A stretch of DNA of 64,000 nucleotides from assembly GCF_000403355.2 (NCBI RefSeq), contig NZ_KE159646.1, positions 62,001 to 126,000 of the forward strand, read 5' to 3'. The first letter of the stretch is position 1, and each line of letters opens with the position of its first letter. The translations under genes were made by a program, and so were the position numbers. Below the pieces are notes generated by a model, which was given only the letters and a program-made list of their open reading frames with translations, had not been told where the DNA came from and searched no databases. This stretch comes from Adlercreutzia caecimuris B7. GTDB taxonomy: Bacteria > Actinomycetota > Coriobacteriia > Coriobacteriales > Eggerthellaceae. Shown here piece after piece: positions 1 to 64,000 of the stretch.

Positions 1-1698
1 GCCCAGCTCATCGGCATTGAGGGCCACTTCCTCAACGAGTACGTGGACGAGATCGTGCGCCTCATGGGAGATGTGTACCCCGAGATCGTAGAGAACCGCG
101 AGCTGGAGCGCGGCCTCATCATGGCCGAGGAGGATCGCTTCGGCGCCACCCTGCGCCAGGGCCAGGCCTACCTGGAAGAGGCCCTGGGCAAGCTTGCGGG
201 CGACACGCTTTCCGGCGAGGAGGCCTTCACCCTGCACGACACCTACGGCTTCCCCGTGGAAGTGACTCAGGAGATTGCCGAGGGCCGCGGCGTGAAGGTG
301 GACATGGAGGGTTTCGAGCGCTCCATGGCTGCCCAGCGCGAGCGCGCCCGTGCGGCCGGTGCCAAGGACGCCGAGGCCGCCTGGTCCACTTACGGCGGCG
401 TGTACGCCGACCTGCTGCGCGAGCTGGGCCCCACGGCCTTCATCGGCTACGACGCCACGGCCGCCGAGACGCGCGTGGTCGCCCTCGTGCGCGACGGCGA
501 GCGGGTGGACGGGCTGGCCGCCGGCGAGACCGGCGAGGCGCTTCTGGCCGCCACCCCCTTCTATGCCGAGATGGGCGGCGAGGTGGGCGACACCGGCCTC
601 ATGGAGAACGGTGCCGGCCGCGTAGCCGTGCTGGACACCCGCGCTCCCGAGGCGGGGCTGTTCGTGCACGCGGTGCGCGTGGACGAGGGCGCCCTGGCCG
701 TGGGCGATACGGTGGTGGCCCGCGTGGACGCCAATCGCCGCGCCGCCATCGAGCGCAACCACACCGCCACGCACATCCTGCACGCCGCCCTGCGCCGCGT
801 GCTGGGCGATCACGTGAAGCAGGCCGGCTCCTATGTGGGTCCCGACCGCCTGCGCTTCGACTTCACCCACTTCGAGGCCTGCACGGCCGAGCAGCTGGCC
901 GAGGTGGAGCGCGAGGCCAACGACCACATCATGGCCGCCGTGCCCACCACGATTTACGAGACCTCCCTGGAAGAGGCCCGCGCCGCCGGTATCACGGGGC
1001 TGTTCGGCGAGAAGTACGGCGAGGTCGTGCGCGTCGTGGAGGCCGGCGAGGCGTCCCGCGAGCTGTGCGGCGGCTGCCATGTAGGCAATACTGCCGAGAT
1101 CGGCTTCTTGAAGATCACGAGCGAGTCCTCCGTGGGCGCCAATGTGCGCCGCATCGAGGCCGTGACGAGCTTCGGGGCGCTCGCCTACGTGAACAAGGTG
1201 GAGGCCGAGCTGAAGGAGACCGCGGCCATCTTGCGCGTGCCCCCCTTCGACGTGTCCGAGCGCGTGGCCGCTGACCAGAAGGTCCTGAAGGACTTCCGCA
1301 CCAAGGCCAAGCGCGCTAAGGAGATGGTGGGCGGCGATGTGTTCAACGAGCTGCTCGCCCAGGTGCAGATGGCCCCGGCCGGCTACCCCGTCATCATCGC
1401 GCGGACCGAGGTGCGCGACGGCGGTCAGCTGCGTAATCTGTGGGATGTGCTCAAGAGCCGCATGGGGGCGCCCGGAGCGATCGTGGTGGCGGGCGTGAAG
1501 GACGGCAAGCCCCTGCTGTTGGCGGCCGGCACCGACGAGGCCGTGGCCGCGGGCTTCGACGCCGGCGCGCTCATCAAGGCCATGGGCCCGGCAGTCCAGG
1601 GCGGTGGCGGCGGCAAGCCTACCATGGCCCAGGCCGGCGGCAAGAACGCCGAGGGTATCGATGACGCCCTGGAGATCGCCCGCAACATGGTGCTGTAG
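1..1698 (+). CDS. alaS: Alanine--tRNA ligase, C-terminal part (5' end outside window)
   Basis: The reading frame is open from base 1, so the gene begins upstream of the window; about 565 C-terminal residues are present. AlaRS charges tRNA-Ala. The editing domain is recognised by HTATHILH (near base 760) and the zinc-type CGGCH (near base 1065). The C-terminal DHHA1 region ends with a Gly-rich GGGGGKPTMAQAGG stretch typical of the family. The class II catalytic core is not in view. A strong hairpin follows the stop codon. In many Gram-positive genomes alaS is followed by ruvX; here ruvX lies 16 kb further on, behind a defence island. Confidence 0.97.
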   Translation, partial: AQLIGIEGHFLNEYVDEIVRLMGDVYPEIVENRELERGLIMAEEDRFGATLRQGQAYLEEALGKLAGDTLSGEEAFTLHDTYGFPVEVTQEIAEGRGVKVDMEGFERSMAAQRERARAAGAKDAEAAWSTYGGVYADLLRELGPTAFIGYDATAAETRVVALVRDGERVDGLAAGETGEALLAATPFYAEMGGEVGDTGLMENGAGRVAVLDTRAPEAGLFVHAVRVDEGALAVGDTVVARVDANRRAAIERNHTATHILHAALRRVLGDHVKQAGSYVGPDRLRFDFTHFEACTAEQLAEVEREANDHIMAAVPTTIYETSLEEARAAGITGLFGEKYGEVVRVVEAGEASRELCGGCHVGNTAEIGFLKITSESSVGANVRRIEAVTSFGALAYVNKVEAELKETAAILRVPPFDVSERVAADQKVLKDFRTKAKRAKEMVGGDVFNELLAQVQMAPAGYPVIIARTEVRDGGQLRNLWDVLKSRMGAPGAIVVAGVKDGKPLLLAAGTDEAVAAGFDAGALIKAMGPAVQGGGGGKPTMAQAGGKNAEGIDDALEIARNMVL

Positions 1699-1729
1699 GG
1701 CTCTTCGCGCCCGAAACGGCTTCATGTCA

Positions 1730-1769
1730 CGAGGCCTTGACCCCCTTGCGGTCGGGGCCTCGTTCTTTT
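1730..1769 (+). terminator. Rho-independent terminator after alaS
   Basis: A 12-bp stem (CGAGGCCTTGAC with GTCGGGGCCTCG, two G-U pairs) has a 9-nt loop and is followed by TTCTTTT. It lies 31 bases after the alaS stop. Confidence 0.85.
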
Positions 1770-1903
1770 CGGGCAACCCGCGTGAGGCGTTTTCGCGCCA
1801 TTTCCTCCCTTATGCGCAAACTCTGCTATTGGTATGACGGTATTTCAAATTTCGGCAAAGAACGATATATTACGGCATCTAATATGTGGTCAGGGGGTCT
1901 ACT

Positions 1904-2518
1904 ATGATGCCAAGGGAAAAGCTAGCCAAGTACGGGACAGCCACTTTGACAGATCTGGAACTACTTCTGCTTGTGATAGGGAGCGGGAACAAGCAAGTGT
2001 CGGCGCGAGTGACTGCCACCCAGATCCTCAAGTTGCTTAAAGAAAAGGGCAGCGAGGTAACGTATCGTGACCTTGTAGGGGTAAAGGGTATGGGTGTTGC
2101 CAAGACGAGCGAGATGATTGCCCTGTTCGAATTGGGTCGGCGCTATCTTATTCCTGCAGACGAGCCGGTTATTGCTTCTACCGATGATGCTGTGGAGCAG
2201 CTAAAAGACCTCCGTTCCAGGAGGCAAGAGTGCTTCGCCGTTCTTACGCTGGATGGTGCCAATCGGCTTATAAGCAACGAGATCATATTCCAAGGAACTT
2301 TAGATCGAAGCATCGTCCACCCTCGAGAGATATTTGCTCGTGCAATTGAAGATCGAGCTGCGAGCATCATTGTCGCCCACAACCATCCCAGCGGAAATCC
2401 AAGACCTTCCGAGGAAGATATTGCTGTTACGAAGCGGATCCAAGAAGCGGGGGAGCTTCTTGGTATAAAAGTTCTAGAGCACATTATCGTGACAAAAAGC
2501 GATCAGTGGAGCATTTAG
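1904..2518 (+). CDS. radC: RadC-family JAMM/MPN protein
   Basis: Predicted 204 aa. The N-terminal part carries a helix-hairpin-helix-like stretch (GVKGMGVAKTSEM). The C-terminal half has a complete JAMM metal site: H159-N-H161, then S169 and D172 (HNHPSG...PSEED). RadC proteins have no established enzymatic role despite the name and often occur in mobile or defence regions. The ATG at 1904 is preferred because AGGGGG precedes it by 7 bases; an upstream GTG at 1886 is possible. Base composition is clearly lower in GC than alaS, so this gene marks the start of the island. Confidence 0.85.
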   Translation: MMPREKLAKYGTATLTDLELLLLVIGSGNKQVSARVTATQILKLLKEKGSEVTYRDLVGVKGMGVAKTSEMIALFELGRRYLIPADEPVIASTDDAVEQLKDLRSRRQECFAVLTLDGANRLISNEIIFQGTLDRSIVHPREIFARAIEDRAASIIVAHNHPSGNPRPSEEDIAVTKRIQEAGELLGIKVLEHIIVTKSDQWSI

Positions 2519-2563
2519 GGATGCTTATATAATACTGTAATTAGATAAAATTACAAAACCATA

Positions 2564-2591
2564 TTGACAACTCAATCAGTTATATTAGTAT
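2564..2591 (+). promoter_or_regulatory. Probable promoter of the restriction-modification operon
   Basis: TTGACA (2564-2569) and TAGTAT (2586-2591) are separated by 16 bases in an AT-rich 109-bp gap before the first HsdS-like gene. An imperfect palindrome of AGTT/AACT arms (2578-2597) overlaps the -10 and could be an operator. Confidence 0.6.
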
Positions 2592-2627
2592 ACAACTTGT
2601 AATTATGGAAAGGCACGGTTGTAAACT

Positions 2628-3194
2628 ATGAAACTGACTGATGTGGTTGAGCTGAAAAGTGGAACGCCGCAGTTTCGCGTTACCGAAACCTTGGACCCAA
2701 AGGCTCCTGTCTATCGCTTTTATGGACAGTTGGAGCTTGGGGCGGATTTATCGGGCGGGGACAGTGATACGACTTGCTCGAAGCGGGTTCGCACTTACGA
2801 TGCGGTTGAGGCTCTTTCTGCGGGTGATCTTGTGTTTAGCCTCATGTCAGGTAAAGCCACGTTGGTGGGTGAGTGTCATAAGGGGTATCTTCTCACGCAG
2901 AATTTCGCGAAGCTTGTTCCATCGCCAATGATCGATGCTCGGTATCTCGCATATCTTTTGAACGAGCACAAAGAGGTGAGACGGCAACTCGCTCTTGGCC
3001 AGCAGGGTTCCTTCACTATGAAGTATACCGTAAGGCAATTGGCTGACCTGCTGCTCCCTGATCTCCCTTCGCGGTCAATGCAGGAGATCATAGGCAGTCT
3101 GTACTTCAATATAAATAGGGTTACAGCTTTAAAGCGCGATGTGGCAGAGAAAGAGAAGCTTGTAGTAATGGGAAGAATTAAGGAGGCGCACTGA
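2628..3194 (+). CDS. Single-TRD HsdS-like half subunit
   Basis: Predicted 188 aa. The organisation resembles one half of a type I specificity subunit: an N-terminal recognition-like part (KLTDVVELKSGTPQF), a central GDLVFSLMSG strand region and a C-terminal helical segment with RVTALKRDVAEKEKL. Normal HsdS has two such halves and about 380-420 aa. It lacks the WEQR(K/R)LGE and LDSLITLHQR borders seen in the other HsdS sequences here, so it is not part of the shuffling set. Its stop overlaps the hsdR start (TGATG), which implies translational coupling. It may be a dimerising half-HsdS or an accessory subunit; function is inferred. Confidence 0.7.
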   Translation: MKLTDVVELKSGTPQFRVTETLDPKAPVYRFYGQLELGADLSGGDSDTTCSKRVRTYDAVEALSAGDLVFSLMSGKATLVGECHKGYLLTQNFAKLVPSPMIDARYLAYLLNEHKEVRRQLALGQQGSFTMKYTVRQLADLLLPDLPSRSMQEIIGSLYFNINRVTALKRDVAEKEKLVVMGRIKEAH

Positions 3195-6100
3195 TGATGG
3201 GAGAGCTTCAATTTGAAACTGAACTAATACGGTATCTATGCCATGGCGCAGTTTCTTCGACACAATCGCCGGACGTTGGCTCGGTGGCAGAGCGACCTGT
3301 CGACTATGTTGTCAAGACGAAGCTCTGGAAGTACGAGCCTGATATTAAGACAACCGATCAGTTGTGGGAAAACTTCAAGAGCATCCTCGAAAGGCATAAT
3401 CGGGCAACACTCGATCATCCTCTGAGCGTGATTGAGTTCAATCAGGTCAAGCGTATCATATCTGATTTGCGCACACCGTATAAAGCGGGTCAGTTCCTCT
3501 ACGGAATGAACGGTGTATCGCAAATCGAGATCGATCTCGATGACGGTCGCCACGTGTTTCTCACGGTTTTTGATCAAAGTCAGATTGGTGCTGGCGATAC
3601 GATTTATCAAGTAGTGAGCCAAGTTGAGCGCCCAGCAAAAATAACAGGGAAGCAGGATAGGCGATTCGACACGACGCTGCTTATCAACGGTCTACCCATC
3701 ATTCAGATTGAGGAGAAGAGCGATACCCACAACGTAGACGAGGCGCTGAACCAGATGCACCAATACATCGACGAGGGGCAATATCGCGATATCTACTCGA
3801 CGCTGCAGATACTGGTCGCCATTACCCCGAACAACGTGAAGTACATGGCGAACACGACGGCCGAGGCCTTTAACAAGGATTTCGCTTTCAATTGGCAGCG
3901 CAAAAGCGACAATGCTATTGTGCGCAATTGGAGGGAGTTCGCCGACTCGATGCTTTCCATCCCCATGGCCCATCAGATGGCGACAAACTACATGATTCTC
4001 GATGGCACTAAGAATAAAGAAGCGCTGAAGGTCATGCGCCCTTACCAGGTGTATGCCACGCAGAAAGTCATCGATGGCCTCAAACGTATCGATTTCGAAT
4101 TCGGCGATAATAAAGTGGGTTACATTTGGCATACCACTGGCTCGGGGAAAACGATTACGAGCTTTAAAACCGCTTGGCTTGCTAGCCGCATGCCTAAAAT
4201 AGACAAAGTTGTATTCCTTGTTGACCGCATCGCGCTCACCAACCAAACGACGGACAATTACCGCGCCTACGACCCGGATGCGCTGATGACGGCAATGGGG
4301 AGCTTCGATGAAGATCCGTCGGGGAGCATCCGAGACACCAAGAGCACAGCCGACCTCAGTCGCAAACTGAAATCGAAGGATAACGGCATCATCGTCACGT
4401 CGGTGCAGAAGCTTGATAGGCTTGTCAAGCGACCATCGTTTAGCGCTCCCGATAAGAACATCGTCTTTATTGTGGACGAGGCGCATCGTTCGACGGGGGG
4501 CGACTCGTTCAAAGCTATCCAAAAAGCATTTAAACGTGCAGCATGGGTCGGTTATACGGGTACGCCTACCTTTGATGATGCGGGGCAGAGCGTTCGCACG
4601 GAGGATATCTTCGGGGATATGCTGCATGCCTACACCATTCGAGAAGCTATCGCCGACCAGAACGTCCTTGGATTCAAGGTCGATTTCGAAACGACGATTG
4701 ACGAGGATGAGATGAGGGGACATTATCTCCCCGGGTTTTATCGCGCTCAACATCCCGATTGGACCGATGAGCAAATACAGCGCAAGATAGATAGCATGAC
4801 TCCAGAAGACATGGACGACGCTGTTGCCGCGAGCTTCTACGATGAGAACAAAGACCACGTCAGGCTCGTTGTTGCTGATATTTTCAAGAACTGGCGAAAC
4901 CGCTCCAATGATGGCAAGTACAATGCTTTGCTCACTACGCACGTTGGCGGTGGTAAGGCGAGCACGCCAATGGCAATGATGTACTTCGATGAGTTCCGTA
5001 AAGTGAACGTAGAGCGGCGGGCGCGGGGAGAGGCGGAGCTCAAAGTTGCGGTGACATTCAGCCAGAACACCTCGAACAACGAGTTCCAATTAGAGACGAA
5101 TCGGGGCCTTTATCGAGCGATGCAGGCCTATAACGAGGAATTCGGAACAAGCTTTGGCATGGAAAACGTTGCCGGATATACCGAGGACGTCACATCGCGC
5201 CTACGACGAACGACCGATGACGGAAACCACCTTGATATCGTCATCGTGGTTGACCAGTTGCTGACTGGGTTCGACGCGCCAGAGCTCAACACGCTTTATG
5301 TCGACCGCACTCTGAAGGGCGCCAGCCTAATCCAAGCTTATTCGCGTACGAATCGCATTGCGGATATGCAAGATAAGCCGTGGGGCCGTATTGTGAACTA
5401 CCGGTGGCCAGCGCAAAACGAGCGGCTCATGAATGAGGCGCTTGCAGTGTACGCCAACAAGGAATCGGCTGATCTTTCAGATGCCGAGCGAAGCAGGCAG
5501 AACGTCCTCGACGGCCTGACAGCCCCGCAATTCGAGGAAGTATTTCAAGCGGTGAAGCGCAAGGTGGAAGAGCTCGATGATTTGACGAGCGGCTTCACTC
5601 AGCTACCTGCCTCAGAGAAGCAGAAAGAATACATGTTCGAGCTTTTGCGCGAGTACAATGCCGGCATGGCGAAGCTCAAACAGTTTGAACCTGGAGAAGT
5701 TGAAGGAGAGGGCTACGACTACGACGATCCCGACGAGCTCATTGTGGCGCTGGGCATGACCCCCGACCAGGAAATTATGCTGAGGACCGTTCTCACCAAC
5801 GAGCTCAAGGAATGCATTGCTAAGCAGAAGAACATTCCCGTTTTTCAGCTTGAGCTGAAACTTACCCATGTAAAGGACGTGGAGGTTAACTACGATTATC
5901 TGACCGAACTTATCGAAAGGCTGCTCAACCAAGTCCATGACGGCGAACAGACGCAAGCGCAGCGTACCCAATCGGAAATCAGGCAATTTGCCAACGGCTT
6001 GGAGGATCGCGCCTATGCTGCAAAGGTAATCAACGCTGCGGCGGCGATTATGCGCGGAGACTATCCGACCGACGCAACCGACTTGACGTACCCTTACAAG

Positions 6101-6415
6101 CTTAAGGACAGTATGAGGGTTATCGAGGAGGCAAACGATGTGAGCATGGAAAAGACGCTACTTGATTTTCGCTATCAGTGGGGGATTACCGAAGTTGTGA
6201 GAAGCGCCGAAATGCGAGAGCTGTTTGCCCGTCATCGGTACGGGCAGCAAGATCTTGACGATACGGGTCGCCTCCGTGCCATCATCGCTGACGCGAGCGA
6301 GAGCTATGGTGTTATGGCCAATGATCCAGGAGTGCGCGTATTGTCGAAAATCAAGTACCGTAATGGGCTTCGCGAAGCCATTTACAGGTTGGCCGATACG
6401 CTTGTCGAGAGTTAG
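3194..6415 (+). CDS. hsdR: Type I restriction endonuclease subunit R (HsdR)
   Basis: Predicted 1073 aa, full length for HsdR. This is the translocating and cleaving subunit of a type I enzyme. An N-terminal PD-(D/E)XK nuclease region is suggested by LLINGLPIIQIEEK (residues about 162-175). The SF2 motor shows Walker A TTGSGKT at 314-320, DEAH at 428-431 and the downstream motif GYTGTPTF. A late helicase motif includes DQLLTGFDAP and YSRTNRI. AGGAGG lies 8 bases before the ATG, and the start overlaps the preceding stop. No frameshift is seen, so the nuclease is predicted active. fic, hsdS and hsdM follow on the same strand. Confidence 0.96.
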   Translation: MMGELQFETELIRYLCHGAVSSTQSPDVGSVAERPVDYVVKTKLWKYEPDIKTTDQLWENFKSILERHNRATLDHPLSVIEFNQVKRIISDLRTPYKAGQFLYGMNGVSQIEIDLDDGRHVFLTVFDQSQIGAGDTIYQVVSQVERPAKITGKQDRRFDTTLLINGLPIIQIEEKSDTHNVDEALNQMHQYIDEGQYRDIYSTLQILVAITPNNVKYMANTTAEAFNKDFAFNWQRKSDNAIVRNWREFADSMLSIPMAHQMATNYMILDGTKNKEALKVMRPYQVYATQKVIDGLKRIDFEFGDNKVGYIWHTTGSGKTITSFKTAWLASRMPKIDKVVFLVDRIALTNQTTDNYRAYDPDALMTAMGSFDEDPSGSIRDTKSTADLSRKLKSKDNGIIVTSVQKLDRLVKRPSFSAPDKNIVFIVDEAHRSTGGDSFKAIQKAFKRAAWVGYTGTPTFDDAGQSVRTEDIFGDMLHAYTIREAIADQNVLGFKVDFETTIDEDEMRGHYLPGFYRAQHPDWTDEQIQRKIDSMTPEDMDDAVAASFYDENKDHVRLVVADIFKNWRNRSNDGKYNALLTTHVGGGKASTPMAMMYFDEFRKVNVERRARGEAELKVAVTFSQNTSNNEFQLETNRGLYRAMQAYNEEFGTSFGMENVAGYTEDVTSRLRRTTDDGNHLDIVIVVDQLLTGFDAPELNTLYVDRTLKGASLIQAYSRTNRIADMQDKPWGRIVNYRWPAQNERLMNEALAVYANKESADLSDAERSRQNVLDGLTAPQFEEVFQAVKRKVEELDDLTSGFTQLPASEKQKEYMFELLREYNAGMAKLKQFEPGEVEGEGYDYDDPDELIVALGMTPDQEIMLRTVLTNELKECIAKQKNIPVFQLELKLTHVKDVEVNYDYLTELIERLLNQVHDGEQTQAQRTQSEIRQFANGLEDRAYAAKVINAAAAIMRGDYPTDATDLTYPYKLKDSMRVIEEANDVSMEKTLLDFRYQWGITEVVRSAEMRELFARHRYGQQDLDDTGRLRAIIADASESYGVMANDPGVRVLSKIKYRNGLREAIYRLADTLVES

Positions 6416-6423
6416 GGGCTTGC

Positions 6424-7431
6424 ATGTCGTACGAACCGCCGTTCAGGCTGAGCGAAAGGATCCTGCAACTCGTTGCTGATATTGCGCAGAAGGTCGGCCG
6501 CGTTGAGATCTTGGGAGAATTCAACACCAGCCCTCAGCTTCGCAAAGAAAACCGCATTCGCACCATTCAGTCGTCGCTGGCAATCGAGAATAACAGCCTC
6601 TCCCTTGAACAGGTCACGGCACTTGTGGATGACAAACGAGTACTTGCGCCGCCTAAAGATATCTTGGAGGTGCAGAATGCGATAAGGGCCTATGACGCTC
6701 TGCCAACGTTCGATGCGATGTCTTTGGAAGACCTGCTTGAGGCGCATCGGCTTCTCATGTCCGGTCTCACTTCGGAAGCTGGTCGCTTTCGTAGCGGGAA
6801 TGTGGGCGTGTTCAGTGGGGATCAGCTTATCCATGCTGGCACACCTGCTCATTACGTCCCGGAGATTATGGACGACTTGTTTTCGTGGCTGAGACGTTCC
6901 GAGGTGCATCCTCTCGTCGCGTCGTGCGTGTTCCATTATGAATTTGAGTTCATTCATCCCTTCGCGGATGGTAATGGCCGCATGGGGCGCTTGTGGCAGA
7001 CTTTGATACTCAGTGATTGGAATTCGCTTTTTGCGTGGCTTCCTGTAGAGTCGGTTGTTAAAGATCGCCAAGAAGGCTATTACCGTGTACTTCAGCAAGC
7101 GGATAACGCAGCCGACTCAACGCCGTTTGTGGTGTTTATGCTGGAGGCTCTTTCTGATGCTCTTGATGAAATTGCTGTCCAGGAGAATGATGTCGGTATA
7201 AATGTCGGTATAAATATCGGTATAAACGATAGCGCGGCGAATGCGGCGAGCCAAGTGCGAGAGAAGCTTCTCGCGCTGGTGAAAGCTAATCCGACTATTA
7301 CAGCTGCTCGGCTGTCTGAACAACTTTCGTTGAGCAAGCGGCAGGTAGAGCGACTCATGGCCGCGCTGAAAGCCGAAGGAAGGCTCGTCCGTATCGGCGC
7401 AAACCGCAATGGCCGCTGGGAAGTGAGGTAG
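6424..7431 (+). CDS. Fic-domain protein with C-terminal winged helix
   Basis: Predicted 335 aa. The catalytic loop HPFADGNGRMGR (residues 178-189) matches the consensus HPFx(D/E)GNGRxxR, so AMP transfer, or another nucleotide-derived transfer, is expected. An inhibitory helix is present in the same chain: S51-L-A-I-E55-N56 fits (S/T)xxxE(G/N), the class II arrangement. The C-terminal 60 residues (LSEQLSLSKRQVERLMAALKAEG) form a winged HTH that could bind DNA. It begins 8 bases after hsdR and ends 3 bases before hsdS, so it is inside the restriction operon. A short tandem repeat lies in the linker. Confidence 0.93.
   Translation: MSYEPPFRLSERILQLVADIAQKVGRVEILGEFNTSPQLRKENRIRTIQSSLAIENNSLSLEQVTALVDDKRVLAPPKDILEVQNAIRAYDALPTFDAMSLEDLLEAHRLLMSGLTSEAGRFRSGNVGVFSGDQLIHAGTPAHYVPEIMDDLFSWLRRSEVHPLVASCVFHYEFEFIHPFADGNGRMGRLWQTLILSDWNSLFAWLPVESVVKDRQEGYYRVLQQADNAADSTPFVVFMLEALSDALDEIAVQENDVGINVGINIGINDSAANAASQVREKLLALVKANPTITAARLSEQLSLSKRQVERLMAALKAEGRLVRIGANRNGRWEVR
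7192..7227 (+). repeat. Three in-frame 12-bp repeats coding VGIN inside fic
   Basis: GTCGGTATAAAT occurs twice and a third copy differs at two bases. The unit encodes Val-Gly-Ile-Asn from residue 257, in the linker between the Fic domain and the winged helix. Copy-number change would keep frame and alter only linker length. Confidence 0.9.
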
Positions 7432-7434
7432 AAA

Positions 7435-8583
7435 ATGGAAGAAAAAAGGAACGTTCCCAAGCTCCGTTTCCCCGGTTTCACTGACCCTTGGGAACAGCGT
7501 AAGCTGGGGGAGCTTTTGACATACGAGCAGCCGCAGCCTTACATTGTTGAAAGCACTGAATACAGCGGTAACCCCGGAACCCCCGTGCTTACAGCTGGAC
7601 AGCGCTTCATTTTGGGATATACCGATGAGGAATATGGAATAAAGATTGCCAGCGAAGATAGCCCCGTTGTTATTTTCGATGACTTCACCACCTCATCTCA
7701 TTTTGTTGAATTCCCATTTAAAGTGAAGAGTTCAGCGATGAAGCTTTTGAGTCCAAGGGACAAGGAGGATGACTTTCGGTTTATCTTCCATACGTTGGGG
7801 AAGATAAACTACACGCCGCAAGGTCACGAACGACATTGGATATCAAAGTTTTCAAAATTTAGCGTTCCTGTTCCGGGCAAAATAGAACAAGAAAAAATAG
7901 GTTCTCTCTTCCAGAAGCTCGACTCGCTCATCACCCTTCATCAGCGTAAGTTGGATCATGCCAAGGAGTTGAAAAAAGGACTGCTTCAAAAAATGTTTCC
8001 AAAAGAAGGAGCGAGTGTGCCGGAGCTTCGTTTCCCCGGTTTCACTGACCCTTGGGAACAGCGTAGGTTGGGGGAGATAGCGACCGTTACTATGGGCCAG
8101 TCGCCAAACGGCGCTTTTTATACCGACAACCCTAGCGACATAATCCTAGTTCAAGGCAATGCTGATCTTAAGGATGGCTGGGTCTGTCCAAGGGTTTGGA
8201 CAACCCAGATTACCAAAACGGCAAATGCCGGAGATTTGATTATGAGCGTGCGTGCGCCTGTGGGCGCTGTGGGTAAAACTGCATTTGACGTGGTTCTCGG
8301 CAGAGGAGTTGCCGGGATTGCGGGTGACGAGTTTCTTTACCAAGCCCTGCAAAAGAAAGCACAAGATGGCTACTGGACAGTTGTTTCGGCTGGGTCGACT
8401 TTCGACTCGATTAGTGGGGGCGATCTTAAAGATACACCTATTCCTGTTCCTTCTAGTTCTGCTGAGAGAGCGAAGATCGGAGAGCAACTTCGCAAGCTCG
8501 ACTCGCTCATCACCCTTCATCAGCGTCAGTTGGATCACATCAAAGAACTGAAAAAAGGCCTGCTTCAGCAGATGTTCGTCTAG
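7435..8583 (+). CDS. hsdS: Type I restriction-modification specificity subunit (HsdS), two TRDs, expressed copy
   Basis: Predicted 382 aa with two TRD-plus-helix halves, so it should define a bipartite recognition site. Each half opens with FPGFTDPWEQR(K/R)LGE and closes with LDSLITLHQR, then (K/Q)LDH and KELKKGLLQ(K/Q)MF. At DNA level the 5' boxes are 7488-7512 and 8052-8076, and the 3' boxes are 7918-7947 and 8497-8526. The same boxes border three silent cassettes downstream of hsdM. The ATG overlaps the end of fic by close spacing, and hsdM follows 17 bases later. This is the only HsdS here with a start codon, full length and operon position. Confidence 0.95.
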   Translation: MEEKRNVPKLRFPGFTDPWEQRKLGELLTYEQPQPYIVESTEYSGNPGTPVLTAGQRFILGYTDEEYGIKIASEDSPVVIFDDFTTSSHFVEFPFKVKSSAMKLLSPRDKEDDFRFIFHTLGKINYTPQGHERHWISKFSKFSVPVPGKIEQEKIGSLFQKLDSLITLHQRKLDHAKELKKGLLQKMFPKEGASVPELRFPGFTDPWEQRRLGEIATVTMGQSPNGAFYTDNPSDIILVQGNADLKDGWVCPRVWTTQITKTANAGDLIMSVRAPVGAVGKTAFDVVLGRGVAGIAGDEFLYQALQKKAQDGYWTVVSAGSTFDSISGGDLKDTPIPVPSSSAERAKIGEQLRKLDSLITLHQRQLDHIKELKKGLLQQMFV

Positions 8584-8600
8584 GAAAGGAATACGATAAA

Positions 8601-10184
8601 ATGAGTGATTTGAACGAAATCTCCTCCAAGCTTTGGGCGATGGCAAACGAACTGCGTGGCAACATGGATGCTGCGGAGTACAAGAACTACATTCTGGCTT
8701 TTATGTTCTACCGCTATCTTTCAGAGCATCAGGAAGAATACTTGGTGACCAATAATGTTTTGGATGTGGAGCCGGGTCAAACGGTTAATCAGGCTTATCT
8801 GGAGCAGGCTAACAATGAGGAGCTGGCGGACTATCTGGAGGACATCTCCTCAAGCCTGGGCTATGCAATTGAGCCGCTTGATACCTGGGCCTCTCTCGTT
8901 CACAAAATCGATGAGAGCATGGTCATACCGAGCGACTATCAGAGCATGTTCGACCATTTCAATAAGAATGCAGAGCTCAATAAGGAGGCGGAGCGCGACT
9001 TTCGCGGGGTGTTCAACGACGTGAATCTTGGCGACTCGCGCCTGGGGTCATCGACGAACGATCGCGCCAAGTCCCTTAACCGTATTGTGAAACTCGTGGA
9101 TAGCATAGAGTATAAGAGCGAGGATGGCAAAGACGTTCTCGGCGCCATTTATGAGTACCTAATCAAGCAGTTCGCAGCTTCGGCAGGCAAGAAGGGCGGG
9201 GAATTCTATACGCCCCACGAGGTGAGCGAGATATTGGCAAAAATCGTGACGATGGATTGGGACGATGCAGATTCCGCCTTCAGCGTGTATGACCCGGCCA
9301 TGGGGTCTGGCTCCCTCCTGCTGACCGTCGGACAGGAGCTGCCGGACGATCAGCCAATTAAGTATTACGGGCAAGAGCTGAACACCACCACGTATAACTT
9401 GGCGCGCATGAATTTGATGCTGCATGGTGTGTCATTCAACAACATGACTCTCTCTAATGCCGACACACTTGAGGGTGACTGGCCGGATGGGCCGGACGAG
9501 AAGGGCGTTGATCGCCCGCGCTCTTTCGACGCCGTCGTCGCGAACCCGCCCTATTCCGCACATTGGGACAATAGCGATACCAAGCTTAAGGACGCGCGGT
9601 TCAAGGACTATGGCAAGCTGGCGCCCAAGACCAAAGCCGATTACGCATTCATTCTTCACAGTTTGTACCATCTGAAGGATGGCGGCACTATGGCCATCGT
9701 GCTTCCGCATGGCGTGTTGTTCCGCGGAGCTGCTGAGGGCGTAATCAGGAAGGCGATCATAGAAAACAAGAACTATCTCGATACTGTGATCGGGTTACCC
9801 GCTAACATTTTCTACGGCACGGGTATTCCGACGATCATTCTTGTATTCAAGAAAGGACGCGAGGTTAAGGACATCCTGTTCATCGATGCATCTCGCGAGT
9901 TCGAAAAGGCAAAGAACCAGAATCGTCTGACTCCTGCCAATATTGAGAAAATCATTGAAACCTACAGGAATCGTGAAGATGTTGAGAAGTATGCTCATGT
10001 CGCCTCTCTCGAAGAAGTGAGGGAGAACGATCACAACCTCAATATTCCCCGTTATGTCGATACCTTTGAGGAGGAAGAAGAGGTAGACCTAGATGAAGTC
10101 TTGAAGTTGATCGAGCAGGACAAGAGAGAAATCGCTGAGCTAGAGCAGGAAATCGCAGATCAGCTTAAACTGCTCGGCGTGTAA
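8601..10184 (+). CDS. hsdM: Type I DNA adenine methyltransferase (HsdM)
   Basis: Predicted 527 aa. The enzyme methylates adenine at sites chosen by HsdS. SAM-binding motif I is DPAMGSGSLL (near residue 230) and catalytic motif IV is NPPY (near residue 315). An N-terminal HsdM helical bundle precedes them, and a Glu-rich C-terminus follows. AGGAAAGGA lies 10 bases before the ATG. The gene sits between the expressed hsdS and the silent TRD cassettes, so an inversion between those two sets would also turn hsdM around. Confidence 0.96.
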   Translation: MSDLNEISSKLWAMANELRGNMDAAEYKNYILAFMFYRYLSEHQEEYLVTNNVLDVEPGQTVNQAYLEQANNEELADYLEDISSSLGYAIEPLDTWASLVHKIDESMVIPSDYQSMFDHFNKNAELNKEAERDFRGVFNDVNLGDSRLGSSTNDRAKSLNRIVKLVDSIEYKSEDGKDVLGAIYEYLIKQFAASAGKKGGEFYTPHEVSEILAKIVTMDWDDADSAFSVYDPAMGSGSLLLTVGQELPDDQPIKYYGQELNTTTYNLARMNLMLHGVSFNNMTLSNADTLEGDWPDGPDEKGVDRPRSFDAVVANPPYSAHWDNSDTKLKDARFKDYGKLAPKTKADYAFILHSLYHLKDGGTMAIVLPHGVLFRGAAEGVIRKAIIENKNYLDTVIGLPANIFYGTGIPTIILVFKKGREVKDILFIDASREFEKAKNQNRLTPANIEKIIETYRNREDVEKYAHVASLEEVRENDHNLNIPRYVDTFEEEEEVDLDEVLKLIEQDKREIAELEQEIADQLKLLGV

Positions 10185-10193
10185 GTTTTCTGG

Positions 10194-10227
10194 GCCCGCT
10201 GTTTTGCCGAGCGGCAAAACAGCGGGC
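10194..10227 (+). terminator. Perfect 15-bp hairpin after hsdM
   Basis: GCCCGCTGTTTTGCC and its exact reverse complement surround the loop GAGC, 10 bases after the hsdM stop. There is no U-run after it on either strand, so it could stop or stabilise the hsdM transcript, or serve as a protein site. Confidence 0.6.
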
Positions 10228-10288
10228 AATGTGGGAAGACGTGATCGAGGGACGACTGTCCGCCCCTATGCTATCGAGAAGGTGCCAC

Positions 10289-10483
10289 ATGGATCGTGAA
10301 CGCGCAATGCGGGAGGCCATTCATTCTGGAGAAATGGAGGGTGCATGGGTGTCCGCGGAGTTTCGCGGGGATGCTGAAGCATATATCGCTGGTGAAATCA
10401 CTTTAGAGGAGCTTGGGGAGCGCACGAGGAGGCGTTGGATGAACCGTAGAGAAGCCGCATCGCAAGACAAGGAATTTACTTAG
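10289..10483 (+). CDS. VbhA-like Fic antitoxin domain protein
   Basis: A predicted 64-aa protein. The segment HSGEMEG (S-x-x-x-E-G) is the Fic inhibitory motif carried in trans by class I antitoxins such as VbhA, and the following YIAGEITLEELGERTRRR matches the common tail of that domain. The ATG at 10289 has AGAAGG 7 bases upstream; an in-frame ATG at 10229 has no ribosome site and starts just after a hairpin. The nearest Fic gene is 2.9 kb upstream and has its own inhibitory helix, so the partner is uncertain. Confidence 0.65.
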   Translation: MDRERAMREAIHSGEMEGAWVSAEFRGDAEAYIAGEITLEELGERTRRRWMNRREAASQDKEFT

Positions 10484-10506
10484 GTGGCGCGGCACCAGGG
10501 TCTTAG

Positions 10507-11056
10507 TCAAATGATGATTCCAGGCTCGATCCGCTCACGCTGATGAAGGGTGATGAGCGAGTCGAGGCTTAACACAAAAGACGATATAGCTCTTTGCTCG
10601 TCGATACCTGGGTACGCCAATTCCGTCATCGCGATGTCGGCGTTATGCACATGCACGACTGATTTTCCTTGCGCGCGTTTGGCTAGATCGCCATGGGCGC
10701 TTCCGTAGGTTATCCCAAGCGCAACATAGTCGGGATCCAGTGCCCCCTCTGGGGTTAAAACATTCAAGTCGCCACCAAAAATGATGCCTGGCCTGCGAAC
10801 AGACGACGCAATTGCGATGTCTTCGGCCGTCTCGCCCGAAGCCGGAACTATCACCTCATTGCCGCTTGAGAGCAGCGAGCCGCCCTTATCCGCGGCAAAC
10901 GTATCAACCTCTTCGATTCTGGTTTGATACTGTGTATAAAGACGCCCGTAGAGAATTAGGGGCATTCCCGTTTCGCAGATATCCATCTTGCTGTAGCCTC
11001 GCCCTTTGGCGAACGAGCACAGCTCCCCCAGCTTACGCTGTTCCCAATCATTAGCA
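10507..11056 (-). pseudogene. Silent HsdS TRD cassette 3 (reverse strand)
   Basis: The minus strand encodes one TRD from NDWEQRKLGE to LDSLITLHQRERIEPGIII. It has the 5' box at 11023-11047 and the 3' box at 10537-10566, both in reverse orientation relative to hsdS. No start codon with a ribosome site leads into the TRD, because the frame upstream runs through the antisense of cassette 4. The TRD sequence differs from the two in hsdS, so it is a third specificity. It lies head to head with cassette 4, with about 70 bp between their 5' boxes. Confidence 0.85.
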
Positions 11057-11112
11057 AGCGCCTGTTGGATTGATACAAAACTCGAGCATGAAGATGCCGG
11101 GGGGGATTCACG

Positions 11113-11634
11113 ACAACTTGGGAACAGCGTAGGTTGGGGGAGATCGCACATCGAGTAATCCGCAAGAACGAAGAGGGGGTGTCCGATCTCCCATTAACTA
11201 TCTCGGCTCAGCTCGGGCTCGTAGATCAGAGGGACTTCTTTAGCAGCCAAGTTGCAAGCCGTGATTTGCGTGGATATTACTTGCTCAAGAAGGGAGAGTT
11301 CGCTTACAACAAAAGCACCTCGGGCGATAGTCCTTGGGGCGCGGTTAAGCGCCTGACGAGATACGAAAAAGGCTGCTTATCGACCCTTTACATTTGCTTC
11401 GGGCTCGACGAAGGCGATCCTGCTTTTCTAGTGACTTACTATGAAACCAACCGTTGGCACAAAGGGATTCGAATGATTGCCGCCGAAGGTGCCAGAAACC
11501 ATGGTCTGCTTAACATAGCACCCATCGATTTCTTTGAAATTAAATTAACTCTACCGAGCGAAATCGAAGAGCAGTCCCGCATCGGCCTTTTCTTCCAGAA
11601 GCTCGACTCGCTCATCACCCTTCATCAGCGTGAG
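11113..11634 (+). repeat. Silent HsdS TRD cassette 4, first copy of a 522-bp direct repeat
   Basis: The plus strand encodes WEQRRLGEIAHRVIRKNEEG through to LDSLITLHQRE, one TRD of a fourth specificity. The 5' box is at 11118-11142 and the 3' box at 11602-11631. The block appears identical to 13008-13529 over all 522 bases. There is no own start codon in a translation context and no natural stop: the frame runs on into the ATPase gene in a different frame. It is read as a reservoir cassette. Confidence 0.88.
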
Positions 11635-11637
11635 GAC

Positions 11638-11666
11638 TTGCCTCCACGCTGCGCCCTCGCTACAAT
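11638..11666 (+). promoter_or_regulatory. Probable promoter of the ATPase gene
   Basis: TTGCCT (11638-11643) and TACAAT (11661-11666) are 17 bases apart, starting four bases after the repeat boundary. A second GCTACAAT lies at 11683-11690, so initiation could shift downstream. Confidence 0.5.
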
Positions 11667-11705
11667 TCTATCTGTGAAAAATGCTACAATCATCACGTTA
11701 GAAAG

Positions 11706-12971
11706 ATGGATATCTCCATGGAGTTCTCTCGAGGCGCCTACGTTTCCCAACTCGTATCCCAAATCGGCAGCGGCCAGGTCAAGGTTGTCACTGGCGTTCG
11801 CCGTTGCGGCAAGACATACCTGCTAAATACCCTCTTCAAACGCCATCTCATCGAGGCGGGGATCCGCGCCGACCATATCGTCGAGATGGATTTCGACGGA
11901 TACCGCAACAGCGTTTACCGGGATCCCGATCGCTTCCTCTCGTTTGTAGACGGCAGAATAGCCGACGGGGAGCCGTACTTCCTCCTGCTCGATGAGATCC
12001 AGCTCCTCGACCGATTCCCGGAAGTGCTCAACGACCTCCTGCGCATGGAGAACGTCGATGTGTACGCAACGGGAAGCAATGCGCGCCTCCTCTCCAAGGA
12101 CGTCGTCACCGAGTTCAGGGGCCGCGGCTACGAGATACCGATGCGGCCATTGAGCTTCTCGGAATTCATGGAGGGCTTCAACGGAGACAAGCGCGATGGA
12201 TACTTGGAATACGCCACCTACGGGGGCCTGCCCGCAGTCGTCCTCCGCAAGAGCGCCGACGAAAAGACGCAGTATCTCACGAGCGTGATGAGCGAAGTTT
12301 ACCTGGCAGATATCGTCGATCGGTACAAGGTTCGGGACGTCTCCGACCTCAACGACCTGGTCGACATGCTCTCGTCCTGCATCGGCTCCCTCGTGAATCC
12401 GACCAAGATCGCAAACACTTTCAAAAGCGAGAAGCACTCCAATATCGCGAGGGAGACCGTGGACAGGTTCCTAGCCCACCTCGAAGACTCATTCCTTTTC
12501 GAGAAGGCGGTACGCTACGACATAAAAGGCCGAAAATACATCGGGGCGGGATCAAAGTACTATGCCGTTGACGTGGGCCTGCGCAACGCGCGACTCAACT
12601 TCAGGCAGTTCGAGGAAACTCACATCATGGAGAACATCCTGTACAACGAGCTCCGCGGACGGGGTTTCAAGGTCGATGTTGGCATCGTGCCCTCGCAGCG
12701 CAGGGACAGCCAGGGCAGCGTGAGGCGCGTCAATTACGAGATAGATTTCGTGTGCAATCTCGGAAGCAAACGGCTCTACATCCAATCCGCCTACGCGTTG
12801 CCCACTCAAGAGAAGATGGATCAGGAGCAAGCATCCCTCATGCGAGTCGGCGACTCTTTCAAGAAGGTCATCGTGACAAAAGATGGCATCGCGCCCCACT
12901 ACAACGATCGCGGCGTGCTGATAATGAACATCTACGACTTCCTCCTCCATCCCTCCTCGCTGGAGATATAA
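11706..12971 (+). CDS. AAA_14/DUF4143 family ATP-binding protein
   Basis: Predicted 421 aa. Walker A is GVRRCGKTYLL (residues about 30-40) and Walker B is FLLLDEIQLL (about 93-102), followed by the sensor-like YATGSNARLLS. The C-terminal half is of the DUF4143 type, with EIDFVCN and a following LYIQSAYAL strand that recall a PD-(D/E)XK fold. These proteins are common in gut anaerobes and have no settled function. The gene is flanked by identical 522-bp HsdS cassette copies and carries its own promoter. An internal ATG at 11718 is an alternative start. Confidence 0.9.
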   Translation: MDISMEFSRGAYVSQLVSQIGSGQVKVVTGVRRCGKTYLLNTLFKRHLIEAGIRADHIVEMDFDGYRNSVYRDPDRFLSFVDGRIADGEPYFLLLDEIQLLDRFPEVLNDLLRMENVDVYATGSNARLLSKDVVTEFRGRGYEIPMRPLSFSEFMEGFNGDKRDGYLEYATYGGLPAVVLRKSADEKTQYLTSVMSEVYLADIVDRYKVRDVSDLNDLVDMLSSCIGSLVNPTKIANTFKSEKHSNIARETVDRFLAHLEDSFLFEKAVRYDIKGRKYIGAGSKYYAVDVGLRNARLNFRQFEETHIMENILYNELRGRGFKVDVGIVPSQRRDSQGSVRRVNYEIDFVCNLGSKRLYIQSAYALPTQEKMDQEQASLMRVGDSFKKVIVTKDGIAPHYNDRGVLIMNIYDFLLHPSSLEI

Positions 12972-13007
12972 AACCCGCGCCCTACGGCTTCTCTGCAAGC
13001 TGCCGCA

Positions 13008-13556
13008 ACAACTTGGGAACAGCGTAGGTTGGGGGAGATCGCACATCGAGTAATCCGCAAGAACGAAGAGGGGGTGTCCGATCTCCCATTAACTATCTCG
13101 GCTCAGCTCGGGCTCGTAGATCAGAGGGACTTCTTTAGCAGCCAAGTTGCAAGCCGTGATTTGCGTGGATATTACTTGCTCAAGAAGGGAGAGTTCGCTT
13201 ACAACAAAAGCACCTCGGGCGATAGTCCTTGGGGCGCGGTTAAGCGCCTGACGAGATACGAAAAAGGCTGCTTATCGACCCTTTACATTTGCTTCGGGCT
13301 CGACGAAGGCGATCCTGCTTTTCTAGTGACTTACTATGAAACCAACCGTTGGCACAAAGGGATTCGAATGATTGCCGCCGAAGGTGCCAGAAACCATGGT
13401 CTGCTTAACATAGCACCCATCGATTTCTTTGAAATTAAATTAACTCTACCGAGCGAAATCGAAGAGCAGTCCCGCATCGGCCTTTTCTTCCAGAAGCTCG
13501 ACTCGCTCATCACCCTTCATCAGCGTGAGCGTTTCGCCGATCTAGATGAGACTTGA
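13008..13556 (+). pseudogene. Silent HsdS TRD cassette 5, second copy of the 522-bp repeat
   Basis: Bases 13008-13529 repeat 11113-11634. The 5' box is 13013-13037 and the 3' box 13497-13526. After the repeat the frame continues for nine codons (RFADLDET) and stops at 13556, overlapping the 3' end of the convergent recombinase gene. No ribosome site or start is seen before the TRD, so it is read as a storage copy. Confidence 0.88.
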
Positions 13557-14468
13557 AATGGAGCGCATTACAAGGTCGACATCCTGGTTCTCAAGTTCTT
13601 GGATGATGTGCAGGTAGGTTTTTTGCGTCGTGTTCATGCTGGCATGCCCCAGTCGCTTGGCAACGCTTGCGATGGATACGCCAGCGAACAGCAGGAGCGA
13701 CGCGTGCGTATGGCGCAGACCGTGCACGGATATCACGGGTATTTCCGCATGCCTGCAGTGGCGCTCTAGCACGTCATTGGCAGTCGAGTTGTAGACCTTC
13801 CCGTTCACGAAGATGGGCTCATCGGGGGGAAGCGACTTGGTGAGTTCCGAAAACTGAATGACGAGCTGCCAATCGAGTTGCACCTTGCGAACTGACGAAC
13901 GGTTTTTCGTGGGCACGAAGCCGCCTCCGCTCTTATAGTCCCAGGTTTTGCTCACCGACACCACCTGCCTTCCGAATTCGAAGTCGGCGGGGGTGAGCGC
14001 GATGGCCTCCGAGAACCGCAGCCCTGTTTTGGCGATGAGCAGGATAAGCCAATCCCACGAGATGTCCGTCCCGAGGTTAAGATCGTTGAGCAGGCGGTGG
14101 AGTTCAAACTGGTTCAGGTATTTCTGCTTCTTGGCGCGTGGGGTCTTGCCCTTGATGATGGCCTTTCGCGTCGGGTCTCTGTCGACAAGGCCCTCGTCCA
14201 CGGCGTCGAGGACGGCGCCTTTAAGTTGGTGGTGGAAATCCATAGTGGTTTGCCGCTCGTGGCTTTGGGCGTAGTCGTTGAGAAGCTGCTGGTAGGTGAT
14301 TCGGTTGAGCTCTGCCAGGGTGAGCAGAGGGATGAGCTTTTGCAGCCATGCGCAGGTGAGGTGGTATTTGCTGAGTGTCACATCGCGCACGGCGCCCTCC
14401 TTGTACATGGCAACCCATTGTCGATAGTAATCGCAGAAGGTGTGCTGGGGTGTCATCGCGTTGATCAT
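13542..14468 (-). CDS. Tyrosine recombinase, probable HsdS cassette invertase
   Basis: Predicted 308 aa. Catalytic residues follow the family pattern: R in TGLRFSEAI, H-x-x-R in HGLRHTHASLLL, H in LGHASMNTT and the nucleophile Y in QKTYLHI. An N-terminal SAM-like core-binding domain precedes them. AGGAGAAGG lies just before the ATG. It sits next to the last TRD cassette with a 15-base overlap of 3' ends, the usual place for the enzyme that recombines hsdS repeats in phase-variable type I systems. It could instead be a general island integrase; no att pair was seen. Confidence 0.9.
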   Translation of the reverse strand: MINAMTPQHTFCDYYRQWVAMYKEGAVRDVTLSKYHLTCAWLQKLIPLLTLAELNRITYQQLLNDYAQSHERQTTMDFHHQLKGAVLDAVDEGLVDRDPTRKAIIKGKTPRAKKQKYLNQFELHRLLNDLNLGTDISWDWLILLIAKTGLRFSEAIALTPADFEFGRQVVSVSKTWDYKSGGGFVPTKNRSSVRKVQLDWQLVIQFSELTKSLPPDEPIFVNGKVYNSTANDVLERHCRHAEIPVISVHGLRHTHASLLLFAGVSIASVAKRLGHASMNTTQKTYLHIIQELENQDVDLVMRSISSLI

Positions 14469-14506
14469 GGCCTTCTCCTATCTTCGTTTCGGGGTTCGTT
14501 TGGATT

Positions 14507-14523
14507 GCTCACGCTGACGAAGG
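14507..14523 (-). other. Degenerate copy of the TRD 3' box end beyond the recombinase
   Basis: GCTCACGCTGACGAAGG differs at one base from the outer end of the TRD 3' box as it appears on the minus strand at 10533-10549, and is inverted relative to 13514-13530. The recombinase gene therefore lies between inverted partial sites, which may be the outer limit of the shuffling locus. Confidence 0.45.
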
Positions 14524-14677
14524 TTTTACGAGCATAGGCGAAGGGGGCATGGACGCGCAATGGCTTCGGGCTTGCTGATTGCGTGGGATGCGGGCCTGCC
14601 GCAGCGGGCGCGTGGTATGATGGCGGCGAAATTACGGAAGGCGCCTGCGACGGCGCCGCGCACGATGAGGATGGACG

Positions 14678-16219
14678 ATGGCAGCGTATAGTACGGGAGG
14701 CCCCGGGCCCCAGCAGCCCCACCACGGCCAGGGGAGGCCCGCGGCCGAACCTCAGCAACCGGGGCCCGACGCCATCTACGAGGTGCCCTGGGACGACCCT
14801 GCCCCCGCGGGGCGGTCGGGCGGCCAAGCCGAGTCCCGGTCTGGCGCAGGTTCGGCGTTCGCGCCCGGCACCAGCCCGGTGCCCGGCATGCCGGCCAAGG
14901 ATTTCGAGCGCCTGTGCCACTCGGTGGACAAGGCGTTCTCCCAGTTCGCTAAGGCGGTGGAGAAGGGTGCCGGTGAGGTGGCCGAAGCCCTGGGATCGAA
15001 ACCCGAGGACAATCTGAAAGCCTACGAGGAGATGGCCCGCAAGCGCCAGGCGAAGGCCCGCAAGCGCCAGGCCAAGCGGGAGCGCAAGGCGGCCGAGGCC
15101 CAGTACCGCGCCGCCCAGGCCCAGGCAGCCGCCCAAGCCCAAGCCGCCCAGGCTCGGCCTCCGGCCAACGGCGGCTGGGGCTTCCCTGCCGCTTCCGCTC
15201 CCGCGCCGGCCTACCCCGGCCCCACGGCCCTTGCCAAGGGGCGGTTCCGCTCGTCCGGCGGCCTGACGGCGTCCGGTGTCATCATGACGGCCATCGGCGG
15301 CGCGTGCACCTTCGCCTTCGGCATTTTTACAGCCGTGGGCATCGTTGCGGGGCTCGCCACGGGTCCTGCCGGCGTGGTGACGGCGGTGTTGTTTGGCACG
15401 CTCACGGCGGCCGGGGCGGCGCTGCTGGCCGGAGGCATCGATCGCTTGCGCACGGCCTCGCAGCTCAAGTCGTTCCGGCGCATCTTCGGCGACCGCGAGG
15501 CCTGCACCTTCGACGACATTGCCGCCCGCGCCCTGATCAGCCGGCCCAAGGCCCTGGCTCGGGCCCGCAAGCTGATCAGACGCGGGCTCATTCCCCAGGG
15601 GCGCATCGACCATGAGGCCACCACCCTCATGGTGACCGAGAACGCATACCGCCAGTACTGCACGTTGCAGCAGCATCAGCGCCAGATCGCCGAGAGCCAG
15701 CGGGCTGCCGAGGAGGCCCGGGTCGCTGAGGCGGCCGCGCGCCAGAGTCGCGAGCGCGACCTGAGCGACCGTCTCACGCCGGAGCAGCGCGCCTTCGTTG
15801 CGACAGGCCGGGACTACCTGGGCCAGCTGCGCCGCCTGGACGAGTCCATCGACGATGCGGCCGTGAGCGAGCGCATCGTGGCCATCGAAGAGGTGGTGGG
15901 CCGCATCCTCGCCCGAGCCGAAGGGGAGCCCTCTGTCATCGCCGGCCTCGATCGCTTGACCGCCTACTACCTTCCCACGACGGTGAAGCTGCTGGCCGCC
16001 TACGATAATCTGGAAGAGCAGCCGGTGCAGGGTGAGAACATCGCGGCCTCGCGCCGCGAGATCGAGCATACCTTGGGAGTGCTCCACAGCGCCTTCGAGA
16101 AGCTCTTGGACGACACCTACCAGGATCTGTCCCTCGATGTGTCCGCCGACATTGCCGTGCTCCAGGCCATGCTGGCCCAGGAGGGGCTGGTAGACGGCCC
16201 CTTCGATGTGAAACCGTAA
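14678..16219 (+). CDS. xpaC: XpaC-like 5-bromo-4-chloroindolyl phosphate hydrolysis family protein
   Basis: Predicted 513 aa. Pro/Gly-rich residues 1-70 are followed by a charged, Ala-rich coiled segment (about 105-155), two hydrophobic segments (about 195-260), and a C-terminal helical domain of XpaC type ending near YLPTTVKLLAAYDNL. XpaC proteins are encoded beside TelA in many Gram-positive bacteria, which is also the case here. The biochemical role is unknown. The ATG at 14678 follows ATGAGG by 8 bases. Codon use and GC content return to the housekeeping type. Confidence 0.75.
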   Translation: MAAYSTGGPGPQQPHHGQGRPAAEPQQPGPDAIYEVPWDDPAPAGRSGGQAESRSGAGSAFAPGTSPVPGMPAKDFERLCHSVDKAFSQFAKAVEKGAGEVAEALGSKPEDNLKAYEEMARKRQAKARKRQAKRERKAAEAQYRAAQAQAAAQAQAAQARPPANGGWGFPAASAPAPAYPGPTALAKGRFRSSGGLTASGVIMTAIGGACTFAFGIFTAVGIVAGLATGPAGVVTAVLFGTLTAAGAALLAGGIDRLRTASQLKSFRRIFGDREACTFDDIAARALISRPKALARARKLIRRGLIPQGRIDHEATTLMVTENAYRQYCTLQQHQRQIAESQRAAEEARVAEAAARQSRERDLSDRLTPEQRAFVATGRDYLGQLRRLDESIDDAAVSERIVAIEEVVGRILARAEGEPSVIAGLDRLTAYYLPTTVKLLAAYDNLEEQPVQGENIAASRREIEHTLGVLHSAFEKLLDDTYQDLSLDVSADIAVLQAMLAQEGLVDGPFDVKP

Positions 16220-16325
16220 GCCGATGACGGGCTGTGCCCGGAAGCGAAACACCCCCGAAAGGCGGTCTTTCCCCGTAAGGGCGCCTCACGCTAACGACGT
16301 TGTCGAACCTTTGGAAGGAACTTTT

Positions 16326-17474
16326 ATGAACGACGAGCTGACGAACCTCACGAACATTCCCGCCCCCACCCTCACGCTGGACCCGGTGGTCGAGGACGCC
16401 GCCGTCAAGGCGTCCATCATCGAGGTGGAGGCCCCGCCCGCCCCCTCTCTCGCCGATTCGCTCTCAGCCGAGGAGCTGGCCCAGGTGGACGCCTTCGCCC
16501 GGCAGATCGATATCGCCAACTCCCAGCAGGTGCTCACCTTCGGCTCCGGCGCCCAGAAGAAGATGGCCGACTTCTCCGAAACGGCCCTCGAACGTGTGCG
16601 CACCCAGGATCTGGGCGAGGCCGGCGATCTCATCGCCGGCGTGGTGACCGAGCTGAAGAGCTTCGATGCCGATGAGGAGAGCAAGGGGCTGTTCGGCCTG
16701 TTCAAGCGCCAGGCAAACAAGATCGTGGCCCTGAAGGCCCGCTACGACAGCGCCGAGGCCAACGTGGACAAGATCGCCCGGGCCCTGGAGGCCCACCAGG
16801 TGACCCTCATGAAGGACGCCGCCACCATGGACAAGCTCTACGAGCTGAACCTCACCTACTTCAAGGAGCTGACCATGTACCTCTTGGCCGGCCGCCAGCG
16901 TCTGGCCGAGGTGCGCGAGGGCGAGCTGGCCGCGCTGGCCGCCAAGGCCCAGGCCTCGGCCTCCACCGAGGATGCCGAGGCGGTGCAGAAGCTGTCGGCG
17001 GCCTGCAACCGCTTCGAGAAGAAGCTCTCCGACCTGGATCTGTCCCGCACCGTGGCCATGCAGATGGCCCCGCAGATCCGTCTCGTGCAGAACAACGAGA
17101 TGCTCATGATCGAGAAGATCCAGACGACGCTCGTGAACACCATCCCGCTGTGGAAGAGCCAGATGCTTCTGGCCTTGGGGCTGGCCAACAACGAGGCGGC
17201 GCTTAAGGCCCAGTCCGCCGTCACCGACATGACCAACGAGCTTCTGCGCAAGAATGCCGAGAAATTGAAGCAGTCCACCGTGGAGGTGGCCCGCGAGTCC
17301 GAGCGGGGCATCGTGGATATCGAGACCTTGAAGGCCACCAACGAGAACCTCATCCAGACCTTCGACGAGGTGATGAAGATTCAGGCTGAGGGCCGCGCCA
17401 AGCGCGCCGAGGCCGAGGTGGAGATGCGCCGCATGGAAGCAGAGCTGCGTCAGAAGCTGCTGGAGGTGCGCTAA
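16326..17474 (+). CDS. telA: TelA-family toxic anion resistance protein
   Basis: Predicted 382 aa from the ATG at 16326, preceded by GGAAGGAAC. The TelA core is recognised by QVLTFGSGAQKKMADFSE, the central KANKIVALK-like helix region and SQMLLALGLANNEAALKA near the C-terminus, with a predicted coiled coil over much of its length. Family members are linked to tellurite and envelope stress resistance, but the mechanism is not established. It forms a pair with the xpaC gene 106 bases upstream, and a hairpin follows. Confidence 0.88.
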   Translation: MNDELTNLTNIPAPTLTLDPVVEDAAVKASIIEVEAPPAPSLADSLSAEELAQVDAFARQIDIANSQQVLTFGSGAQKKMADFSETALERVRTQDLGEAGDLIAGVVTELKSFDADEESKGLFGLFKRQANKIVALKARYDSAEANVDKIARALEAHQVTLMKDAATMDKLYELNLTYFKELTMYLLAGRQRLAEVREGELAALAAKAQASASTEDAEAVQKLSAACNRFEKKLSDLDLSRTVAMQMAPQIRLVQNNEMLMIEKIQTTLVNTIPLWKSQMLLALGLANNEAALKAQSAVTDMTNELLRKNAEKLKQSTVEVARESERGIVDIETLKATNENLIQTFDEVMKIQAEGRAKRAEAEVEMRRMEAELRQKLLEVR

Positions 17475-17486
17475 CCGCGTGCTGTG

Positions 17487-17513
17487 GGGCGCCCTTACCG
17501 GGTAAGGGCGCCC
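17487..17513 (+). terminator. Hairpin after telA
   Basis: Perfectly paired 13-base arms (GGGCGCCCTTACC and complement) surround a single G, so the real loop must open a few pairs. No U-run follows. Confidence 0.55.
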
Positions 17514-17550
17514 TATCCAGCGAGGGAGTCCTGCAGAGAAAGGAGCGACG

Positions 17551-17967
17551 GTGCGCGTTATGGCCCTTGATATCGGGGAAGTGCGCGTGGGGGTGGCCGT
17601 GAGCGACCCCGGCGAGCGGGTGGCGAGCCCCGTGTGCGTGCTGCCCGCCTCCGACGTCCTCGCCCACGGCAAGGCGTTCCGTCGCGTGTTGGAGGATTGG
17701 GAGCCGGAGCTGCTTGTGTGCGGGCTGCCGCGCACATTGTCCGGGGAAGAGGGCCCTCAGGCGGTCCGCATCCGCACGGCGGCCGCCCGGATCGCGGCTG
17801 CGTGCGAGCTGCCCCATGTTTTCGTAGATGAGCGCTTGAGCTCGGCCGAGGCCAAGCGGAGTTTGCGTGAAAAGGGCTGCTCCGAGCGCGATATGCGCGG
17901 AAAAGTCGATATGATAGCCGCGAGTTTGTTTCTGCAATCGTGGCTCGACGAGCGCGCCCGCGGCTAG
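17551..17967 (+). CDS. ruvX: Putative pre-16S rRNA nuclease YqgF/RuvX
   Basis: Predicted 138 aa, normal for the family. RNase H-like fold motifs are LDIGEVRVGVAVSD at the start, VDERLSSAEA in the middle and KVDMIAASLFLQ at the end, which together supply the acidic catalytic residues. It acts in 16S rRNA 5' end processing. The GTG start follows AAAGGAGCG by a short spacing. mltG follows, as in most relatives. Confidence 0.93.
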   Translation: MRVMALDIGEVRVGVAVSDPGERVASPVCVLPASDVLAHGKAFRRVLEDWEPELLVCGLPRTLSGEEGPQAVRIRTAAARIAAACELPHVFVDERLSSAEAKRSLREKGCSERDMRGKVDMIAASLFLQSWLDERARG

Positions 17968-18048
17968 GGGAGTGAGCTTGCCCGCCTGGGCGAGCGATGC
18001 GGCGCCTTCCTGGTCGGGTTCGCGGCGGCTATAGAGAAAGGCGTAGCT

Positions 18049-19245
18049 TTGGCTCTCCATAAAAAGTCGACGACCTATTCTTCCCATCCCACGTGGGCGG
18101 CGCGTGCGGCCCACGCCAAAGGCGATCGGGAGTTCCGCACCTATGATACGAGCGCCATCATGCCAAAGCGCGATCCGAAGCCGTTTGTCTTCCTCGGCGT
18201 CGTAGCGCTCGTCATTGTAGTCGCCGTGTGCTTCTTCGCCTTCAGGGCCTGCTCGGCCTCGGCCGACCTGCTGCAGCCGGGCCAGAGCGTGGAGGTGACC
18301 ATCGAGGAGGGGGAAAGCGCCCAGGCCATTGGTGATGCGCTCGCCCAGGCAAAACTGGTGGGATCGGCCCAGGACTTTGTAGGCGAGGTGACGCGCTTGG
18401 ATGCCGCAGCTGCGCTCATTCCCGGCACCTATACCTTCGAGGGCGGCAGTACTCCCGAGGCGCTGGTGCGGATCATTATGGCCGGCCCGGCCACGGTGGG
18501 CGACACCCTGGCGGTACCCGAGGACATCACCCGCGCCGAGTTGTCCGAACTGGTGGCCAGCGCCACGGGCGGCCGCATTACGGCCGAGGCCTTCCTCGCC
18601 GCCTCGGAGAAGGCGAGCGCCTACGCGGCCGATTACCCCTTCCTGGAAAGCGCCGGCAAGAACAGCCTCGAGGGCTTCTTGTTCCCCAAGACCTATGCCG
18701 TGACCGAGGAGATGGATGCCGAGGCCGTGGTGCGCATGATGCTCGATCAGTTCGGCGCCGAGACCGCCGGCATTTTCGGCGACTTCGCCAACAGCTATCC
18801 GGCGAGCCAGGGGCTGTCCCTTTATGAGGCGGTGAATCTGGCCTCCATTGTGGCCAAGGAGTCCACGGGCGACCAGGAGATACGCGATCATGTGGCCGGG
18901 GTGTTCTACAACCGCCTCGCCTCAGACCGCCCCTATCTGGAGTCCGATGCCACCACGGCCTACGAGGTGGGCCGCGAGCCTACGGCCGAGGAGGTGCACG
19001 CCGAGACGCCCTACGGCACCTATGCGAACCCGGGGCTGCCGCCGACGCCCATCTGCTCGCCGGGCATCGAGAGCCTCATCGCCGTGTGCGAGCCGACGGA
19101 TACTAAGGACATGTTCTTCTACTTCTATTCCGATGCCGACGGCAACATGCAGGCCGTCTTCAGCCAGACCTACGAGCAGCACCAGCAGGCCATCGCCGAC
19201 AACCCCGGCACCTCCGCCGGCGACGGCGACGCCGAGGCCGCCTAG
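18049..19245 (+). CDS. mltG: Endolytic peptidoglycan transglycosylase MltG
   Basis: Predicted 398 aa. One transmembrane segment (about residues 46-67) places the catalytic domain outside. The YceG domain has the catalytic Glu in LASIVAKES, then ESDATTAYEVG and YGTYANPGLPPTPICSPG. The enzyme cuts nascent glycan strands and sets their length. The likely start is a TTG with AGAGAAAGG upstream. The C-terminal tail after QQAIADN is Ala/Gly-rich and probably disordered. Confidence 0.92.
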   Translation: MALHKKSTTYSSHPTWAARAAHAKGDREFRTYDTSAIMPKRDPKPFVFLGVVALVIVVAVCFFAFRACSASADLLQPGQSVEVTIEEGESAQAIGDALAQAKLVGSAQDFVGEVTRLDAAAALIPGTYTFEGGSTPEALVRIIMAGPATVGDTLAVPEDITRAELSELVASATGGRITAEAFLAASEKASAYAADYPFLESAGKNSLEGFLFPKTYAVTEEMDAEAVVRMMLDQFGAETAGIFGDFANSYPASQGLSLYEAVNLASIVAKESTGDQEIRDHVAGVFYNRLASDRPYLESDATTAYEVGREPTAEEVHAETPYGTYANPGLPPTPICSPGIESLIAVCEPTDTKDMFFYFYSDADGNMQAVFSQTYEQHQQAIADNPGTSAGDGDAEAA

Positions 19246-19269
19246 GTCCTGGGCCCTGCCGGTGCGGAT

Positions 19270-19854
19270 GTGCCCATGGCGCTGCTGACCCCCGACCGCT
19301 ACTTCTCGCGCATCACCGCCATCGATATCGAGGCCGACTTGCTCGGCCACGGATATCGGGCGGTGCTGCTCGATATCGACAACACCATTCGGGCTCGGGA
19401 TACGCATCAGGTGCCCCGTGATGTGGGCCTGTGGCTCGGCCGCGCCCGCACGGCCGGGGTGGATTTCTGCCTCGTGTCCAACAACTGGCACAGCGACGTG
19501 TACCAATTCGCCGGCGAGCTTGAACTGCCCATCGTGGCCAAGGCTATGAAGCCCGTGCCCGCTTCCTTCATGGTGGCCCTGCGGAAGCTGAAGGCGCCGC
19601 GGAGCGAGGCGGTGGTGGTGGGCGATCAGCTGGCCACCGACGTGCTCGGCGCTCATCTGGCCGGCCTTCCCGCCTATATGCTGCAGCCCCTGGTGGAGCA
19701 GGATCTGCCCCATACGCTGCTGTTGCGCAATGCGGAGCGGGTCATTCTGGGAGACCGCAAGCCGGAGCCGGCCGTGCATATGCGCCAAGCTGGTGACGAG
19801 CTGGCCGCCTCCTGCGCTCCAGCTGCCGCGGGTTCTCCCTCATCGTCGGAATAG
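19270..19854 (+). CDS. yqeG: YqeG-family HAD phosphatase
   Basis: Predicted 194 aa. The HAD motif I DIDNTIR contains the nucleophile Asp, motif II is LVSNN and motif III/IV is VVGDQLATDVLGA. The family is a class IIIA phosphatase seen beside aroE in Firmicutes and Coriobacteriia; PGP phosphatase activity is known for related proteins, but the substrate here is inferred. GTG 19270 or ATG 19276 may be the start. Confidence 0.88.
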   Translation: MPMALLTPDRYFSRITAIDIEADLLGHGYRAVLLDIDNTIRARDTHQVPRDVGLWLGRARTAGVDFCLVSNNWHSDVYQFAGELELPIVAKAMKPVPASFMVALRKLKAPRSEAVVVGDQLATDVLGAHLAGLPAYMLQPLVEQDLPHTLLLRNAERVILGDRKPEPAVHMRQAGDELAASCAPAAAGSPSSSE

Positions 19855-19873
19855 GAGTGAAAGGAGCGCGGCT

Positions 19874-20800
19874 GTGACCGAGCATCTCTATATTTTGGGG
19901 CATCCCATTGCCCATTCGAAGTCTCCCGTCATGTACAACGCCGTCTACGAGCGGGCAGGGCTGCCCTGGCACTACGGCACGGCTGATCTGGCGACCCGGG
20001 CCGAGGCCGAGGCCTTCTTGGCGACCCGCGACTTTCTGTCCATCAACATCACGACCCCCTATAAGCCCGAGGCCTTCGCCGCCGCCGATGTGAGGGCCGC
20101 CTCGGCGAGCCTTGCCCACGGGGCCAACGTGCTCGTGAACAAGGGCGGCGCGCTCATCGCCTACAACACCGACGGCCAGGGCTGCGTGGCCTATCTGGAG
20201 GGGGCCGGCGTCTCCTTCGCGGGGAAGTCCGTGGTCGTCTGCGGTACGGGCCCCACGGCGCTGTCCATCCTGCACGCCGTGGCCCAGGCCGGTCCGGCCG
20301 ACGTGCTGCTGCTCGGCCGCGACAAGGAGCGGGCCCATCGGGTCATGCGCACCTACGCCGACGAGCTGGGGGCCATGATCGGGCGCACTGTGGACATGCC
20401 GGCTTTCAAAGAGGGGCATCTCAGCTTCGCCGAGGTGTACAGGCAGGTGGATTTCCGCTTCGGCAGCTACGACACCTCGCGCCAGGCCATCGCCGGTGCC
20501 GACATCATCATCGACGCCACGCCTCTGGGCATGAACGAGGGCGATGGCGCCCCCTTTGATGTGGCCCTGCTCCGCGCGGACCAGACGGTGTTCGACGTGG
20601 TGTACGGCCACGGTGAGACGGCCCTGGCCGCGGCGGCCCGCGCTATGGGGTGCACCTTCTTCGACGGAGCCGGTATGCTGGTGGGCCAGGCGGTGGTCAC
20701 GGTGGGCATCCTGCGCGACATCACCGAGACGGCCGCCCTCGATATTCCCGAGGACGAGTTGTTCGCCATCATGGCCGATGCCGCGGGGTTCGATCTGTAG
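19874..20800 (+). CDS. aroE: Shikimate dehydrogenase family protein
   Basis: Predicted 308 aa from a GTG with AAAGGAGCG upstream. The shikimate site is GHPIAHSKSPVMYN, the catalytic Lys lies in TTPYK, with NTDGQG further on; the nucleotide fold is CGTGPTALSI in place of the usual GAGG. It reduces 3-dehydroshikimate in the aromatic pathway. The protein is about 25-30 residues longer than E. coli AroE, mainly around DMPAFKEGHLSFAEVYRQ, so quinate or a related substrate cannot be excluded. Confidence 0.88.
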   Translation: MTEHLYILGHPIAHSKSPVMYNAVYERAGLPWHYGTADLATRAEAEAFLATRDFLSINITTPYKPEAFAAADVRAASASLAHGANVLVNKGGALIAYNTDGQGCVAYLEGAGVSFAGKSVVVCGTGPTALSILHAVAQAGPADVLLLGRDKERAHRVMRTYADELGAMIGRTVDMPAFKEGHLSFAEVYRQVDFRFGSYDTSRQAIAGADIIIDATPLGMNEGDGAPFDVALLRADQTVFDVVYGHGETALAAAARAMGCTFFDGAGMLVGQAVVTVGILRDITETAALDIPEDELFAIMADAAGFDL

Positions 20801-20929
20801 GGGCGCCGACGCGCCCATGGGCCGTGGGGTTGGGTCTGCAAGATTGCCTATCGGGCCATAGGCGAGCGCGGCCCGTCCTGCTATCATAGCCGCAACGGAA
20901 AATACGCTCTGTCGAAAGGTTGCGCCCCT

Positions 20930-22369
20930 ATGAACCGCATTAAGATCGCCCAGCTCTATGCCGATGCCGACGCCTTTGCGGGAAAGACTGTCACCGTGGC
21001 CGGATGGGTCAAATCGGTCCGCGATATGAAGAACTTCGGCTTCGTCACCTTGAACGACGGCAGCTGCTTCAAGGACCTGCAAGTGGTCATGGACCGCTCC
21101 AGCCTGGAGAACTACGACGAGATCGCCCATCAGAACGTGGCGGCGGCGCTCGTGGCGGAGGGCACGCTGAAGCTCACGCCCGATGCCCCGCAGCCCTTCG
21201 AGCTGGCGGCCGCTTCCATTCGCGTGGAAGGGCCCTCGGCGCCGGACTACCCGCTGCAGAAGAAGAGGGCCACGGTGGAGTTTCTGCGCACCCAGCAGCA
21301 CCTGCGCCCGCGCACGAATCTGTTCCGCGCCGTGTTCCGCATCCGCTCGGTGGCCGCCGGCTCCATCCACCGCTTCTTCCAGGACCGCGGCTTTGTCTAC
21401 GTGCACACGCCCATCATCACCGCGAGCGACTGCGAGGGCGCTGGCGAGATGTTCCGCGTGACCACCATCGATCCGGCCTGCCCGCCGCTCGTGAGCGCCG
21501 AGGCGGCCGCGGCTAGCGAGGGCGCCCTGACGGCCGGCGAAGTGGATTGGAGCGCCGACTTCTTCGGCAAGCCCGCGTCGCTCACCGTGTCCGGCCAGCT
21601 GAACGCCGAGAACTTCGCCATGGCCTTCGGCGACGTGTACACCTTCGGCCCCACCTTCCGGGCCGAGAACTCCAACACCGCTCGCCACGCCGCCGAGTTC
21701 TGGATGGTGGAGCCCGAGATCGCCTTCGCCGATCTGGAAGACAATATGGAGCTGGCTGAGGCCATGCTGAAGTACGTCATCACCGACGTGATGGAGCGCT
21801 GCCCCGATGAGCTGGCCATGCTGAACAAGTTCGTGGACAAGGGGCTCATCGAGCGCCTGACCCACGTGGCCGCCTCCGACTTCGCCCGCGTCACCTACAC
21901 CGAGGCCGTGGACATCCTGCTGGCCGCCCAGGACAGCGGCCGCGCCTTCGAGTACCCCGTGGAGTGGGGCATCGACCTGCAGACCGAGCACGAGCGCTAT
22001 CTCACCGAGGAGCACTTCGGCTGCCCCACCTTCGTGACTGACTACCCGGCCGCCATCAAGGCCTTCTACATGCGCTTGAACGACGACGGCCGCACCGTGG
22101 CCGCCATGGACTGCCTCGTGCCGGGTATCGGCGAGATCGTGGGCGGGTCCCAGCGCGAGGAGCGCCTGGAAGTGCTCGAGCGCCGCATCGCCGAGCTGGA
22201 TATGGAGGCGGAGGAGTACCGTGCCTATCTGGACCTGCGCCGCTTCGGCACCTGCTCCCATGCGGGCTTCGGCCTGGGCTTCGAGCGCTTGGTGATGTAT
22301 CTGACCGGCGTGAGCAACATCCGCGACGTCATTCCGCACCCCCGCACCGTGGGCAACGCCGAGTTCTAG
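20930..22369 (+). CDS. asnS: Asparagine--tRNA ligase
   Basis: Predicted 479 aa. An N-terminal OB-fold anticodon-binding domain ([19 protein letters not shown]) is followed by the class IIb catalytic core with [20 protein letters not shown] (motif 2) and [15 protein letters not shown]...DVIPHPR (motif 3). The ending at GNAEF, with no C-terminal extension, favours AsnRS over AspRS. It lies between aroE and aroC. Confidence 0.95.
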
Positions 22370-22494
22370 GGTTCGCGCCGCTTCCTTTCCGCACTTTACC
22401 GTCCCGAAACGGCTCGGTGCCTGCCAGTGCGCTACAATGGGTGCCGATCTGCCTCGGGCGCCCTATCTGTGCGCCCTGCGAGAAAGCTGTATCT

Positions 22495-23661
22495 ATGGAA
22501 TACATCACAGCCGGGGAAAGCCACGGGCCGAATCTCACGGCCATCGTGACGGGCGTGCCGGCGGGCCTGCCGGTGTCCGTCGACCATATCAACACCGATC
22601 TGGCTCGTCGCCAGGCCGGTTACGGCCGGGGCGGCCGCATGGCCATCGAGAAGGACACGGTGACGGTGACGAGCGGCATCCGCTTCGGGCGCACCATCGG
22701 CAGCCCCATTGCGCTGACCGTGGCCAACCGCGATTGGGAGAACTGGACCGGCCGCATGGCCGCCTTCGGGAGCGCTCCGGGCGATTTGGTGCGGGAGGTG
22801 ACCCCGCGGCCGGGCCATGCCGATCTGGTGGGAGCCCTGCGCACCAACACCGACGACTGCCGCAACATCCTTGAGCGGGCCAGCGCCCGGGAGACGGCGG
22901 CCCGAGTGGCCGCCGCCGGCATTGCCCGGGAGTTTCTGGCCGAGCTCGGCGTGGACGTGATGAGCTACGTGGTCTCCGTGGGCGATGTGGCCATGGCCCC
23001 CGAGACCATGGCCGATGCCGCCGAGCACAAGCCCCTCGATATCGAGCTGTCGGAGATGCGCTGCCCCGACAAGAAGGCCACTGCCGCCATGAAGCGGGCC
23101 ATCGACAAGGCGAAGGACGCCGGCGAGAGCCTGGGGGGCACCTTCCGCATCGTGGCCACCGGCCTCGTGCCGGGCCTGGGCACCTATGCCACGGGCGCCG
23201 ACCGGCTGACCTCCCGCATCGGGGCGGCCCTGTTCTCCATTCCGGCCATCAAGGGCGTGGAGTTCGGCCTCGGCTTCGAGGCGGCGCGCCGGCCCGGCAG
23301 CCAGGTGCACGATCCCATCCGGCTGGAGGGCTGCGACTTCATCCGCACCTCGAACAACGCCGGCGGCCTGGAGGGCGGCATGACGAGCGGCATGCCCCTC
23401 ATCGTGACGGCGGCCATGAAGCCCATTCCCACCCTCATGCAGCCCCTGGAGACCGTGAACCTGGACACCCTGGACGTGGAGGAGGCCTCCAAGGAGCGCT
23501 CGGACGTGTGCGCGGTGCCCGCCGCGGCCGTCGTGGCCGAGGGGGAGGTGGCCTTCGCTCTGGCCAACGCCTACATCGAGGCCTTCGGCTGCACCTGCAT
23601 GGCCGACATCAAGGCCTCTATCAAGGCCTACAAGCAGCGCCTGCGCACCATGGGGCGCTAA
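22495..23661 (+). CDS. aroC: Chorismate synthase
   Basis: Predicted 388 aa. It converts 5-enolpyruvylshikimate-3-phosphate to chorismate with reduced FMN. Signatures are GESHGPNLTAIVTGVPAGL at the start, RPGHADLVGALR and SARETAARVAAG in the centre, and SNNAGGLEGGMTSGMP late in the chain. The ATG at 22495 is chosen because MEYITAGESHG is the conserved N-terminus, although the frame is open 26 codons upstream. It heads an aroC-K-B-Q run, and aroK begins one base after its stop. Confidence 0.96.
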   Translation: MEYITAGESHGPNLTAIVTGVPAGLPVSVDHINTDLARRQAGYGRGGRMAIEKDTVTVTSGIRFGRTIGSPIALTVANRDWENWTGRMAAFGSAPGDLVREVTPRPGHADLVGALRTNTDDCRNILERASARETAARVAAAGIAREFLAELGVDVMSYVVSVGDVAMAPETMADAAEHKPLDIELSEMRCPDKKATAAMKRAIDKAKDAGESLGGTFRIVATGLVPGLGTYATGADRLTSRIGAALFSIPAIKGVEFGLGFEAARRPGSQVHDPIRLEGCDFIRTSNNAGGLEGGMTSGMPLIVTAAMKPIPTLMQPLETVNLDTLDVEEASKERSDVCAVPAAAVVAEGEVAFALANAYIEAFGCTCMADIKASIKAYKQRLRTMGR

Positions 23662-23662
23662 G

Positions 23663-24253
23663 GTGGGGAGGAAGGAAGCGCGTCCGGCTCCCTTGGCGGC
23701 GAAGGCCGAGCCTGCGCTCTCGTTGAGCCGGCCGGTGTTCTTCGTCGGCTTCATGGGCGCGGGCAAGACCTCGGTGGCGCGCCGTTTGGCCCGCACCTGC
23801 AAGGTGGCCTCGGTGGATATGGACACCTATATCGAGCGGCGCGAGGGCAAGAAGGTGAAGGAGATCTTCGCCGCCGTGGGCGAGGAGGGCTTCCGCGCCG
23901 TGGAGACCGAGGTGCTCCGGGAACTGGGCGCGGCAGCCGACCCTATGCTCGTGTCCTGCGGCGGCGGCGTGGTGGTGACCCCCGCCAACCACGAGGTGTT
24001 CCGCGAGTGCGGCTTCGTGGTGTACTTGGAGGTGACCGCCGACGAGGCCGCGGGTCGCATCAGCGATACCTCCACCCGGCCCCTGTTCCAGAACTTAGAA
24101 GCGGCCCGGGCCCGCTGCGCGGAGCGGCTGCCCCTCTACGCTGCCGTGGCCGATGCCACGGTGAACACGGCGGGCAAGTCGGTGCCGGCTATTGCCCGAG
24201 AAGTCCAGCGCATACTCGAGAAGGAGGGTATCCTGTGCCCGCAACGAAGATAG
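23663..24253 (+). CDS. aroK: Shikimate kinase
   Basis: Predicted 196 aa from a GTG. Walker A is FMGAGKTSVAR, the shikimate site is suggested by DMDTYIERREG, and SCGGGVVV is the family motif. It phosphorylates shikimate. The N-terminal 24 residues before LSRPVFFVGF are extra and poorly conserved, so initiation may be slightly downstream. Its 3' end overlaps aroB by 19 bases. Confidence 0.93.
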   Translation: MGRKEARPAPLAAKAEPALSLSRPVFFVGFMGAGKTSVARRLARTCKVASVDMDTYIERREGKKVKEIFAAVGEEGFRAVETEVLRELGAAADPMLVSCGGGVVVTPANHEVFRECGFVVYLEVTADEAAGRISDTSTRPLFQNLEAARARCAERLPLYAAVADATVNTAGKSVPAIAREVQRILEKEGILCPQRR

Positions 24254-25359
24254 TCGTCAACATTCCCGGCGAGGCTCCCTACGACGTGCGCATCGGCGCC
24301 GCCGTGCTGGAAGGGCTGGGGCCCTCGCTCAAGAAGCTGCCCGCCGTGGCCGCAGCGCCCCGGCTGCTCGTCATCACCGATACGAATGTGGGGCCGCTGT
24401 ACCTGGATGCGGCCAAGGCGTCGCTGAAGGCGGCCGGTTTCGCCGTGAGCGACATCACGGTGCCGGCTGGCGAGGAGGCCAAGTCGCTGGCCGTGGCCGG
24501 GGAAGTGTGGAACGCCATGGCGGCTTTGGGCCTCACGCGGGATTGCGCCGTGGTGGCCCTCGGCGGCGGCGTCGTGGGCGACCTGGCCGGTTTCGTCGCC
24601 TCCACCTACATGCGCGGCATTCCCTTCGTGCAGGTGCCCACCACCCTTCTGGCCATGGTGGATTCCTCGGTGGGGGGCAAGACCGGCGTGAACCTGGAAG
24701 CGGGCAAGAACCTCGTGGGCACGTTCAAGCAGCCGGCCCATGTGGCCGCCTGCACCGCGGTGCTGGCCACCTTGGACGAGCGCGAGTGGGCCTGCGGCTG
24801 CGCCGAGATCGCCAAGGCGGCCGTCATCGACTCCGACGAGTTCTTCTTCTGGATGACCGACCACGCCCCGGCCCTTGCCGAGCGGGACACGGTGACCGTC
24901 ACCGAGGCCATCGCGCGGTCGGTGGTGTTCAAGGCCAACGTGGTGGCCGAGGACAAGACCGAGAGCCGCGGGGTGCGGGAGTGCCTGAACTACGGCCACA
25001 CCCTGGGTCATGCCGTGGAGGCCCTGGCCGGGTACGGCACCTTCTCCCACGGGGCCGCCGTGGCCGAGGGCATGCGCTTCGCGGCGCGTCTCGGCGCCGC
25101 GATCGTGGGCACCTCCGAGGAGCTCATCGCGGCCCAGGACGAGCTGCTGGATGCCCTGGGGCTGCCGGCCCTGGCCTGGTCGGCTCCGGCTGGGGAGATG
25201 CTGGCCGCCATGAAGCGCGACAAGAAGACCCGGGCCGGGGAAGTGCGCTTCGTGCTGCCCCGCGACATCGGCGACTGGGAGCTCGTGTCCGTGCCCGACG
25301 AGGTGCTGTTGGAGCAGCTGCGGGCATGGGAGGCGTCGAAGGACGGCGCGGCTTCCTAG
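24235..25359 (+). CDS. aroB: 3-dehydroquinate synthase
   Basis: Predicted 374 aa. The NAD site is VALGGGVVGDLAGFVASTYMRG, followed by VPTTLLAMVDSSVGGKTGVN and a metal-binding NYGHTLGHAVE. It makes 3-dehydroquinate from DAHP. The GTG at 24235 is preceded by GGAGGG at 24222-24227 and lies inside the aroK 3' end, which suggests coupling. Confidence 0.96.
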   Translation: MPATKIVVNIPGEAPYDVRIGAAVLEGLGPSLKKLPAVAAAPRLLVITDTNVGPLYLDAAKASLKAAGFAVSDITVPAGEEAKSLAVAGEVWNAMAALGLTRDCAVVALGGGVVGDLAGFVASTYMRGIPFVQVPTTLLAMVDSSVGGKTGVNLEAGKNLVGTFKQPAHVAACTAVLATLDEREWACGCAEIAKAAVIDSDEFFFWMTDHAPALAERDTVTVTEAIARSVVFKANVVAEDKTESRGVRECLNYGHTLGHAVEALAGYGTFSHGAAVAEGMRFAARLGAAIVGTSEELIAAQDELLDALGLPALAWSAPAGEMLAAMKRDKKTRAGEVRFVLPRDIGDWELVSVPDEVLLEQLRAWEASKDGAAS

Positions 25360-25398
25360 GCGCTTGGCGGCGGCAAATCTGCGAGAAAGGCTGGTTTC

Positions 25399-25842
25399 GT
25401 GAAAAAAATCCTACTTGTGAACGGGCCGAACCTGAATATGCTCGGTGTGCGCGACCCGGCCATCTACGGGTCGGACACCCTGGCTGCCATCGAGGCCATG
25501 GTAGTGGCCTACGGTGCCGAGCACGGCGCCCAGGTGGACTGCTTCCAGTCGAACCACGAGGGCGCGCTGGTCGACAAGCTGCACGAGGCCCACGGGCGCT
25601 ACGACGGCATCGTGTACAATCCCGGGGCCCACACCCACTATTCCTATGCGCTCCACGATGCCGTGGAGTGCATCGATGTGCCCGTGGTGGAGATCCACAT
25701 CTCGGACATCAGCCAGCGCGAGGAGTTCCGCCGCACCTCGGTTATCGCCCCGGCCTGCGTGGCCCAGGTGAAGGGCCTGGGGAAGGAAGGCTATCTGCGC
25801 GCGTTAGATATACTGTTGGAAGAGACGCCGGCCGAGGGCTGA
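25399..25842 (+). CDS. aroQ: Type II 3-dehydroquinate dehydratase
   Basis: Predicted 147 aa, standard for the dodecameric type II enzyme. Motifs are NGPNLNMLGVRDPAIYG (active-site Tyr), FQSNHEG, NPGAHTHYSYAL and VEIHISD. It dehydrates 3-dehydroquinate, so the cluster supplies the middle of the shikimate pathway. The start is GTG. Confidence 0.95.
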   Translation: MKKILLVNGPNLNMLGVRDPAIYGSDTLAAIEAMVVAYGAEHGAQVDCFQSNHEGALVDKLHEAHGRYDGIVYNPGAHTHYSYALHDAVECIDVPVVEIHISDISQREEFRRTSVIAPACVAQVKGLGKEGYLRALDILLEETPAEG

Positions 25843-25902
25843 GGATTCGAAAGGCCTCTCGTTCGGTCGGCGCCGAGACGGGGGCATTCGTGCTCAAACG
25901 GT

Positions 25903-25942
25903 CCTCGCTTGGTGGAAATGCCCACTGGACATTTCCAGTCGC
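25903..25942 (+). repeat. REP-like 40-bp palindromic element, copy 1
   Basis: The palindrome TGGAAATG/CATTTCCA lies between CCTCGCTT and GTCGC flanks. Copy 2, on the other strand at 33088-33127, matches 33 of 40 bases, and its stem differences are paired. It occupies the aroQ-pepP gap. Confidence 0.65.
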
Positions 25943-26007
25943 TGCGGAACTCCGCGCGAACGCCCCCGCCCCCAACCTGCCCGCACTCGGTCGAGAAAGG
26001 AAGGCTC

Positions 26008-27156
26008 ATGACCGTCTTCGACGAACTGAACAACCCGGTAGCCTGCGAGTGGCACGTGGGCCAGCTGCTGCGCGCCATGAACCAGCTGCGCGACGGGCGT
26101 CCCTCGCCCATGGTGGTACGCGATACCTCGAACATCCGCTGGCTCACCGCCTTCGACGGGGTCTTCGACGACGAGGACGCCCATGCCTTGTATGTGGCCC
26201 CCGACCGCGTGGTGCTGCATACCGATTCCCGCTATGCCAAGGCCTGCGAGCAGGCGGCCCGGCGCACGCCCATCCGGGTGGACGACACGCGCGAGAGCCA
26301 CGCGAGCTTCGTGGCGCGCCAGTGGAACGGCTCGTGGCTGCACGGCATGCCCGGGGCCGAGCTGCAGATCGAGGACACGGTGACCCTGGCCGAGTACCGC
26401 GCCCTGCAGAAGGCCTTCCCGGCCGATTTCCCCATCGGCGAGACCGACGGGGTGGTGCGCCGTCTGCGCTCGGTGAAGGAGCGCTACGAGGTGGCTCGCA
26501 TGCGCGGTGCCCAAGCCATCACCGATGCCGCCTTCTCCCACATCGTGGAGTTCATGCGGCCGGGTATGACGGAACGCGAGGTGCAGCTGGAGCTGGACGA
26601 GTTCATGCTGCGCCACGGAGCCGAGGGCCTGGCCTTCGCCTCCATCGTGGCCACGGGCGAGAGCGCCGCGAATCCCCATGCGGTGCCGGGCGCGACGATG
26701 CTCGAGGCCGGTCAGTGCGTGGTGCTCGACTTCGGGGCGAAGTCCTACGGCTACTGCTCGGATATGACGCGCACGGTGTTCCTCGGCGAGCCCGAGAGCC
26801 AGATGAGGTCGGCCTGGGAGGCGGTGCGGGCTGCCAACGAAGCTGTGGAGGCGATGCTGCGCCCCGGCGTGACCGGCAGACAGGCCCACGAGCGGGCCGA
26901 GGCGGTGCTCGCCGAGGGCGGCTTCGCCGGTGCCATGGGCCACGGGCTCGGCCACGGCGTGGGCCTCGACATCCACGAGGAGCCGGTACTCTCGCCGCGC
27001 AACCCCGAGCCCCTCGTGGAGGGCAACGTGGTCACGGTGGAGCCGGGCATCTACCTGCCGGGCAAGTTCGGCATGCGCCTGGAGGACTTCGGCGTGGTGA
27101 CCGACGATGGCTTCGAGGTATTCACCAAGTCCACCCACGAGATGGTGGTCATCTAG
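26008..27156 (+). CDS. pepP: M24-family aminopeptidase P-like metallopeptidase
   Basis: Predicted 382 aa. A creatinase-type N-terminal domain precedes the pita-bread fold. Metal ligands are seen in LDFGAKSYGYCSDMTRTVF (two Asp), GHGLGHGVGLDIHE (His), VEPGIYLPG (Glu) and RLEDFGV (Glu). It should remove N-terminal residues before proline in the cytoplasm. The ATG at 26008 follows GAAAGGAAGG. In relatives efp comes next; here about 5 kb of accessory genes intervene. Confidence 0.93.
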   Translation: MTVFDELNNPVACEWHVGQLLRAMNQLRDGRPSPMVVRDTSNIRWLTAFDGVFDDEDAHALYVAPDRVVLHTDSRYAKACEQAARRTPIRVDDTRESHASFVARQWNGSWLHGMPGAELQIEDTVTLAEYRALQKAFPADFPIGETDGVVRRLRSVKERYEVARMRGAQAITDAAFSHIVEFMRPGMTEREVQLELDEFMLRHGAEGLAFASIVATGESAANPHAVPGATMLEAGQCVVLDFGAKSYGYCSDMTRTVFLGEPESQMRSAWEAVRAANEAVEAMLRPGVTGRQAHERAEAVLAEGGFAGAMGHGLGHGVGLDIHEEPVLSPRNPEPLVEGNVVTVEPGIYLPGKFGMRLEDFGVVTDDGFEVFTKSTHEMVVI

Positions 27157-27159
27157 GCC

Positions 27160-27882
27160 GTGGTGGCCGGCGCGCGCATACTGGTGGTGGAAGACGACGC
27201 GGCCATCAACCGCGTGGTCTGCTCCTATCTGGGGAAGGTGGGCGCGACCTGCACGGCGGCGTTCTCAGGTACCGAGGGGCTTATGCACCTGGGGGGCGGT
27301 GGGCCTTTCGACTTGGTCATCACCGATCTTATGCTGCCCGGCGCGTCGGGGGAGGAGGTGGTCGCCGATGCCCGGGGCCGAGGCGTTCCCGCTCTCGTGC
27401 TGTCGGCCCGGGCTACGGTGGCCGATCGGGTTGGCCTGCTGCGCATCGGCGCCGACGACTACCTCGTGAAGCCCTTCGATTTGGAGGAGCTGGCGGCCCG
27501 ATGCGAGGCGGTGCTGCGCCGCAACGGGGCGTTTTCGGCAGATGCTGACGCGGATGGCGGTCGCGGCGGAGCGGCAGGTGCCTCGGTTTTGCGCATCGGT
27601 GCCTGGGAGCTGGACGAGGCGGCCCGTTCTTTCACGGCGGCTGGCATGCCGGTGCGCCTCACGCGTACGGAGTTCGAGATCGTGCGCACTCTTATGGCCG
27701 CGCCGCGTCAGGTGCACACCAAACGTGCCTTGTCGGCGGCCGCGGCCGGCGACGTGGCGGCTTTAGAGGACAAGACTGTGGCCACCCACATCGGCAATAT
27801 CCGCGCCAAGCTGCGCGGTACCGGCACCGAGGACTGCATTGAGACCGTTTGGGGCGTCGGCTTCAGGCTGCGCGAGTTATGA
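27160..27882 (+). CDS. OmpR-type response regulator
   Basis: Predicted 240 aa. The receiver domain has VVEDDA, the phospho-acceptor Asp in LVITDLMLPG (about residue 53), the switch residue in LSARA and the Lys in LVKPFD. A winged helix follows (LTRTEFEIVRTLM ... VATHIGNIRAKL ... VWGVGFRL). The start is a GTG three bases after the pepP stop without a clear ribosome site. The likely partner kinase is at 30132, separated by a transporter. Confidence 0.92.
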   Translation: MVAGARILVVEDDAAINRVVCSYLGKVGATCTAAFSGTEGLMHLGGGGPFDLVITDLMLPGASGEEVVADARGRGVPALVLSARATVADRVGLLRIGADDYLVKPFDLEELAARCEAVLRRNGAFSADADADGGRGGAAGASVLRIGAWELDEAARSFTAAGMPVRLTRTEFEIVRTLMAAPRQVHTKRALSAAAAGDVAALEDKTVATHIGNIRAKLRGTGTEDCIETVWGVGFRLREL

Positions 27883-28050
27883 TGTGGGAAAACGTCGAAT
27901 ACTTGCCAAATCAAAATAGCTATGATGATCAGGCAATACGTACTATAGGCGCAGGTCGCAGCCTTGGCAAGAAATCAGCGTTTTCCAACAGGCAGTCGCG
28001 AGGGCGCCGCCGTGAAGGCCGCGCAGAGCCGTTGTCCTTGTCCCTTTCTT

Positions 28051-28070
28051 GGAACTTCTTGGGAAGTTTC
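28051..28070. promoter_or_regulatory. Candidate operator before the ABC transporter
   Basis: AACTTC-TTGG-GAAGTT is a perfect short palindrome about 60 bases before the ATPase start, in the 244-bp gap after the regulator gene. A link to the neighbouring response regulator is inference. Confidence 0.35.
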
Positions 28071-28126
28071 TGAAAACGGCCGCCCTAAGATGGAGGGGAA
28101 TCGGTATCCGAGAGAAAGGGGCGCCC

Positions 28127-29125
28127 ATGGAGGCGTTGCGTTGCGAGCACTTGACCCGGGCGTTCCGGGGCAGGTGCGTGGTGGACGATGTGTCGCTGGC
28201 GCTGGAGCCCGGCGATATCTACGGGCTCGTGGGACGCAACGGGGCTGGCAAGTCCACGTTGCTGAAGGTACTTGCGGGCTATCTGGCTCCGACGGCTGGC
28301 ACCGTGGCCGTGGGCGGCGAGGTGCTTGGGCCGTGCCAGACGAGCGCGCATCTGGGTTGCCTCATCGAGCACCCCGCTGTGAACCCGGGGCTCACGGGGT
28401 TTCAGAACGTGATGGTGCGGGCGCTGGCCCAGGGGCTTCCAAATCCGAAGGCCGAGGTGGCCGAGGTGATGGAGGCTGTGGGACTTGAGGCCGTGGCTGG
28501 GCATGTCGCCAGGGGCTATTCTCTCGGCATGAAGCAGCGCCTCGGATTGGCGCTCGCTCTTATCGGACGGCCGGACGTGCTGCTTTTGGACGAGCCGTTC
28601 AACGGTCTCGACCCCGAGGGGGTGCGCCAGGTTCGGTGCCTGCTGGCCGACCTCGCCTTGCAGCGAGGGTGCGCCGTGCTCGTGAGCTCGCACGTGCTCG
28701 ACCAGCTGGAGCGTCTGGTCACCCGCTACGGCGTGCTGCGCGAGGGGCGCCTGGTGGCCCAGATGACCGCGCAGGAGGTGGAAGAGGCCTGTACCGACTA
28801 CTTGTGCGTGGAAGTGGCCGAGGCGCCCCGGGCGCTGGCCATGCTGGAGCAGGCCCTGCCCGAGGCCGTCTTCACGATGATGCCCGACGACGCCATCCGC
28901 GTGGCCGGCGCCACGGCCGATACGGTAGGCGATGCACTGCTGGCGGCGAACGTATCCGTGCGGGGCCTGTACACCCACACCCGCGACATCGAGGACTACT
29001 TCGTCGATCTCATGGGTGGCGCGGGCCCTGTGCGCGGTGCCCCGGGCGGAGCCGCCGGCTCCGAGACGGTCACCTGCGCTTCCTCTTTCACCGAGCCCTC
29101 GAAAGATGGTGATCCCCGTGCTTAA
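28127..29125 (+). CDS. ABC transporter ATP-binding protein
   Basis: Predicted 332 aa. Walker A is GRNGAGKST, the signature is YSLGMKQRLGLALAL and Walker B is VLLLDEPFNGLDPEG, followed by a His-switch SSHVLD. The C-terminal extension of about 120 residues is usual for BcrA/NatA-like exporters of peptides and antibiotics. With the permease and two-component genes it resembles bacitracin/lantibiotic self-defence clusters; the substrate is unknown. The ATG has AGAAAGGG upstream. Confidence 0.92.
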   Translation: MEALRCEHLTRAFRGRCVVDDVSLALEPGDIYGLVGRNGAGKSTLLKVLAGYLAPTAGTVAVGGEVLGPCQTSAHLGCLIEHPAVNPGLTGFQNVMVRALAQGLPNPKAEVAEVMEAVGLEAVAGHVARGYSLGMKQRLGLALALIGRPDVLLLDEPFNGLDPEGVRQVRCLLADLALQRGCAVLVSSHVLDQLERLVTRYGVLREGRLVAQMTAQEVEEACTDYLCVEVAEAPRALAMLEQALPEAVFTMMPDDAIRVAGATADTVGDALLAANVSVRGLYTHTRDIEDYFVDLMGGAGPVRGAPGGAAGSETVTCASSFTEPSKDGDPRA

Positions 29126-29252
29126 TCTCATCCGCGCTTGCGGCTATCGTCTTGCTTGTCGTCCTGGCACCGTGGTCGTGCTCGGATTCTTCGTCATCGT
29201 GTCGGCCAGCGCCCTTTTCGCCCTCTTCATGAGTCGGAAGGAGTTGAGGTAG
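29106..29252 (+). CDS. Small membrane protein or permease remnant
   Basis: A 48-aa frame with one hydrophobic segment (GTVVVLGFFVIVSASALFALF), overlapping the end of the ATPase gene. Its start, VLNLIRACGYRLACR, resembles the start of the next gene, MLNLFRALWYCLVR, so it may be the 5' end of a duplicated and lost permease. The stop is 2 bases before the next ATG. Expression is uncertain. Confidence 0.45.
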   Translation: MVIPVLNLIRACGYRLACRPGTVVVLGFFVIVSASALFALFMSRKELR

Positions 29253-29254
29253 CT

Positions 29255-30103
29255 ATGCTCAATCTCTTTCGAGCTTTATGGTACTGCCTGGTGCGCAATC
29301 GGGCGCTCTGGGGGTTTCTCATTCTGTTTGCGGTCATTATGGTGTGGGATATGGTGTCCCTGGGGCAGAACTACTATGGGCAAGAAGGCTTCCGCAACAT
29401 TCCGCCAATCTACTACGAAGGCGTGACGGTGACACTCGACCCCGAGGGTTATTTGGGGGAAGGCGGGGTGGTGTATTTCCTCGTTTTGCTCGCGCTCGTG
29501 TTCGTGGCGGTGTTCTTCGCCGAGGAGTTTCGCGCGGGAACGTGCCGATCGCTGATGGCGGGGCCGTCTTCCCGGCGGGACTTCGCGTTGGCATTGGCGG
29601 TGACGGTGGCGCTGCTGACCATGCTGTTCGTGCTCGTCGGTCTGGTGGCGGTTTACGCGGTCATTCCCCGCTTTCCCCTTCTGGATGTGGGCCTGCCGAC
29701 TGGGCGTACCTTGCGTTGGGCGCTGCAGTTGGTGCTGATCGTGGAGGTGTACGGGTTGTTGACGGTGGCCGTGGCGGCGGCGACGAAGCGGCCCGCGCCC
29801 ACCGTAGCGGCGATGCTGCTTCTGGCCACTGGCCAGGTGGAGGTGCTGCTGACGAACCTGTATGTGATTGCGACCCAGCTAGGGGCGGTTGCCGGGTTGC
29901 CCGAGCTGCCCGCAGCGACGGACGTGTCATCGGCGTTCTTCGAGACGGCGGCCATGGTGCCCACGTGGTTGCCGGCTGCCCAGCTGCAGTGGATGATGGG
30001 CGAGGGCTGCACGCCGGTGGCTGGCGACATCGCGCCGGTGGCGTTGTTGGCCGCGGGGGCCTTTGGTGTCGTCTTGCTGGTGACACGCCGGCGGGCGCTT
30101 TGA
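29255..30103 (+). CDS. ABC-2 type transporter permease
   Basis: Predicted 282 aa. About six hydrophobic segments are visible, the first at residues 16-33 and the last at the C-terminus, with an external loop after the first. The short motif FFAEEFRAGTCRSLMAGPSSRR before the third segment is typical of ABC-2 permeases. AAGGAG precedes the ATG by about 12 bases. It pairs with the upstream ATPase. Confidence 0.82.
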   Translation: MLNLFRALWYCLVRNRALWGFLILFAVIMVWDMVSLGQNYYGQEGFRNIPPIYYEGVTVTLDPEGYLGEGGVVYFLVLLALVFVAVFFAEEFRAGTCRSLMAGPSSRRDFALALAVTVALLTMLFVLVGLVAVYAVIPRFPLLDVGLPTGRTLRWALQLVLIVEVYGLLTVAVAAATKRPAPTVAAMLLLATGQVEVLLTNLYVIATQLGAVAGLPELPAATDVSSAFFETAAMVPTWLPAAQLQWMMGEGCTPVAGDIAPVALLAAGAFGVVLLVTRRRAL

Positions 30104-30131
30104 GGGTGATGGGCTGCGGAAAGGAGTTGCG

Positions 30132-31034
30132 ATGATCTGGCTCGGAGTTCTGTGCGTTCTGCTCGCTGCGGCGCTTGTGGTCTACGTGACGGCTACGGAG
30201 CGACAGATGCGCGGCTTGTCGGCGTCGCTGGCCCAGCGTTCCCGCGAGGGGCAGCGCCTGCGGCTGGCCTTTCCCACAGCTGGCGCCCGGGCGTTGGCCC
30301 GCGAGGCCAACGGGCTTATCGACGAGGCCGACGACGTCCGGCGCCAAGCCGTCGAGGAGCGGCGCGTGCTACAGGAGAACCTGGCCTCGTTCTCCCACGA
30401 CGTGCGCACGCCGCTTGCGGGCGCCCAGGGCTTTCTGCAGCTGTACGCCGTGGCTGACGACGACGTCGAACGCGACGAGTGCGTGGCGGCCGCCGTCGAG
30501 CGCCTGGGCGCCATGCGCGTTTTGGTGGACGCCCTCTTCGAGTATGCCAAGGCCGACGACGGTTCCCGCGAGCTTGCGCGGGAGCCGGTGGATGTGGCCG
30601 CGGTGGTGTCCGACGTGCTGGCGGCGCTGTATCCCGCGTTCGCCGAGCGCGGATGGCAGCCGGAGGTGTCGCTGGTGGAAGATGTGGTGATTGAGGCCGA
30701 CGGCGAGGCCGTGCGCCGCATCGTGGAGAACCTGCTCGCGAACTGCCTGCGCCACGGGAGCGCTGCCCCGACCGTCGAGCTGCACGCGACTGGGTCCGAG
30801 GCGGTTGGCTCCGAGGGCGCCGGCTTCGTCCTCACGATCTCCAACGCTGCTGCGGATCTTGGCGCACTGGACGAGGGCCGCCTCGGCGAGCGCTTCTATC
30901 GCGGCGATGCTTCGCGCCGCGCTGGCGGCAGCGGCCTCGGGCTGGCCACAGCTTGCAGCCTGGCCGATGCCATGGGGCTGTGCCTGCTCCCGTCCATCGA
31001 AGGCGATCGCTTCATCGTGACACTCTCCTTTTGA
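30132..31034 (+). CDS. Sensor histidine kinase
   Basis: Predicted 300 aa. One N-terminal membrane segment (residues 2-22) and almost no external domain indicate an intramembrane-sensing type. The H-box is FSHDVRTPLAG, the N-box ENLLANCLRHG and the G-box GSGLGLATA. It should act with the regulator at 27160 to control the ABC genes. AGGAG lies before the ATG. Confidence 0.9.
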   Translation: MIWLGVLCVLLAAALVVYVTATERQMRGLSASLAQRSREGQRLRLAFPTAGARALAREANGLIDEADDVRRQAVEERRVLQENLASFSHDVRTPLAGAQGFLQLYAVADDDVERDECVAAAVERLGAMRVLVDALFEYAKADDGSRELAREPVDVAAVVSDVLAALYPAFAERGWQPEVSLVEDVVIEADGEAVRRIVENLLANCLRHGSAAPTVELHATGSEAVGSEGAGFVLTISNAAADLGALDEGRLGERFYRGDASRRAGGSGLGLATACSLADAMGLCLLPSIEGDRFIVTLSF

Positions 31035-31278
31035 GGGGCGGTCGGCCCTCGCCTTCGGGATTCTCCCCTCCCAAGCCGTCTCGTCCCTCGGCCCGCGAGG
31101 CCGGTCCTTGTCCGCCGCCCTTCGGCTGCCGTTCGTCGGCGGTGAGCGGCAGGGGGGCTGGCCGTCTGGCCTTCGCGTCGTTGTGCTCGCGTAATTGTGC
31201 GCATCTCCGCGCGGTATCGTGCTTTATAACGGAAGGGTAGGAGAAAGCCGCGATGCCGGAGAGGACGGTGAGGAAACG

Positions 31279-32259
31279 ATGACGGAACGGAAGATCAATC
31301 GGGGGAGCGAGATTCGGACCAAGGGGAAATCCATGGGACGCGAGCGCTCCGGTTGCGCGACCGATCCGTCTGACAGACCCTCACCTCGGGCTGCCCTAAC
31401 GGTTTCCGGTCGCCCCGATGCCCCGTCGGCCCCATCGGGCTCCGGGGAGCCGATCGGCTCGCAAAGCCCTCGGCCGGCCAGTCCGGCCCCGAAGCGTTCG
31501 ACTCCGGGCTGTGCCAGTGCGCACGGCGGCGGTTCTCGGCGCTCCAATCTGCGCCCGGCGCTGTTCATGACTGGCCGCGTGGCGCTCATGCTGGCGGGCA
31601 TCGCGGTCATGGCCCTTGGCATCGATGTGGTCGTGAAGGCCGATCTGGGCAACTCGCCCATCTCCGCCACGCCCAACGTGCTCGCCCTCGGCTTTCCCGC
31701 CGTGAGCTTCGGCACGTTCATGCTGGGCTGGCAGTGCTTCCTCGTGCTCGTGCAGGTGGCCCTTCTTCGCCGGGAATTTCGGCTGGTGGATCTGTGGCAG
31801 ATTCCCATCTCGGTGTTCTTCGGGCTGTGCATCGACTGGTTCATGGCGCTGCTGGGTGCAGCCGCACCGACCACCTACCTCGCCTCGTGGCTGTGGCTGG
31901 CCGTCGGCATGGCCGTGCTTGCGGCGGGCATCGTGATGACGGTGGTCTCGGGCACGGTCATGAACTGCGGCGAGGCTGTGGTGCAGGCCGTGGTGCGCAA
32001 GACCGGCGCCCGCTTCGGCACGGTGAAGGTGGGCTTCGACCTGGCCTGCGCGGCCTTGGCGGTGCTGTGCGCCCTGGTCTTCGTGGGACACCTCGCCGGC
32101 GTGCGCGAGGGCACCGTGGTCTGCGCGGCGCTGACCGGGGTGGTGGTGAACGGCTACATGGCCCTCTACGGCCGTGTGCGCCAGGGAGCGCGCCGGTGGC
32201 GAGCCGGAGCTGGCTCGCGCGCCGACGAGGCGGCGACGTCCCTGGTGGAGCAGAGCTAA
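31279..32259 (+). CDS. YczE/YyaS-like multi-pass membrane protein
   Basis: Predicted 326 aa from an ATG with GAGGAAACG upstream. The first about 95 residues are a polar, Pro/Ser-rich tail with no family signal, so a later start (for example 31333) is possible. Five hydrophobic segments follow, beginning with LFMTGRVALMLAGIAVMALG, and the loop KADLGNSPISA is typical of the family. Function unknown. The upstream 244 bp hold a TATAAC-like -10 but no convincing -35. Confidence 0.75.
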   Translation: MTERKINRGSEIRTKGKSMGRERSGCATDPSDRPSPRAALTVSGRPDAPSAPSGSGEPIGSQSPRPASPAPKRSTPGCASAHGGGSRRSNLRPALFMTGRVALMLAGIAVMALGIDVVVKADLGNSPISATPNVLALGFPAVSFGTFMLGWQCFLVLVQVALLRREFRLVDLWQIPISVFFGLCIDWFMALLGAAAPTTYLASWLWLAVGMAVLAAGIVMTVVSGTVMNCGEAVVQAVVRKTGARFGTVKVGFDLACAALAVLCALVFVGHLAGVREGTVVCAALTGVVVNGYMALYGRVRQGARRWRAGAGSRADEAATSLVEQS

Positions 32260-32272
32260 GACCATATTTTCT

Positions 32273-32301
32273 TTGCGGAATGCCCGCAAGATGGCTATAA
32301 T
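32273..32301 (+). promoter_or_regulatory. Promoter of efp
   Basis: TTGCGG (32273-32278) and a consensus TATAAT (32296-32301) are 17 bases apart, 74 bases before the efp start. Confidence 0.75.
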
Positions 32302-32374
32302 GTAACGGTTTGAATCAGGCGCGACGTGCGAGCGTAAGGGTTTCCGCGGCGCGTGAGCATGAAAGGAAACATCC

Positions 32375-32938
32375 GTGGCAAGCATTTCTACCGCCGATTT
32401 CAAGAACGGCATGTGCATCATCAACAACGGCAAGATGTGCACCATCGTCGAGTTCCAGCACGTGAAGCCGGGCAAGGGCGGCGCGTTTGTGCGCACCAAG
32501 CTCAAGGACATCAAGACCGGCCGCGTGGTGGACTACACCTTCAACGCCGGCACCAAGTTCGATTCCGTGCGCCTGGAGTCCAAGAAGATGCAGTACCTGT
32601 ACAACGACGGCGCCGACTACTGGTTCATGGACAACGACACCTTCGAGCAGATGCCCATCGCCGCCGATATGGTGGGCGCCGCCTCCGATTGGCTGAAGGA
32701 GAACGACGAGGCCACGCTGCTGTACGCCGGCGACGAGCTCATCAGCCTGGAGCCCCAGATGTTCGTGGAGTTGGAAGTGACCCACACCGAGCCGGGCTTC
32801 AAGGGCGATACCGCCACCAACACGCTGAAGCCGGCTACCCTGGAGACGGGCAAAGAGGTGCAGGTGCCCACCTTCATCGAGATCGGCGACGTGTTGCAGA
32901 TCGACACCCGCGACGGCCGCGTCATCAAGCGCGTCTAA
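32375..32938 (+). CDS. efp: Elongation factor P
   Basis: Predicted 187 aa from a GTG with AGGAAAC upstream. The KOW-like N-terminal domain carries the loop VKPGKGGAF with Lys34 at the tip; two OB domains follow, ending IDTRDGRVIKRV. EF-P relieves stalling at proline runs. No EpmA or YmfI-like modification gene is in this window. Confidence 0.96.
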   Translation: MASISTADFKNGMCIINNGKMCTIVEFQHVKPGKGGAFVRTKLKDIKTGRVVDYTFNAGTKFDSVRLESKKMQYLYNDGADYWFMDNDTFEQMPIAADMVGAASDWLKENDEATLLYAGDELISLEPQMFVELEVTHTEPGFKGDTATNTLKPATLETGKEVQVPTFIEIGDVLQIDTRDGRVIKRV

Positions 32939-32964
32939 TCAAGCGGGACAACCTCACAGGTCGA

Positions 32965-32995
32965 GAAGCCTCCTCCGGGAGGCTTCTTCTGTTTC
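32965..32995 (+). terminator. Terminator after efp
   Basis: A 9-bp perfect stem (GAAGCCTCC/GGAGGCTTC) with a TCCG loop is followed by TTCTGTTTC. Confidence 0.75.
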
Positions 32996-33087
32996 GGCGA
33001 TGGTAGAGCGTAGAGGGGGCGCGGGGTGTTCTGACCGAGCGCAGTTCACCCTCCGGGTACTTCCTCGCTTCGCTCGGTCGCCGACAC

Positions 33088-33127
33088 GCGACTGGAACAG
33101 TCCAGCGGACTGTTCCACAAAGCGAGG
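33088..33127 (-). repeat. REP-like 40-bp palindromic element, copy 2
   Basis: TGGAACAGTCC-AGC-GGACTGTTCCA is a perfect 11-bp palindrome with a 3-base centre. The reverse complement aligns with 25903-25942, sharing the CCTCGCTT and TTCCAGTCGC flanks. It lies in the efp-degV gap, convergent to both genes. Confidence 0.65.
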
Positions 33128-33196
33128 GGGCTGTCTGAGCGAACGGGAATACCCCGCGCTCCCGACCGCGGAGAGTCGCTGGGAGAACGCCCCCCG

Positions 33197-34069
33197 CTAT
33201 TTCCGGGCGAAGAAGGCGAAGGCAACGCCGTCGGGGCCGACATGGGTGCCGATGACGGCGCCGACGAGGGTGAGGGGCAGCTCCAGGGCGTCCGGGCTCT
33301 CGATCAGGTCTTGCTCGGCGGCGATGGCGAGCGAGTCGGCGATGTACTTGCGGCCGATCTTGTCGGACAGGCCCGAGTAGGCCACCCACACCGGGCGCGT
33401 GAAATCGATGCCGCCGGCCTTCTCGATTTCCTCGAACACCATGGAGCGCGATGCCTTCGAGCCGCGGGCCTTCCCCAGAACGACCACCTTGCCGTCCACG
33501 ACGCCCACCACGGGCTTGATGGACAAAAGGCCGCCGATGGCCGCCGCCGCGCCGGAGATGCGCCCGCCGCGGCGCAGGTACTCCAGGCCGTCTAAGGCCG
33601 CCACGAGGCGGATGTCCTTCTTCTCCTGATCGAGGCAGTAGGCAATGTCGGCGGCGGAAAGCCCCTCGTCGCGCAGGGCCCAGGCGCGCTCGGCCAAGAT
33701 GCGCTCGCCGACGGTGGCGTTCTCGGAATCTACCACGAAGACGGATTCCTTGAAGGGGGCTGCGGCGATGCAGGCGCTCTGGTAGGTGCCCGAGATGTGG
33801 CTCGACAGCGTGATGCACACCACGGTGTCGCCGGCGGCCACGGCCTCTTGGAACAGATCCTGGAACACCATGGGGGGAATCTGGCTCGTGCGCGGCAGCT
33901 CGTCGCTCTCGATAAGGCGCTCGAAGAACTCGGTGCGGCTGATGTCGACCCCCTCGGCGAACTCCTCGTCGCCGAAAGTGATGGTCATGGGGATGATGGT
34001 GATGCCGTGGGCGCAGGCGTAGTCCTCTTCCATGTCCGCCGACGAGTCCACGATGATGCGAATGGCCAT
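33197..34069 (-). CDS. DegV-family fatty-acid-binding protein
   Basis: Predicted 290 aa. The first strand is IRIIVDSSADM, then TSQIPPMVFQDLF and ITLSSHISGTYQSA (lipid head-group Ser), and the second domain has YLRRGGRISGAAAAIGGLL and SIKPVV. DegV/FakB proteins present fatty acids to the FakA kinase, and no fakA is nearby. The ATG at 34069 is chosen from GGAGG 4 bases upstream; the longer TTG start lacks support. Confidence 0.92.
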   Translation of the reverse strand: MAIRIIVDSSADMEEDYACAHGITIIPMTITFGDEEFAEGVDISRTEFFERLIESDELPRTSQIPPMVFQDLFQEAVAAGDTVVCITLSSHISGTYQSACIAAAPFKESVFVVDSENATVGERILAERAWALRDEGLSAADIAYCLDQEKKDIRLVAALDGLEYLRRGGRISGAAAAIGGLLSIKPVVGVVDGKVVVLGKARGSKASRSMVFEEIEKAGGIDFTRPVWVAYSGLSDKIGRKYIADSLAIAAEQDLIESPDALELPLTLVGAVIGTHVGPDGVAFAFFARK

Positions 34070-34425
34070 GCTGCCTCCAAAGTTGTGTTTGCTTCCCCGT
34101 ATTCTATAGTGCAGGGGCGCTGGTCGGCCAAATCTCCGAAAAGGCAAGTAAATTGTTCATAATTCGGGCGGCGGTCCTCTGTGGCGGAGGGGTTTGAGCC
34201 GAGGGCCGTCCCTGCTGCGGGGCCTGGCCCGATGGGTCGCTGCCGCTGGGAGACGTCTTGATCAGGGAGCCGTATCGGCTGGATGGTGCTTGGGCCGGAA
34301 CGTCGTAGCGGATGGGCGGTCCGCTGTGGCGATTCGGCGCTTTGGCCGAAGAGTCGCCGCCGCGGATGCTTGGACGGGCCAATTGCGGCTGCAGTAGGAT
34401 CCTCTTCGCGCCAATCGGGTATTCC

Positions 34426-34546
34426 TGCGACAAAAGATGCGATCGGGCGACATTTCCCGCGGGGAAAGGCCCTGGAATGCGACAAATCTGTCGATCGGGC
34501 GACATTTGACGGCAATGGATGTCGCCCGATCATGCTATCTGTCGCA
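34426..34546. repeat. Cluster A of a 28-bp box (three copies)
   Basis: Boxes lie at 34426-34453 (+), 34478-34505 (+) and 34519-34546 (-). Each reads TGCGACAAAT, five variable bases, GATCGGGCGACAT, with at most two deviations in the constant part. GCGACA recurs inside each box 20 bases apart. The gaps are 24 and 13 bases. The last box is followed by TTTTCCCGGC and then GCTTGGGAA, as in cluster B. The 673-bp gap between degV and the LuxR gene has no other recognised gene. Confidence 0.85.
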
Positions 34547-34620
34547 TTTTCCCGGCAAAAGCTTGGGAAGTGGGGAAGCGCGGAAAGCGCAGAGAGTCCG
34601 TGGGGCGCATGGGGGCGCCG

Positions 34621-34683
34621 AACCTGCGGGACCTGCGGGGCCTGCCGAACCTACCGAGCCTGCTGAGCCTGCTGAATCTGCGG
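34621..34683. repeat. Seven degenerate 9-bp tandem repeats
   Basis: Units such as AACCTGCGG, GACCTGCGG and AGCCTGCTG follow each other without gaps, 60 bases from the 3' end of the LuxR gene. No gene is supported here. Confidence 0.7.
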
Positions 34684-34742
34684 CATGCGTCGAGCTCGTG
34701 GAGGGGCTCGTTGTCTGCGCGAACGCGTTTCTGCAGCGAGAT

Positions 34743-36254
34743 CTACCCCTCCACGAGGTCGATCAACTCCTGGTGGGAGTGGATGCCGAGCTTGGCGTAG
34801 ACATGTTTCACGTGGGCCTTCACGGTGTTGCGCGATACGACGAGCGCCTCCTCGATGTAGGCTCGGTCGCGGCCGCGGGCGAGCATGGCGAACACCTCGG
34901 CCTCGCGCGGCGTGAGGAAGAACTCGCTGGCGATGGCCTCGCAACGGGCGGTGAAGGCCTCCTCGGGCGCGAGGGTGGCCCCCGATGCCGCCGAGGTGCC
35001 GGCATCGGGCACATTCACCGGTTCGATGCCGTCGATGGCCCCGGTGAAGGTGAAGCGCTTCAGCCCCACGAGCACGTAGGCGGCAAACACCAAGAGCAGC
35101 ACTGCCGGAATCGCCACGCGCAGTGAGGGATTGCCCGCCGCAGCGCCGTTGGCGATCATGCCGGCCGCCGCACCGGTAAGCGACCCCAAGGCCGAAACGC
35201 CGTTGCCCCAGGCTACGGTGGTGACGGCGCCCAGGGGGTTGCGGGCGGCGATGGCCACGAGCGCCATCTGGGCCGCCATGGCGAACAGCCCGTTGCCGGC
35301 GTTCAGCAGGGCCACATCGGCTGCTTTTCCGCCGATGATGAGCAGGGGCTGGGCCGACAGCAGGAAGCCGGCCATTACCACGAGGGCCGACAGCTGCACC
35401 ACGCCATCGGCGGGGAAGCGGCGTCGCGAGAGGGCCACGTAGATCGCCACAACCGCCAGCGGGGCTGCCGAGAAGAGCGACATGCGCGGGGTGCCGGCCA
35501 CCTCGCCGAAGCGCAGGGCGAAACCGAAGGCCACCTGGAACAGGAACAGACAGCCGAACAAAGTCGAGAAGGGCGCCAGGAACGAGGCCGGCCGCGTGAC
35601 GGACATATCGCTTGGCGAGGGGCGGCCGCGCGCCGCATCGAAGAAGAAGCCGCCGCCGGTCGCCGTAAGGGCGAGCGCGGCCAGGGGGAATGCCAGGAAA
35701 AGGGCAATACCCACGGCCGGCGGCACCAGGGCGCACGCCGGGCTGGCGGCCAGCTGCAACATGTAGGCCACTGCGATGGCCATCGCCGCCTGGTGCGATG
35801 TGAGCCGTGCCAGGTACAGGGAGGTTGTCGCGGTGGCCGCCGCCCGACCTGCGGCCGCCGCGCTCGCACCGATGACGAGCGGCGCCGGCAGGGCCCAGGC
35901 GAGGCCGGCCGCAAGCAGGGTACCGCCGAGGACGATGCATGCGGCCGCCCCTCCGATGATCGCGCCGCGGCGCAGCGCGGACGGTGCGCGGTAGGCCATA
36001 AGGCCCAGGGCCAGCAGCGTGATCGCCGAGCAGGTGACGGAGATATCGCGAGCGAACATGAAGACGGCATCGAACTGCGGGAAGATGGACCCGTTCATAA
36101 GCGCGGTGGCCCCGAGCACCAGCAGCAGCGCCGCGAACCCGCGCGCCGGGCTCGCAGATGGGGAGGCGTCGGCTCCCGATGGCGCCGCGCCTGCGCGTGC
36201 CCCGCGTTCGGACGCCGCCCCGCGGGGCACGTTCTCCAGCTCTCGTTTCTCCAT
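34743..36254 (-). CDS. LuxR-type regulator with polytopic membrane N-terminus
   Basis: Predicted 503 aa. After a polar leader (about 40 residues) come about 12 hydrophobic segments (about 43-425), then a linker and a C-terminal LuxR HTH: LTPREAEVFAMLARGRDRAYIEEALVVSRNTVKAHVKHVYAKLG. Regulators of this build are numerous in Eggerthella lenta, where they control adjacent substrate-induced enzymes. Here the neighbour is a flavin reductase/cytochrome pair on the same strand. The ATG at 36254 is chosen because upstream sequence is low-complexity; a TACAAT -10-like hexamer (36287-36282) precedes it. Confidence 0.92.
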   Translation of the reverse strand: MEKRELENVPRGAASERGARAGAAPSGADASPSASPARGFAALLLVLGATALMNGSIFPQFDAVFMFARDISVTCSAITLLALGLMAYRAPSALRRGAIIGGAAACIVLGGTLLAAGLAWALPAPLVIGASAAAAGRAAATATTSLYLARLTSHQAAMAIAVAYMLQLAASPACALVPPAVGIALFLAFPLAALALTATGGGFFFDAARGRPSPSDMSVTRPASFLAPFSTLFGCLFLFQVAFGFALRFGEVAGTPRMSLFSAAPLAVVAIYVALSRRRFPADGVVQLSALVVMAGFLLSAQPLLIIGGKAADVALLNAGNGLFAMAAQMALVAIAARNPLGAVTTVAWGNGVSALGSLTGAAAGMIANGAAAGNPSLRVAIPAVLLLVFAAYVLVGLKRFTFTGAIDGIEPVNVPDAGTSAASGATLAPEEAFTARCEAIASEFFLTPREAEVFAMLARGRDRAYIEEALVVSRNTVKAHVKHVYAKLGIHSHQELIDLVEG

Positions 36255-36294
36255 CGTTTCTCTCTTTCGCCGATCTCTCCCATTGTACACGCGA

Positions 36295-36325
36295 AGACCC
36301 CCGGCCCGCGCGGGGCTGGGGGTCT
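36295..36325 (-). terminator. Hairpin in the flavoprotein-LuxR gap
   Basis: AGACCCCC/GGGGGTCT arms continue into a GC-rich inner stem. It lies 41 bases before the LuxR start, so it may end read-through from the flavoprotein gene or act as a leader. Confidence 0.5.
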
Positions 36326-36511
36326 GAAAGCAAACCGCTGGTCGCTGGGAGGGAGGCGCGACGGGCGGTATCCCAAGGAAGGGTGAAGGGGTTGCGGGTG
36401 CGGCTTGCGGCTCGTGCGGACGGCCTTGTGGGGCTTTCTCGCTCGGTACGGCCGATGCTGGGCTTCCCGGCCACGCTCCGCCGCTTGCGAGCACGGCCGG
36501 GAAGCTGCCAG

Positions 36512-36554
36512 CTGCGGGCCCGCAAGCGGCGGCGCGGGGTTTGCGGGCCCGCAG
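36512..36554 (-). terminator. Hairpin downstream of the flavoprotein gene
   Basis: CTGCGGGCCCGCAA and TTGCGGGCCCGCAG form a perfect 14-bp stem with a 15-base loop, about 55 bases after the flavoprotein stop. No U-run follows. The 354-bp gap (36255-36608) otherwise shows no gene. Confidence 0.6.
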
Positions 36555-36608
36555 GACAGGCGCAGCTTGTACGGACGGCCTGCGATGCGCGAGACGCGAG
36601 AGGCGCCC

Positions 36609-38333
36609 TTAGGCCTGGCCCGTGGCGGCCAGCATGCCGGCGCGTCGCCCGAATGTCATGGTGCGCCCGCAGGCGAGGCCCGTCATCAGGTTCGGATAGC
36701 TCACGCTGAAGAAGCCGCCCGAGTCGTTGCCCGTCAGGTACAGGCCCAAAATGGGATCGCCGTTCTCATCGCAGGGGTGCATGTTCGTGTCGATGGTCAC
36801 GCCGTCCAAGGTGGCCAGGAACCACGCGCCCGTGCGCACGCCATAGAAGGGCGGCGTGTCGATGGCCATGAGGCGGTGCTTCTCCTTGTTGTAGTCCTCG
36901 TCGCGCCCGGCCGCGGCCATCTCGTTGTAGCGCTTCCACGAGGCCACGGTGGTCTCCACGGGCAGGTTTAGCTTCTCGGCCAGCTCCTCCATGGTGTCGG
37001 CCTGCTGCACGTAGCCGTCCTCGATGAGCTTCTCGATCATGCCGTCCACCACGACCATGGGGATGTTGTTCTTCGCCCCGTTGTCGAAGGGGAACAGCCG
37101 GCAGCAGCCCACCTCGTCCATGGCCTCGGCCTGGGCGGCGTGGTTCGCATCCCAGATGTCCACGTAGGTCTGGTGCGGCTGCATGATGGTGGAGTGCAGC
37201 ATGTAGTCGTAGGGGCCGCTCTCGTTGCAGAAGCGCTCGCCCTTCAGGTTCAGCTTCAGGAAGGGCTGCTCGCCGAACCAGAACCAGCGGCCGAGCACGC
37301 CGTCGCCGGCGTACTGGTCGGGCTTCACGCAGGCGCGGTTGAAGGTGCAGGCCGCGCCGAGCGGGTCCATGGTGGCGCCGAGCCACAGCGCCGCCTTGAT
37401 GCCGGAGCCGGTCGGGTTGCCGCCGGAGCCGGGGGCCGCGATGCGGATCTTCTGGTTCCAGGACTGGCGGTCCTCCATCATCTCCAGGTTGTTGCCGTAG
37501 CCGCCCGTGGACAGGATGACGCCCTTGCTGGCGTTGATGCGCAGGTAGCGGCGCTCGCCTTCCACCTCGCGGGCGATGACGCCGGTCACGCGCCCGCCCT
37601 CGTCGGTCTCGCACTTGACGAACTCGGTGTACCAGCGCACCTCGGCGCCCTGCTCGGCGGCGTAGGCCAGGATGGACTCCGCGAAGCCCCACTCCTCGTC
37701 CTCGGCCACGGCGTCGGTCTTCTGGGGGCTGTGGCCGGTGGCGAAGGCCTTGTCGCGGCCCGGGTCGTCGATGTTGCCCACACCGCCCTCGAACTCCATG
37801 ACCATCTTGCCGTCGCGCTCTACGATGTCGGTGAGCCAGTCCACCATGGCGCCCGACTCGTTGGCCCACAGCTTCACCAGATCGTAGTCCACGAATCCGT
37901 TGGCGTAGCGGACGATCTCCTCCATGGCCTCCATCTTGTCGATGCGGAACTGGGGGAACTCGTCGAAGGACGCCTGCTGCAGGCGAGAGTCGATGGCACC
38001 GATGTCCTCGCGGACGTTATGCGGGCTGCCCTGGCGGTCGATGCCGAGCACCCGCGCTCCGTTCTCGGCAGCCGAGATCATGGCCGGGATGCCGCCGGTG
38101 CCGACGCCCACGACGAGCACCTCGGTGTCGATCGTCTCGGCGATGGCCGACTCCTCGATGACGGGCGGCGCGCCGAGCCAGGAGGGGCCGCCGAAGTCGC
38201 CCGCGCTCGGGTTCGCGGGCTCTTCGGCCGCGTAGCCGTGGCCGCATCCAGATAGCGCGGCAGCGGAAAGACCGCCCAGGGCGGCAAGGCCCGCGCCCTT
38301 GAAGAAGCTGCGGCGTGAGACGTTACTCTGCAT
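36609..38333 (-). CDS. Tat-exported FAD-dependent reductase (fumarate/urocanate reductase superfamily)
   Basis: Predicted 574 aa. A twin-arginine signal (SRRSFFKG, R7-R8) ends in LSGC with Cys30, so it is probably a Tat-exported lipoprotein. FAD binding is shown by VLVVGVGTGGIPAMISAAENG and the C-terminal GLYLTGNDSGGFFSVSYPNLMTG. The middle contains ERFCNESGPYDY, usual in the fumarate reductase flavoprotein family. No haem or FMN domain is present, so electrons should come from the cytochrome encoded just upstream, with which it overlaps by 11 bases. The acceptor substrate cannot be read from sequence. Confidence 0.92.
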   Translation of the reverse strand: MQSNVSRRSFFKGAGLAALGGLSAAALSGCGHGYAAEEPANPSAGDFGGPSWLGAPPVIEESAIAETIDTEVLVVGVGTGGIPAMISAAENGARVLGIDRQGSPHNVREDIGAIDSRLQQASFDEFPQFRIDKMEAMEEIVRYANGFVDYDLVKLWANESGAMVDWLTDIVERDGKMVMEFEGGVGNIDDPGRDKAFATGHSPQKTDAVAEDEEWGFAESILAYAAEQGAEVRWYTEFVKCETDEGGRVTGVIAREVEGERRYLRINASKGVILSTGGYGNNLEMMEDRQSWNQKIRIAAPGSGGNPTGSGIKAALWLGATMDPLGAACTFNRACVKPDQYAGDGVLGRWFWFGEQPFLKLNLKGERFCNESGPYDYMLHSTIMQPHQTYVDIWDANHAAQAEAMDEVGCCRLFPFDNGAKNNIPMVVVDGMIEKLIEDGYVQQADTMEELAEKLNLPVETTVASWKRYNEMAAAGRDEDYNKEKHRLMAIDTPPFYGVRTGAWFLATLDGVTIDTNMHPCDENGDPILGLYLTGNDSGGFFSVSYPNLMTGLACGRTMTFGRRAGMLAATGQA

Positions 38334-39009
38334 GGGGGGCCTCCCATCCTTCGGGCAGGGTCAGATCGTGGCACTCGTTGCACACGAGCACCTGGTTCTC
38401 GTGGATCTTGTGGCAGTCGCTGCACTCCAGCGCCATGTCCTGGTGGCTCGCGTGGGGGTTGTACTTCTCGTCGTTGCCGGCAAAGCCCCACAGATTCGCG
38501 GTGATCTCGTCGAAGGAGGTGCCCGCGGCGTGGTGGCATTCGGGACGGGCGCAGAACTTCTCGCTCGCGAACTGTTTGCCGGTGGCGAGCATGGTGCCGT
38601 CCTCGGTCATGGGGTAGGTGTCCGACACCCAGGCGCACACCTCGGCCACCTGGGTGGTCAGCTCGGCGGTGTGGCAGTCCAGGCACGCCTCGCCGGCCTT
38701 CGCGTGGGCCGTCACGCCGAGCTGCGGATTGCCGTCGTCGTAGGTCTCCACGTAGTAGTCCATGGGGCTGTGGCAGATGGCGTTGCAGAAGCTCGGCTGC
38801 TCGTGCCAGACCCAGAAGCCCGCGCCGGCCACCACGATGACGGCCGCCACCACGCCGGCGACGATCCATCCGCGCCGCCGCGGCTTCTTGGGGGCGGCGC
38901 CGAGTGCGCCGTTGGGCGATGCGGCGCCGGATGCAGGGGAGCCGGGCGCGCCGGGCGCCCCCTCCTGCGGTCCGGCCGCGGTTGCGGCCTTTTCCTCGTC
39001 GATGCTCAT
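38323..39009 (-). CDS. NapC/NirT-like membrane-anchored multihaem cytochrome c
   Basis: Predicted 228 aa. A Pro/Ala-rich cytoplasmic leader precedes one membrane helix (about residues 47-68). Haem motifs are C75-x3-C79-H, C109-x2-C112-H, C153-x4-C158-H, C196-x2-C199-H and C210-x2-C213-H. It should pass electrons from menaquinol to the flavoprotein outside the membrane. Two of the five motifs have non-standard spacing. GGAAGGGAGG lies before the ATG, and the next gene overlaps it, so the pair is one transcript. Confidence 0.92.
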   Translation of the reverse strand: MSIDEEKAATAAGPQEGAPGAPGSPASGAASPNGALGAAPKKPRRRGWIVAGVVAAVIVVAGAGFWVWHEQPSFCNAICHSPMDYYVETYDDGNPQLGVTAHAKAGEACLDCHTAELTTQVAEVCAWVSDTYPMTEDGTMLATGKQFASEKFCARPECHHAAGTSFDEITANLWGFAGNDEKYNPHASHQDMALECSDCHKIHENQVLVCNECHDLTLPEGWEAPHAE

Positions 39010-39061
39010 GATCGTTTCCTCCCTTCCTCGTCTTATGCAGAAACAATGGGGCCAGTGTGCG

Positions 39062-39099
39062 CCCCAAAGGGGTGGAAAGCTATTACCCCAGCGGGGTAA
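39062..39099. promoter_or_regulatory. Two palindromes upstream of the cytochrome-flavoprotein operon
   Basis: CCCC-AAA-GGGG (39062-39072, within GCCCCAAAGGGG) and TTACCCC-AGC-GGGGTAA (39083-39099) are centred 24 bases apart, about 55-85 bases before the cytochrome start. Both share CCCC-N3-GGGG. They are the best candidates for binding sites of the adjacent LuxR-type regulator. Confidence 0.55.
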
Positions 39100-39274
39100 A
39101 CTTTGCGTTTAGCCTGATGAGTTCAGGGTAAAAGGCAGCTCGGGAGGGGAGGGGAAGGAGGGACGGGCCGGCCGCGGGCGCCCGATACCCGACCTGCCCC
39201 ATCATCGATGTTGGTTGCGTCGAGGCGCATCTTTCCAGTTGCCGGGGGCCAGTTGGCGGGTAAGGTGTCGCGTT

Positions 39275-40582
39275 ATGAATTTGTACCTCTCCCATAGCAC
39301 CGCGCTTCGCTTTTGGCGCGCCTGGTCGGCCGCGGCTGCCGTGCCCTTGCATGCCTTCCACGACCTGGGCGCCGCCGAAGCTGCGCTGTTCCCCGATCGC
39401 TTCTTCGCCGCATCGGAGGTGCTTTTCCGAGCCGTCCGCACCGATCGAGAGATTCGGGAGGCGTTGCGGCGCGCGGCAGCCCCGGGGGATCCCTCTGCGG
39501 CGTCCGCCGCCGAGAAGGCCGCTGATCCGGCGGCCTCCGTCGCGCCGGGCGCCGCTGCCCCGCGGGTGCCGCCGGCCTCCGCCGTGCTAGGGGCTGCAAC
39601 GTCGTGCGCGGACTCGCTGGAGATAGCGGCCGCCACTGCGCCGGGCGTGGTTGCGCCGGGGGCGCCGGCTGCCGATGCGGCGTCAGCGAGCGACGCGGTG
39701 CCGGCGACTGGCGCCGTGGCGGTGGCGCTTCGCACGGCATGCTGTTCCGATAACGGCTCGGTGCATGTTGTGACGACCAGCTGCGGAGGTTTGCGCGACT
39801 CGACCGCCGCGACCCGCCATCGGATCGGGGGCGCCCTGCCGCGGGGATCATTTCTCAAAGTGGCCCCGGGCGTGTTCGTGTGCTCTCCCGAGCTCGTCTT
39901 CGTCCAGATGGCCGCAAGCGTTCCCCGTGGCGCCCTTCTCGCGCTCGGCTACGAGTTGTGTGGCTGCTATCCGGTCGGGGGCGATCGGGCGGGCGCCCCC
40001 GTGCGTCGGCCCCTGACCGCCCCGCGTCGCCTGTCGGCATTCGCCGCCCGCGCGACGGGGCTCACGGGCGTGACGGCGGCCCGCGCGGCCGCAAAGCAGG
40101 TGCTTGCCAAATCGGGCTCGATCATGGAGACAGAGGTGTCCATCGTGGCCTTCTCCTCCGTGGCCCAGGGCGGGTTGGGGCTTGTGCCGCCGAAGCTGAA
40201 CGAGCCGGTGATGCTGTCCGCCCGGGCGAAAGAGGCGACGGGCCTGAGCCGCGTTGTGTGCGATTGGCTGTGGCCCGAGGCGCGGGTGGCTGTCGAATAC
40301 GACGGACGCGACTCCCACGCCAGCCCGCAGCAGCAGGCCCGCGATGCCCGCAAGCGCGATGCGTTGCGCATCGACGGTTTCGACCTGACCGTCATCACGA
40401 GCTCTCAGTTTCACCACGTGACCCAGTGCACGGCGCTGCTGCTGGGCGTGGGCCGTCGCGTCGGGCCGAGGAAGCGCAAGCTGAGCGCCGAGCACGCGCC
40501 CCGGCATTTGACGCTGCGCAAGCAGGTGCGCGCGCATCATCGCGAGCATTTCCCCTTTCGCTTCAAGAAGAGCCGCCCGTAG
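39275..40582 (+). CDS. Hypothetical protein with DUF559/Vsr-like C-terminus
   Basis: Predicted 435 aa from the ATG at 39275 (MNLYLSHSTALRFWR). Residues about 70-170 are Ala-rich and low in complexity. The C-terminal part contains ARVAVEYDGRDSHASPQQQ and DGFDLTVITSSQ (residues about 337-375), resembling the PD-(D/E)XK core of DUF559 proteins. An AbiEi-like role is possible but not shown. The 28-bp box cluster B starts 125 bases after the stop. Confidence 0.6.
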   Translation: MNLYLSHSTALRFWRAWSAAAAVPLHAFHDLGAAEAALFPDRFFAASEVLFRAVRTDREIREALRRAAAPGDPSAASAAEKAADPAASVAPGAAAPRVPPASAVLGAATSCADSLEIAAATAPGVVAPGAPAADAASASDAVPATGAVAVALRTACCSDNGSVHVVTTSCGGLRDSTAATRHRIGGALPRGSFLKVAPGVFVCSPELVFVQMAASVPRGALLALGYELCGCYPVGGDRAGAPVRRPLTAPRRLSAFAARATGLTGVTAARAAAKQVLAKSGSIMETEVSIVAFSSVAQGGLGLVPPKLNEPVMLSARAKEATGLSRVVCDWLWPEARVAVEYDGRDSHASPQQQARDARKRDALRIDGFDLTVITSSQFHHVTQCTALLLGVGRRVGPRKRKLSAEHAPRHLTLRKQVRAHHREHFPFRFKKSRP

Positions 40583-40706
40583 AGCCCGCTGAGTTTCCGG
40601 GGGCTCTCTCCAAGAGCGTTCGAGGGCCGCCAGAAGTCGTCATGGGCCGCCAAGGGGTCGCTAGGAGCCTCCCGGCGCCCCGATATTCTAGCCGAACTCG
40701 CGAAAA

Positions 40707-40826
40707 TGCGACAAATCGGCTGATTGGGCGACATCGCGGAGCACTATATGTCGCTCGATCGACACATTTGTCGCAGACCGGGCCTTCTTTCGAGAAAAAT
40801 GTCGCCCGATCGTGATATTTGTCGCA
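40707..40826. repeat. Cluster B of the 28-bp box (three copies)
   Basis: Boxes lie at 40707-40734 (+), 40748-40775 (-) and 40799-40826 (-), with 13- and 23-base gaps. They fit the same consensus as cluster A. The order of boxes is that of cluster A reversed and complemented, yet the tail TTTTCCCG...GCTTGGGAA follows on the plus strand in both. Confidence 0.85.
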
Positions 40827-41258
40827 TTTTCCCGACTTTGCTTGGGAAAAGCGCGTCCGTGCGCGGAGGCCCCGCTTCTGTCGTGCGCGCCGGTCTGCCC
40901 TCGCTGGCCCGCTTCTTTCGTGCGTGCTAGCCCGCCCTTGCCGATCGCGTTCCTTTCTCGCCCATGGCTCTCCCCAGCCTCTTCGATCGCGTCATCCGCT
41001 GCTCCGCTTGCTTTCTCCTCTCCCTCTTTCGTGCTGCTTGCACCCACCCCTTGTCACCTGCGCTCTTCTGCCTCCCGGCGACCTTCCGTTGCTTCTCCTG
41101 CCACCCCACACTCCCGGCCCTTCCTCGCTGTTTGCGTCCTCCTGCCGCTTCGTTGATGTTTCTTGTCGGCAAATCGCGCGTTCGCACTGCGGGGCGTGCG
41201 GGGCGTCGCCTATAATGCAACACTTGATCTTTGACTATCTATAAGGAGGTGTGAGTTC
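40827..41258. other. Non-coding stretch before the carboxyltransferase gene
   Basis: This pyrimidine-rich region shows no supportable gene. TATAAT at 41211-41216 is a probable -10 for the next gene, 43 bases before its start; no good -35 is visible. AAGGAGGTGTGA precedes the ATG. Confidence 0.5.
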
Positions 41259-43139
41259 ATGCCACGGCTTCAGATCATGGATACGACCATCCGCGACGGT
41301 CAGCAGAGCCTGTGGGCCACCCGCATGCAGATCGGCGACATGCTGCCGATCCTGCCGAAGATGGACCGCGTCGGCTACTGGGCCATCGAAGCGTGGGGCG
41401 GTGCGACGTTCGACTCGTGCCTGCGCTTTCTGGACGAGAATCCCTGGGAGCGCCTGCGCGCCATCAAGGCCAACACGCCCAACACCCCGCTTGCCATGCT
41501 GTCGCGCGGCCAGAACCTGGTCGGCTACAAGCATTACTCGCGCGAGATCGTGAACCGCTTCATCGGCGCGGCGCATCGCAACGGCATCGAGGTCTTCCGC
41601 GTGTTCGACGCGCTGAACGACATCCGCAACGTGGTGGACAACGCCGAGGCCATCAAGGAGCACGGGGGGCTGTTCGAGGGCGCCATCTCCTACACCATCT
41701 CGCCGGTGCACACGCTGGACTCCTACCTGGAATACGGCCAGCAGCTGAAGGATCTGGGCGCCGACACCATCGCTATCAAGGACATGGCCGGTATGCTCAC
41801 CCCGTACCGCGCCGAGCGCATGGTGAAGGCCTTCAACGAGGAAATCGGCTTGCCGGTGCACATCCACTGCCACTACGTCGGCGGCATGGCCCCGGCCAAT
41901 ATCCTGAAGGCCGCCGAGGCCGGCGTGGCCGTGGCCGACACCGCCCACGCGCCGCTCGCCTTCGGCAACTCGCACCCGGCCGTCGAGATGATCGTGGCCG
42001 CCCTGAAGGAGAGCCGCTACGACACCGATCTGGATCTCGATCTGCTCTTCGAGATCTCCGAGTACTGGGAGGAGATGCGCAAGCGCGGCCACTACAAGCG
42101 CGGTGTGTCCTCGCTCATCCACATGCAGGTGTACTCCCACCAGGTGCCGGGCGGCATGATGAGCAACCTCATCAGCCAGTTGGAGGTGCAGAAGGCGGCC
42201 GACCGCCTGCCCGAGGTGATGGCAGAGATTCCGAAGGTACGCGCCGAGGTAGGCTATCCGCCGCTCGTGACCCCCATGTCGCAGATCGTGGGCACGCAAG
42301 CGGTGTTCAACGTGCTCACCGGCAAGCGCTGGAGCGTCATCTCCAAGGAGATGAAGGACTACGTGTGCGGCTACTACGGCAAGGCCCCGGGCCACATGGA
42401 CAAGGAGATCGTGGCGAAGGTGGCTGGCGACTCCGAGATCCTGGATCCGAGCATCGCGCCGGGCACGCTCGTGACCACCACCTACGACGAGGTGGCCAAC
42501 GAGATAGGGGATTTGGCCCACAGCGAGGAGGACGTGCTCATGTACGCCCTGTTCCCCAACGAGGCCCGCACCTACCTTTCCAAGCACCGGGTATCCGAGA
42601 AGGTCGACTTCATGCTGGAGCAGGAGTCCAGCGGCACCAAGGAGGATGATTACGTGGACATCAATCAGATTCGCGAGCTGGTTCGCGTTGCCGAGGAGAG
42701 CGGCGTCGGCGAGATCGTCGTCGAGGAGGAGGGCGTCCGCATTGCCGTGCGCATGCCCGGCCAGGGCGCTCCCGTGGCGGCCCCCACTGCCGCCGCCCCG
42801 GTGGCCCAGGCCGCGCCGGCCCCTGCTGCCCCCGCGCCGGCCGCCGAGCCGGCCAGCGACCGCCCGGCCAGCTGGGTGCCCGTGGTGGCTCCTATGGTGG
42901 GCACCTACTACGAGGCGCCCGCGCCTGGCGAGCCGCCCTTCGTGAAGGTGGGCGACGAGGTGGCCGCCAACGAGACGCTGTGCATCGTGGAGGCCATGAA
43001 GCTCATGAACGAGATCACGGCCGAGGAGATGGGCACCGTGCGCGAGGTGTGCCTGTCGGATGCTACGCCCGTGGAGTACGGCACCGTGCTCTTCTACGTG
43101 GAGCCCCACGAGCCCGTGCAGACCCTCCCGGAGAACTAA
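41259..43139 (+). CDS. Carboxyltransferase (OadA/PycB-like) fused to biotin carrier domain
   Basis: Predicted 626 aa. Residues 1-460 are an HMGL-like carboxyltransferase: [38 protein letters not shown] and HIHCHYVGG. The next part (from [16 protein letters not shown], about 467) matches the N-terminus of AccB, then a Pro/Ala linker and a biotinyl domain with EAMKLMNE and Lys581. With accC next door it could form a two-subunit pyruvate carboxylase or an acyl carboxylase complex; no OadB/OadG membrane subunit is present. It occupies the site of accB in the conserved efp-accB-accC order. Confidence 0.9.
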
Positions 43140-43141
43140 TC

Positions 43142-44494
43142 ATGTTCAACAAGATTCTCGTCGCGAACCGCGGCGAAGTGGCCCTGCGCATTATGCGCGC
43201 TGCCCGCGAGCTGGGCGTGAAGACCGTGGCCGTGTACTCCACCGAGGACGCGGACACCTATCCGGTGCAGTATGCCGACGAGGCCGTGTGCATAGGTCCC
43301 GCCCAGTCGGCCAAAAGCTACCTGGTGATGCCCTCTATCATCGCGGCGGCGAAGAACACCGGCGCCGAGGCCATCCACCCCGGCTACGGCTTTTTGGCCG
43401 AGAACGCCGATTTCGCCCGCGCCTGCGCCGACAACGACCTCGTGTTCATCGGTCCGGCCGCCGAGTGCATCGAATCGATGGGCGACAAGTCGAGTGCGCG
43501 GGAGACCATGAAGAGCTGCGGTGTGCCCACGGTGCCCGGAAGCGATGGCTGCCTGGACACCGTGGAAGAGGCCGCCGCTTTCGCCGAGCAGGTGGGATAC
43601 CCCGTGCTCATTAAGGCCACGGCCGGCGGCGGCGGCAAGGGCATGCGCGAGGTGCACGACCCGGCCGATCTGGCCGCCCAGTACAAGGCCGCCCGCACCG
43701 AGGCCGGCGCCGCCTTCGGCAACGACGGCGTGTACCTGGAGAAGCTCGTGCTGCGCCCCCGCCACGTGGAGGTGCAGGTGCTCGCCGACGACCATGGCAA
43801 CGCCGTGGCGCTCTGCGAGCGCGACTGCTCCATCCAGCGCCGTCATCAGAAGCTTCTGGAAGAGGCCCCCTCGCCGGCGCTTACCGATGAGCTGCGCCGG
43901 GCTATGGGCAAGGCGGCCCTGAAGGCCGTGCGCGCCGTGGACTACCGAAACGCCGGCACCATCGAGTTCCTGCTCGACGAGCGCGGCGAGTTCTACTTCA
44001 TGGAGATGAACACCCGCGTGCAGGTGGAGCACCCCGTCACCGAGGAGATCACCGGCACCGACATCATCAAGGAGCAGCTGCGCATCGCTGCCGGCGAGCC
44101 CATGAGCTGCGCCTCGCGCGCGCCGTTCGCCCCTGCGGGCCATGCCATCGAGCTGCGCATCAACGCCGAAGATCCGGCCCATGGTTTCCGCCCGTGCCCC
44201 GGCACGGTGAGTGCGTTCATTCCGCCAGCGGGACCGGGCGTGCGCGTGGAAACTTATTTACGGCCTGGTTCTAAAATCTCGCCGCACTACGATTCCCTCG
44301 TCGCAAAGGTTATCGTACATGGACAGGATCGCGACGAGGCCGTGGCCCGGGCGCGCCGCGCTTTGGACGAGTTCGTGATCGAGGGCATCGCCACCACCAT
44401 CCCGTTCCATCAGCGCGTGCTGGAAAACGAGGCGTTTCTGGCCGGCGAGGCCACGACGGACTTCATCGAAACCCAGATGGGAGACGTACTATGA
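43142..44494 (+). CDS. accC: Biotin carboxylase
   Basis: Predicted 450 aa. The biotin carboxylase start [17 protein letters not shown], the ATP-grasp loop [14 protein letters not shown] and [14 protein letters not shown] are all present. It carboxylates the biotin of the preceding gene product. The ATG is two bases after that stop. Acetyl-CoA carboxylase use cannot be excluded, since no other accC is in view. Confidence 0.95.
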
Positions 44495-44841
44495 CCAGTG
44501 AAATGAACGTGGAAGGGCTCTCCATCGCCCCTGGCGTCATGGAGACCATCATCTCCGTGGCCGCCAGCGAGGTGGATGGCGTGGCCTCTCTCGGCAACTT
44601 CGCCACAAGCGGCATTCGCTCCATGCTGGCGAACAAGCCCTCCACGAGCGGCATCGAGACGAAGATGGGCGAGGACGGCAAGCTGTACGTGGCCGTTCAC
44701 GTAGAGGTGTACTACGGCTACGTGCTGCCCGAGCTGGCCGCCGCGCTGCGCTGCGCCATCGCCGAGTCGCTGGCCACCCAGGCCGGCGTGGAGGTGTCGG
44801 CGGTGGACGTGTACATCGACGGCATCCAGTTCAAATCCTAG
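44491..44841 (+). CDS. Asp23/Gls24 family envelope stress protein
   Basis: Predicted 116 aa. It begins [27 protein letters not shown] and contains the family pattern [17 protein letters not shown]. Members act at the cell envelope under stress. The ATG overlaps the accC stop (ATGA), and nusB follows, which is the standard order in Gram-positive genomes. Confidence 0.9.
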
Positions 44842-44850
44842 GGAGCGTTG

Positions 44851-45528
44851 ATGGCTTCGAGGAAACACGAGAGGACCCGCGATCGCGCCTTCGCGGTGCA
44901 AGTCCTCTATACGAGCGAGCTTCAGGGGGAATCGCCCTCGAAGCTTCTTGACGAGGGGCTCTGTCTGGTGGCCACCGAGGCCGACCCGGAGCCCGCGCCG
45001 CCCGAGGCCGCCGACGAGGCGCCCTCGGAGTTCGGTCGCATCTGCGAGGGCGCGCTTTCCGAGTACGCCCTCGGGCTCATCCGCGGTGTGCAGGAGTACC
45101 AGGCCGCTATTGACGAGCGCTTGGAGGGGGCGTCCGAGAACTGGGCGCTCTCCCGCATGCCTATCGTGGACCGCTCCATTCTGCGCCTGGCCGTCTACGA
45201 GATGTTCCAGCGCGAAGATGTGCCGGTATCGGTGTCCATCAACGAGGCGGTGGAGCTGGCCAAGGCCTTCGGCGGCGAGGACGATTCCCCGCGCTTTGTG
45301 AACGGGGTGCTCGGCCGTATCGCCCGCTCCATGGCCGAGGCCCCCGAGCTGGCTGTGGCCGACGCGGAGGAGGACGAGTTAGAGGCGTCGGACGACGGTG
45401 CCGCCGAGGGTGAGGTTGCCGAGGGCGCGCCCGCAGCCAGCGTGATCGAGGCCGCCGCGACGGCCGAGGCGGTTGACGCCGTGGTGGGCGCCTCGGGCGC
45501 GGCCGCGTGCGTGCAGGGGGAGGTGTAG
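44851..45528 (+). CDS. nusB: Transcription antitermination factor NusB
   Basis: Predicted 225 aa. The RNA-binding start is RKHERTRDRAFAVQVLYTSEL, and the helical core ends SINEAVELAKAFGGEDDSPRFVNGVLGRIA. NusB normally has 130-150 aa; here about 65 extra C-terminal residues are rich in Ala and Glu (after MAEAPELA) and probably disordered. It acts in rRNA antitermination. Confidence 0.93.
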   Translation: MASRKHERTRDRAFAVQVLYTSELQGESPSKLLDEGLCLVATEADPEPAPPEAADEAPSEFGRICEGALSEYALGLIRGVQEYQAAIDERLEGASENWALSRMPIVDRSILRLAVYEMFQREDVPVSVSINEAVELAKAFGGEDDSPRFVNGVLGRIARSMAEAPELAVADAEEDELEASDDGAAEGEVAEGAPAASVIEAAATAEAVDAVVGASGAAACVQGEV

Positions 45529-45532
45529 CTCC

Positions 45533-45874
45533 ATGGCCGATGTGGAGGGCCGCACCTTCGAGGGCGTGCACGAGCGCCTCTCCCAGATCGTGGACGAGGT
45601 GTCTGCTGAGGACATCTCGCTCGACGACGCGCTCAAGCTGTACGAGGAGGCCGTGAAGCTGGGCCTTTCCGCTTGCGATCTGTCCGAGCAGGACATCGAG
45701 GCGCACCTGGCCGTCGCCGAGGGTGCCTCGGGCGCGGATGCGCCGGCTGCCGCGGGCGATGGCGCTTCCGCCGCCGAAGATGCTGCTGCCGACGTTGCAG
45801 CCTCGGCCGCCGCTACGGCTGAGGCTACCGTTTCCGATGCGCAGCCCTCTGCGCCGACCGGCGAGCTTTCGTAA
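45533..45874 (+). CDS. xseB: Exodeoxyribonuclease VII small subunit
   Basis: Predicted 113 aa. The core FEGVHERLSQIVDEVSAEDISLDDALKLYEEAVKLG is XseB; the last about 50 residues are an Ala-rich tail not found in the usual 70-80-aa protein. The large subunit gene xseA is not in the window. The ATG is 4 bases after nusB. Confidence 0.9.
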   Translation: MADVEGRTFEGVHERLSQIVDEVSAEDISLDDALKLYEEAVKLGLSACDLSEQDIEAHLAVAEGASGADAPAAAGDGASAAEDAAADVAASAAATAEATVSDAQPSAPTGELS

Positions 45875-45884
45875 GGATATTCCC

Positions 45885-47771
<1,887 letters not shown>

Positions 47772-47816
47772 TTCGGCGCGGGTTTTCGGAACCAACCATA
47801 ATTGCTCCCGACGGTT

Positions 47817-47846
47817 CTTGCGGGCAATCGAGGGTTTGCCCGCAAG
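47817..47846 (+). terminator. Hairpin after dxs
   Basis: An 11-bp perfect stem CTTGCGGGCAA/TTGCCCGCAAG has an 8-base loop, 45 bases after the dxs stop, and no U-run. Confidence 0.55.
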
Positions 47847-47933
47847 GCGGAAGAGAATACCTCAGTCATTCCTATCGACGCGCTGACGGATTAAGCCGCG
47901 GATCTGTCTCGTGGCTGCGTGCGAGCGGGGAGG

Positions 47934-47968
47934 AGTCTCAAAATTGCGACGTGTCCAATTTTGAGACT
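47934..47968. repeat. 13-bp inverted repeat in the dxs-BspA gap
   Basis: AGTCTCAAAATTG and its exact complement flank CGACGTGTC. It is AT-rich in a GC-rich setting and stands just before a GC-rich hairpin. The 632-bp gap (47772-48403) holds these elements and one weak short gene. Confidence 0.7.
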
Positions 47969-47970
47969 GT

Positions 47971-48011
47971 GGGGTGCCTGCGACACATACGCAGGCGCCC
48001 CTTCGTGTTTT
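47971..48011 (+). terminator. Terminator-like hairpin
   Basis: A 12-bp stem (GGGGTGCCTGCG/CGCAGGCGCCCC, one G-U) is followed by TTCGTGTTTT on the plus strand. Confidence 0.6.
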
Positions 48012-48033
48012 CCTGGCTGTGGCGTTTGCGGCC

Positions 48034-48231
48034 TCAGCGCTCGTAGATGTAGTCGAAGTCGAGGAGCTTCTTGTAGGAGTTGAACATCTGGTGCGGGCCG
48101 AGGGCCACATCGCGCGGGCGCATCTCGTAGCGCTTAGGCGCTAAGGCGGGGAGCGAGGCCGCCGCGGCTGGCGGCGCCATCGGAGCTGCCGGAGCCTCGG
48201 CGACGGCAGGGGAGGGCGCTGCTGCTTCCAT
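48034..48231 (-). CDS. Small hypothetical protein
   Basis: A 65-aa frame. The first half is Ala/Pro-rich and the second half is rich in charged and aromatic residues (KRYEMRPRDVALGPHQMFNS ... DFDYIYER), which looks like true protein rather than shadow sequence. AGAGG lies 6 bases before the ATG. I do not recognise the family; it could be the tail of a lost gene. Confidence 0.4.
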   Translation of the reverse strand: MEAAAPSPAVAEAPAAPMAPPAAAASLPALAPKRYEMRPRDVALGPHQMFNSYKKLLDFDYIYER

Positions 48232-48325
48232 GCAAGCCTCTGTCGCCGATGCCGATCTAGCCGAAGAGGCCGCCCTCGCCGATTAGCGCCGGACGGCATG
48301 ATCTTCCTTGTCGGAGCATGCCCGC

Positions 48326-48362
48326 AAAAAAGAGGGGTCCCGCGCATCTGCGGGACCCCTCT
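48326..48362 (-). terminator. Terminator of the BspA-like gene
   Basis: A 13-bp perfect stem (AGAGGGGTCCCGC and complement, 6-base loop) is followed on the minus strand by a run of six T. Confidence 0.9.
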
Positions 48363-48403
48363 GGTGCTTCTGGCGCTGAAAGGCTATCTCAAGCGCTTGC
48401 GTC

Positions 48404-50644
48404 CTACTTTGCAGTTCGAACGGTTTTCGCCTTGGACCAAGACGAGTAATAGGTCTTCCCGCCCGCCTTCTTGTAGGTGCGCACTTGCACGTAGTACTTC
48501 TTACCGCCTTTGAGCTTCGCTATTTTGAGGCTGCTCTTGGCGCGCCCCTTGGCAGTTTTCGCTTTCGCGCCTTTCATCGACTTGCTCGTGCTGTAGCGAA
48601 TCTGATAGCCGTCGGTTTCCCGGGCCTGCTTTTTCCAGGTGACTGTAAAGCCCTTTCTCGCCTTCTTGAGTTTGGAGAGGGAAGTGCCCTTGGGGACGAT
48701 CTTGAACGTCGCGCTTTTCGAGCCCCGGTAGGCACCCTTGCCCTTAATGGTCACTTTGTAGGAGCCGACCTTTTTTCCGCCCTTGCAGGAAACTGTGTAG
48801 TCAACGTTCTTCCGCAAGGTCTTCCCGCCGAGTTTCACAGTGATCGAGGAGGGTTTCAGCGTCTTACCCGTATAGGAGCGGTCTTTAACGGTAATGCTCG
48901 CCTTTGAGAGGGAAGTCGGCGTCGTGATGGCCGGAGGCGTTGTCGGAGAAGTCGCGCCGGGCTTGGCGTCCGTCGGCTTTTGGGGGGGAGCAGGTAGGGT
49001 GGGAGATGAAGGAATGGATGGTGCAGAGGGTTCCGTAGGAGCTGTGGGCTCGTTGGGCACCTTGATGTAGGTGGCGGCGGTCCAGGCGGGGATTTCATCA
49101 ACTGCAAAAGAGAGGCCGTCTGACTCCCTCTTCCATTCATTCATGTAATTTGGTAAAAGCCCAGTGAGCTTGCCTGAGGATCCAACGGTGATCCTCTCCA
49201 GTGCCATACAGTTGGAGAACATGGAGCTGGTTTCAGTGGCGTTTTTCATGTTAAAGGACGAGAGATCGAGCTCCTTGAGCGAAACGCACCCCCTAAACAT
49301 TGAGCTCATGCTGAGGGCGTTTGCGGTGTCAAATGAAGAGACATCGAGTGTTTCAAGTGACCGACATCCAGACAATAGGCTGGAGAATATCTTCACACGA
49401 GAAGTGTCAAAGGTGGAGAGGTCAAGGTGCTTAAGCGAGGAACAGTTTACGAACATTCCAAGCCCTTCACTCATGTATTCAAGATGAGGCGTTTTGAAGG
49501 TTGAAAGGTCTAGCTCGCTGAGAGATGAACAGTTATTGAACATCTCGTTCATTCTCGTGACTCTGGAAGTATCGAAGGATGACAAATCGAGGAGGCGCAA
49601 CGAAGAGCATCCATCAAACATTCCATCCATATTTGTGACTTCGGATGTGTTGAGCTTGCTGAGATTGATGTTGCTCAAAGACGAGCAATTCCGAAATATA
49701 TAGGACATATCGGATACATTCGACGTGTTAAATGCCGATAAGTCAAGTGATGTAAGCGAGGAGCACTCAGAGAACATATTGCTCAAATTCACAACGCCTG
49801 AGGTGTCAAGATGGGAGAGATTCAGTGATTCCATCTTCCTGCAATTTGAGAACAAACTACTCAAACTGATGGCATTAGACGTGTCGAAGGAGGAGAGATC
49901 CAGATGCGTAAGAGAGCAACAGCAAGAAAACATTCCACCCATATTGGTTGCATTTGTCGTTTTGAACGAAGACAGATCGAGAAGCTTTAGTGAGCAGCAA
50001 TCACCAAAGATGCCACTCATGTTGGTTACGCTGGACGTGTCAAGAGACGAGAGGTCGAGAGACTCTAGCCGCTTGCATCCGCTGAACATGAAACTCATAT
50101 CGGTTACGTTCGAGGTCTCGAAAGAGGAGAGATCCAGTTCTTCTAGCGAAAAGCACCATTCAAACATTTCCTTCATATTTGTTACATTGGAAGTGTCGAA
50201 CGTGGAAAGATCTAACGATTCTAGGCTATTGCAACCCATGAACATCCGGCTCATGTCCGTGGTCCTACTTGTATCAACTTTATCCAGGCCCTCGATCGAG
50301 CGCAAATTACCCCAGTAGGTGAAACGTAAGCTCTGAGAGAAAGGGATGCTGTCAGAGATCACAACTCTTTTAACCAAATCACGTGCATCGTCAGGCCAGT
50401 AGATAGCTCCATTCTGCGTGATTCCCGGTGACACCACTGCCCTCACTTCTCCGTAAAGATCCTCCTGCGGTTCTGTGCCTGCCTGAAGTACGAGTGTGCC
50501 ATTTTTATAGAGAATGATGGTGTCTGCATCTGCGGCATAGGCGGCAGTGGGCTTGAGGGCAAGGGCCGCAATGACGATAAAGGCAACGACGAGCATCGTA
50601 AATAGGGAACCGCGATTGAATTGCCTAAACATGACCTTGTTCAT
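48404..50644 (-). CDS. BspA-type leucine-rich-repeat surface protein
   Basis: Predicted 746 aa. A signal peptide ends near AAYA-AD (residue about 38). Residues about 110-480 hold roughly sixteen 23-residue repeats of the DUF285 type (LDLSSFDTSNVTNMSxMFxxC). A Pro/Thr-rich linker with PTEPSAPS motifs follows, then an Ig-like domain (SITVKDRSYTGKTLKPSSI) and an FN3-like domain ending SSWSKAKTVRTAK. No sortase motif is seen, so anchoring may be non-covalent. Such proteins bind host or bacterial surfaces in other species; the ligand here is unknown. Repeats are less GC-rich than neighbours. Confidence 0.88.
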   Translation of the reverse strand: MNKVMFRQFNRGSLFTMLVVAFIVIAALALKPTAAYAADADTIILYKNGTLVLQAGTEPQEDLYGEVRAVVSPGITQNGAIYWPDDARDLVKRVVISDSIPFSQSLRFTYWGNLRSIEGLDKVDTSRTTDMSRMFMGCNSLESLDLSTFDTSNVTNMKEMFEWCFSLEELDLSSFETSNVTDMSFMFSGCKRLESLDLSSLDTSSVTNMSGIFGDCCSLKLLDLSSFKTTNATNMGGMFSCCCSLTHLDLSSFDTSNAISLSSLFSNCRKMESLNLSHLDTSGVVNLSNMFSECSSLTSLDLSAFNTSNVSDMSYIFRNCSSLSNINLSKLNTSEVTNMDGMFDGCSSLRLLDLSSFDTSRVTRMNEMFNNCSSLSELDLSTFKTPHLEYMSEGLGMFVNCSSLKHLDLSTFDTSRVKIFSSLLSGCRSLETLDVSSFDTANALSMSSMFRGCVSLKELDLSSFNMKNATETSSMFSNCMALERITVGSSGKLTGLLPNYMNEWKRESDGLSFAVDEIPAWTAATYIKVPNEPTAPTEPSAPSIPSSPTLPAPPQKPTDAKPGATSPTTPPAITTPTSLSKASITVKDRSYTGKTLKPSSITVKLGGKTLRKNVDYTVSCKGGKKVGSYKVTIKGKGAYRGSKSATFKIVPKGTSLSKLKKARKGFTVTWKKQARETDGYQIRYSTSKSMKGAKAKTAKGRAKSSLKIAKLKGGKKYYVQVRTYKKAGGKTYYSSWSKAKTVRTAK

Positions 50645-50659
50645 GACGATCTCCTCTCC

Positions 50660-51199
50660 CTATCTCTCGGTTGTTGAAATATCGTGCTGACGGGCAAAAT
50701 TGGCAGCATACGAATCAGCCGGAGCGAAAATGACCAAATGAGGACAGCTCTCGAAAGCGTTTTCGGCAATGTAATGTGCCGATGCAGGAATTCGCACCTC
50801 ATTCAAATTGGGACATTTGGCAAAAGCTTGGATGTCGATAGATTCAACACCATCCTCTAAAACGACTCTTTCCAAGGTGGGAGATCCTGAGAAACTCCAG
50901 TATGAGATATTTCTTACGCTTCCCGGGATGCTCACTTTGGTAAACCGATTACCCGAAAACGCCTCTCCCTCAATAACTTGAATATTGGGTGGGAATTCGA
51001 TCTCTTCCAAATTCTCGCAACATGAAAACGCTCCGTTGCCTATTACCCTAAGACTAGAAGGCAAAGTGATGGATTTGATATCTTGGCGACCTAAAAAACA
51101 GTTGCTTACAATGCAGGTAAAACCGTCGGGAATTGTGTAATTGCCATCTGGCGAATAGCCGACATGCATTACGCCTTGGCGCAGAACAACATCTTTCAT
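50660..51199 (-). CDS. Small LRR_5-type leucine-rich-repeat protein
   Basis: Predicted 179 aa. Repeats such as SSLRVIGNGAFSCCENLEEI and PGSVRNISYWSFSGSPTLERV are of the LRR_5 (Treponema-like) kind. No signal peptide is present, so it is either cytoplasmic or the 3' part of a longer exported protein. It ends 15 bases before the large LRR gene on the same strand, probably in one transcript. AGAGGA precedes the ATG. Confidence 0.75.
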   Translation of the reverse strand: MKDVVLRQGVMHVGYSPDGNYTIPDGFTCIVSNCFLGRQDIKSITLPSSLRVIGNGAFSCCENLEEIEFPPNIQVIEGEAFSGNRFTKVSIPGSVRNISYWSFSGSPTLERVVLEDGVESIDIQAFAKCPNLNEVRIPASAHYIAENAFESCPHLVIFAPADSYAANFARQHDISTTER

Positions 51200-51253
51200 G
51201 GCGACATCCTCTTCTCTCGAAGTTCTGGATGCTCTGCTATGGGAGTCTCATGA

Positions 51254-51409
51254 AGAAGAGCATCCACCCTGTCGCCAAACAACAAGAGTTTTCTCACGCG
51301 GAGACCAACATCTTGAAAGCAGATGCTCTTCTGCTCGAGAGTTGGCCTTCGGTGAAATGAAGACGTGAGTATAGTCGTACCGCCTGGGCGGAACTCTTGT
51401 TGTTTGGCG
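51254..51409. repeat. Nested inverted repeats upstream of the LRR genes
   Basis: An 18-bp perfect inverted repeat (51273-51290 with 51392-51409, core AACAACAAGAGTT) encloses the right arm of an 11-bp one (51254-51264 with 51322-51332, AGAAGAGCATC). The 383-bp gap 51200-51582 shows no convincing gene; an 82-codon minus-strand frame lacks a ribosome site. Confidence 0.7.
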
Positions 51410-51517
51410 CATAGATTATACCGCCCCATAGGTTTTGCATTCAAGGTGGGGCTGATCGCGGTTGCCGGAGTTGGATGAGAAGACAGAATTTTCGAGTCGA
51501 TGGCTTTCTTATCCTAT

Positions 51518-51559
51518 GAATGTAAACATGTTTACATTCTCCGATAGAGGGAGTATTAT
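51518..51559 (+). promoter_or_regulatory. Promoter with palindromic operator for the toxin-antitoxin pair
   Basis: A perfect 22-bp palindrome (GAATGTAAACA and its complement, 51518-51539) contains the -35 TTTACA (51531-51536). TATTAT (51554-51559) is 17 bases further. Autorepression by the antitoxin is the expected use. Confidence 0.75.
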
Positions 51560-51582
51560 GGGGTGAGTTGAAGGAGGTTGCT

Positions 51583-51873
51583 ATGGCGACGAAGACGTTT
51601 TCGAGTCGGGCCGATGCGGAGCAGCTGGCTTTTGCCGAGGCGCTTGCGCGGCAGGAGTACGGCATGTCCTTCGGGCAGTATTGCGGGACGGTTTTGCTCG
51701 GCGCCATTCGGCAAGAGGGAAAAATGCCGGATCTCCCGGCGAAAAAGGCTGGTGCGCGAAAGAGGCAGGCCCTTGCTGTTATCAAGGGTTTCTCCAAGCG
51801 CCCCCATAATGCCGAGATCGGCAAAATGAACGATGAGGAAATTCGCGAGCTTATTGCGAGCCGCTATGAATAG
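51583..51873 (+). CDS. RelB-like/ribbon-helix-helix-type antitoxin
   Basis: Predicted 96 aa. ATKTFSSRADAEQLAFAEALARQEYGMSFGQYC suggests a ribbon-helix-helix DNA-binding start, and the C-terminal half is basic then acidic, as in toxin-binding tails. AAGGAGG lies before the ATG. Its 3' end overlaps the toxin start by 8 bases. Confidence 0.78.
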   Translation: MATKTFSSRADAEQLAFAEALARQEYGMSFGQYCGTVLLGAIRQEGKMPDLPAKKAGARKRQALAVIKGFSKRPHNAEIGKMNDEEIRELIASRYE

Positions 51874-52309
51874 GAAGCTCCTTCTCGACACGAACATTCT
51901 GCTGGATGCCGCCATGGAAGAGCGTCCGGAGTGGGCGAGCGCATCGCTTCTCATGGACGAGTTTCTCTACGAGGGCGTAACGGGTTACGTGTCGGCGCTT
52001 TCCCTGAAGGATATCTACTACATTCTGACGAAATACGCAGACGAGGTAGCAGCTCGCCAGTACATTCTCGCCCTGATGGATCTCTTTGAGGTAATTCCCG
52101 TCGATGGAGCGCTGTGCCGTATCGCCGCCTTGTCCAATGAGCCGGATTTCGAAGATGGCGTCGTGCGTGCCTGCGCCGAGGGCGTGCCGGTTAGTTTCAT
52201 CATTTCCCGCGATGCGAGCGCGTTTGCCAATTCGCCGATTCGGCGCTTGTCGGCTCGGGAATACCTCGATCTCTTCTGCGATGTTGAGGAGGTCGAGCTG
52301 CCCGAATAG
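51866..52309 (+). CDS. PIN-domain toxin
   Basis: Predicted 147 aa. The PIN start LLLDTNILLDA gives the first Asp, E18-E19 and later acidic residues (NEPDFEDGVV, SRDASAF) complete a metal site. PIN toxins of VapC type cut RNA. The ATG overlaps the antitoxin gene, giving a standard two-gene cassette; a bidirectional terminator follows. Confidence 0.85.
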   Translation: MNRKLLLDTNILLDAAMEERPEWASASLLMDEFLYEGVTGYVSALSLKDIYYILTKYADEVAARQYILALMDLFEVIPVDGALCRIAALSNEPDFEDGVVRACAEGVPVSFIISRDASAFANSPIRRLSAREYLDLFCDVEEVELPE

Positions 52310-52368
52310 CGGGCATTGCGTTGAGGGCAAGAGGCCGGAAGCTACCTCGGCGACTGCGTGAAAAGAGA

Positions 52369-52402
52369 AAGCGAGCGGGACGCGTTCGTGTCCCGCTCGC
52401 TT
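52369..52402. terminator. Bidirectional terminator between PIN toxin and acetyltransferase
   Basis: GCGAGCGGGAC pairs perfectly with GTCCCGCTCGC, extended by AA/TT, between two convergent genes. The A-rich left flank gives a short U-rich end on the minus strand. Confidence 0.7.
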
Positions 52403-52425
52403 GGGCGTAAGGGGATGCTACCGGG

Positions 52426-53091
52426 CTACTTCAGCCTCTTCTCCATGATGTAGTCGTCCATGATGAAGCCCTCGCCGATGTCGGTTTCCACGGCATCGAT
52501 GATCTCGAAGCCGTGCTTCTTGTAGGCGCGGATGGCCATCTCGTTTTTCTTGTTCACGGTCAGATACATCGCGTCCAGTCCGCGCTCGCGGCACAGGCGC
52601 TCGTAGAAGCGCACGACGCTGGCAATAAGCCCGCGGCCGCGATGCTCCTTCAAGAGGTACACCTTCGAGATGAAGAAGCGGTTCGTGCCCGCTTCCACGT
52701 GGCCGCCGGTATAGCCGATGATGCGCGGCTTGGCAGCCTCGTGGGCGAAGTCCTCGGCGTCGTGGGCCAGCTCTCCATCGCGGTCAGATTCCACGGCGTC
52801 GTCGGCGCCGGCCGGCGCGGGCCTGCCCTCGTCGTGGATGTCGGCACCGTGGACGGCCTGGTCGAGCTCGCGCGGGGTGGCGTTCTCGCGGTCCATGATG
52901 AAGAAGTACTCGTAGCCGTTGTCGGCGATGTCGGCGCGGAAGGCGTTCAGGCTCTGGAACTTCTCCACCATGTAGTCGGTCTGCTCCTGGCCGATGAGGG
53001 CCGGCCAGTACTCGTTCCAGATATGATGGGCCATGTGGGCCAGCGCCTCGACCTCTTCGTCGCGCTCGATCTGACGGAATGACACGCTCAT
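52426..53091 (-). CDS. GNAT-family acetyltransferase
   Basis: Predicted 221 aa. The acetyl-CoA loop is LKEHRGRGLIASVV, with FFISKVYLL before it and the late NKKNEMAIRAYKKHGF. An acidic insert of about 45 residues (after PRELDQAVHG, up to EAAKPRIIGYTGG) separates two core strands. The start at 53091 follows GGAAAG. Substrate unknown. Confidence 0.87.
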   Translation of the reverse strand: MSVSFRQIERDEEVEALAHMAHHIWNEYWPALIGQEQTDYMVEKFQSLNAFRADIADNGYEYFFIMDRENATPRELDQAVHGADIHDEGRPAPAGADDAVESDRDGELAHDAEDFAHEAAKPRIIGYTGGHVEAGTNRFFISKVYLLKEHRGRGLIASVVRFYERLCRERGLDAMYLTVNKKNEMAIRAYKKHGFEIIDAVETDIGEGFIMDDYIMEKRLK

Positions 53092-53414
53092 GGGGCTTTC
53101 CTTCCCGAAATGGCTTGCGTTGCAGCTCCATTGTAGGCGTTCCGGGCGCGGCAAGCCTCCGCGCGGCCAAATGTTTCCCGCCAGTAACAAGGAATGGTCG
53201 GGGGCGTTAACACTTCTTTTTGAGGGGATTAACAATCATCGATGAGTCCGCTGGTGAGCGGGATGCGTGGAACAATCGGGTTGTTCCCGATCGTCGGACT
53301 GTCTGGCGGTAGGGGATGGAGAGACATGAAACGGGTAGGCCGGTTGGTATCGGTTGCGGTGGGAAGGGTCTCTCCATCCCTTTCCACCGCAGTCCCCTAA
53401 GGAGGTTGATTGCC

Positions 53415-54740
53415 ATGCTCGATACTGGCTCGACCGGCTTCATGCTCGTGTGCACCATGCTGGTGCTGCTCATGACACCCGGTCTCGCATTCTTCTACGG
53501 AGGGCTATCGCGGCGCAAGAACGTGGTGAATACCATGGTCATGATCTTCGCGGTGCTCGGCATCGTGGGGGTGGCATGGGTTGCGTGCGGCTGGTCGTTC
53601 GCCTACGGCGGCGACGGCGCCATCCCCGTTTTCGGTGGCTTGGACCAGCTGGGGTGCTTGAGCGCGGTGAACGACATGGTGGCCGAGGCCGCGGGCACGC
53701 CCGATGCCTTCGCGATACTTTCAGGCCAGGGGGCGCTGGCCGCTGACCCGGAGCTGGCGGCAAGCTACCCGGCCATTATCGATATCGTCTTCCAGATGGC
53801 CTTCGCGATGATCACCTGCGCCATCATCACCGGCGCGGTGGCCGGGCGCATGAAGTTCGGCGCGGTGTGCGCTTTCGTGGCAGTGTGGGTGCTTGCGGTG
53901 TACGCGCCGCTCGCCCATATGGTGTGGGGCGGAGAAGGGTCGCTCATCGGCGAGGTGATCGGCGCGCTCGACTTCGCTGGGGGTGACGTGGTGCACATCT
54001 CCTCGGGACTTACGGGCCTCGTGCTCTGCATCATGCTCGGTCGGCGCAAGGGCTTCGCCGTGCTGTCCTACCGGCCCCACAACGTGCCCTTCGTGGCCCT
54101 CGGCGCGGCGCTTCTGTGGTTCGGGTGGTTCGGCTTCAACGCGGGCAGCGAGTTCGCCGCCGACGGGGTGGCGGCCCTGGCGCTGCTGAACACCGTGACG
54201 GCCAGCGCCGCCGGGGTGCTGTCGTGGCTTATGGCCGAGCGGCTGCACGTGGGGAAGTGCACGCTCGTGGGCGCGGCCACGGGGCTTGTGGCAGGGCTGG
54301 TGGCCATAACGCCGGCGGCGGGGTTCGTGGAGCCGTGGGCGGCGCTTGTCATGGGCGCGGTGGTGAGCCCGGTGGTGTATGCGGCCATCTCCCAGGCTAA
54401 GCGCCGCATCGGCTACGACGACGCTCTCGATGCCTTTGGGTGCCACTGCGTCGGCGGCATCGTCGGCGGCGTCCTGACGGGGCTCTTCTGCGTGCCGGAG
54501 CTCTCGTGGACCGGTGCGGGCGGCCTTCTGTACACGGGCGACTGGTCGCTTCTGGGCGCCCAGGTGCTCGGCATCGTGGTGACGGTGGTGTTCGTGGTGG
54601 CGGCCGACGTGGTGCTCGGGCTCATCGTGCGGGCCTGCTTCGGCGGCAGCCTGCGCGTCTCGGCCGCCGACGAGGCAGCCGGCCTGGACGTGGCCGTCCA
54701 CGGCGAGTCGGCCTACCCGGCCTATCTGGGCCTGGACTAG
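53415..54740 (+). CDS. amtB: Ammonium transporter
   Basis: Predicted 441 aa, with about 11 membrane helices. Signatures are TPGLAFFYGGLSRRKNVVNTM at the start, WFGWFGFNAGSE in the pore region and DAFGCHCVGGIVGG with the twin-His site. TAAGGAGG precedes the ATG. A PII protein gene follows 42 bases later, the usual glnK-amtB pairing in reversed order. Confidence 0.95.
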   Translation: MLDTGSTGFMLVCTMLVLLMTPGLAFFYGGLSRRKNVVNTMVMIFAVLGIVGVAWVACGWSFAYGGDGAIPVFGGLDQLGCLSAVNDMVAEAAGTPDAFAILSGQGALAADPELAASYPAIIDIVFQMAFAMITCAIITGAVAGRMKFGAVCAFVAVWVLAVYAPLAHMVWGGEGSLIGEVIGALDFAGGDVVHISSGLTGLVLCIMLGRRKGFAVLSYRPHNVPFVALGAALLWFGWFGFNAGSEFAADGVAALALLNTVTASAAGVLSWLMAERLHVGKCTLVGAATGLVAGLVAITPAAGFVEPWAALVMGAVVSPVVYAAISQAKRRIGYDDALDAFGCHCVGGIVGGVLTGLFCVPELSWTGAGGLLYTGDWSLLGAQVLGIVVTVVFVVAADVVLGLIVRACFGGSLRVSAADEAAGLDVAVHGESAYPAYLGLD

Positions 54741-54782
54741 CGGCGCAGAGCACGGCAAGCAACAAGTAAGGAGCTGAGACCT

Positions 54783-55121
54783 ATGAAGCGAGTGACGGCC
54801 ATCGTGCGGCCCGAGAAGATGGAAGCCCTGAAGGACGCGCTGTTCGCGGCAGACGTGAGCGGCATGACCATATCCCAGGTGCACGGCTGCGGCGCCCAGC
54901 ACGGCTGGAGCGAGTACGTGCGCGGCACCGAGGTGCTGCTGAACATGGTGCCGAAGGTGAAGTTCGAGATCGTCGTGGACGATGGGGAGGTGGACGGTCT
55001 CGTGGACGTTATCGTGGCGGCCGCGCGCACCGGGGAGGTGGGCGACGGCAAGATCTTCGTGGCGCCCATCGAGGAGGTCGTGCGCATTCGCACCGGCGAG
55101 CGGGGCGCAGCCGCTGTGTAG
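54783..55121 (+). CDS. glnK: Nitrogen regulatory protein PII
   Basis: Predicted 112 aa, alignable with E. coli GlnB without gaps. It has VRPEKMEALKDAL, GDGKIFV (B-loop) and RIRTGERGAAAV (C-loop). The T-loop reads EYVRGTEVLLNM: Arg47 needed for AmtB contact is kept, but position 51, the uridylylated or adenylylated Tyr, is Val. It should gate AmtB by binding ATP/ADP and 2-oxoglutarate. Confidence 0.93.
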   Translation: MKRVTAIVRPEKMEALKDALFAADVSGMTISQVHGCGAQHGWSEYVRGTEVLLNMVPKVKFEIVVDDGEVDGLVDVIVAAARTGEVGDGKIFVAPIEEVVRIRTGERGAAAV

Positions 55122-55171
55122 GGGGCGTGCGTGCTACAATCTCTCGCGAGAAAACGAGAGAAAGGAACCCC

Positions 55172-55420
55172 ATGCACAGCTATACCCCCCGCGGCGTGTG
55201 CTCCCGCCAGATCGATGTGGAAGTGAACGGCGACACGGTGGAGAGCGTCCAGTTCACCGGCGGCTGCGACGGCAACCTGAAGGCCATCTCGAAGCTGGTG
55301 ACCGGCATGAAGGTGGATGACGTGGCCGCGCTTCTGGAGGGCAATACCTGCGGGCGGCGCTCCACCTCCTGCGCCGACCAGATGGTGCGCGCTCTGCGCG
55401 AGGCCCAGGCCGCCCAGTAA
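55172..55420 (+). CDS. TSCPD domain protein (TIGR03905 type)
   Basis: Predicted 82 aa. Four conserved Cys occur in YTPRGVCSRQI, GGCDGNL, GNTCGRRSTSC. Related domains are found at the end of ribonucleotide reductases; the free-standing form has no settled role. AAAGGAAC precedes the ATG, and a CTCTCG/CGAGAG hairpin lies just upstream. Confidence 0.85.
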   Translation: MHSYTPRGVCSRQIDVEVNGDTVESVQFTGGCDGNLKAISKLVTGMKVDDVAALLEGNTCGRRSTSCADQMVRALREAQAAQ

Positions 55421-55466
55421 CGCAGCCTCAAGGACAGCGCAGGCGCAAAGCGCCCGGCATCGACGA

Positions 55467-55500
55467 CAACAGGGCCCGGGATGCGTTCCGGGCCCTGTTG
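55467..55500. terminator. Hairpin after the TSCPD gene
   Basis: A 13-bp perfect stem (CAACAGGGCCCGG and complement) with an 8-base loop lies between convergent genes. Confidence 0.65.
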
Positions 55501-55553
55501 GTGCACATAGACGGAAGCGCTATGAAGCGGCATTCCGCTTAGAAGGCGGTTGC

Positions 55554-56600
55554 CTAGAGCATCATGAACAGCTTGGCGAGGGCCCAGCCGATAAAGCCGC
55601 AGCAGGGGAAGGTGAGCACCCAGGCCCATACCATGCGCCGGGCCACGCCCCAGTTCACACGGCGGAAGCTGCGGGAAGCGCCCACGCCCATGATGGAAGC
55701 GGTGGAGCAGTGCGAGGTGGACACGGGCATGCCGGTCATAGAGGCTACGAACAGGGTGATGACCGTGGACACCGAGGCCGCCACGCCCTGGTACTTCTCG
55801 AGCGAGACCATGTCCATGGCCACTGACTTGATGATGCGCTTGCCGCCGAGCAGGGTGCCGAGCGACATGGCCAGCGAGCAGATGACCATGAGCCACAGGG
55901 GGAAGTCGGCGGCGCCGCTCGTCTCCATGCCGAAGGCGAGCGCTATGCCCAATAGGCCGATGGACATGAACTTCTGGCCGTCCTGGGCGCCGTGGAGAAA
56001 CGACAGCGCGCAGGCGCAGATATCCTGCAGCACCACGCACACCCTATTGCCGCGCTTGCGGTCGGCGCAGGAGAAGAAGAACTCGATGATCTTGGTAGTT
56101 GCCATGCCGAGGATGAAGCCTCCCACGAGCGAGAACGCCATGCCGTAGATGACGAGCATCCACTCGGAGAGCACCACGCCGGCCAGACCGTTCAAGGCGA
56201 TGGCACCGCCCGTGACGCCGGCGATGAGCGAATGGGACTTGCTGGCGGGGATGCCCCAGAACCAGCAGAACACGCCCCAGCCGATGGAGCCTATCATGGC
56301 GGCGATGAGCGCGAGGAGCGCCTGGTGGGTGTTGCCTGAGAAGTCCACCATGTTGAACATGGTGTGGGCCACGGCCGTGGAGATGTAGGTCATGCCCACG
56401 AGTCCCATGAAGTTGAAGACGGCCGCCAAGATGAGGGCCGCGGTGGAGGAAAGGCAGCGGGTGGACACCGCCGAGGCGATGGCGTTGGGGGCGTCGGTTG
56501 CCCCCGAGATGATCGTCACTCCGATGACAAGCGCCAGAATGCCGAGCAGGACGGGGTGATCGCCTGCCTGCGCAAGAAACATCGAAAGCGTCAATTCCAT
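55554..56600 (-). CDS. pit: PiT-family inorganic phosphate transporter
   Basis: Predicted 348 aa. The two ProDom repeats show GATDAPNAIASAVSTR and GIPASKSHSLIAG in the first half and PVSTSHCSTASIMGVG in the second. About ten membrane segments are visible. It should import phosphate with protons or sodium. The start at 56600 fits the family; a much longer open frame upstream is not hydrophobic. Confidence 0.92.
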   Translation of the reverse strand: MELTLSMFLAQAGDHPVLLGILALVIGVTIISGATDAPNAIASAVSTRCLSSTAALILAAVFNFMGLVGMTYISTAVAHTMFNMVDFSGNTHQALLALIAAMIGSIGWGVFCWFWGIPASKSHSLIAGVTGGAIALNGLAGVVLSEWMLVIYGMAFSLVGGFILGMATTKIIEFFFSCADRKRGNRVCVVLQDICACALSFLHGAQDGQKFMSIGLLGIALAFGMETSGAADFPLWLMVICSLAMSLGTLLGGKRIIKSVAMDMVSLEKYQGVAASVSTVITLFVASMTGMPVSTSHCSTASIMGVGASRSFRRVNWGVARRMVWAWVLTFPCCGFIGWALAKLFMML

Positions 56601-56717
56601 GCAGAGCCTTATCTCGATGAAACCGATCTGAAGAAACGCACAGCTTCTTATTCTAACGCAAGAGCTGAGCGGGAAGGTCGAGGAAGGACGGTCCGAGAAA
56701 ACGGCTTGGAAACGAGG

Positions 56718-56755
56718 GCTCCCCGACCGCTGATAGGAGGAGGCGGTCGGGGAGC
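56718..56755. terminator. Hairpin in the gap upstream of pit
   Basis: GCTCCCCGACCGC pairs perfectly with its complement around a 12-base loop. It is 118 bases before the pit start and 170 bases after the nuclease remnant. The 327-bp gap (56601-56927) has no recognised gene. Confidence 0.5.
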
Positions 56756-56927
56756 AGAAGGGGAAGGAGGGGTCGGATGGGTCTAGTAGAACACGAACAT
56801 GGACAGATCCGAGGCGTAGAAGGCCATGCGTGCTCATGTTCCCGAAGCACCCGCTCCTTCTGGGTCGATGCGGGGGTGAAGCCGGCCGTACTGGCCCACC
56901 CCGCATCTCCCGCGCGGCGTGCTGCAG

Positions 56928-57398
56928 CTACTCGATGCCGAATTCCTCGATCATCTGCTCGCGGTATTGCGCGTCAGTTGCCGCGCGACGGGCATCCTCG
57001 AGACGTCCGGCGTCTATAAGCTGGACCACGAGCGCTCCGAGCTTGTCGGCTCCCTCGATTCGACCCGCGGCTCGACCCTCGGCCCGTCCCTCGGCGAGAC
57101 CCTTTGCCAGGCCCTCTTCGCGGGCTTCCTCCATCATAAAGCGGGCTTGCGCGCGCATATCCTCTTCAATGGTCAACATGGTGAGGGCTTCCTCTCTCCA
57201 GGCGGCATCTTCGTTCGCCGCCTCCACGGCGGCTGCAAGGTCGGCCGCGAGCTTATCGTCGCCGACCTCCTCGGTGGCAACATATCGAAGTAAACCACGA
57301 AGACCCCCTTCTGGCAACGCTCGCCAGGCGGATGCGTTCAGCACGACCCATGAGAAGCCGTGCCCGAGGCCCACGCCGCCATCCTCCGCGCATGCCAT
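56928..57398 (-). pseudogene. C-terminal remnant of an Rpn/PD-(D/E)XK transposase-like nuclease
   Basis: The 156-codon frame has only the usual tail of these proteins: ALTMLTIEEDMRAQARFMMEEAREEG, then Gly/Glu/Arg repeats AEGRAEGRAAGR and a short helical end. The PD-(D/E)XK nuclease domain that should come first (about 200 residues) is missing. The break coincides with the IS110 remnant 53 bases upstream. Confidence 0.7.
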
Positions 57399-57450
57399 GT
57401 CAAAAGTGTAGACGGGGCAGCCGGCGCCGAACTCGAAGCTCCTATGTATG

Positions 57451-58224
57451 TCAACTCGCTTCTTTCGCCTGAGACTTCAGCCAGGTATCGTACTTTTCCA
57501 AGAACTGAACGTTCATTAGCCGTCCCGTTTCCGCATAGCTCACCTTCTGGAAGCCGACGTTGAGGGCGTTGCCAGCCTCGACCAGAGTGATGCCCAAAGC
57601 CCGCCTGGCGGGGCGCAGGTCCTTCCATGAAGGACCCTTGACCTCGAACGGATGGCGCAGGGCCCTGAACACCTCGCGCGCAATGTAGCGCTTGAGGCAC
57701 CTTATGGTCTCCTTCTTGGACTTTCCGTCGCCCTTGCGCTTCTCGACGTAGTCCTTGGTTCTCTGGTCGTACGACATCCTGGTCACCGCGATCTGGTAAA
57801 GCGCCCTGCTGGCCTTCCTGTCGCCTCCTCTGTTCAGGCGGTGGCGCTCCGTTTTTCCGGAGCTCGCCAGAAGCGGGGCGGCGCCGCATAAGGAGGCGAA
57901 CTCGGCCTCGCTGTTCAGCCTTTCCGGGTTTCCCCCGCCCGCGACGGCGAGAGCCGCGGCGGAAACGGTGCCGCATCCGAAGATCGCAAGCAGCGCAGGG
58001 GCGTTCGCTTCCAGGATCTCCTTCATCTTGCCCTCTACGGCATCTGCCTCTCGATCCTGGAGATCCCAAGCCCTCCCCAAGGACCCCAGGGCCAGAACAA
58101 CGCCGTCGGCGCCGGGGTCAAGCGCCGGGAGAGCGCTCCTCAGGTCCTTTCTGGAGAGCTTCGCCAGGGACCTTCTCAGATCCTCGGGCGCTGTTACGAT
58201 CAGGGATTTCGCCGCGTTTATCAT
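57451..58224 (-). pseudogene. IS110-family transposase, C-terminal part
   Basis: The 257 codons hold the transposase_20 (IS116/IS110/IS902) region: GCGTVSAAALAVAGG, FASLCGAAPLLASSGKT and HRLNRGGDRKASRALYQIAVTRM. The DEDD RuvC-like domain normally in the first 150 residues is absent, so it cannot transpose itself. No terminal structures were found. It breaks into the Rpn gene. Confidence 0.82.
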
Positions 58225-58372
58225 CGCCGATGGTACTCGCCGACAGCGCGATTCCCATTATCAGTGTTCTTCTAGCCCGCCGTCCGGTTTCCTGCGGCGG
58301 GGGCAACCTTACCAGGTGGAGCCGCCCCGCCCTCGTCCGGCTGCCAGCCCCTTTCGCCCCGGCGCGCCCTCT

Positions 58373-58392
58373 CGCGCCGGGGCGCTTCTGTG
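58373..58392 (+). repeat. 20-bp direct repeat, left of the DinJ/PemK pair
   Basis: CGCGCCGGGGCGCTTCTGTG occurs here and exactly at 59098-59117. The left copy is the right arm of a longer hairpin (GCCCCGGCGCG arm at 58366-58367 onward). Confidence 0.75.
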
Positions 58393-58471
58393 TCTTGGTC
58401 AGTAAACGGCATCGCTTGAAAAGCATGCCCAAAGCGGGTACACTTCGGGTAATAAAGGAAAGGAGCCTGAT

Positions 58472-58756
58472 ATGGCGACTGCAACGGCTGCCCCCGCGCG
58501 CAGGGCTGAAATCAAAACGCGGACAACGGCTGAAGTGAAGGCCGAAGCGACGAGCGTCTATTCTCATTGGGGCCTCTCCCTGTCCGATGCCATCAACATG
58601 TTCCTCATCAAATCCATCGAAGTAGGCGGCCTGCCCTTCAACCTTCGTGCCGAGGTCCCGTCCTATCGCGCACTGGCCGCAAAGGCCTATCAGGCAGAAT
58701 TGAATGAGGACGGCGTAGTCGTTCTTCCCGCAGATTGGGCCGACGATGACGAGTGA
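58472..58756 (+). CDS. RelB/DinJ-family antitoxin
   Basis: Predicted 94 aa. The DNA-binding half is IKTRTTAEVKAEATSVYSHWGLSLSDAINMFLIKSIEVGGLPF, as in DinJ. AAAGGAGCC lies before the ATG. The 3' end overlaps the toxin gene by 11 bases. Confidence 0.88.
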   Translation: MATATAAPARRAEIKTRTTAEVKAEATSVYSHWGLSLSDAINMFLIKSIEVGGLPFNLRAEVPSYRALAAKAYQAELNEDGVVVLPADWADDDE

Positions 58757-59090
58757 GGACGGTCCCGGGCCGTGGGAAATATGGCATGCGCGGTTTGATT
58801 TCTCCGATGGAAAAGGCTACAAGTATCGTCCGGTTGTCGTGGTGGGACGGGAGGAGGACGGCTCTCTGGTCATGATGGTGACTTCGGCAACGAACAAGCT
58901 GCAGCTGCCCCACGATTATCCCATTCGTCATTGGGAGAAGGTCGGCCTGCAAAAGCCCTCGATCGCGCGTGCGGATAGAATTGCGCGGATTCCCACCGAC
59001 TACCTAGGGACAGCGGGCTATATCGGACGCTTGGACGAAGAGGACAGGGCGGCGCTCGTCGTCGTTCTGAGGGAAATAGCAGAGGGGTAG
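58746..59090 (+). CDS. PemK/MazF-like toxin
   Basis: Predicted 114 aa. EIWHARFDFSDGKGYKYRPVVVVG is the MazF/PemK-type start, MMVTSATNK the second strand motif, and IARADRIARIPTDYLG the third. Family members cut single-stranded RNA. A MazF-like toxin with a DinJ-like antitoxin is a less common combination than DinJ/YafQ. Confidence 0.82.
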   Translation: MTSEDGPGPWEIWHARFDFSDGKGYKYRPVVVVGREEDGSLVMMVTSATNKLQLPHDYPIRHWEKVGLQKPSIARADRIARIPTDYLGTAGYIGRLDEEDRAALVVVLREIAEG

Positions 59091-59097
59091 GCCTCCC

Positions 59098-59117
59098 CGC
59101 GCCGGGGCGCTTCTGTG
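59098..59117 (+). repeat. 20-bp direct repeat, right of the DinJ/PemK pair
   Basis: Exact second copy of 58373-58392, eight bases after the toxin stop. The unit spans 725 bases from repeat start to repeat start. Confidence 0.75.
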
Positions 59118-59188
59118 GACGTTTGGTTGAGGATGGAAAAATAGCGTCCTTGCGGCAAAATCCACAAAACGGGTCGGTCCATCGGTGC

Positions 59189-59347
59189 TATACTGGGCGA
59201 GCTTGCCCAAACGGGCAAGTGAAAGTATCTGTTGGCCCCCGAGACATGTTTGTTGCACCGCGATCCCTTGCTTCTGCAAGCGAACATGGGTAAGTATCAA
59301 CCATCATGACGAAGGGTCCCCGATTTAGTTTTTGAAAGGGGTCCGTT
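59189..59347 (+). promoter_or_regulatory. Promoter and leader of rpsA
   Basis: TATACT (59189-59194) is a likely -10 without a good -35. The leader of about 145 bases has a CTTGCCC-AAA-style hairpin (59202-59219), then a pyrimidine-rich stretch. S1 is known to repress its own translation in other bacteria; a similar use here is inference. Confidence 0.5.
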
Positions 59348-60568
59348 TTGACCGAAATCAAGAACACGTCTGTGATCGACTTCTCCGACATCTCCGACGA
59401 GCAGATGAACGAGATGATCGACGGCACGCTGACCGAGTTCGACGAGGGCGATCTGGTCGACGGCACGGTCGTCAAGCTCGAGCACGACGAGGTGCTGGTG
59501 GACATCGGCTTCAAGAGCGAGGGCGTCATTCCCTCCCGCGAGTTGTCCATCCGCAAGGACGCCGATCCGTCCGACATCGTGAGCCTGGGCGACAAGATCG
59601 AGGCCCTCGTTCTCCAGAAGGAGGACAAGGACGGCCGTCTCATCCTCTCCAAGAAGCGCGCCGAGTACGAGCGTGCCTGGATTTCCGTCGAGGAGAAGTT
59701 CAAGGCTGGCGAAGTGGTCACCGGCGAGGTCATCGAGGTGGTCAAGGGCGGCCTTATCCTGGACATCGGCCTGCGCGGCTTCCTGCCGGCCTCTCTCGTG
59801 GACCTGCGCCGCGTGAAGGACCTGGACATGTACCTGGGCACCGAGATCGAGGCCCGCGTCATCGAGATGGACCGCAACCGCAACAACGTTGTGCTGTCCC
59901 GCCGCGTGCTGCTGGAGGAGGGCCGCAAGAACGAGCGCGCCGAGATCCTCTCCAAGCTCTCCAAGGGCATGCGCCTCAAGGGCAACGTGTCCTCCATCGT
60001 GGACTTCGGTGCCTTCGTGGACCTGGGCGGCATCGACGGCCTGGTGCACATCTCCGAGCTGTCCTGGAACCACGTCAACCATCCCTCCGAGGTCGTCAAG
60101 GTGGGCGACGAGGTGGAGGTCGAGGTGCTCGACGTCGATCTGCAGCGTGAGCGCATCTCGCTCGGCCTCAAGCAGACCACGCCCGACCCGTGGATCAAGC
60201 TCGTGGAGAACTACCCGGTGGGCACCATCGTCGACGGCAAGGTCACCAAGATCGTGCCCTTCGGCGCCTTCGTCGAGCTGGGCGACTCCATCGAGGGCCT
60301 GGTGCACATCTCCGAGATGGCCGGCCGCCACATCGACACCCCGGCGCAGGTCGTGCACGCGGGCGACGATGTGAAGGTGAAGGTCATGGAGATCAACCCG
60401 GATCGCCGCCGCATCTCCCTGTCCATGAAGGCCGCCGCTGAGGAACTCGGCTTCGAGATCGACGTGGACGAGTCGGTGCAGGCCGAGGAGAAGCCGGCCC
60501 GCCGCAAGAAGGCCGACGAGGCTCCTGCCGAGGCCGAGGTCGTCGAGGTGGAGACCACCGAGGAGTAA
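59348..60568 (+). CDS. rpsA: 30S ribosomal protein S1
   Basis: Predicted 406 aa with four S1 repeats, the usual number in Actinobacteria: [68 protein letters not shown] and [21 protein letters not shown]. The C-terminus is charged ([14 protein letters not shown]). The TTG start has GAAAGGGG upstream. It brings mRNA to the ribosome. Confidence 0.94.
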
Positions 60569-60614
60569 GCAACCTCGGATGCCCATAGCCGCTGTATTCG
60601 ACTAGCGACTTTCA

Positions 60615-60642
60615 GAAGGCCGCCCTTCGGGGCGGTCTTCTC
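60615..60642 (+). terminator. Terminator after rpsA
   Basis: A 12-bp stem (AGAAGGCCGCCC/GGGCGGTCTTCT, one G-U) closes on a TTCG tetraloop. The U-run is weak. Confidence 0.7.
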
Positions 60643-60713
60643 GTGTATTATGAGAGTGATGAAATGTTTGCGCAGGATCGCGCGAAGGGGCGCGGTTTCG
60701 GAGGAGGTACTGC

Positions 60714-61313
60714 ATGAAGAAGCTGTTTCTGATCGGCGGCATGGGAGCCGGGAAGTCCACGGCGCGCAAGGCGCTGACCGACGAGGGCCTGGCCTGGATC
60801 GATCTCGACCAGGTGGGGCACGAGGTGCTCACGTGGGATACGGTGAAGGACGATTTGCGCGGCGCCTTCGGCGACGGCATCTTCGACGAGAACGGGGAAG
60901 TGGTGCGCGCGCAGCTGGCCGCGGTGGCCTTCGCGAGCCCGGCGGCCACGCGCAAGCTGAACTGCATCACCATGCCGCGTATCGAGGAGCGCTACACCGA
61001 CCTCATCGACGAGTTCGAGTACGAGGGGAAGCCGGCTGTGGTGGTGGAGTACTCGGTGTTCCGCAACCGCCAGCAGTCACTGGCCTACGGGGCCGATGTG
61101 GTCATCGCCGTGCTCGCGCCGCTGGAGGTGCGCATCGAGCGTGCCGTGGCCTCGGGCTTTACCGAGGAGGACGTGCGCGCCCGCATCGCTCGTCAGATTA
61201 CCGATGCCGACCGCATCGAGGCGGCCGACGTGGTCTTCGACAACGACGGCACCCCCGAAGAGCTCCGCAACGAGGTGCTCGCCTGGTGGAACGAATATAA
61301 GAAGACCGTCTAG
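60714..61313 (+). CDS. coaE: Dephospho-CoA kinase
   Basis: Predicted 199 aa. Walker A is GGMGAGKSTARKAL, followed by IDLDQVGHEVL and the late R-rich ARIARQITDADR lid. It performs the last step of coenzyme A synthesis. GGAGG lies before the ATG. Confidence 0.94.
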   Translation: MKKLFLIGGMGAGKSTARKALTDEGLAWIDLDQVGHEVLTWDTVKDDLRGAFGDGIFDENGEVVRAQLAAVAFASPAATRKLNCITMPRIEERYTDLIDEFEYEGKPAVVVEYSVFRNRQQSLAYGADVVIAVLAPLEVRIERAVASGFTEEDVRARIARQITDADRIEAADVVFDNDGTPEELRNEVLAWWNEYKKTV

Positions 61314-61337
61314 GCGCGTTCATCTGACGGCAATTCG

Positions 61338-61371
61338 GCAAGGGCCATCCCCGGCCCTTGCTTTTCTTTTT
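61338..61371 (+). terminator. Terminator after coaE
   Basis: GCAAGGGCC/GGCCCTTGC with a 6-base loop is followed by TTTTCTTTTT. Confidence 0.9.
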
Positions 61372-61376
61372 GATGG

Positions 61377-61405
61377 AAAGTATTATTTCTAGGAAATAAT
61401 ACTTT
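61377..61405. promoter_or_regulatory. Perfect palindromic operator before the HTH gene
   Basis: AAAGTATTATTTC and its exact complement are separated by TAG, ending 15 bases before the ATG at 61421. It is AT-rich in a GC-rich region and contains a TATTAT-like -10. It may also fold as an RNA hairpin at the start of the mRNA. Confidence 0.65.
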
Positions 61406-61420
61406 TGGAAAGCGGTTGTC

Positions 61421-61945
61421 ATGAGTCGATCGTTTAAGGGGTTTCTGCAGGCTTATGCGCAGGAGCTCACGGGCTGCGGAACGTCCAGTATCAAGAAACT
61501 CTTCGAAGCCGTTGTCGGGGATTCTCCCCGGGGTGCCGAGGCTCTGCTTCTTCTAGCCCTTGCGAGCGGCCGTGCGGACTACCTGATGCGTCAGGCGGAT
61601 GGCACGTCGTTCGAGGCTGCCTATCGAGCCGCGCTGGCCGATCTGGATCGAGCCGGCGGCATGCTCGAGAAATGGCTCGAGCAACTGCCAGGCCAGAACC
61701 GCTACCGCAAGGTGTGGAATGCGTGGCGGTCGGAGGCAACGAGGCTGGAGCGGGATCGCCGCATGCTTCCCGGAGTGCGCGATGCCATCGACCGCGTTAT
61801 GGCGGAGCGCGGGATGACGCGGGCACAGGCATGCCGCCTGACGGGTTTGAACAAGGGTAACTTCTACGCTTTTATGAAAGGCGACGTCGCCAAGTTGAGC
61901 CGGGAAACGGCCGTGAACGCCTATCGAACTCTTGCGAACGGGTAG
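61421..61945 (+). CDS. HTH-type regulator of unknown family
   Basis: Predicted 174 aa. The first 115 residues are helical with no family recognised. The C-terminal 55 residues (VMAERGMTRAQACRLTGLNKGNFYAFMKGD) form an XRE-like HTH. The short distance to the palindrome suggests autoregulation, perhaps as one half of a toxin-antitoxin system, but no partner gene is adjacent: the next gene is convergent. Confidence 0.7.
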   Translation: MSRSFKGFLQAYAQELTGCGTSSIKKLFEAVVGDSPRGAEALLLLALASGRADYLMRQADGTSFEAAYRAALADLDRAGGMLEKWLEQLPGQNRYRKVWNAWRSEATRLERDRRMLPGVRDAIDRVMAERGMTRAQACRLTGLNKGNFYAFMKGDVAKLSRETAVNAYRTLANG

Positions 61946-61952
61946 AAGGTTC

Positions 61953-63005
61953 CTACCACAGTCCGAGCGTGTGCTGCATGGCGAGGCTGGCGGCGGCGAT
62001 GCAGGCCCAGCAGATAAGGCCCATGAGGATGGGCTTGGCACCGCTTCTCACCAGCTTCACGAGGTCGGTGTTCAGTCCGATGGCGGCCATGGCCATGACG
62101 ATGAAGAACCGGCTCAAGGTCTTCAAGGGCGCGAAGGTGGCCACGTCGGCGCCGGCGGCCACGGCAACCGTGGTGATGACCGAGGCTGCTAAAAAGAGCA
62201 GGATGAAGGTGGGGAAGGCGCGCTTCAGCGAAAAGCCGCCGAGGAGCTTCGCGCCCGTAGTCGCATTGTCCGCCGCCGCGTTCTCCTTGCGCGCCATCAT
62301 GATGGCCAGCACGAGCGTGATGGGGATGATGGCGAGCGTGCGCGTGAGCTTCACGATGGTGGCGTCGTCAAGCGCGTTGGCACCGGGGTGCATGCCGTCC
62401 CAGGCGGCCGCGGCGGCCGTGACCGACGAGGTGTCGTTCACGGCGGTGCCGGCGAACAGGCCGAAGCCCTCGTTGGACATGCCGAGCGCGCTTCCCAAGG
62501 TAGGGAAGATGAGCGCCGCGATGACGTTGAACAGGAAGATGACCGAGATGGCCTGGGCCACCTGCTCGTCTTTCGCCTTGATGACCGGGGCCGTGGCCGC
62601 GATGGCACTGCCGCCGCAGATGGAGGACCCCACGGCGATGAGCGTGGCGATGGCCGAGTCCATGCGCAGCACCTTGTACAGGATGTAGCCGACGATGAGC
62701 GCCGTGGCGATGGTGGAGGCTATGATGGGCAAGCTCTCGGCGCCCACGGCGGCGATCTGGGCCAGGTTCAGCCCGAAACCGAGCAGAATGACGGCGTACT
62801 GGAGCACCTTTTTCGCCGTGAAGGCGATGCCGTCTTGCACCGTGCCGCGGCTCGGCTGCTTCCACAGAAGCGCGATGGCCATGCCCGCGAGGATGGCGAA
62901 CACCGGACCGCCGACGACCGGCAGCGCCTCGCCGAGAAACCAGCAGGGCACAGCGATGGCCGCGCACACCCCGATGCCGGGAACCACGTTCTTCAGATTC
63001 GCCAC
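61953..63005 (-). CDS. YeiH-family putative sulfate exporter
   Basis: Predicted 350 aa with about ten membrane segments. Family markers are [40 protein letters not shown] and [13 protein letters not shown]. The GTG at 63005 is chosen because AAGGAGAAGG stands just before it; an ATG further upstream lacks one. Transport substrate is inferred only. Confidence 0.88.
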
Positions 63006-63156
63006 AGCCTTCTCCTTCACGCTCCGCCGATGACGATTGCGAAGTATAGCACTCATGAATGGAGAGACGCAGGTAATGGAAACGAACATCTGTTCAATTA
63101 TATCGGGCCGTGCTAAACTGGGCTCCTTCTAACGACATTTTGAGAAGGAGACGCGC

Positions 63157-64000
63157 GTGTCCACTCATCTTTCCAATATCGAGGGCATCGAGATGGCCGG
63201 CAAGCTTCCCGAGGTGCGCCTGGCGGGCACGCCGTTCAAGGTGGTTTCGCCCTTCGAGCCATCGGGCGATCAGCCCGAGGCCATTTCAGCGCTCGCAAAG
63301 GGCATCGAAGAGGGGCTGCGCTACCAGACGCTTCTGGGCGTGACCGGCTCCGGCAAGACCTTCACCATGGCCAAGACCATCGAGGCGGTGCAGAAGCCCA
63401 CGCTCGTCATGGCGCCGAACAAGACGCTCGCGGCCCAGCTGGCCGCCGAGCTGAAGGAGTTCTTCCCCGACAACGCCGTGGTGTACTTCGTCAGCTACTA
63501 CGACTACTATCAGCCCGAGGCCTATGTGCCTGCCTCGGACACCTTCATCGAGAAGGACGCCTCCATCAACGAGGAGGTGGAGAAGCTGCGCCATGCGGCC
63601 ACCTCGGCCCTGCTGTCGCGTCGCGACGTGATCGTGGTGGCGTCGGTGTCGTGCATCTACGGTATCGGCAGCCCCATGGACTATGCCGGCATGGCCGTGT
63701 TCGTCGACAAAGAGAAGGAGATGGATCGCGACCAGGTCATCCACGAGCTCATCGATATCCAGTACGACCGCAACGACTACGAGCAGAAGCGCGGCACCTT
63801 CCGTGTGCGGGGCGATGCGCTCGACGTGTTCCCGCCCTACGCCGACCACCCCATCCGCATAGAGTTCTGGGGCGATGAGATCGAGTCCATCGACGAGATC
63901 GACCAGGTCACCGGCGAGGTGCTGAGCAGCTACGAGGCGCTGCCCATCTGGCCGGCGTCCCATTACGTGACGGCGCGGCCGAAGATGGACAAGGCCCTGG
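63157..64000 (+). CDS. uvrB: UvrABC system protein B, N-terminal part (3' end outside window)
   Basis: The first 281 codons are present. Walker A is [15 protein letters not shown], then [19 protein letters not shown], and the beta-hairpin [16 protein letters not shown] that clamps damaged DNA. It loads onto lesions for nucleotide excision repair. The GTG start follows GAAGGAG; the first 20 residues before [11 protein letters not shown] are an extension. Confidence 0.95.

Follow-up and report, generated by a model that had tools for sequence, protein, structure and literature searches.

What controls the electron-transfer operon in a 64,000-nucleotide stretch of DNA from Adlercreutzia caecimuris B7 (hereafter the window), and do the palindromes in front of it belong to that control? 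The genome is close to that of Adlercreutzia muris, and the window's reductase is 99% identical to the one at locus L088 (A. muris DSM 29508). On the minus strand a gene for a multihaem cytochrome c is followed by one for a FAD-dependent reductase (top PDB matches 1d4c and 6t85) and, in third place, by a gene for a LuxR-type regulator, so that the regulator gene directly adjoins a flavin enzyme encoded immediately upstream on the same strand (Table 1). The regulator, for which we chose the start codon ourselves, matches the GerE helix-turn-helix (HTH) domain PF00196 with 50.1 bits against a cut-off of 23.5. A rough hydropathy scan places 11 hydrophobic segments in its N-terminal part, within the range of the 10-12-transmembrane (TM) LuxR family. 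According to PMC9734109, this family controls the metabolism of drugs, dietary compounds and host compounds in gut Coriobacteriia and has tens of paralogues per genome.

Two further features surround the operon. The intergenic region before the cytochrome gene is shared with a divergent gene on the plus strand (39215-40582), whose product has a weak endonuclease-like match (PF18741, REase_MTES_1575; 20 bits, under the cut-off of 38.2). Paired inverted REP-like elements with units ATGTCGCNCGATCG...TTTGTCGCA lie at 34426-34548 and 40695-40838, and TTTGTCGCA has five copies in the window against 0.51 expected.

Table 1. Features of the operon and its promoter region (positions in the window).
Feature	Position	Strand	Basis or remark
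LuxR-type regulator, 503 aa, N-terminal membrane domain and C-terminal GerE HTH	34743-36254	-	
FAD-dependent reductase, flavocytochrome c / urocanate reductase type	36609-38333	-	PF00890, 87 bits
Multihaem cytochrome c, N-terminal hydrophobic stretch	38323-39009	-	Cytochrom_c3_2, PF14537, 32.4 bits, cut-off 25
-10-like hexamer CACACT	39054-39059	-	Begins 32 bp downstream of palindrome centre
Near palindrome CCCC-AAA-GGGG	39062-39072	none	Not conserved
Conserved TAGC adjoining the far palindrome, presumed -35 region	39079-39082	-	23-row alignment
Far palindrome, conserved candidate operator TTACCCC-GCT-GGGGTAA	39083-39099 (core 39086-39096)	-	Orthologue conservation
Shared upstream box ACTCATCAGGCTAAAC	39107-39122	-	Centre 39115; palindrome centre 39091; 24 bp apart

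The first-pass annotation had proposed that twin CCCC-N3-GGGG palindromes form the operator of this operon and suit two dimers of a LuxR-type regulator. Both palindromes are present upstream of the cytochrome gene, CCCCAAAGGGG as the near and CCCCAGCGGGG as the far one, with centres 24 bases apart. The core pattern itself is ordinary: the window holds five copies against 3.06 expected, at least five occur in 22 of 100 shuffles, and the whole genome has 89 copies compared with 73 for the reversed pattern. The longer form TTACCCC-N3-GGGGTAA, with up to three mismatches, occurs at 38 places in the 2.96-Mb genome (80 for the reversed control); the window's place is the only one with at most one mismatch, one other has two, and the remaining 36 have three. 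Since the long form is rare and the core common, the far site is unusual by itself and the near site is not.

We then compared the promoters of orthologous operons. A scan of genome contigs for the reductase turned up 108 relatives, of which the best 80 (L079-L158) were retained; 27 of these loci (L079-L105) carry the operon in Eggerthellaceae-type genomes. Five (L092, L094, L095, L096 and L102) offered no sequence before the cytochrome gene and were dropped, leaving 22 orthologous loci. The strict CCCC-N3-GGGG core was found upstream of the cytochrome gene in 16 of them, and the best match to TTTACCCC-N3-GGGGTAAT covered 12-16 of 16 positions in every locus, with the second-best place reaching 9-11. 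At least 14 positions were matched in 13/22 loci and in 0/4400 mononucleotide-shuffled regions. The remaining nine loci, at 12-13 positions, have a score also reached by 3% of shuffled regions and weigh mainly by the fixed location of the palindrome, which is the same in all 22 promoters. A dyad-symmetric site before the orthologues, as expected for a LuxR/NarL-type operator, is thus present throughout. Judged by this comparison, the far palindrome, shared across several genera, is very probably a real, conserved operator of the electron-transfer operon.

The surroundings of the far palindrome are conserved as well. We aligned the 22 loci and the window in 23 rows anchored on the best palindrome match, so conservation within the palindrome is partly built in, and conservation outside it is not. 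Adjoining the palindrome, the TAGC columns hold T in 23, A in 16, G in 22 and C in 17 rows (the T belongs to the anchor pattern). The columns of the -10-like hexamer hold A in 19/23 and T in 17/23 rows, at a fixed distance from the palindrome; a consensus scan of 38950-39290 found no sigma-70 type promoter. The upstream box has a core A-N-C-W-G, with A, C and G in 23, 23 and 22 of the 23 rows. If CACACT is taken as the -10, transcription would start near 39047, and the palindrome centre and the box would fall at about -44 and -68, respectively. A LuxR/NarL-type operator is expected near -42. On the above condition the two sites would sit where a class II activator binds and where a second contact is made further upstream.

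As for the protein that reads the site, we think it likely that the far palindrome is the DNA site of the 12-TM LuxR protein encoded third in the same operon, which would switch the operon on. A LuxR match lies downstream of the reductase in 23 of the 27 loci, two of these matches being incomplete (L083 and L088). In three of the four loci that have none, the contig ends within the reductase or at most 0.8 kb past it. The fourth (L098, Eggerthella sinensis) keeps the palindrome, and a LuxR homologue is absent from its 11.7-kb locus; a regulator may act there in trans. The LuxR gene is broken at L088 (7062-7831) and in genome G003 (contig C16, 23591-24360), where the two ends match in different frames and the middle is missing. 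At L088 the operator is nevertheless intact despite the broken regulator gene, and cytochrome and reductase match well. At L083 (6631-7356) the LuxR match comprises only residues 271-502 and begins directly after the reductase match, which ends at residue 544; this reflects either a deletion or an assembly error in a metagenome-assembled genome.

The palindromes retained in E. sinensis and L088 speak for a different reader of the site, either a repressor or some global factor, in place of the adjacent LuxR protein. We consider this rather unlikely, because elsewhere site and LuxR gene co-occur, and a global factor would need more sites than the single one that the genome holds with at most one mismatch. 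Going by record title, most of the further reductase relatives (L106-L158, 53 loci within the best 80 of 108) come from Clostridia, whose promoters and base composition differ in any case. Four had too little sequence before the reductase to be scored, and 48 of the remaining 49 score at most 11. The exception, L120 with a score of 14, is the only one of these 53 loci with a LuxR homologue.

The near palindrome fared differently. All eight of its positions are found in a single orthologous locus (L088, A. muris) and one to six in the other 21. Because it is intact in 1/22 loci and sits between the presumed -35 and -10, it is probably a coincidence. Binding of two LuxR dimers to both palindromes could draw on the 24-bp distance between the cores, which the window shares with A. 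muris, but this arrangement is improbable: the near site is broken nearly everywhere and falls inside the presumed promoter, in several relatives the -10 is preceded by a GGG(G)CGCA-like stretch that lacks the left half, and CCCC-N3-GGGG cores are common by chance. Of the twin operator, the far half therefore stands and the near half probably does not; likewise, the GerE HTH gene in the operon bears out a LuxR-type regulator, whereas the near palindrome as its second dimer site is not supported. In the alignment it is the upstream box, not the near palindrome, that appears as the conserved 24-bp partner of the far site. The idea that the same palindrome would recur before paralogous operons also failed, no second place with at most one mismatch being present in the genome. 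This absence does not refute an operator, because a private operator is not expected there; orthologue conservation is the better test, and the far palindrome passes it. Action of the palindrome in RNA, as a hairpin or terminator, is highly improbable: its plus-strand copy scores terminator-like, but no called gene runs into it on that strand, on the minus strand it precedes the conserved -10-like hexamer, and 38900-39300 has no Rfam match at gathering scores.

Under the favoured reading, in which the operon's own LuxR protein binds the far palindrome, the membrane part of the protein would signal the presence of the reductase's substrate to the HTH domain, and a dimer of HTH domains would bind the palindrome. 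From about -44, a class II position overlapping a -35 region without a good consensus, the dimer would recruit RNA polymerase. The box 24 bp upstream would provide a second conserved contact, for which a further LuxR dimer or a shared partner protein would be the binder. The computed basis comprises conservation, fixed geometry, the lack of a second genomic copy, co-occurrence with LuxR and recurrence of the box; from these we infer binding, activation, start site, signal and the binder of the box.

The recurrence of the box was seen before paralogous TM-LuxR genes of the genus. The neighbourhoods of LuxR HTH hits in three Adlercreutzia genomes (188 hits, one sub-cut-off hit in G000, the window's genome, being omitted) contained 163 called proteins with the HTH, 147 of them with at least six hydrophobic segments. 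A first motif run returned only ribosome-binding sites, which were masked for the next; an expectation-maximization (EM) search on 143 promoters adjoining TM-LuxR genes then yielded the box YYTGANCWGGSRWWWC, present with at least 8 bits in 89 of them. The window's box scores 12.4 bits against this motif from promoters of other TM-LuxR genes. With training on two genomes and testing on the third (the starting word having been derived from all three), boxes of at least 13 bits occurred at 1.145 per kb in TM-LuxR promoters (14 hits), compared with 0.239 per kb in the remaining intergenic sequence (21 hits) and 0.032 per kb in coding sequence (12 hits). From two further genomes we took the first 20 LuxR hits each in listing order, with frames of 440-630 aa; two of the 40 hits had no called LuxR gene and two had less than 80 bp upstream. 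In the resulting 36 promoters, some of which will be orthologues of training ones, the box (10 bits) was found in 18, as against 1/36 coding stretches and 0/36 reversed promoters. In a sixth genome of the genus (G005), five of nine exact matches to the pattern have a TM-LuxR or reductase homologue no more than 1.5 kb away.

Several other promoters deserve mention in their own right. Those at L166 (box centre near 7623), L224 and L313 adjoin another TM-LuxR gene and carry a long conserved palindrome; at L166 it reads CCTGTCACGC-AAA-CGCGTGACAGG, with more GCGTGA copies downstream. At L169, L222 and L253 a divergent reductase/LuxR promoter is strongly conserved and contains ATCTMCCCCAWWTCCGCGAGGG and ACGATTCCTCGC.

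Outside the genus the box is another matter. Matches to its pattern outnumber the reversed control in 130 of 138 Eggerthellaceae genomes (hand count), an excess that is probably due in part to codon bias and that we do not take as evidence for the box there. From five genomes, G005 of the same genus and four from other genera, we inspected 60 of the 114 matches, together with all 25 in G052, G065 and G066 (two other genera). A TM-LuxR or reductase homologue lay within 1.5 kb in 3/76 loci of other genera; as a control, 2/18 core-pattern loci were positive, both being the window's own place. A cruder version, counting a LuxR HTH within 1.5 kb, gave 4/60 loci and is weak because the HTH itself is encoded some 1.5 kb into its gene. 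There was no clustering of palindromes at +24 among the 60 loci (0.50 of 10, with 0.81 expected), and none was visible among the 25. Set beside the test promoters and G005, these counts leave the box well supported in the genus and not beyond it. The exception is the window-type operon, before which the A-N-C-W-G core is present in all genera examined.

Downstream of many boxes stands a palindrome that differs from promoter to promoter. In a discovery set of 57 promoters, one per orthologous group, 18 had a palindrome (at least 8 of 12 pairs), and six of the 18 were centred 23.5-25.5 bp from the box; 300 dinucleotide shuffles gave a mean of 0.78 and a highest value of 5.0. For target-facing boxes only, the count was 4/12, with a shuffle mean of 0.57 and a highest value of 4.5, above the real one. 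The spacing was not replicated in further genomes, where none of four palindromes was centred at 23.5-25.5 and one lay at +26. The clear palindromes at L176 and L238 were rejected as private sites, being terminator-like in appearance. Among 22 pairs of orthologous promoters (the window's group excluded), positions +14 to +34 exceeded +35 to +55 in conservation (19 pairs, p=0.023) but did not exceed the flank on the upstream side (p=0.33, 21 pairs). In the paralogue promoters no general -10 stood out clearly at a set spacing from the box.

We also examined covariation between protein and DNA in 76 promoters, using 2819 pairs with less than 40% N-terminal identity and six residues presumed to contact DNA from the recognition helix, chosen after NarL-type structures. 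Pairs alike in these residues tended to be alike in the 19-bp site at +24 from the box as well (r=0.086; 1/2000 permutations as high), with no such link at the box itself (1503/2000). Some of the 76 promoters belong to one and the same orthologous group, and the permutations therefore treat some related rows as independent. In 11-bp windows covariation was strongest at +18 (10/2000) and +30 (1/2000); it was lower at +24 (33/2000) and +36 (90/2000) and was not seen at the box, -20, +12, +42 and +50. Taken singly, residues 29 (0 of 1000) and 37 (3 of 1000) account for most of it and residues 33 and 38 for none; two sets of other HTH residues gave z of 1.9 and 2.0. The effect is small, and it hints weakly that every paralogue recognises a site of its own some 24 bp away from the box. 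The box shows no such covariation, which speaks for a shared partner or for a contact that is invariant across the family. A tentative reading is that the dozens of paralogous TM-LuxR proteins of the genus would use a common box YYTGANCWGGSRWWWC and, some 24 bp further downstream, a private site that is often a palindrome. Within this two-part scheme, it is conceivable, though somewhat doubtful, that the box serves roughly half of the promoters and that each private site is read by the protein's own recognition helix. If true, this would amount to a modular operator code by which the family multiplies without cross-talk.

How does the locus compare with known systems? DadR, HcdR and CadR of Eggerthella lenta are proven activators of their enzymes (PMC9734109), and the window's regulator resembles them in its C-terminal GerE HTH, multi-TM N-terminus, flavin-enzyme neighbour and many paralogues per genome. 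The available text of that paper (Dong et al., 2022) gave no operator sequence for the three, and we recognised no report of an operator for the 10-12-TM LuxR family in the open-access literature, subscription papers lying mostly outside the search. A conserved site with its geometry offers a direct handle for finding target genes, for building reporters and for screening substrates of orphan reductases, and makes it testable how many similar LuxR regulators avoid cross-talk. The operon is also like the cgr operon of E. lenta (Cgr1 cytochrome, Cgr2 flavoprotein and a TM LuxR) in joining a cytochrome, a flavin reductase and a TM LuxR; unlike in that operon, its cytochrome, although Cgr1-like, is far under the equivalog cut-off for Cgr1 (NF051471; 148.9 of 340 bits). 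NarL operators are pairs of TACYYMT heptamers with 7-2-7 spacing, and the lux box lies near -42.5. The spacing of the window's palindrome is one base shorter than 7-2-7, and a second box stands at a fixed 24 bp upstream, but, as in operators of the NarL/FixJ-LuxR class, TACCCC half-sites form an inverted repeat immediately before the -35 region.
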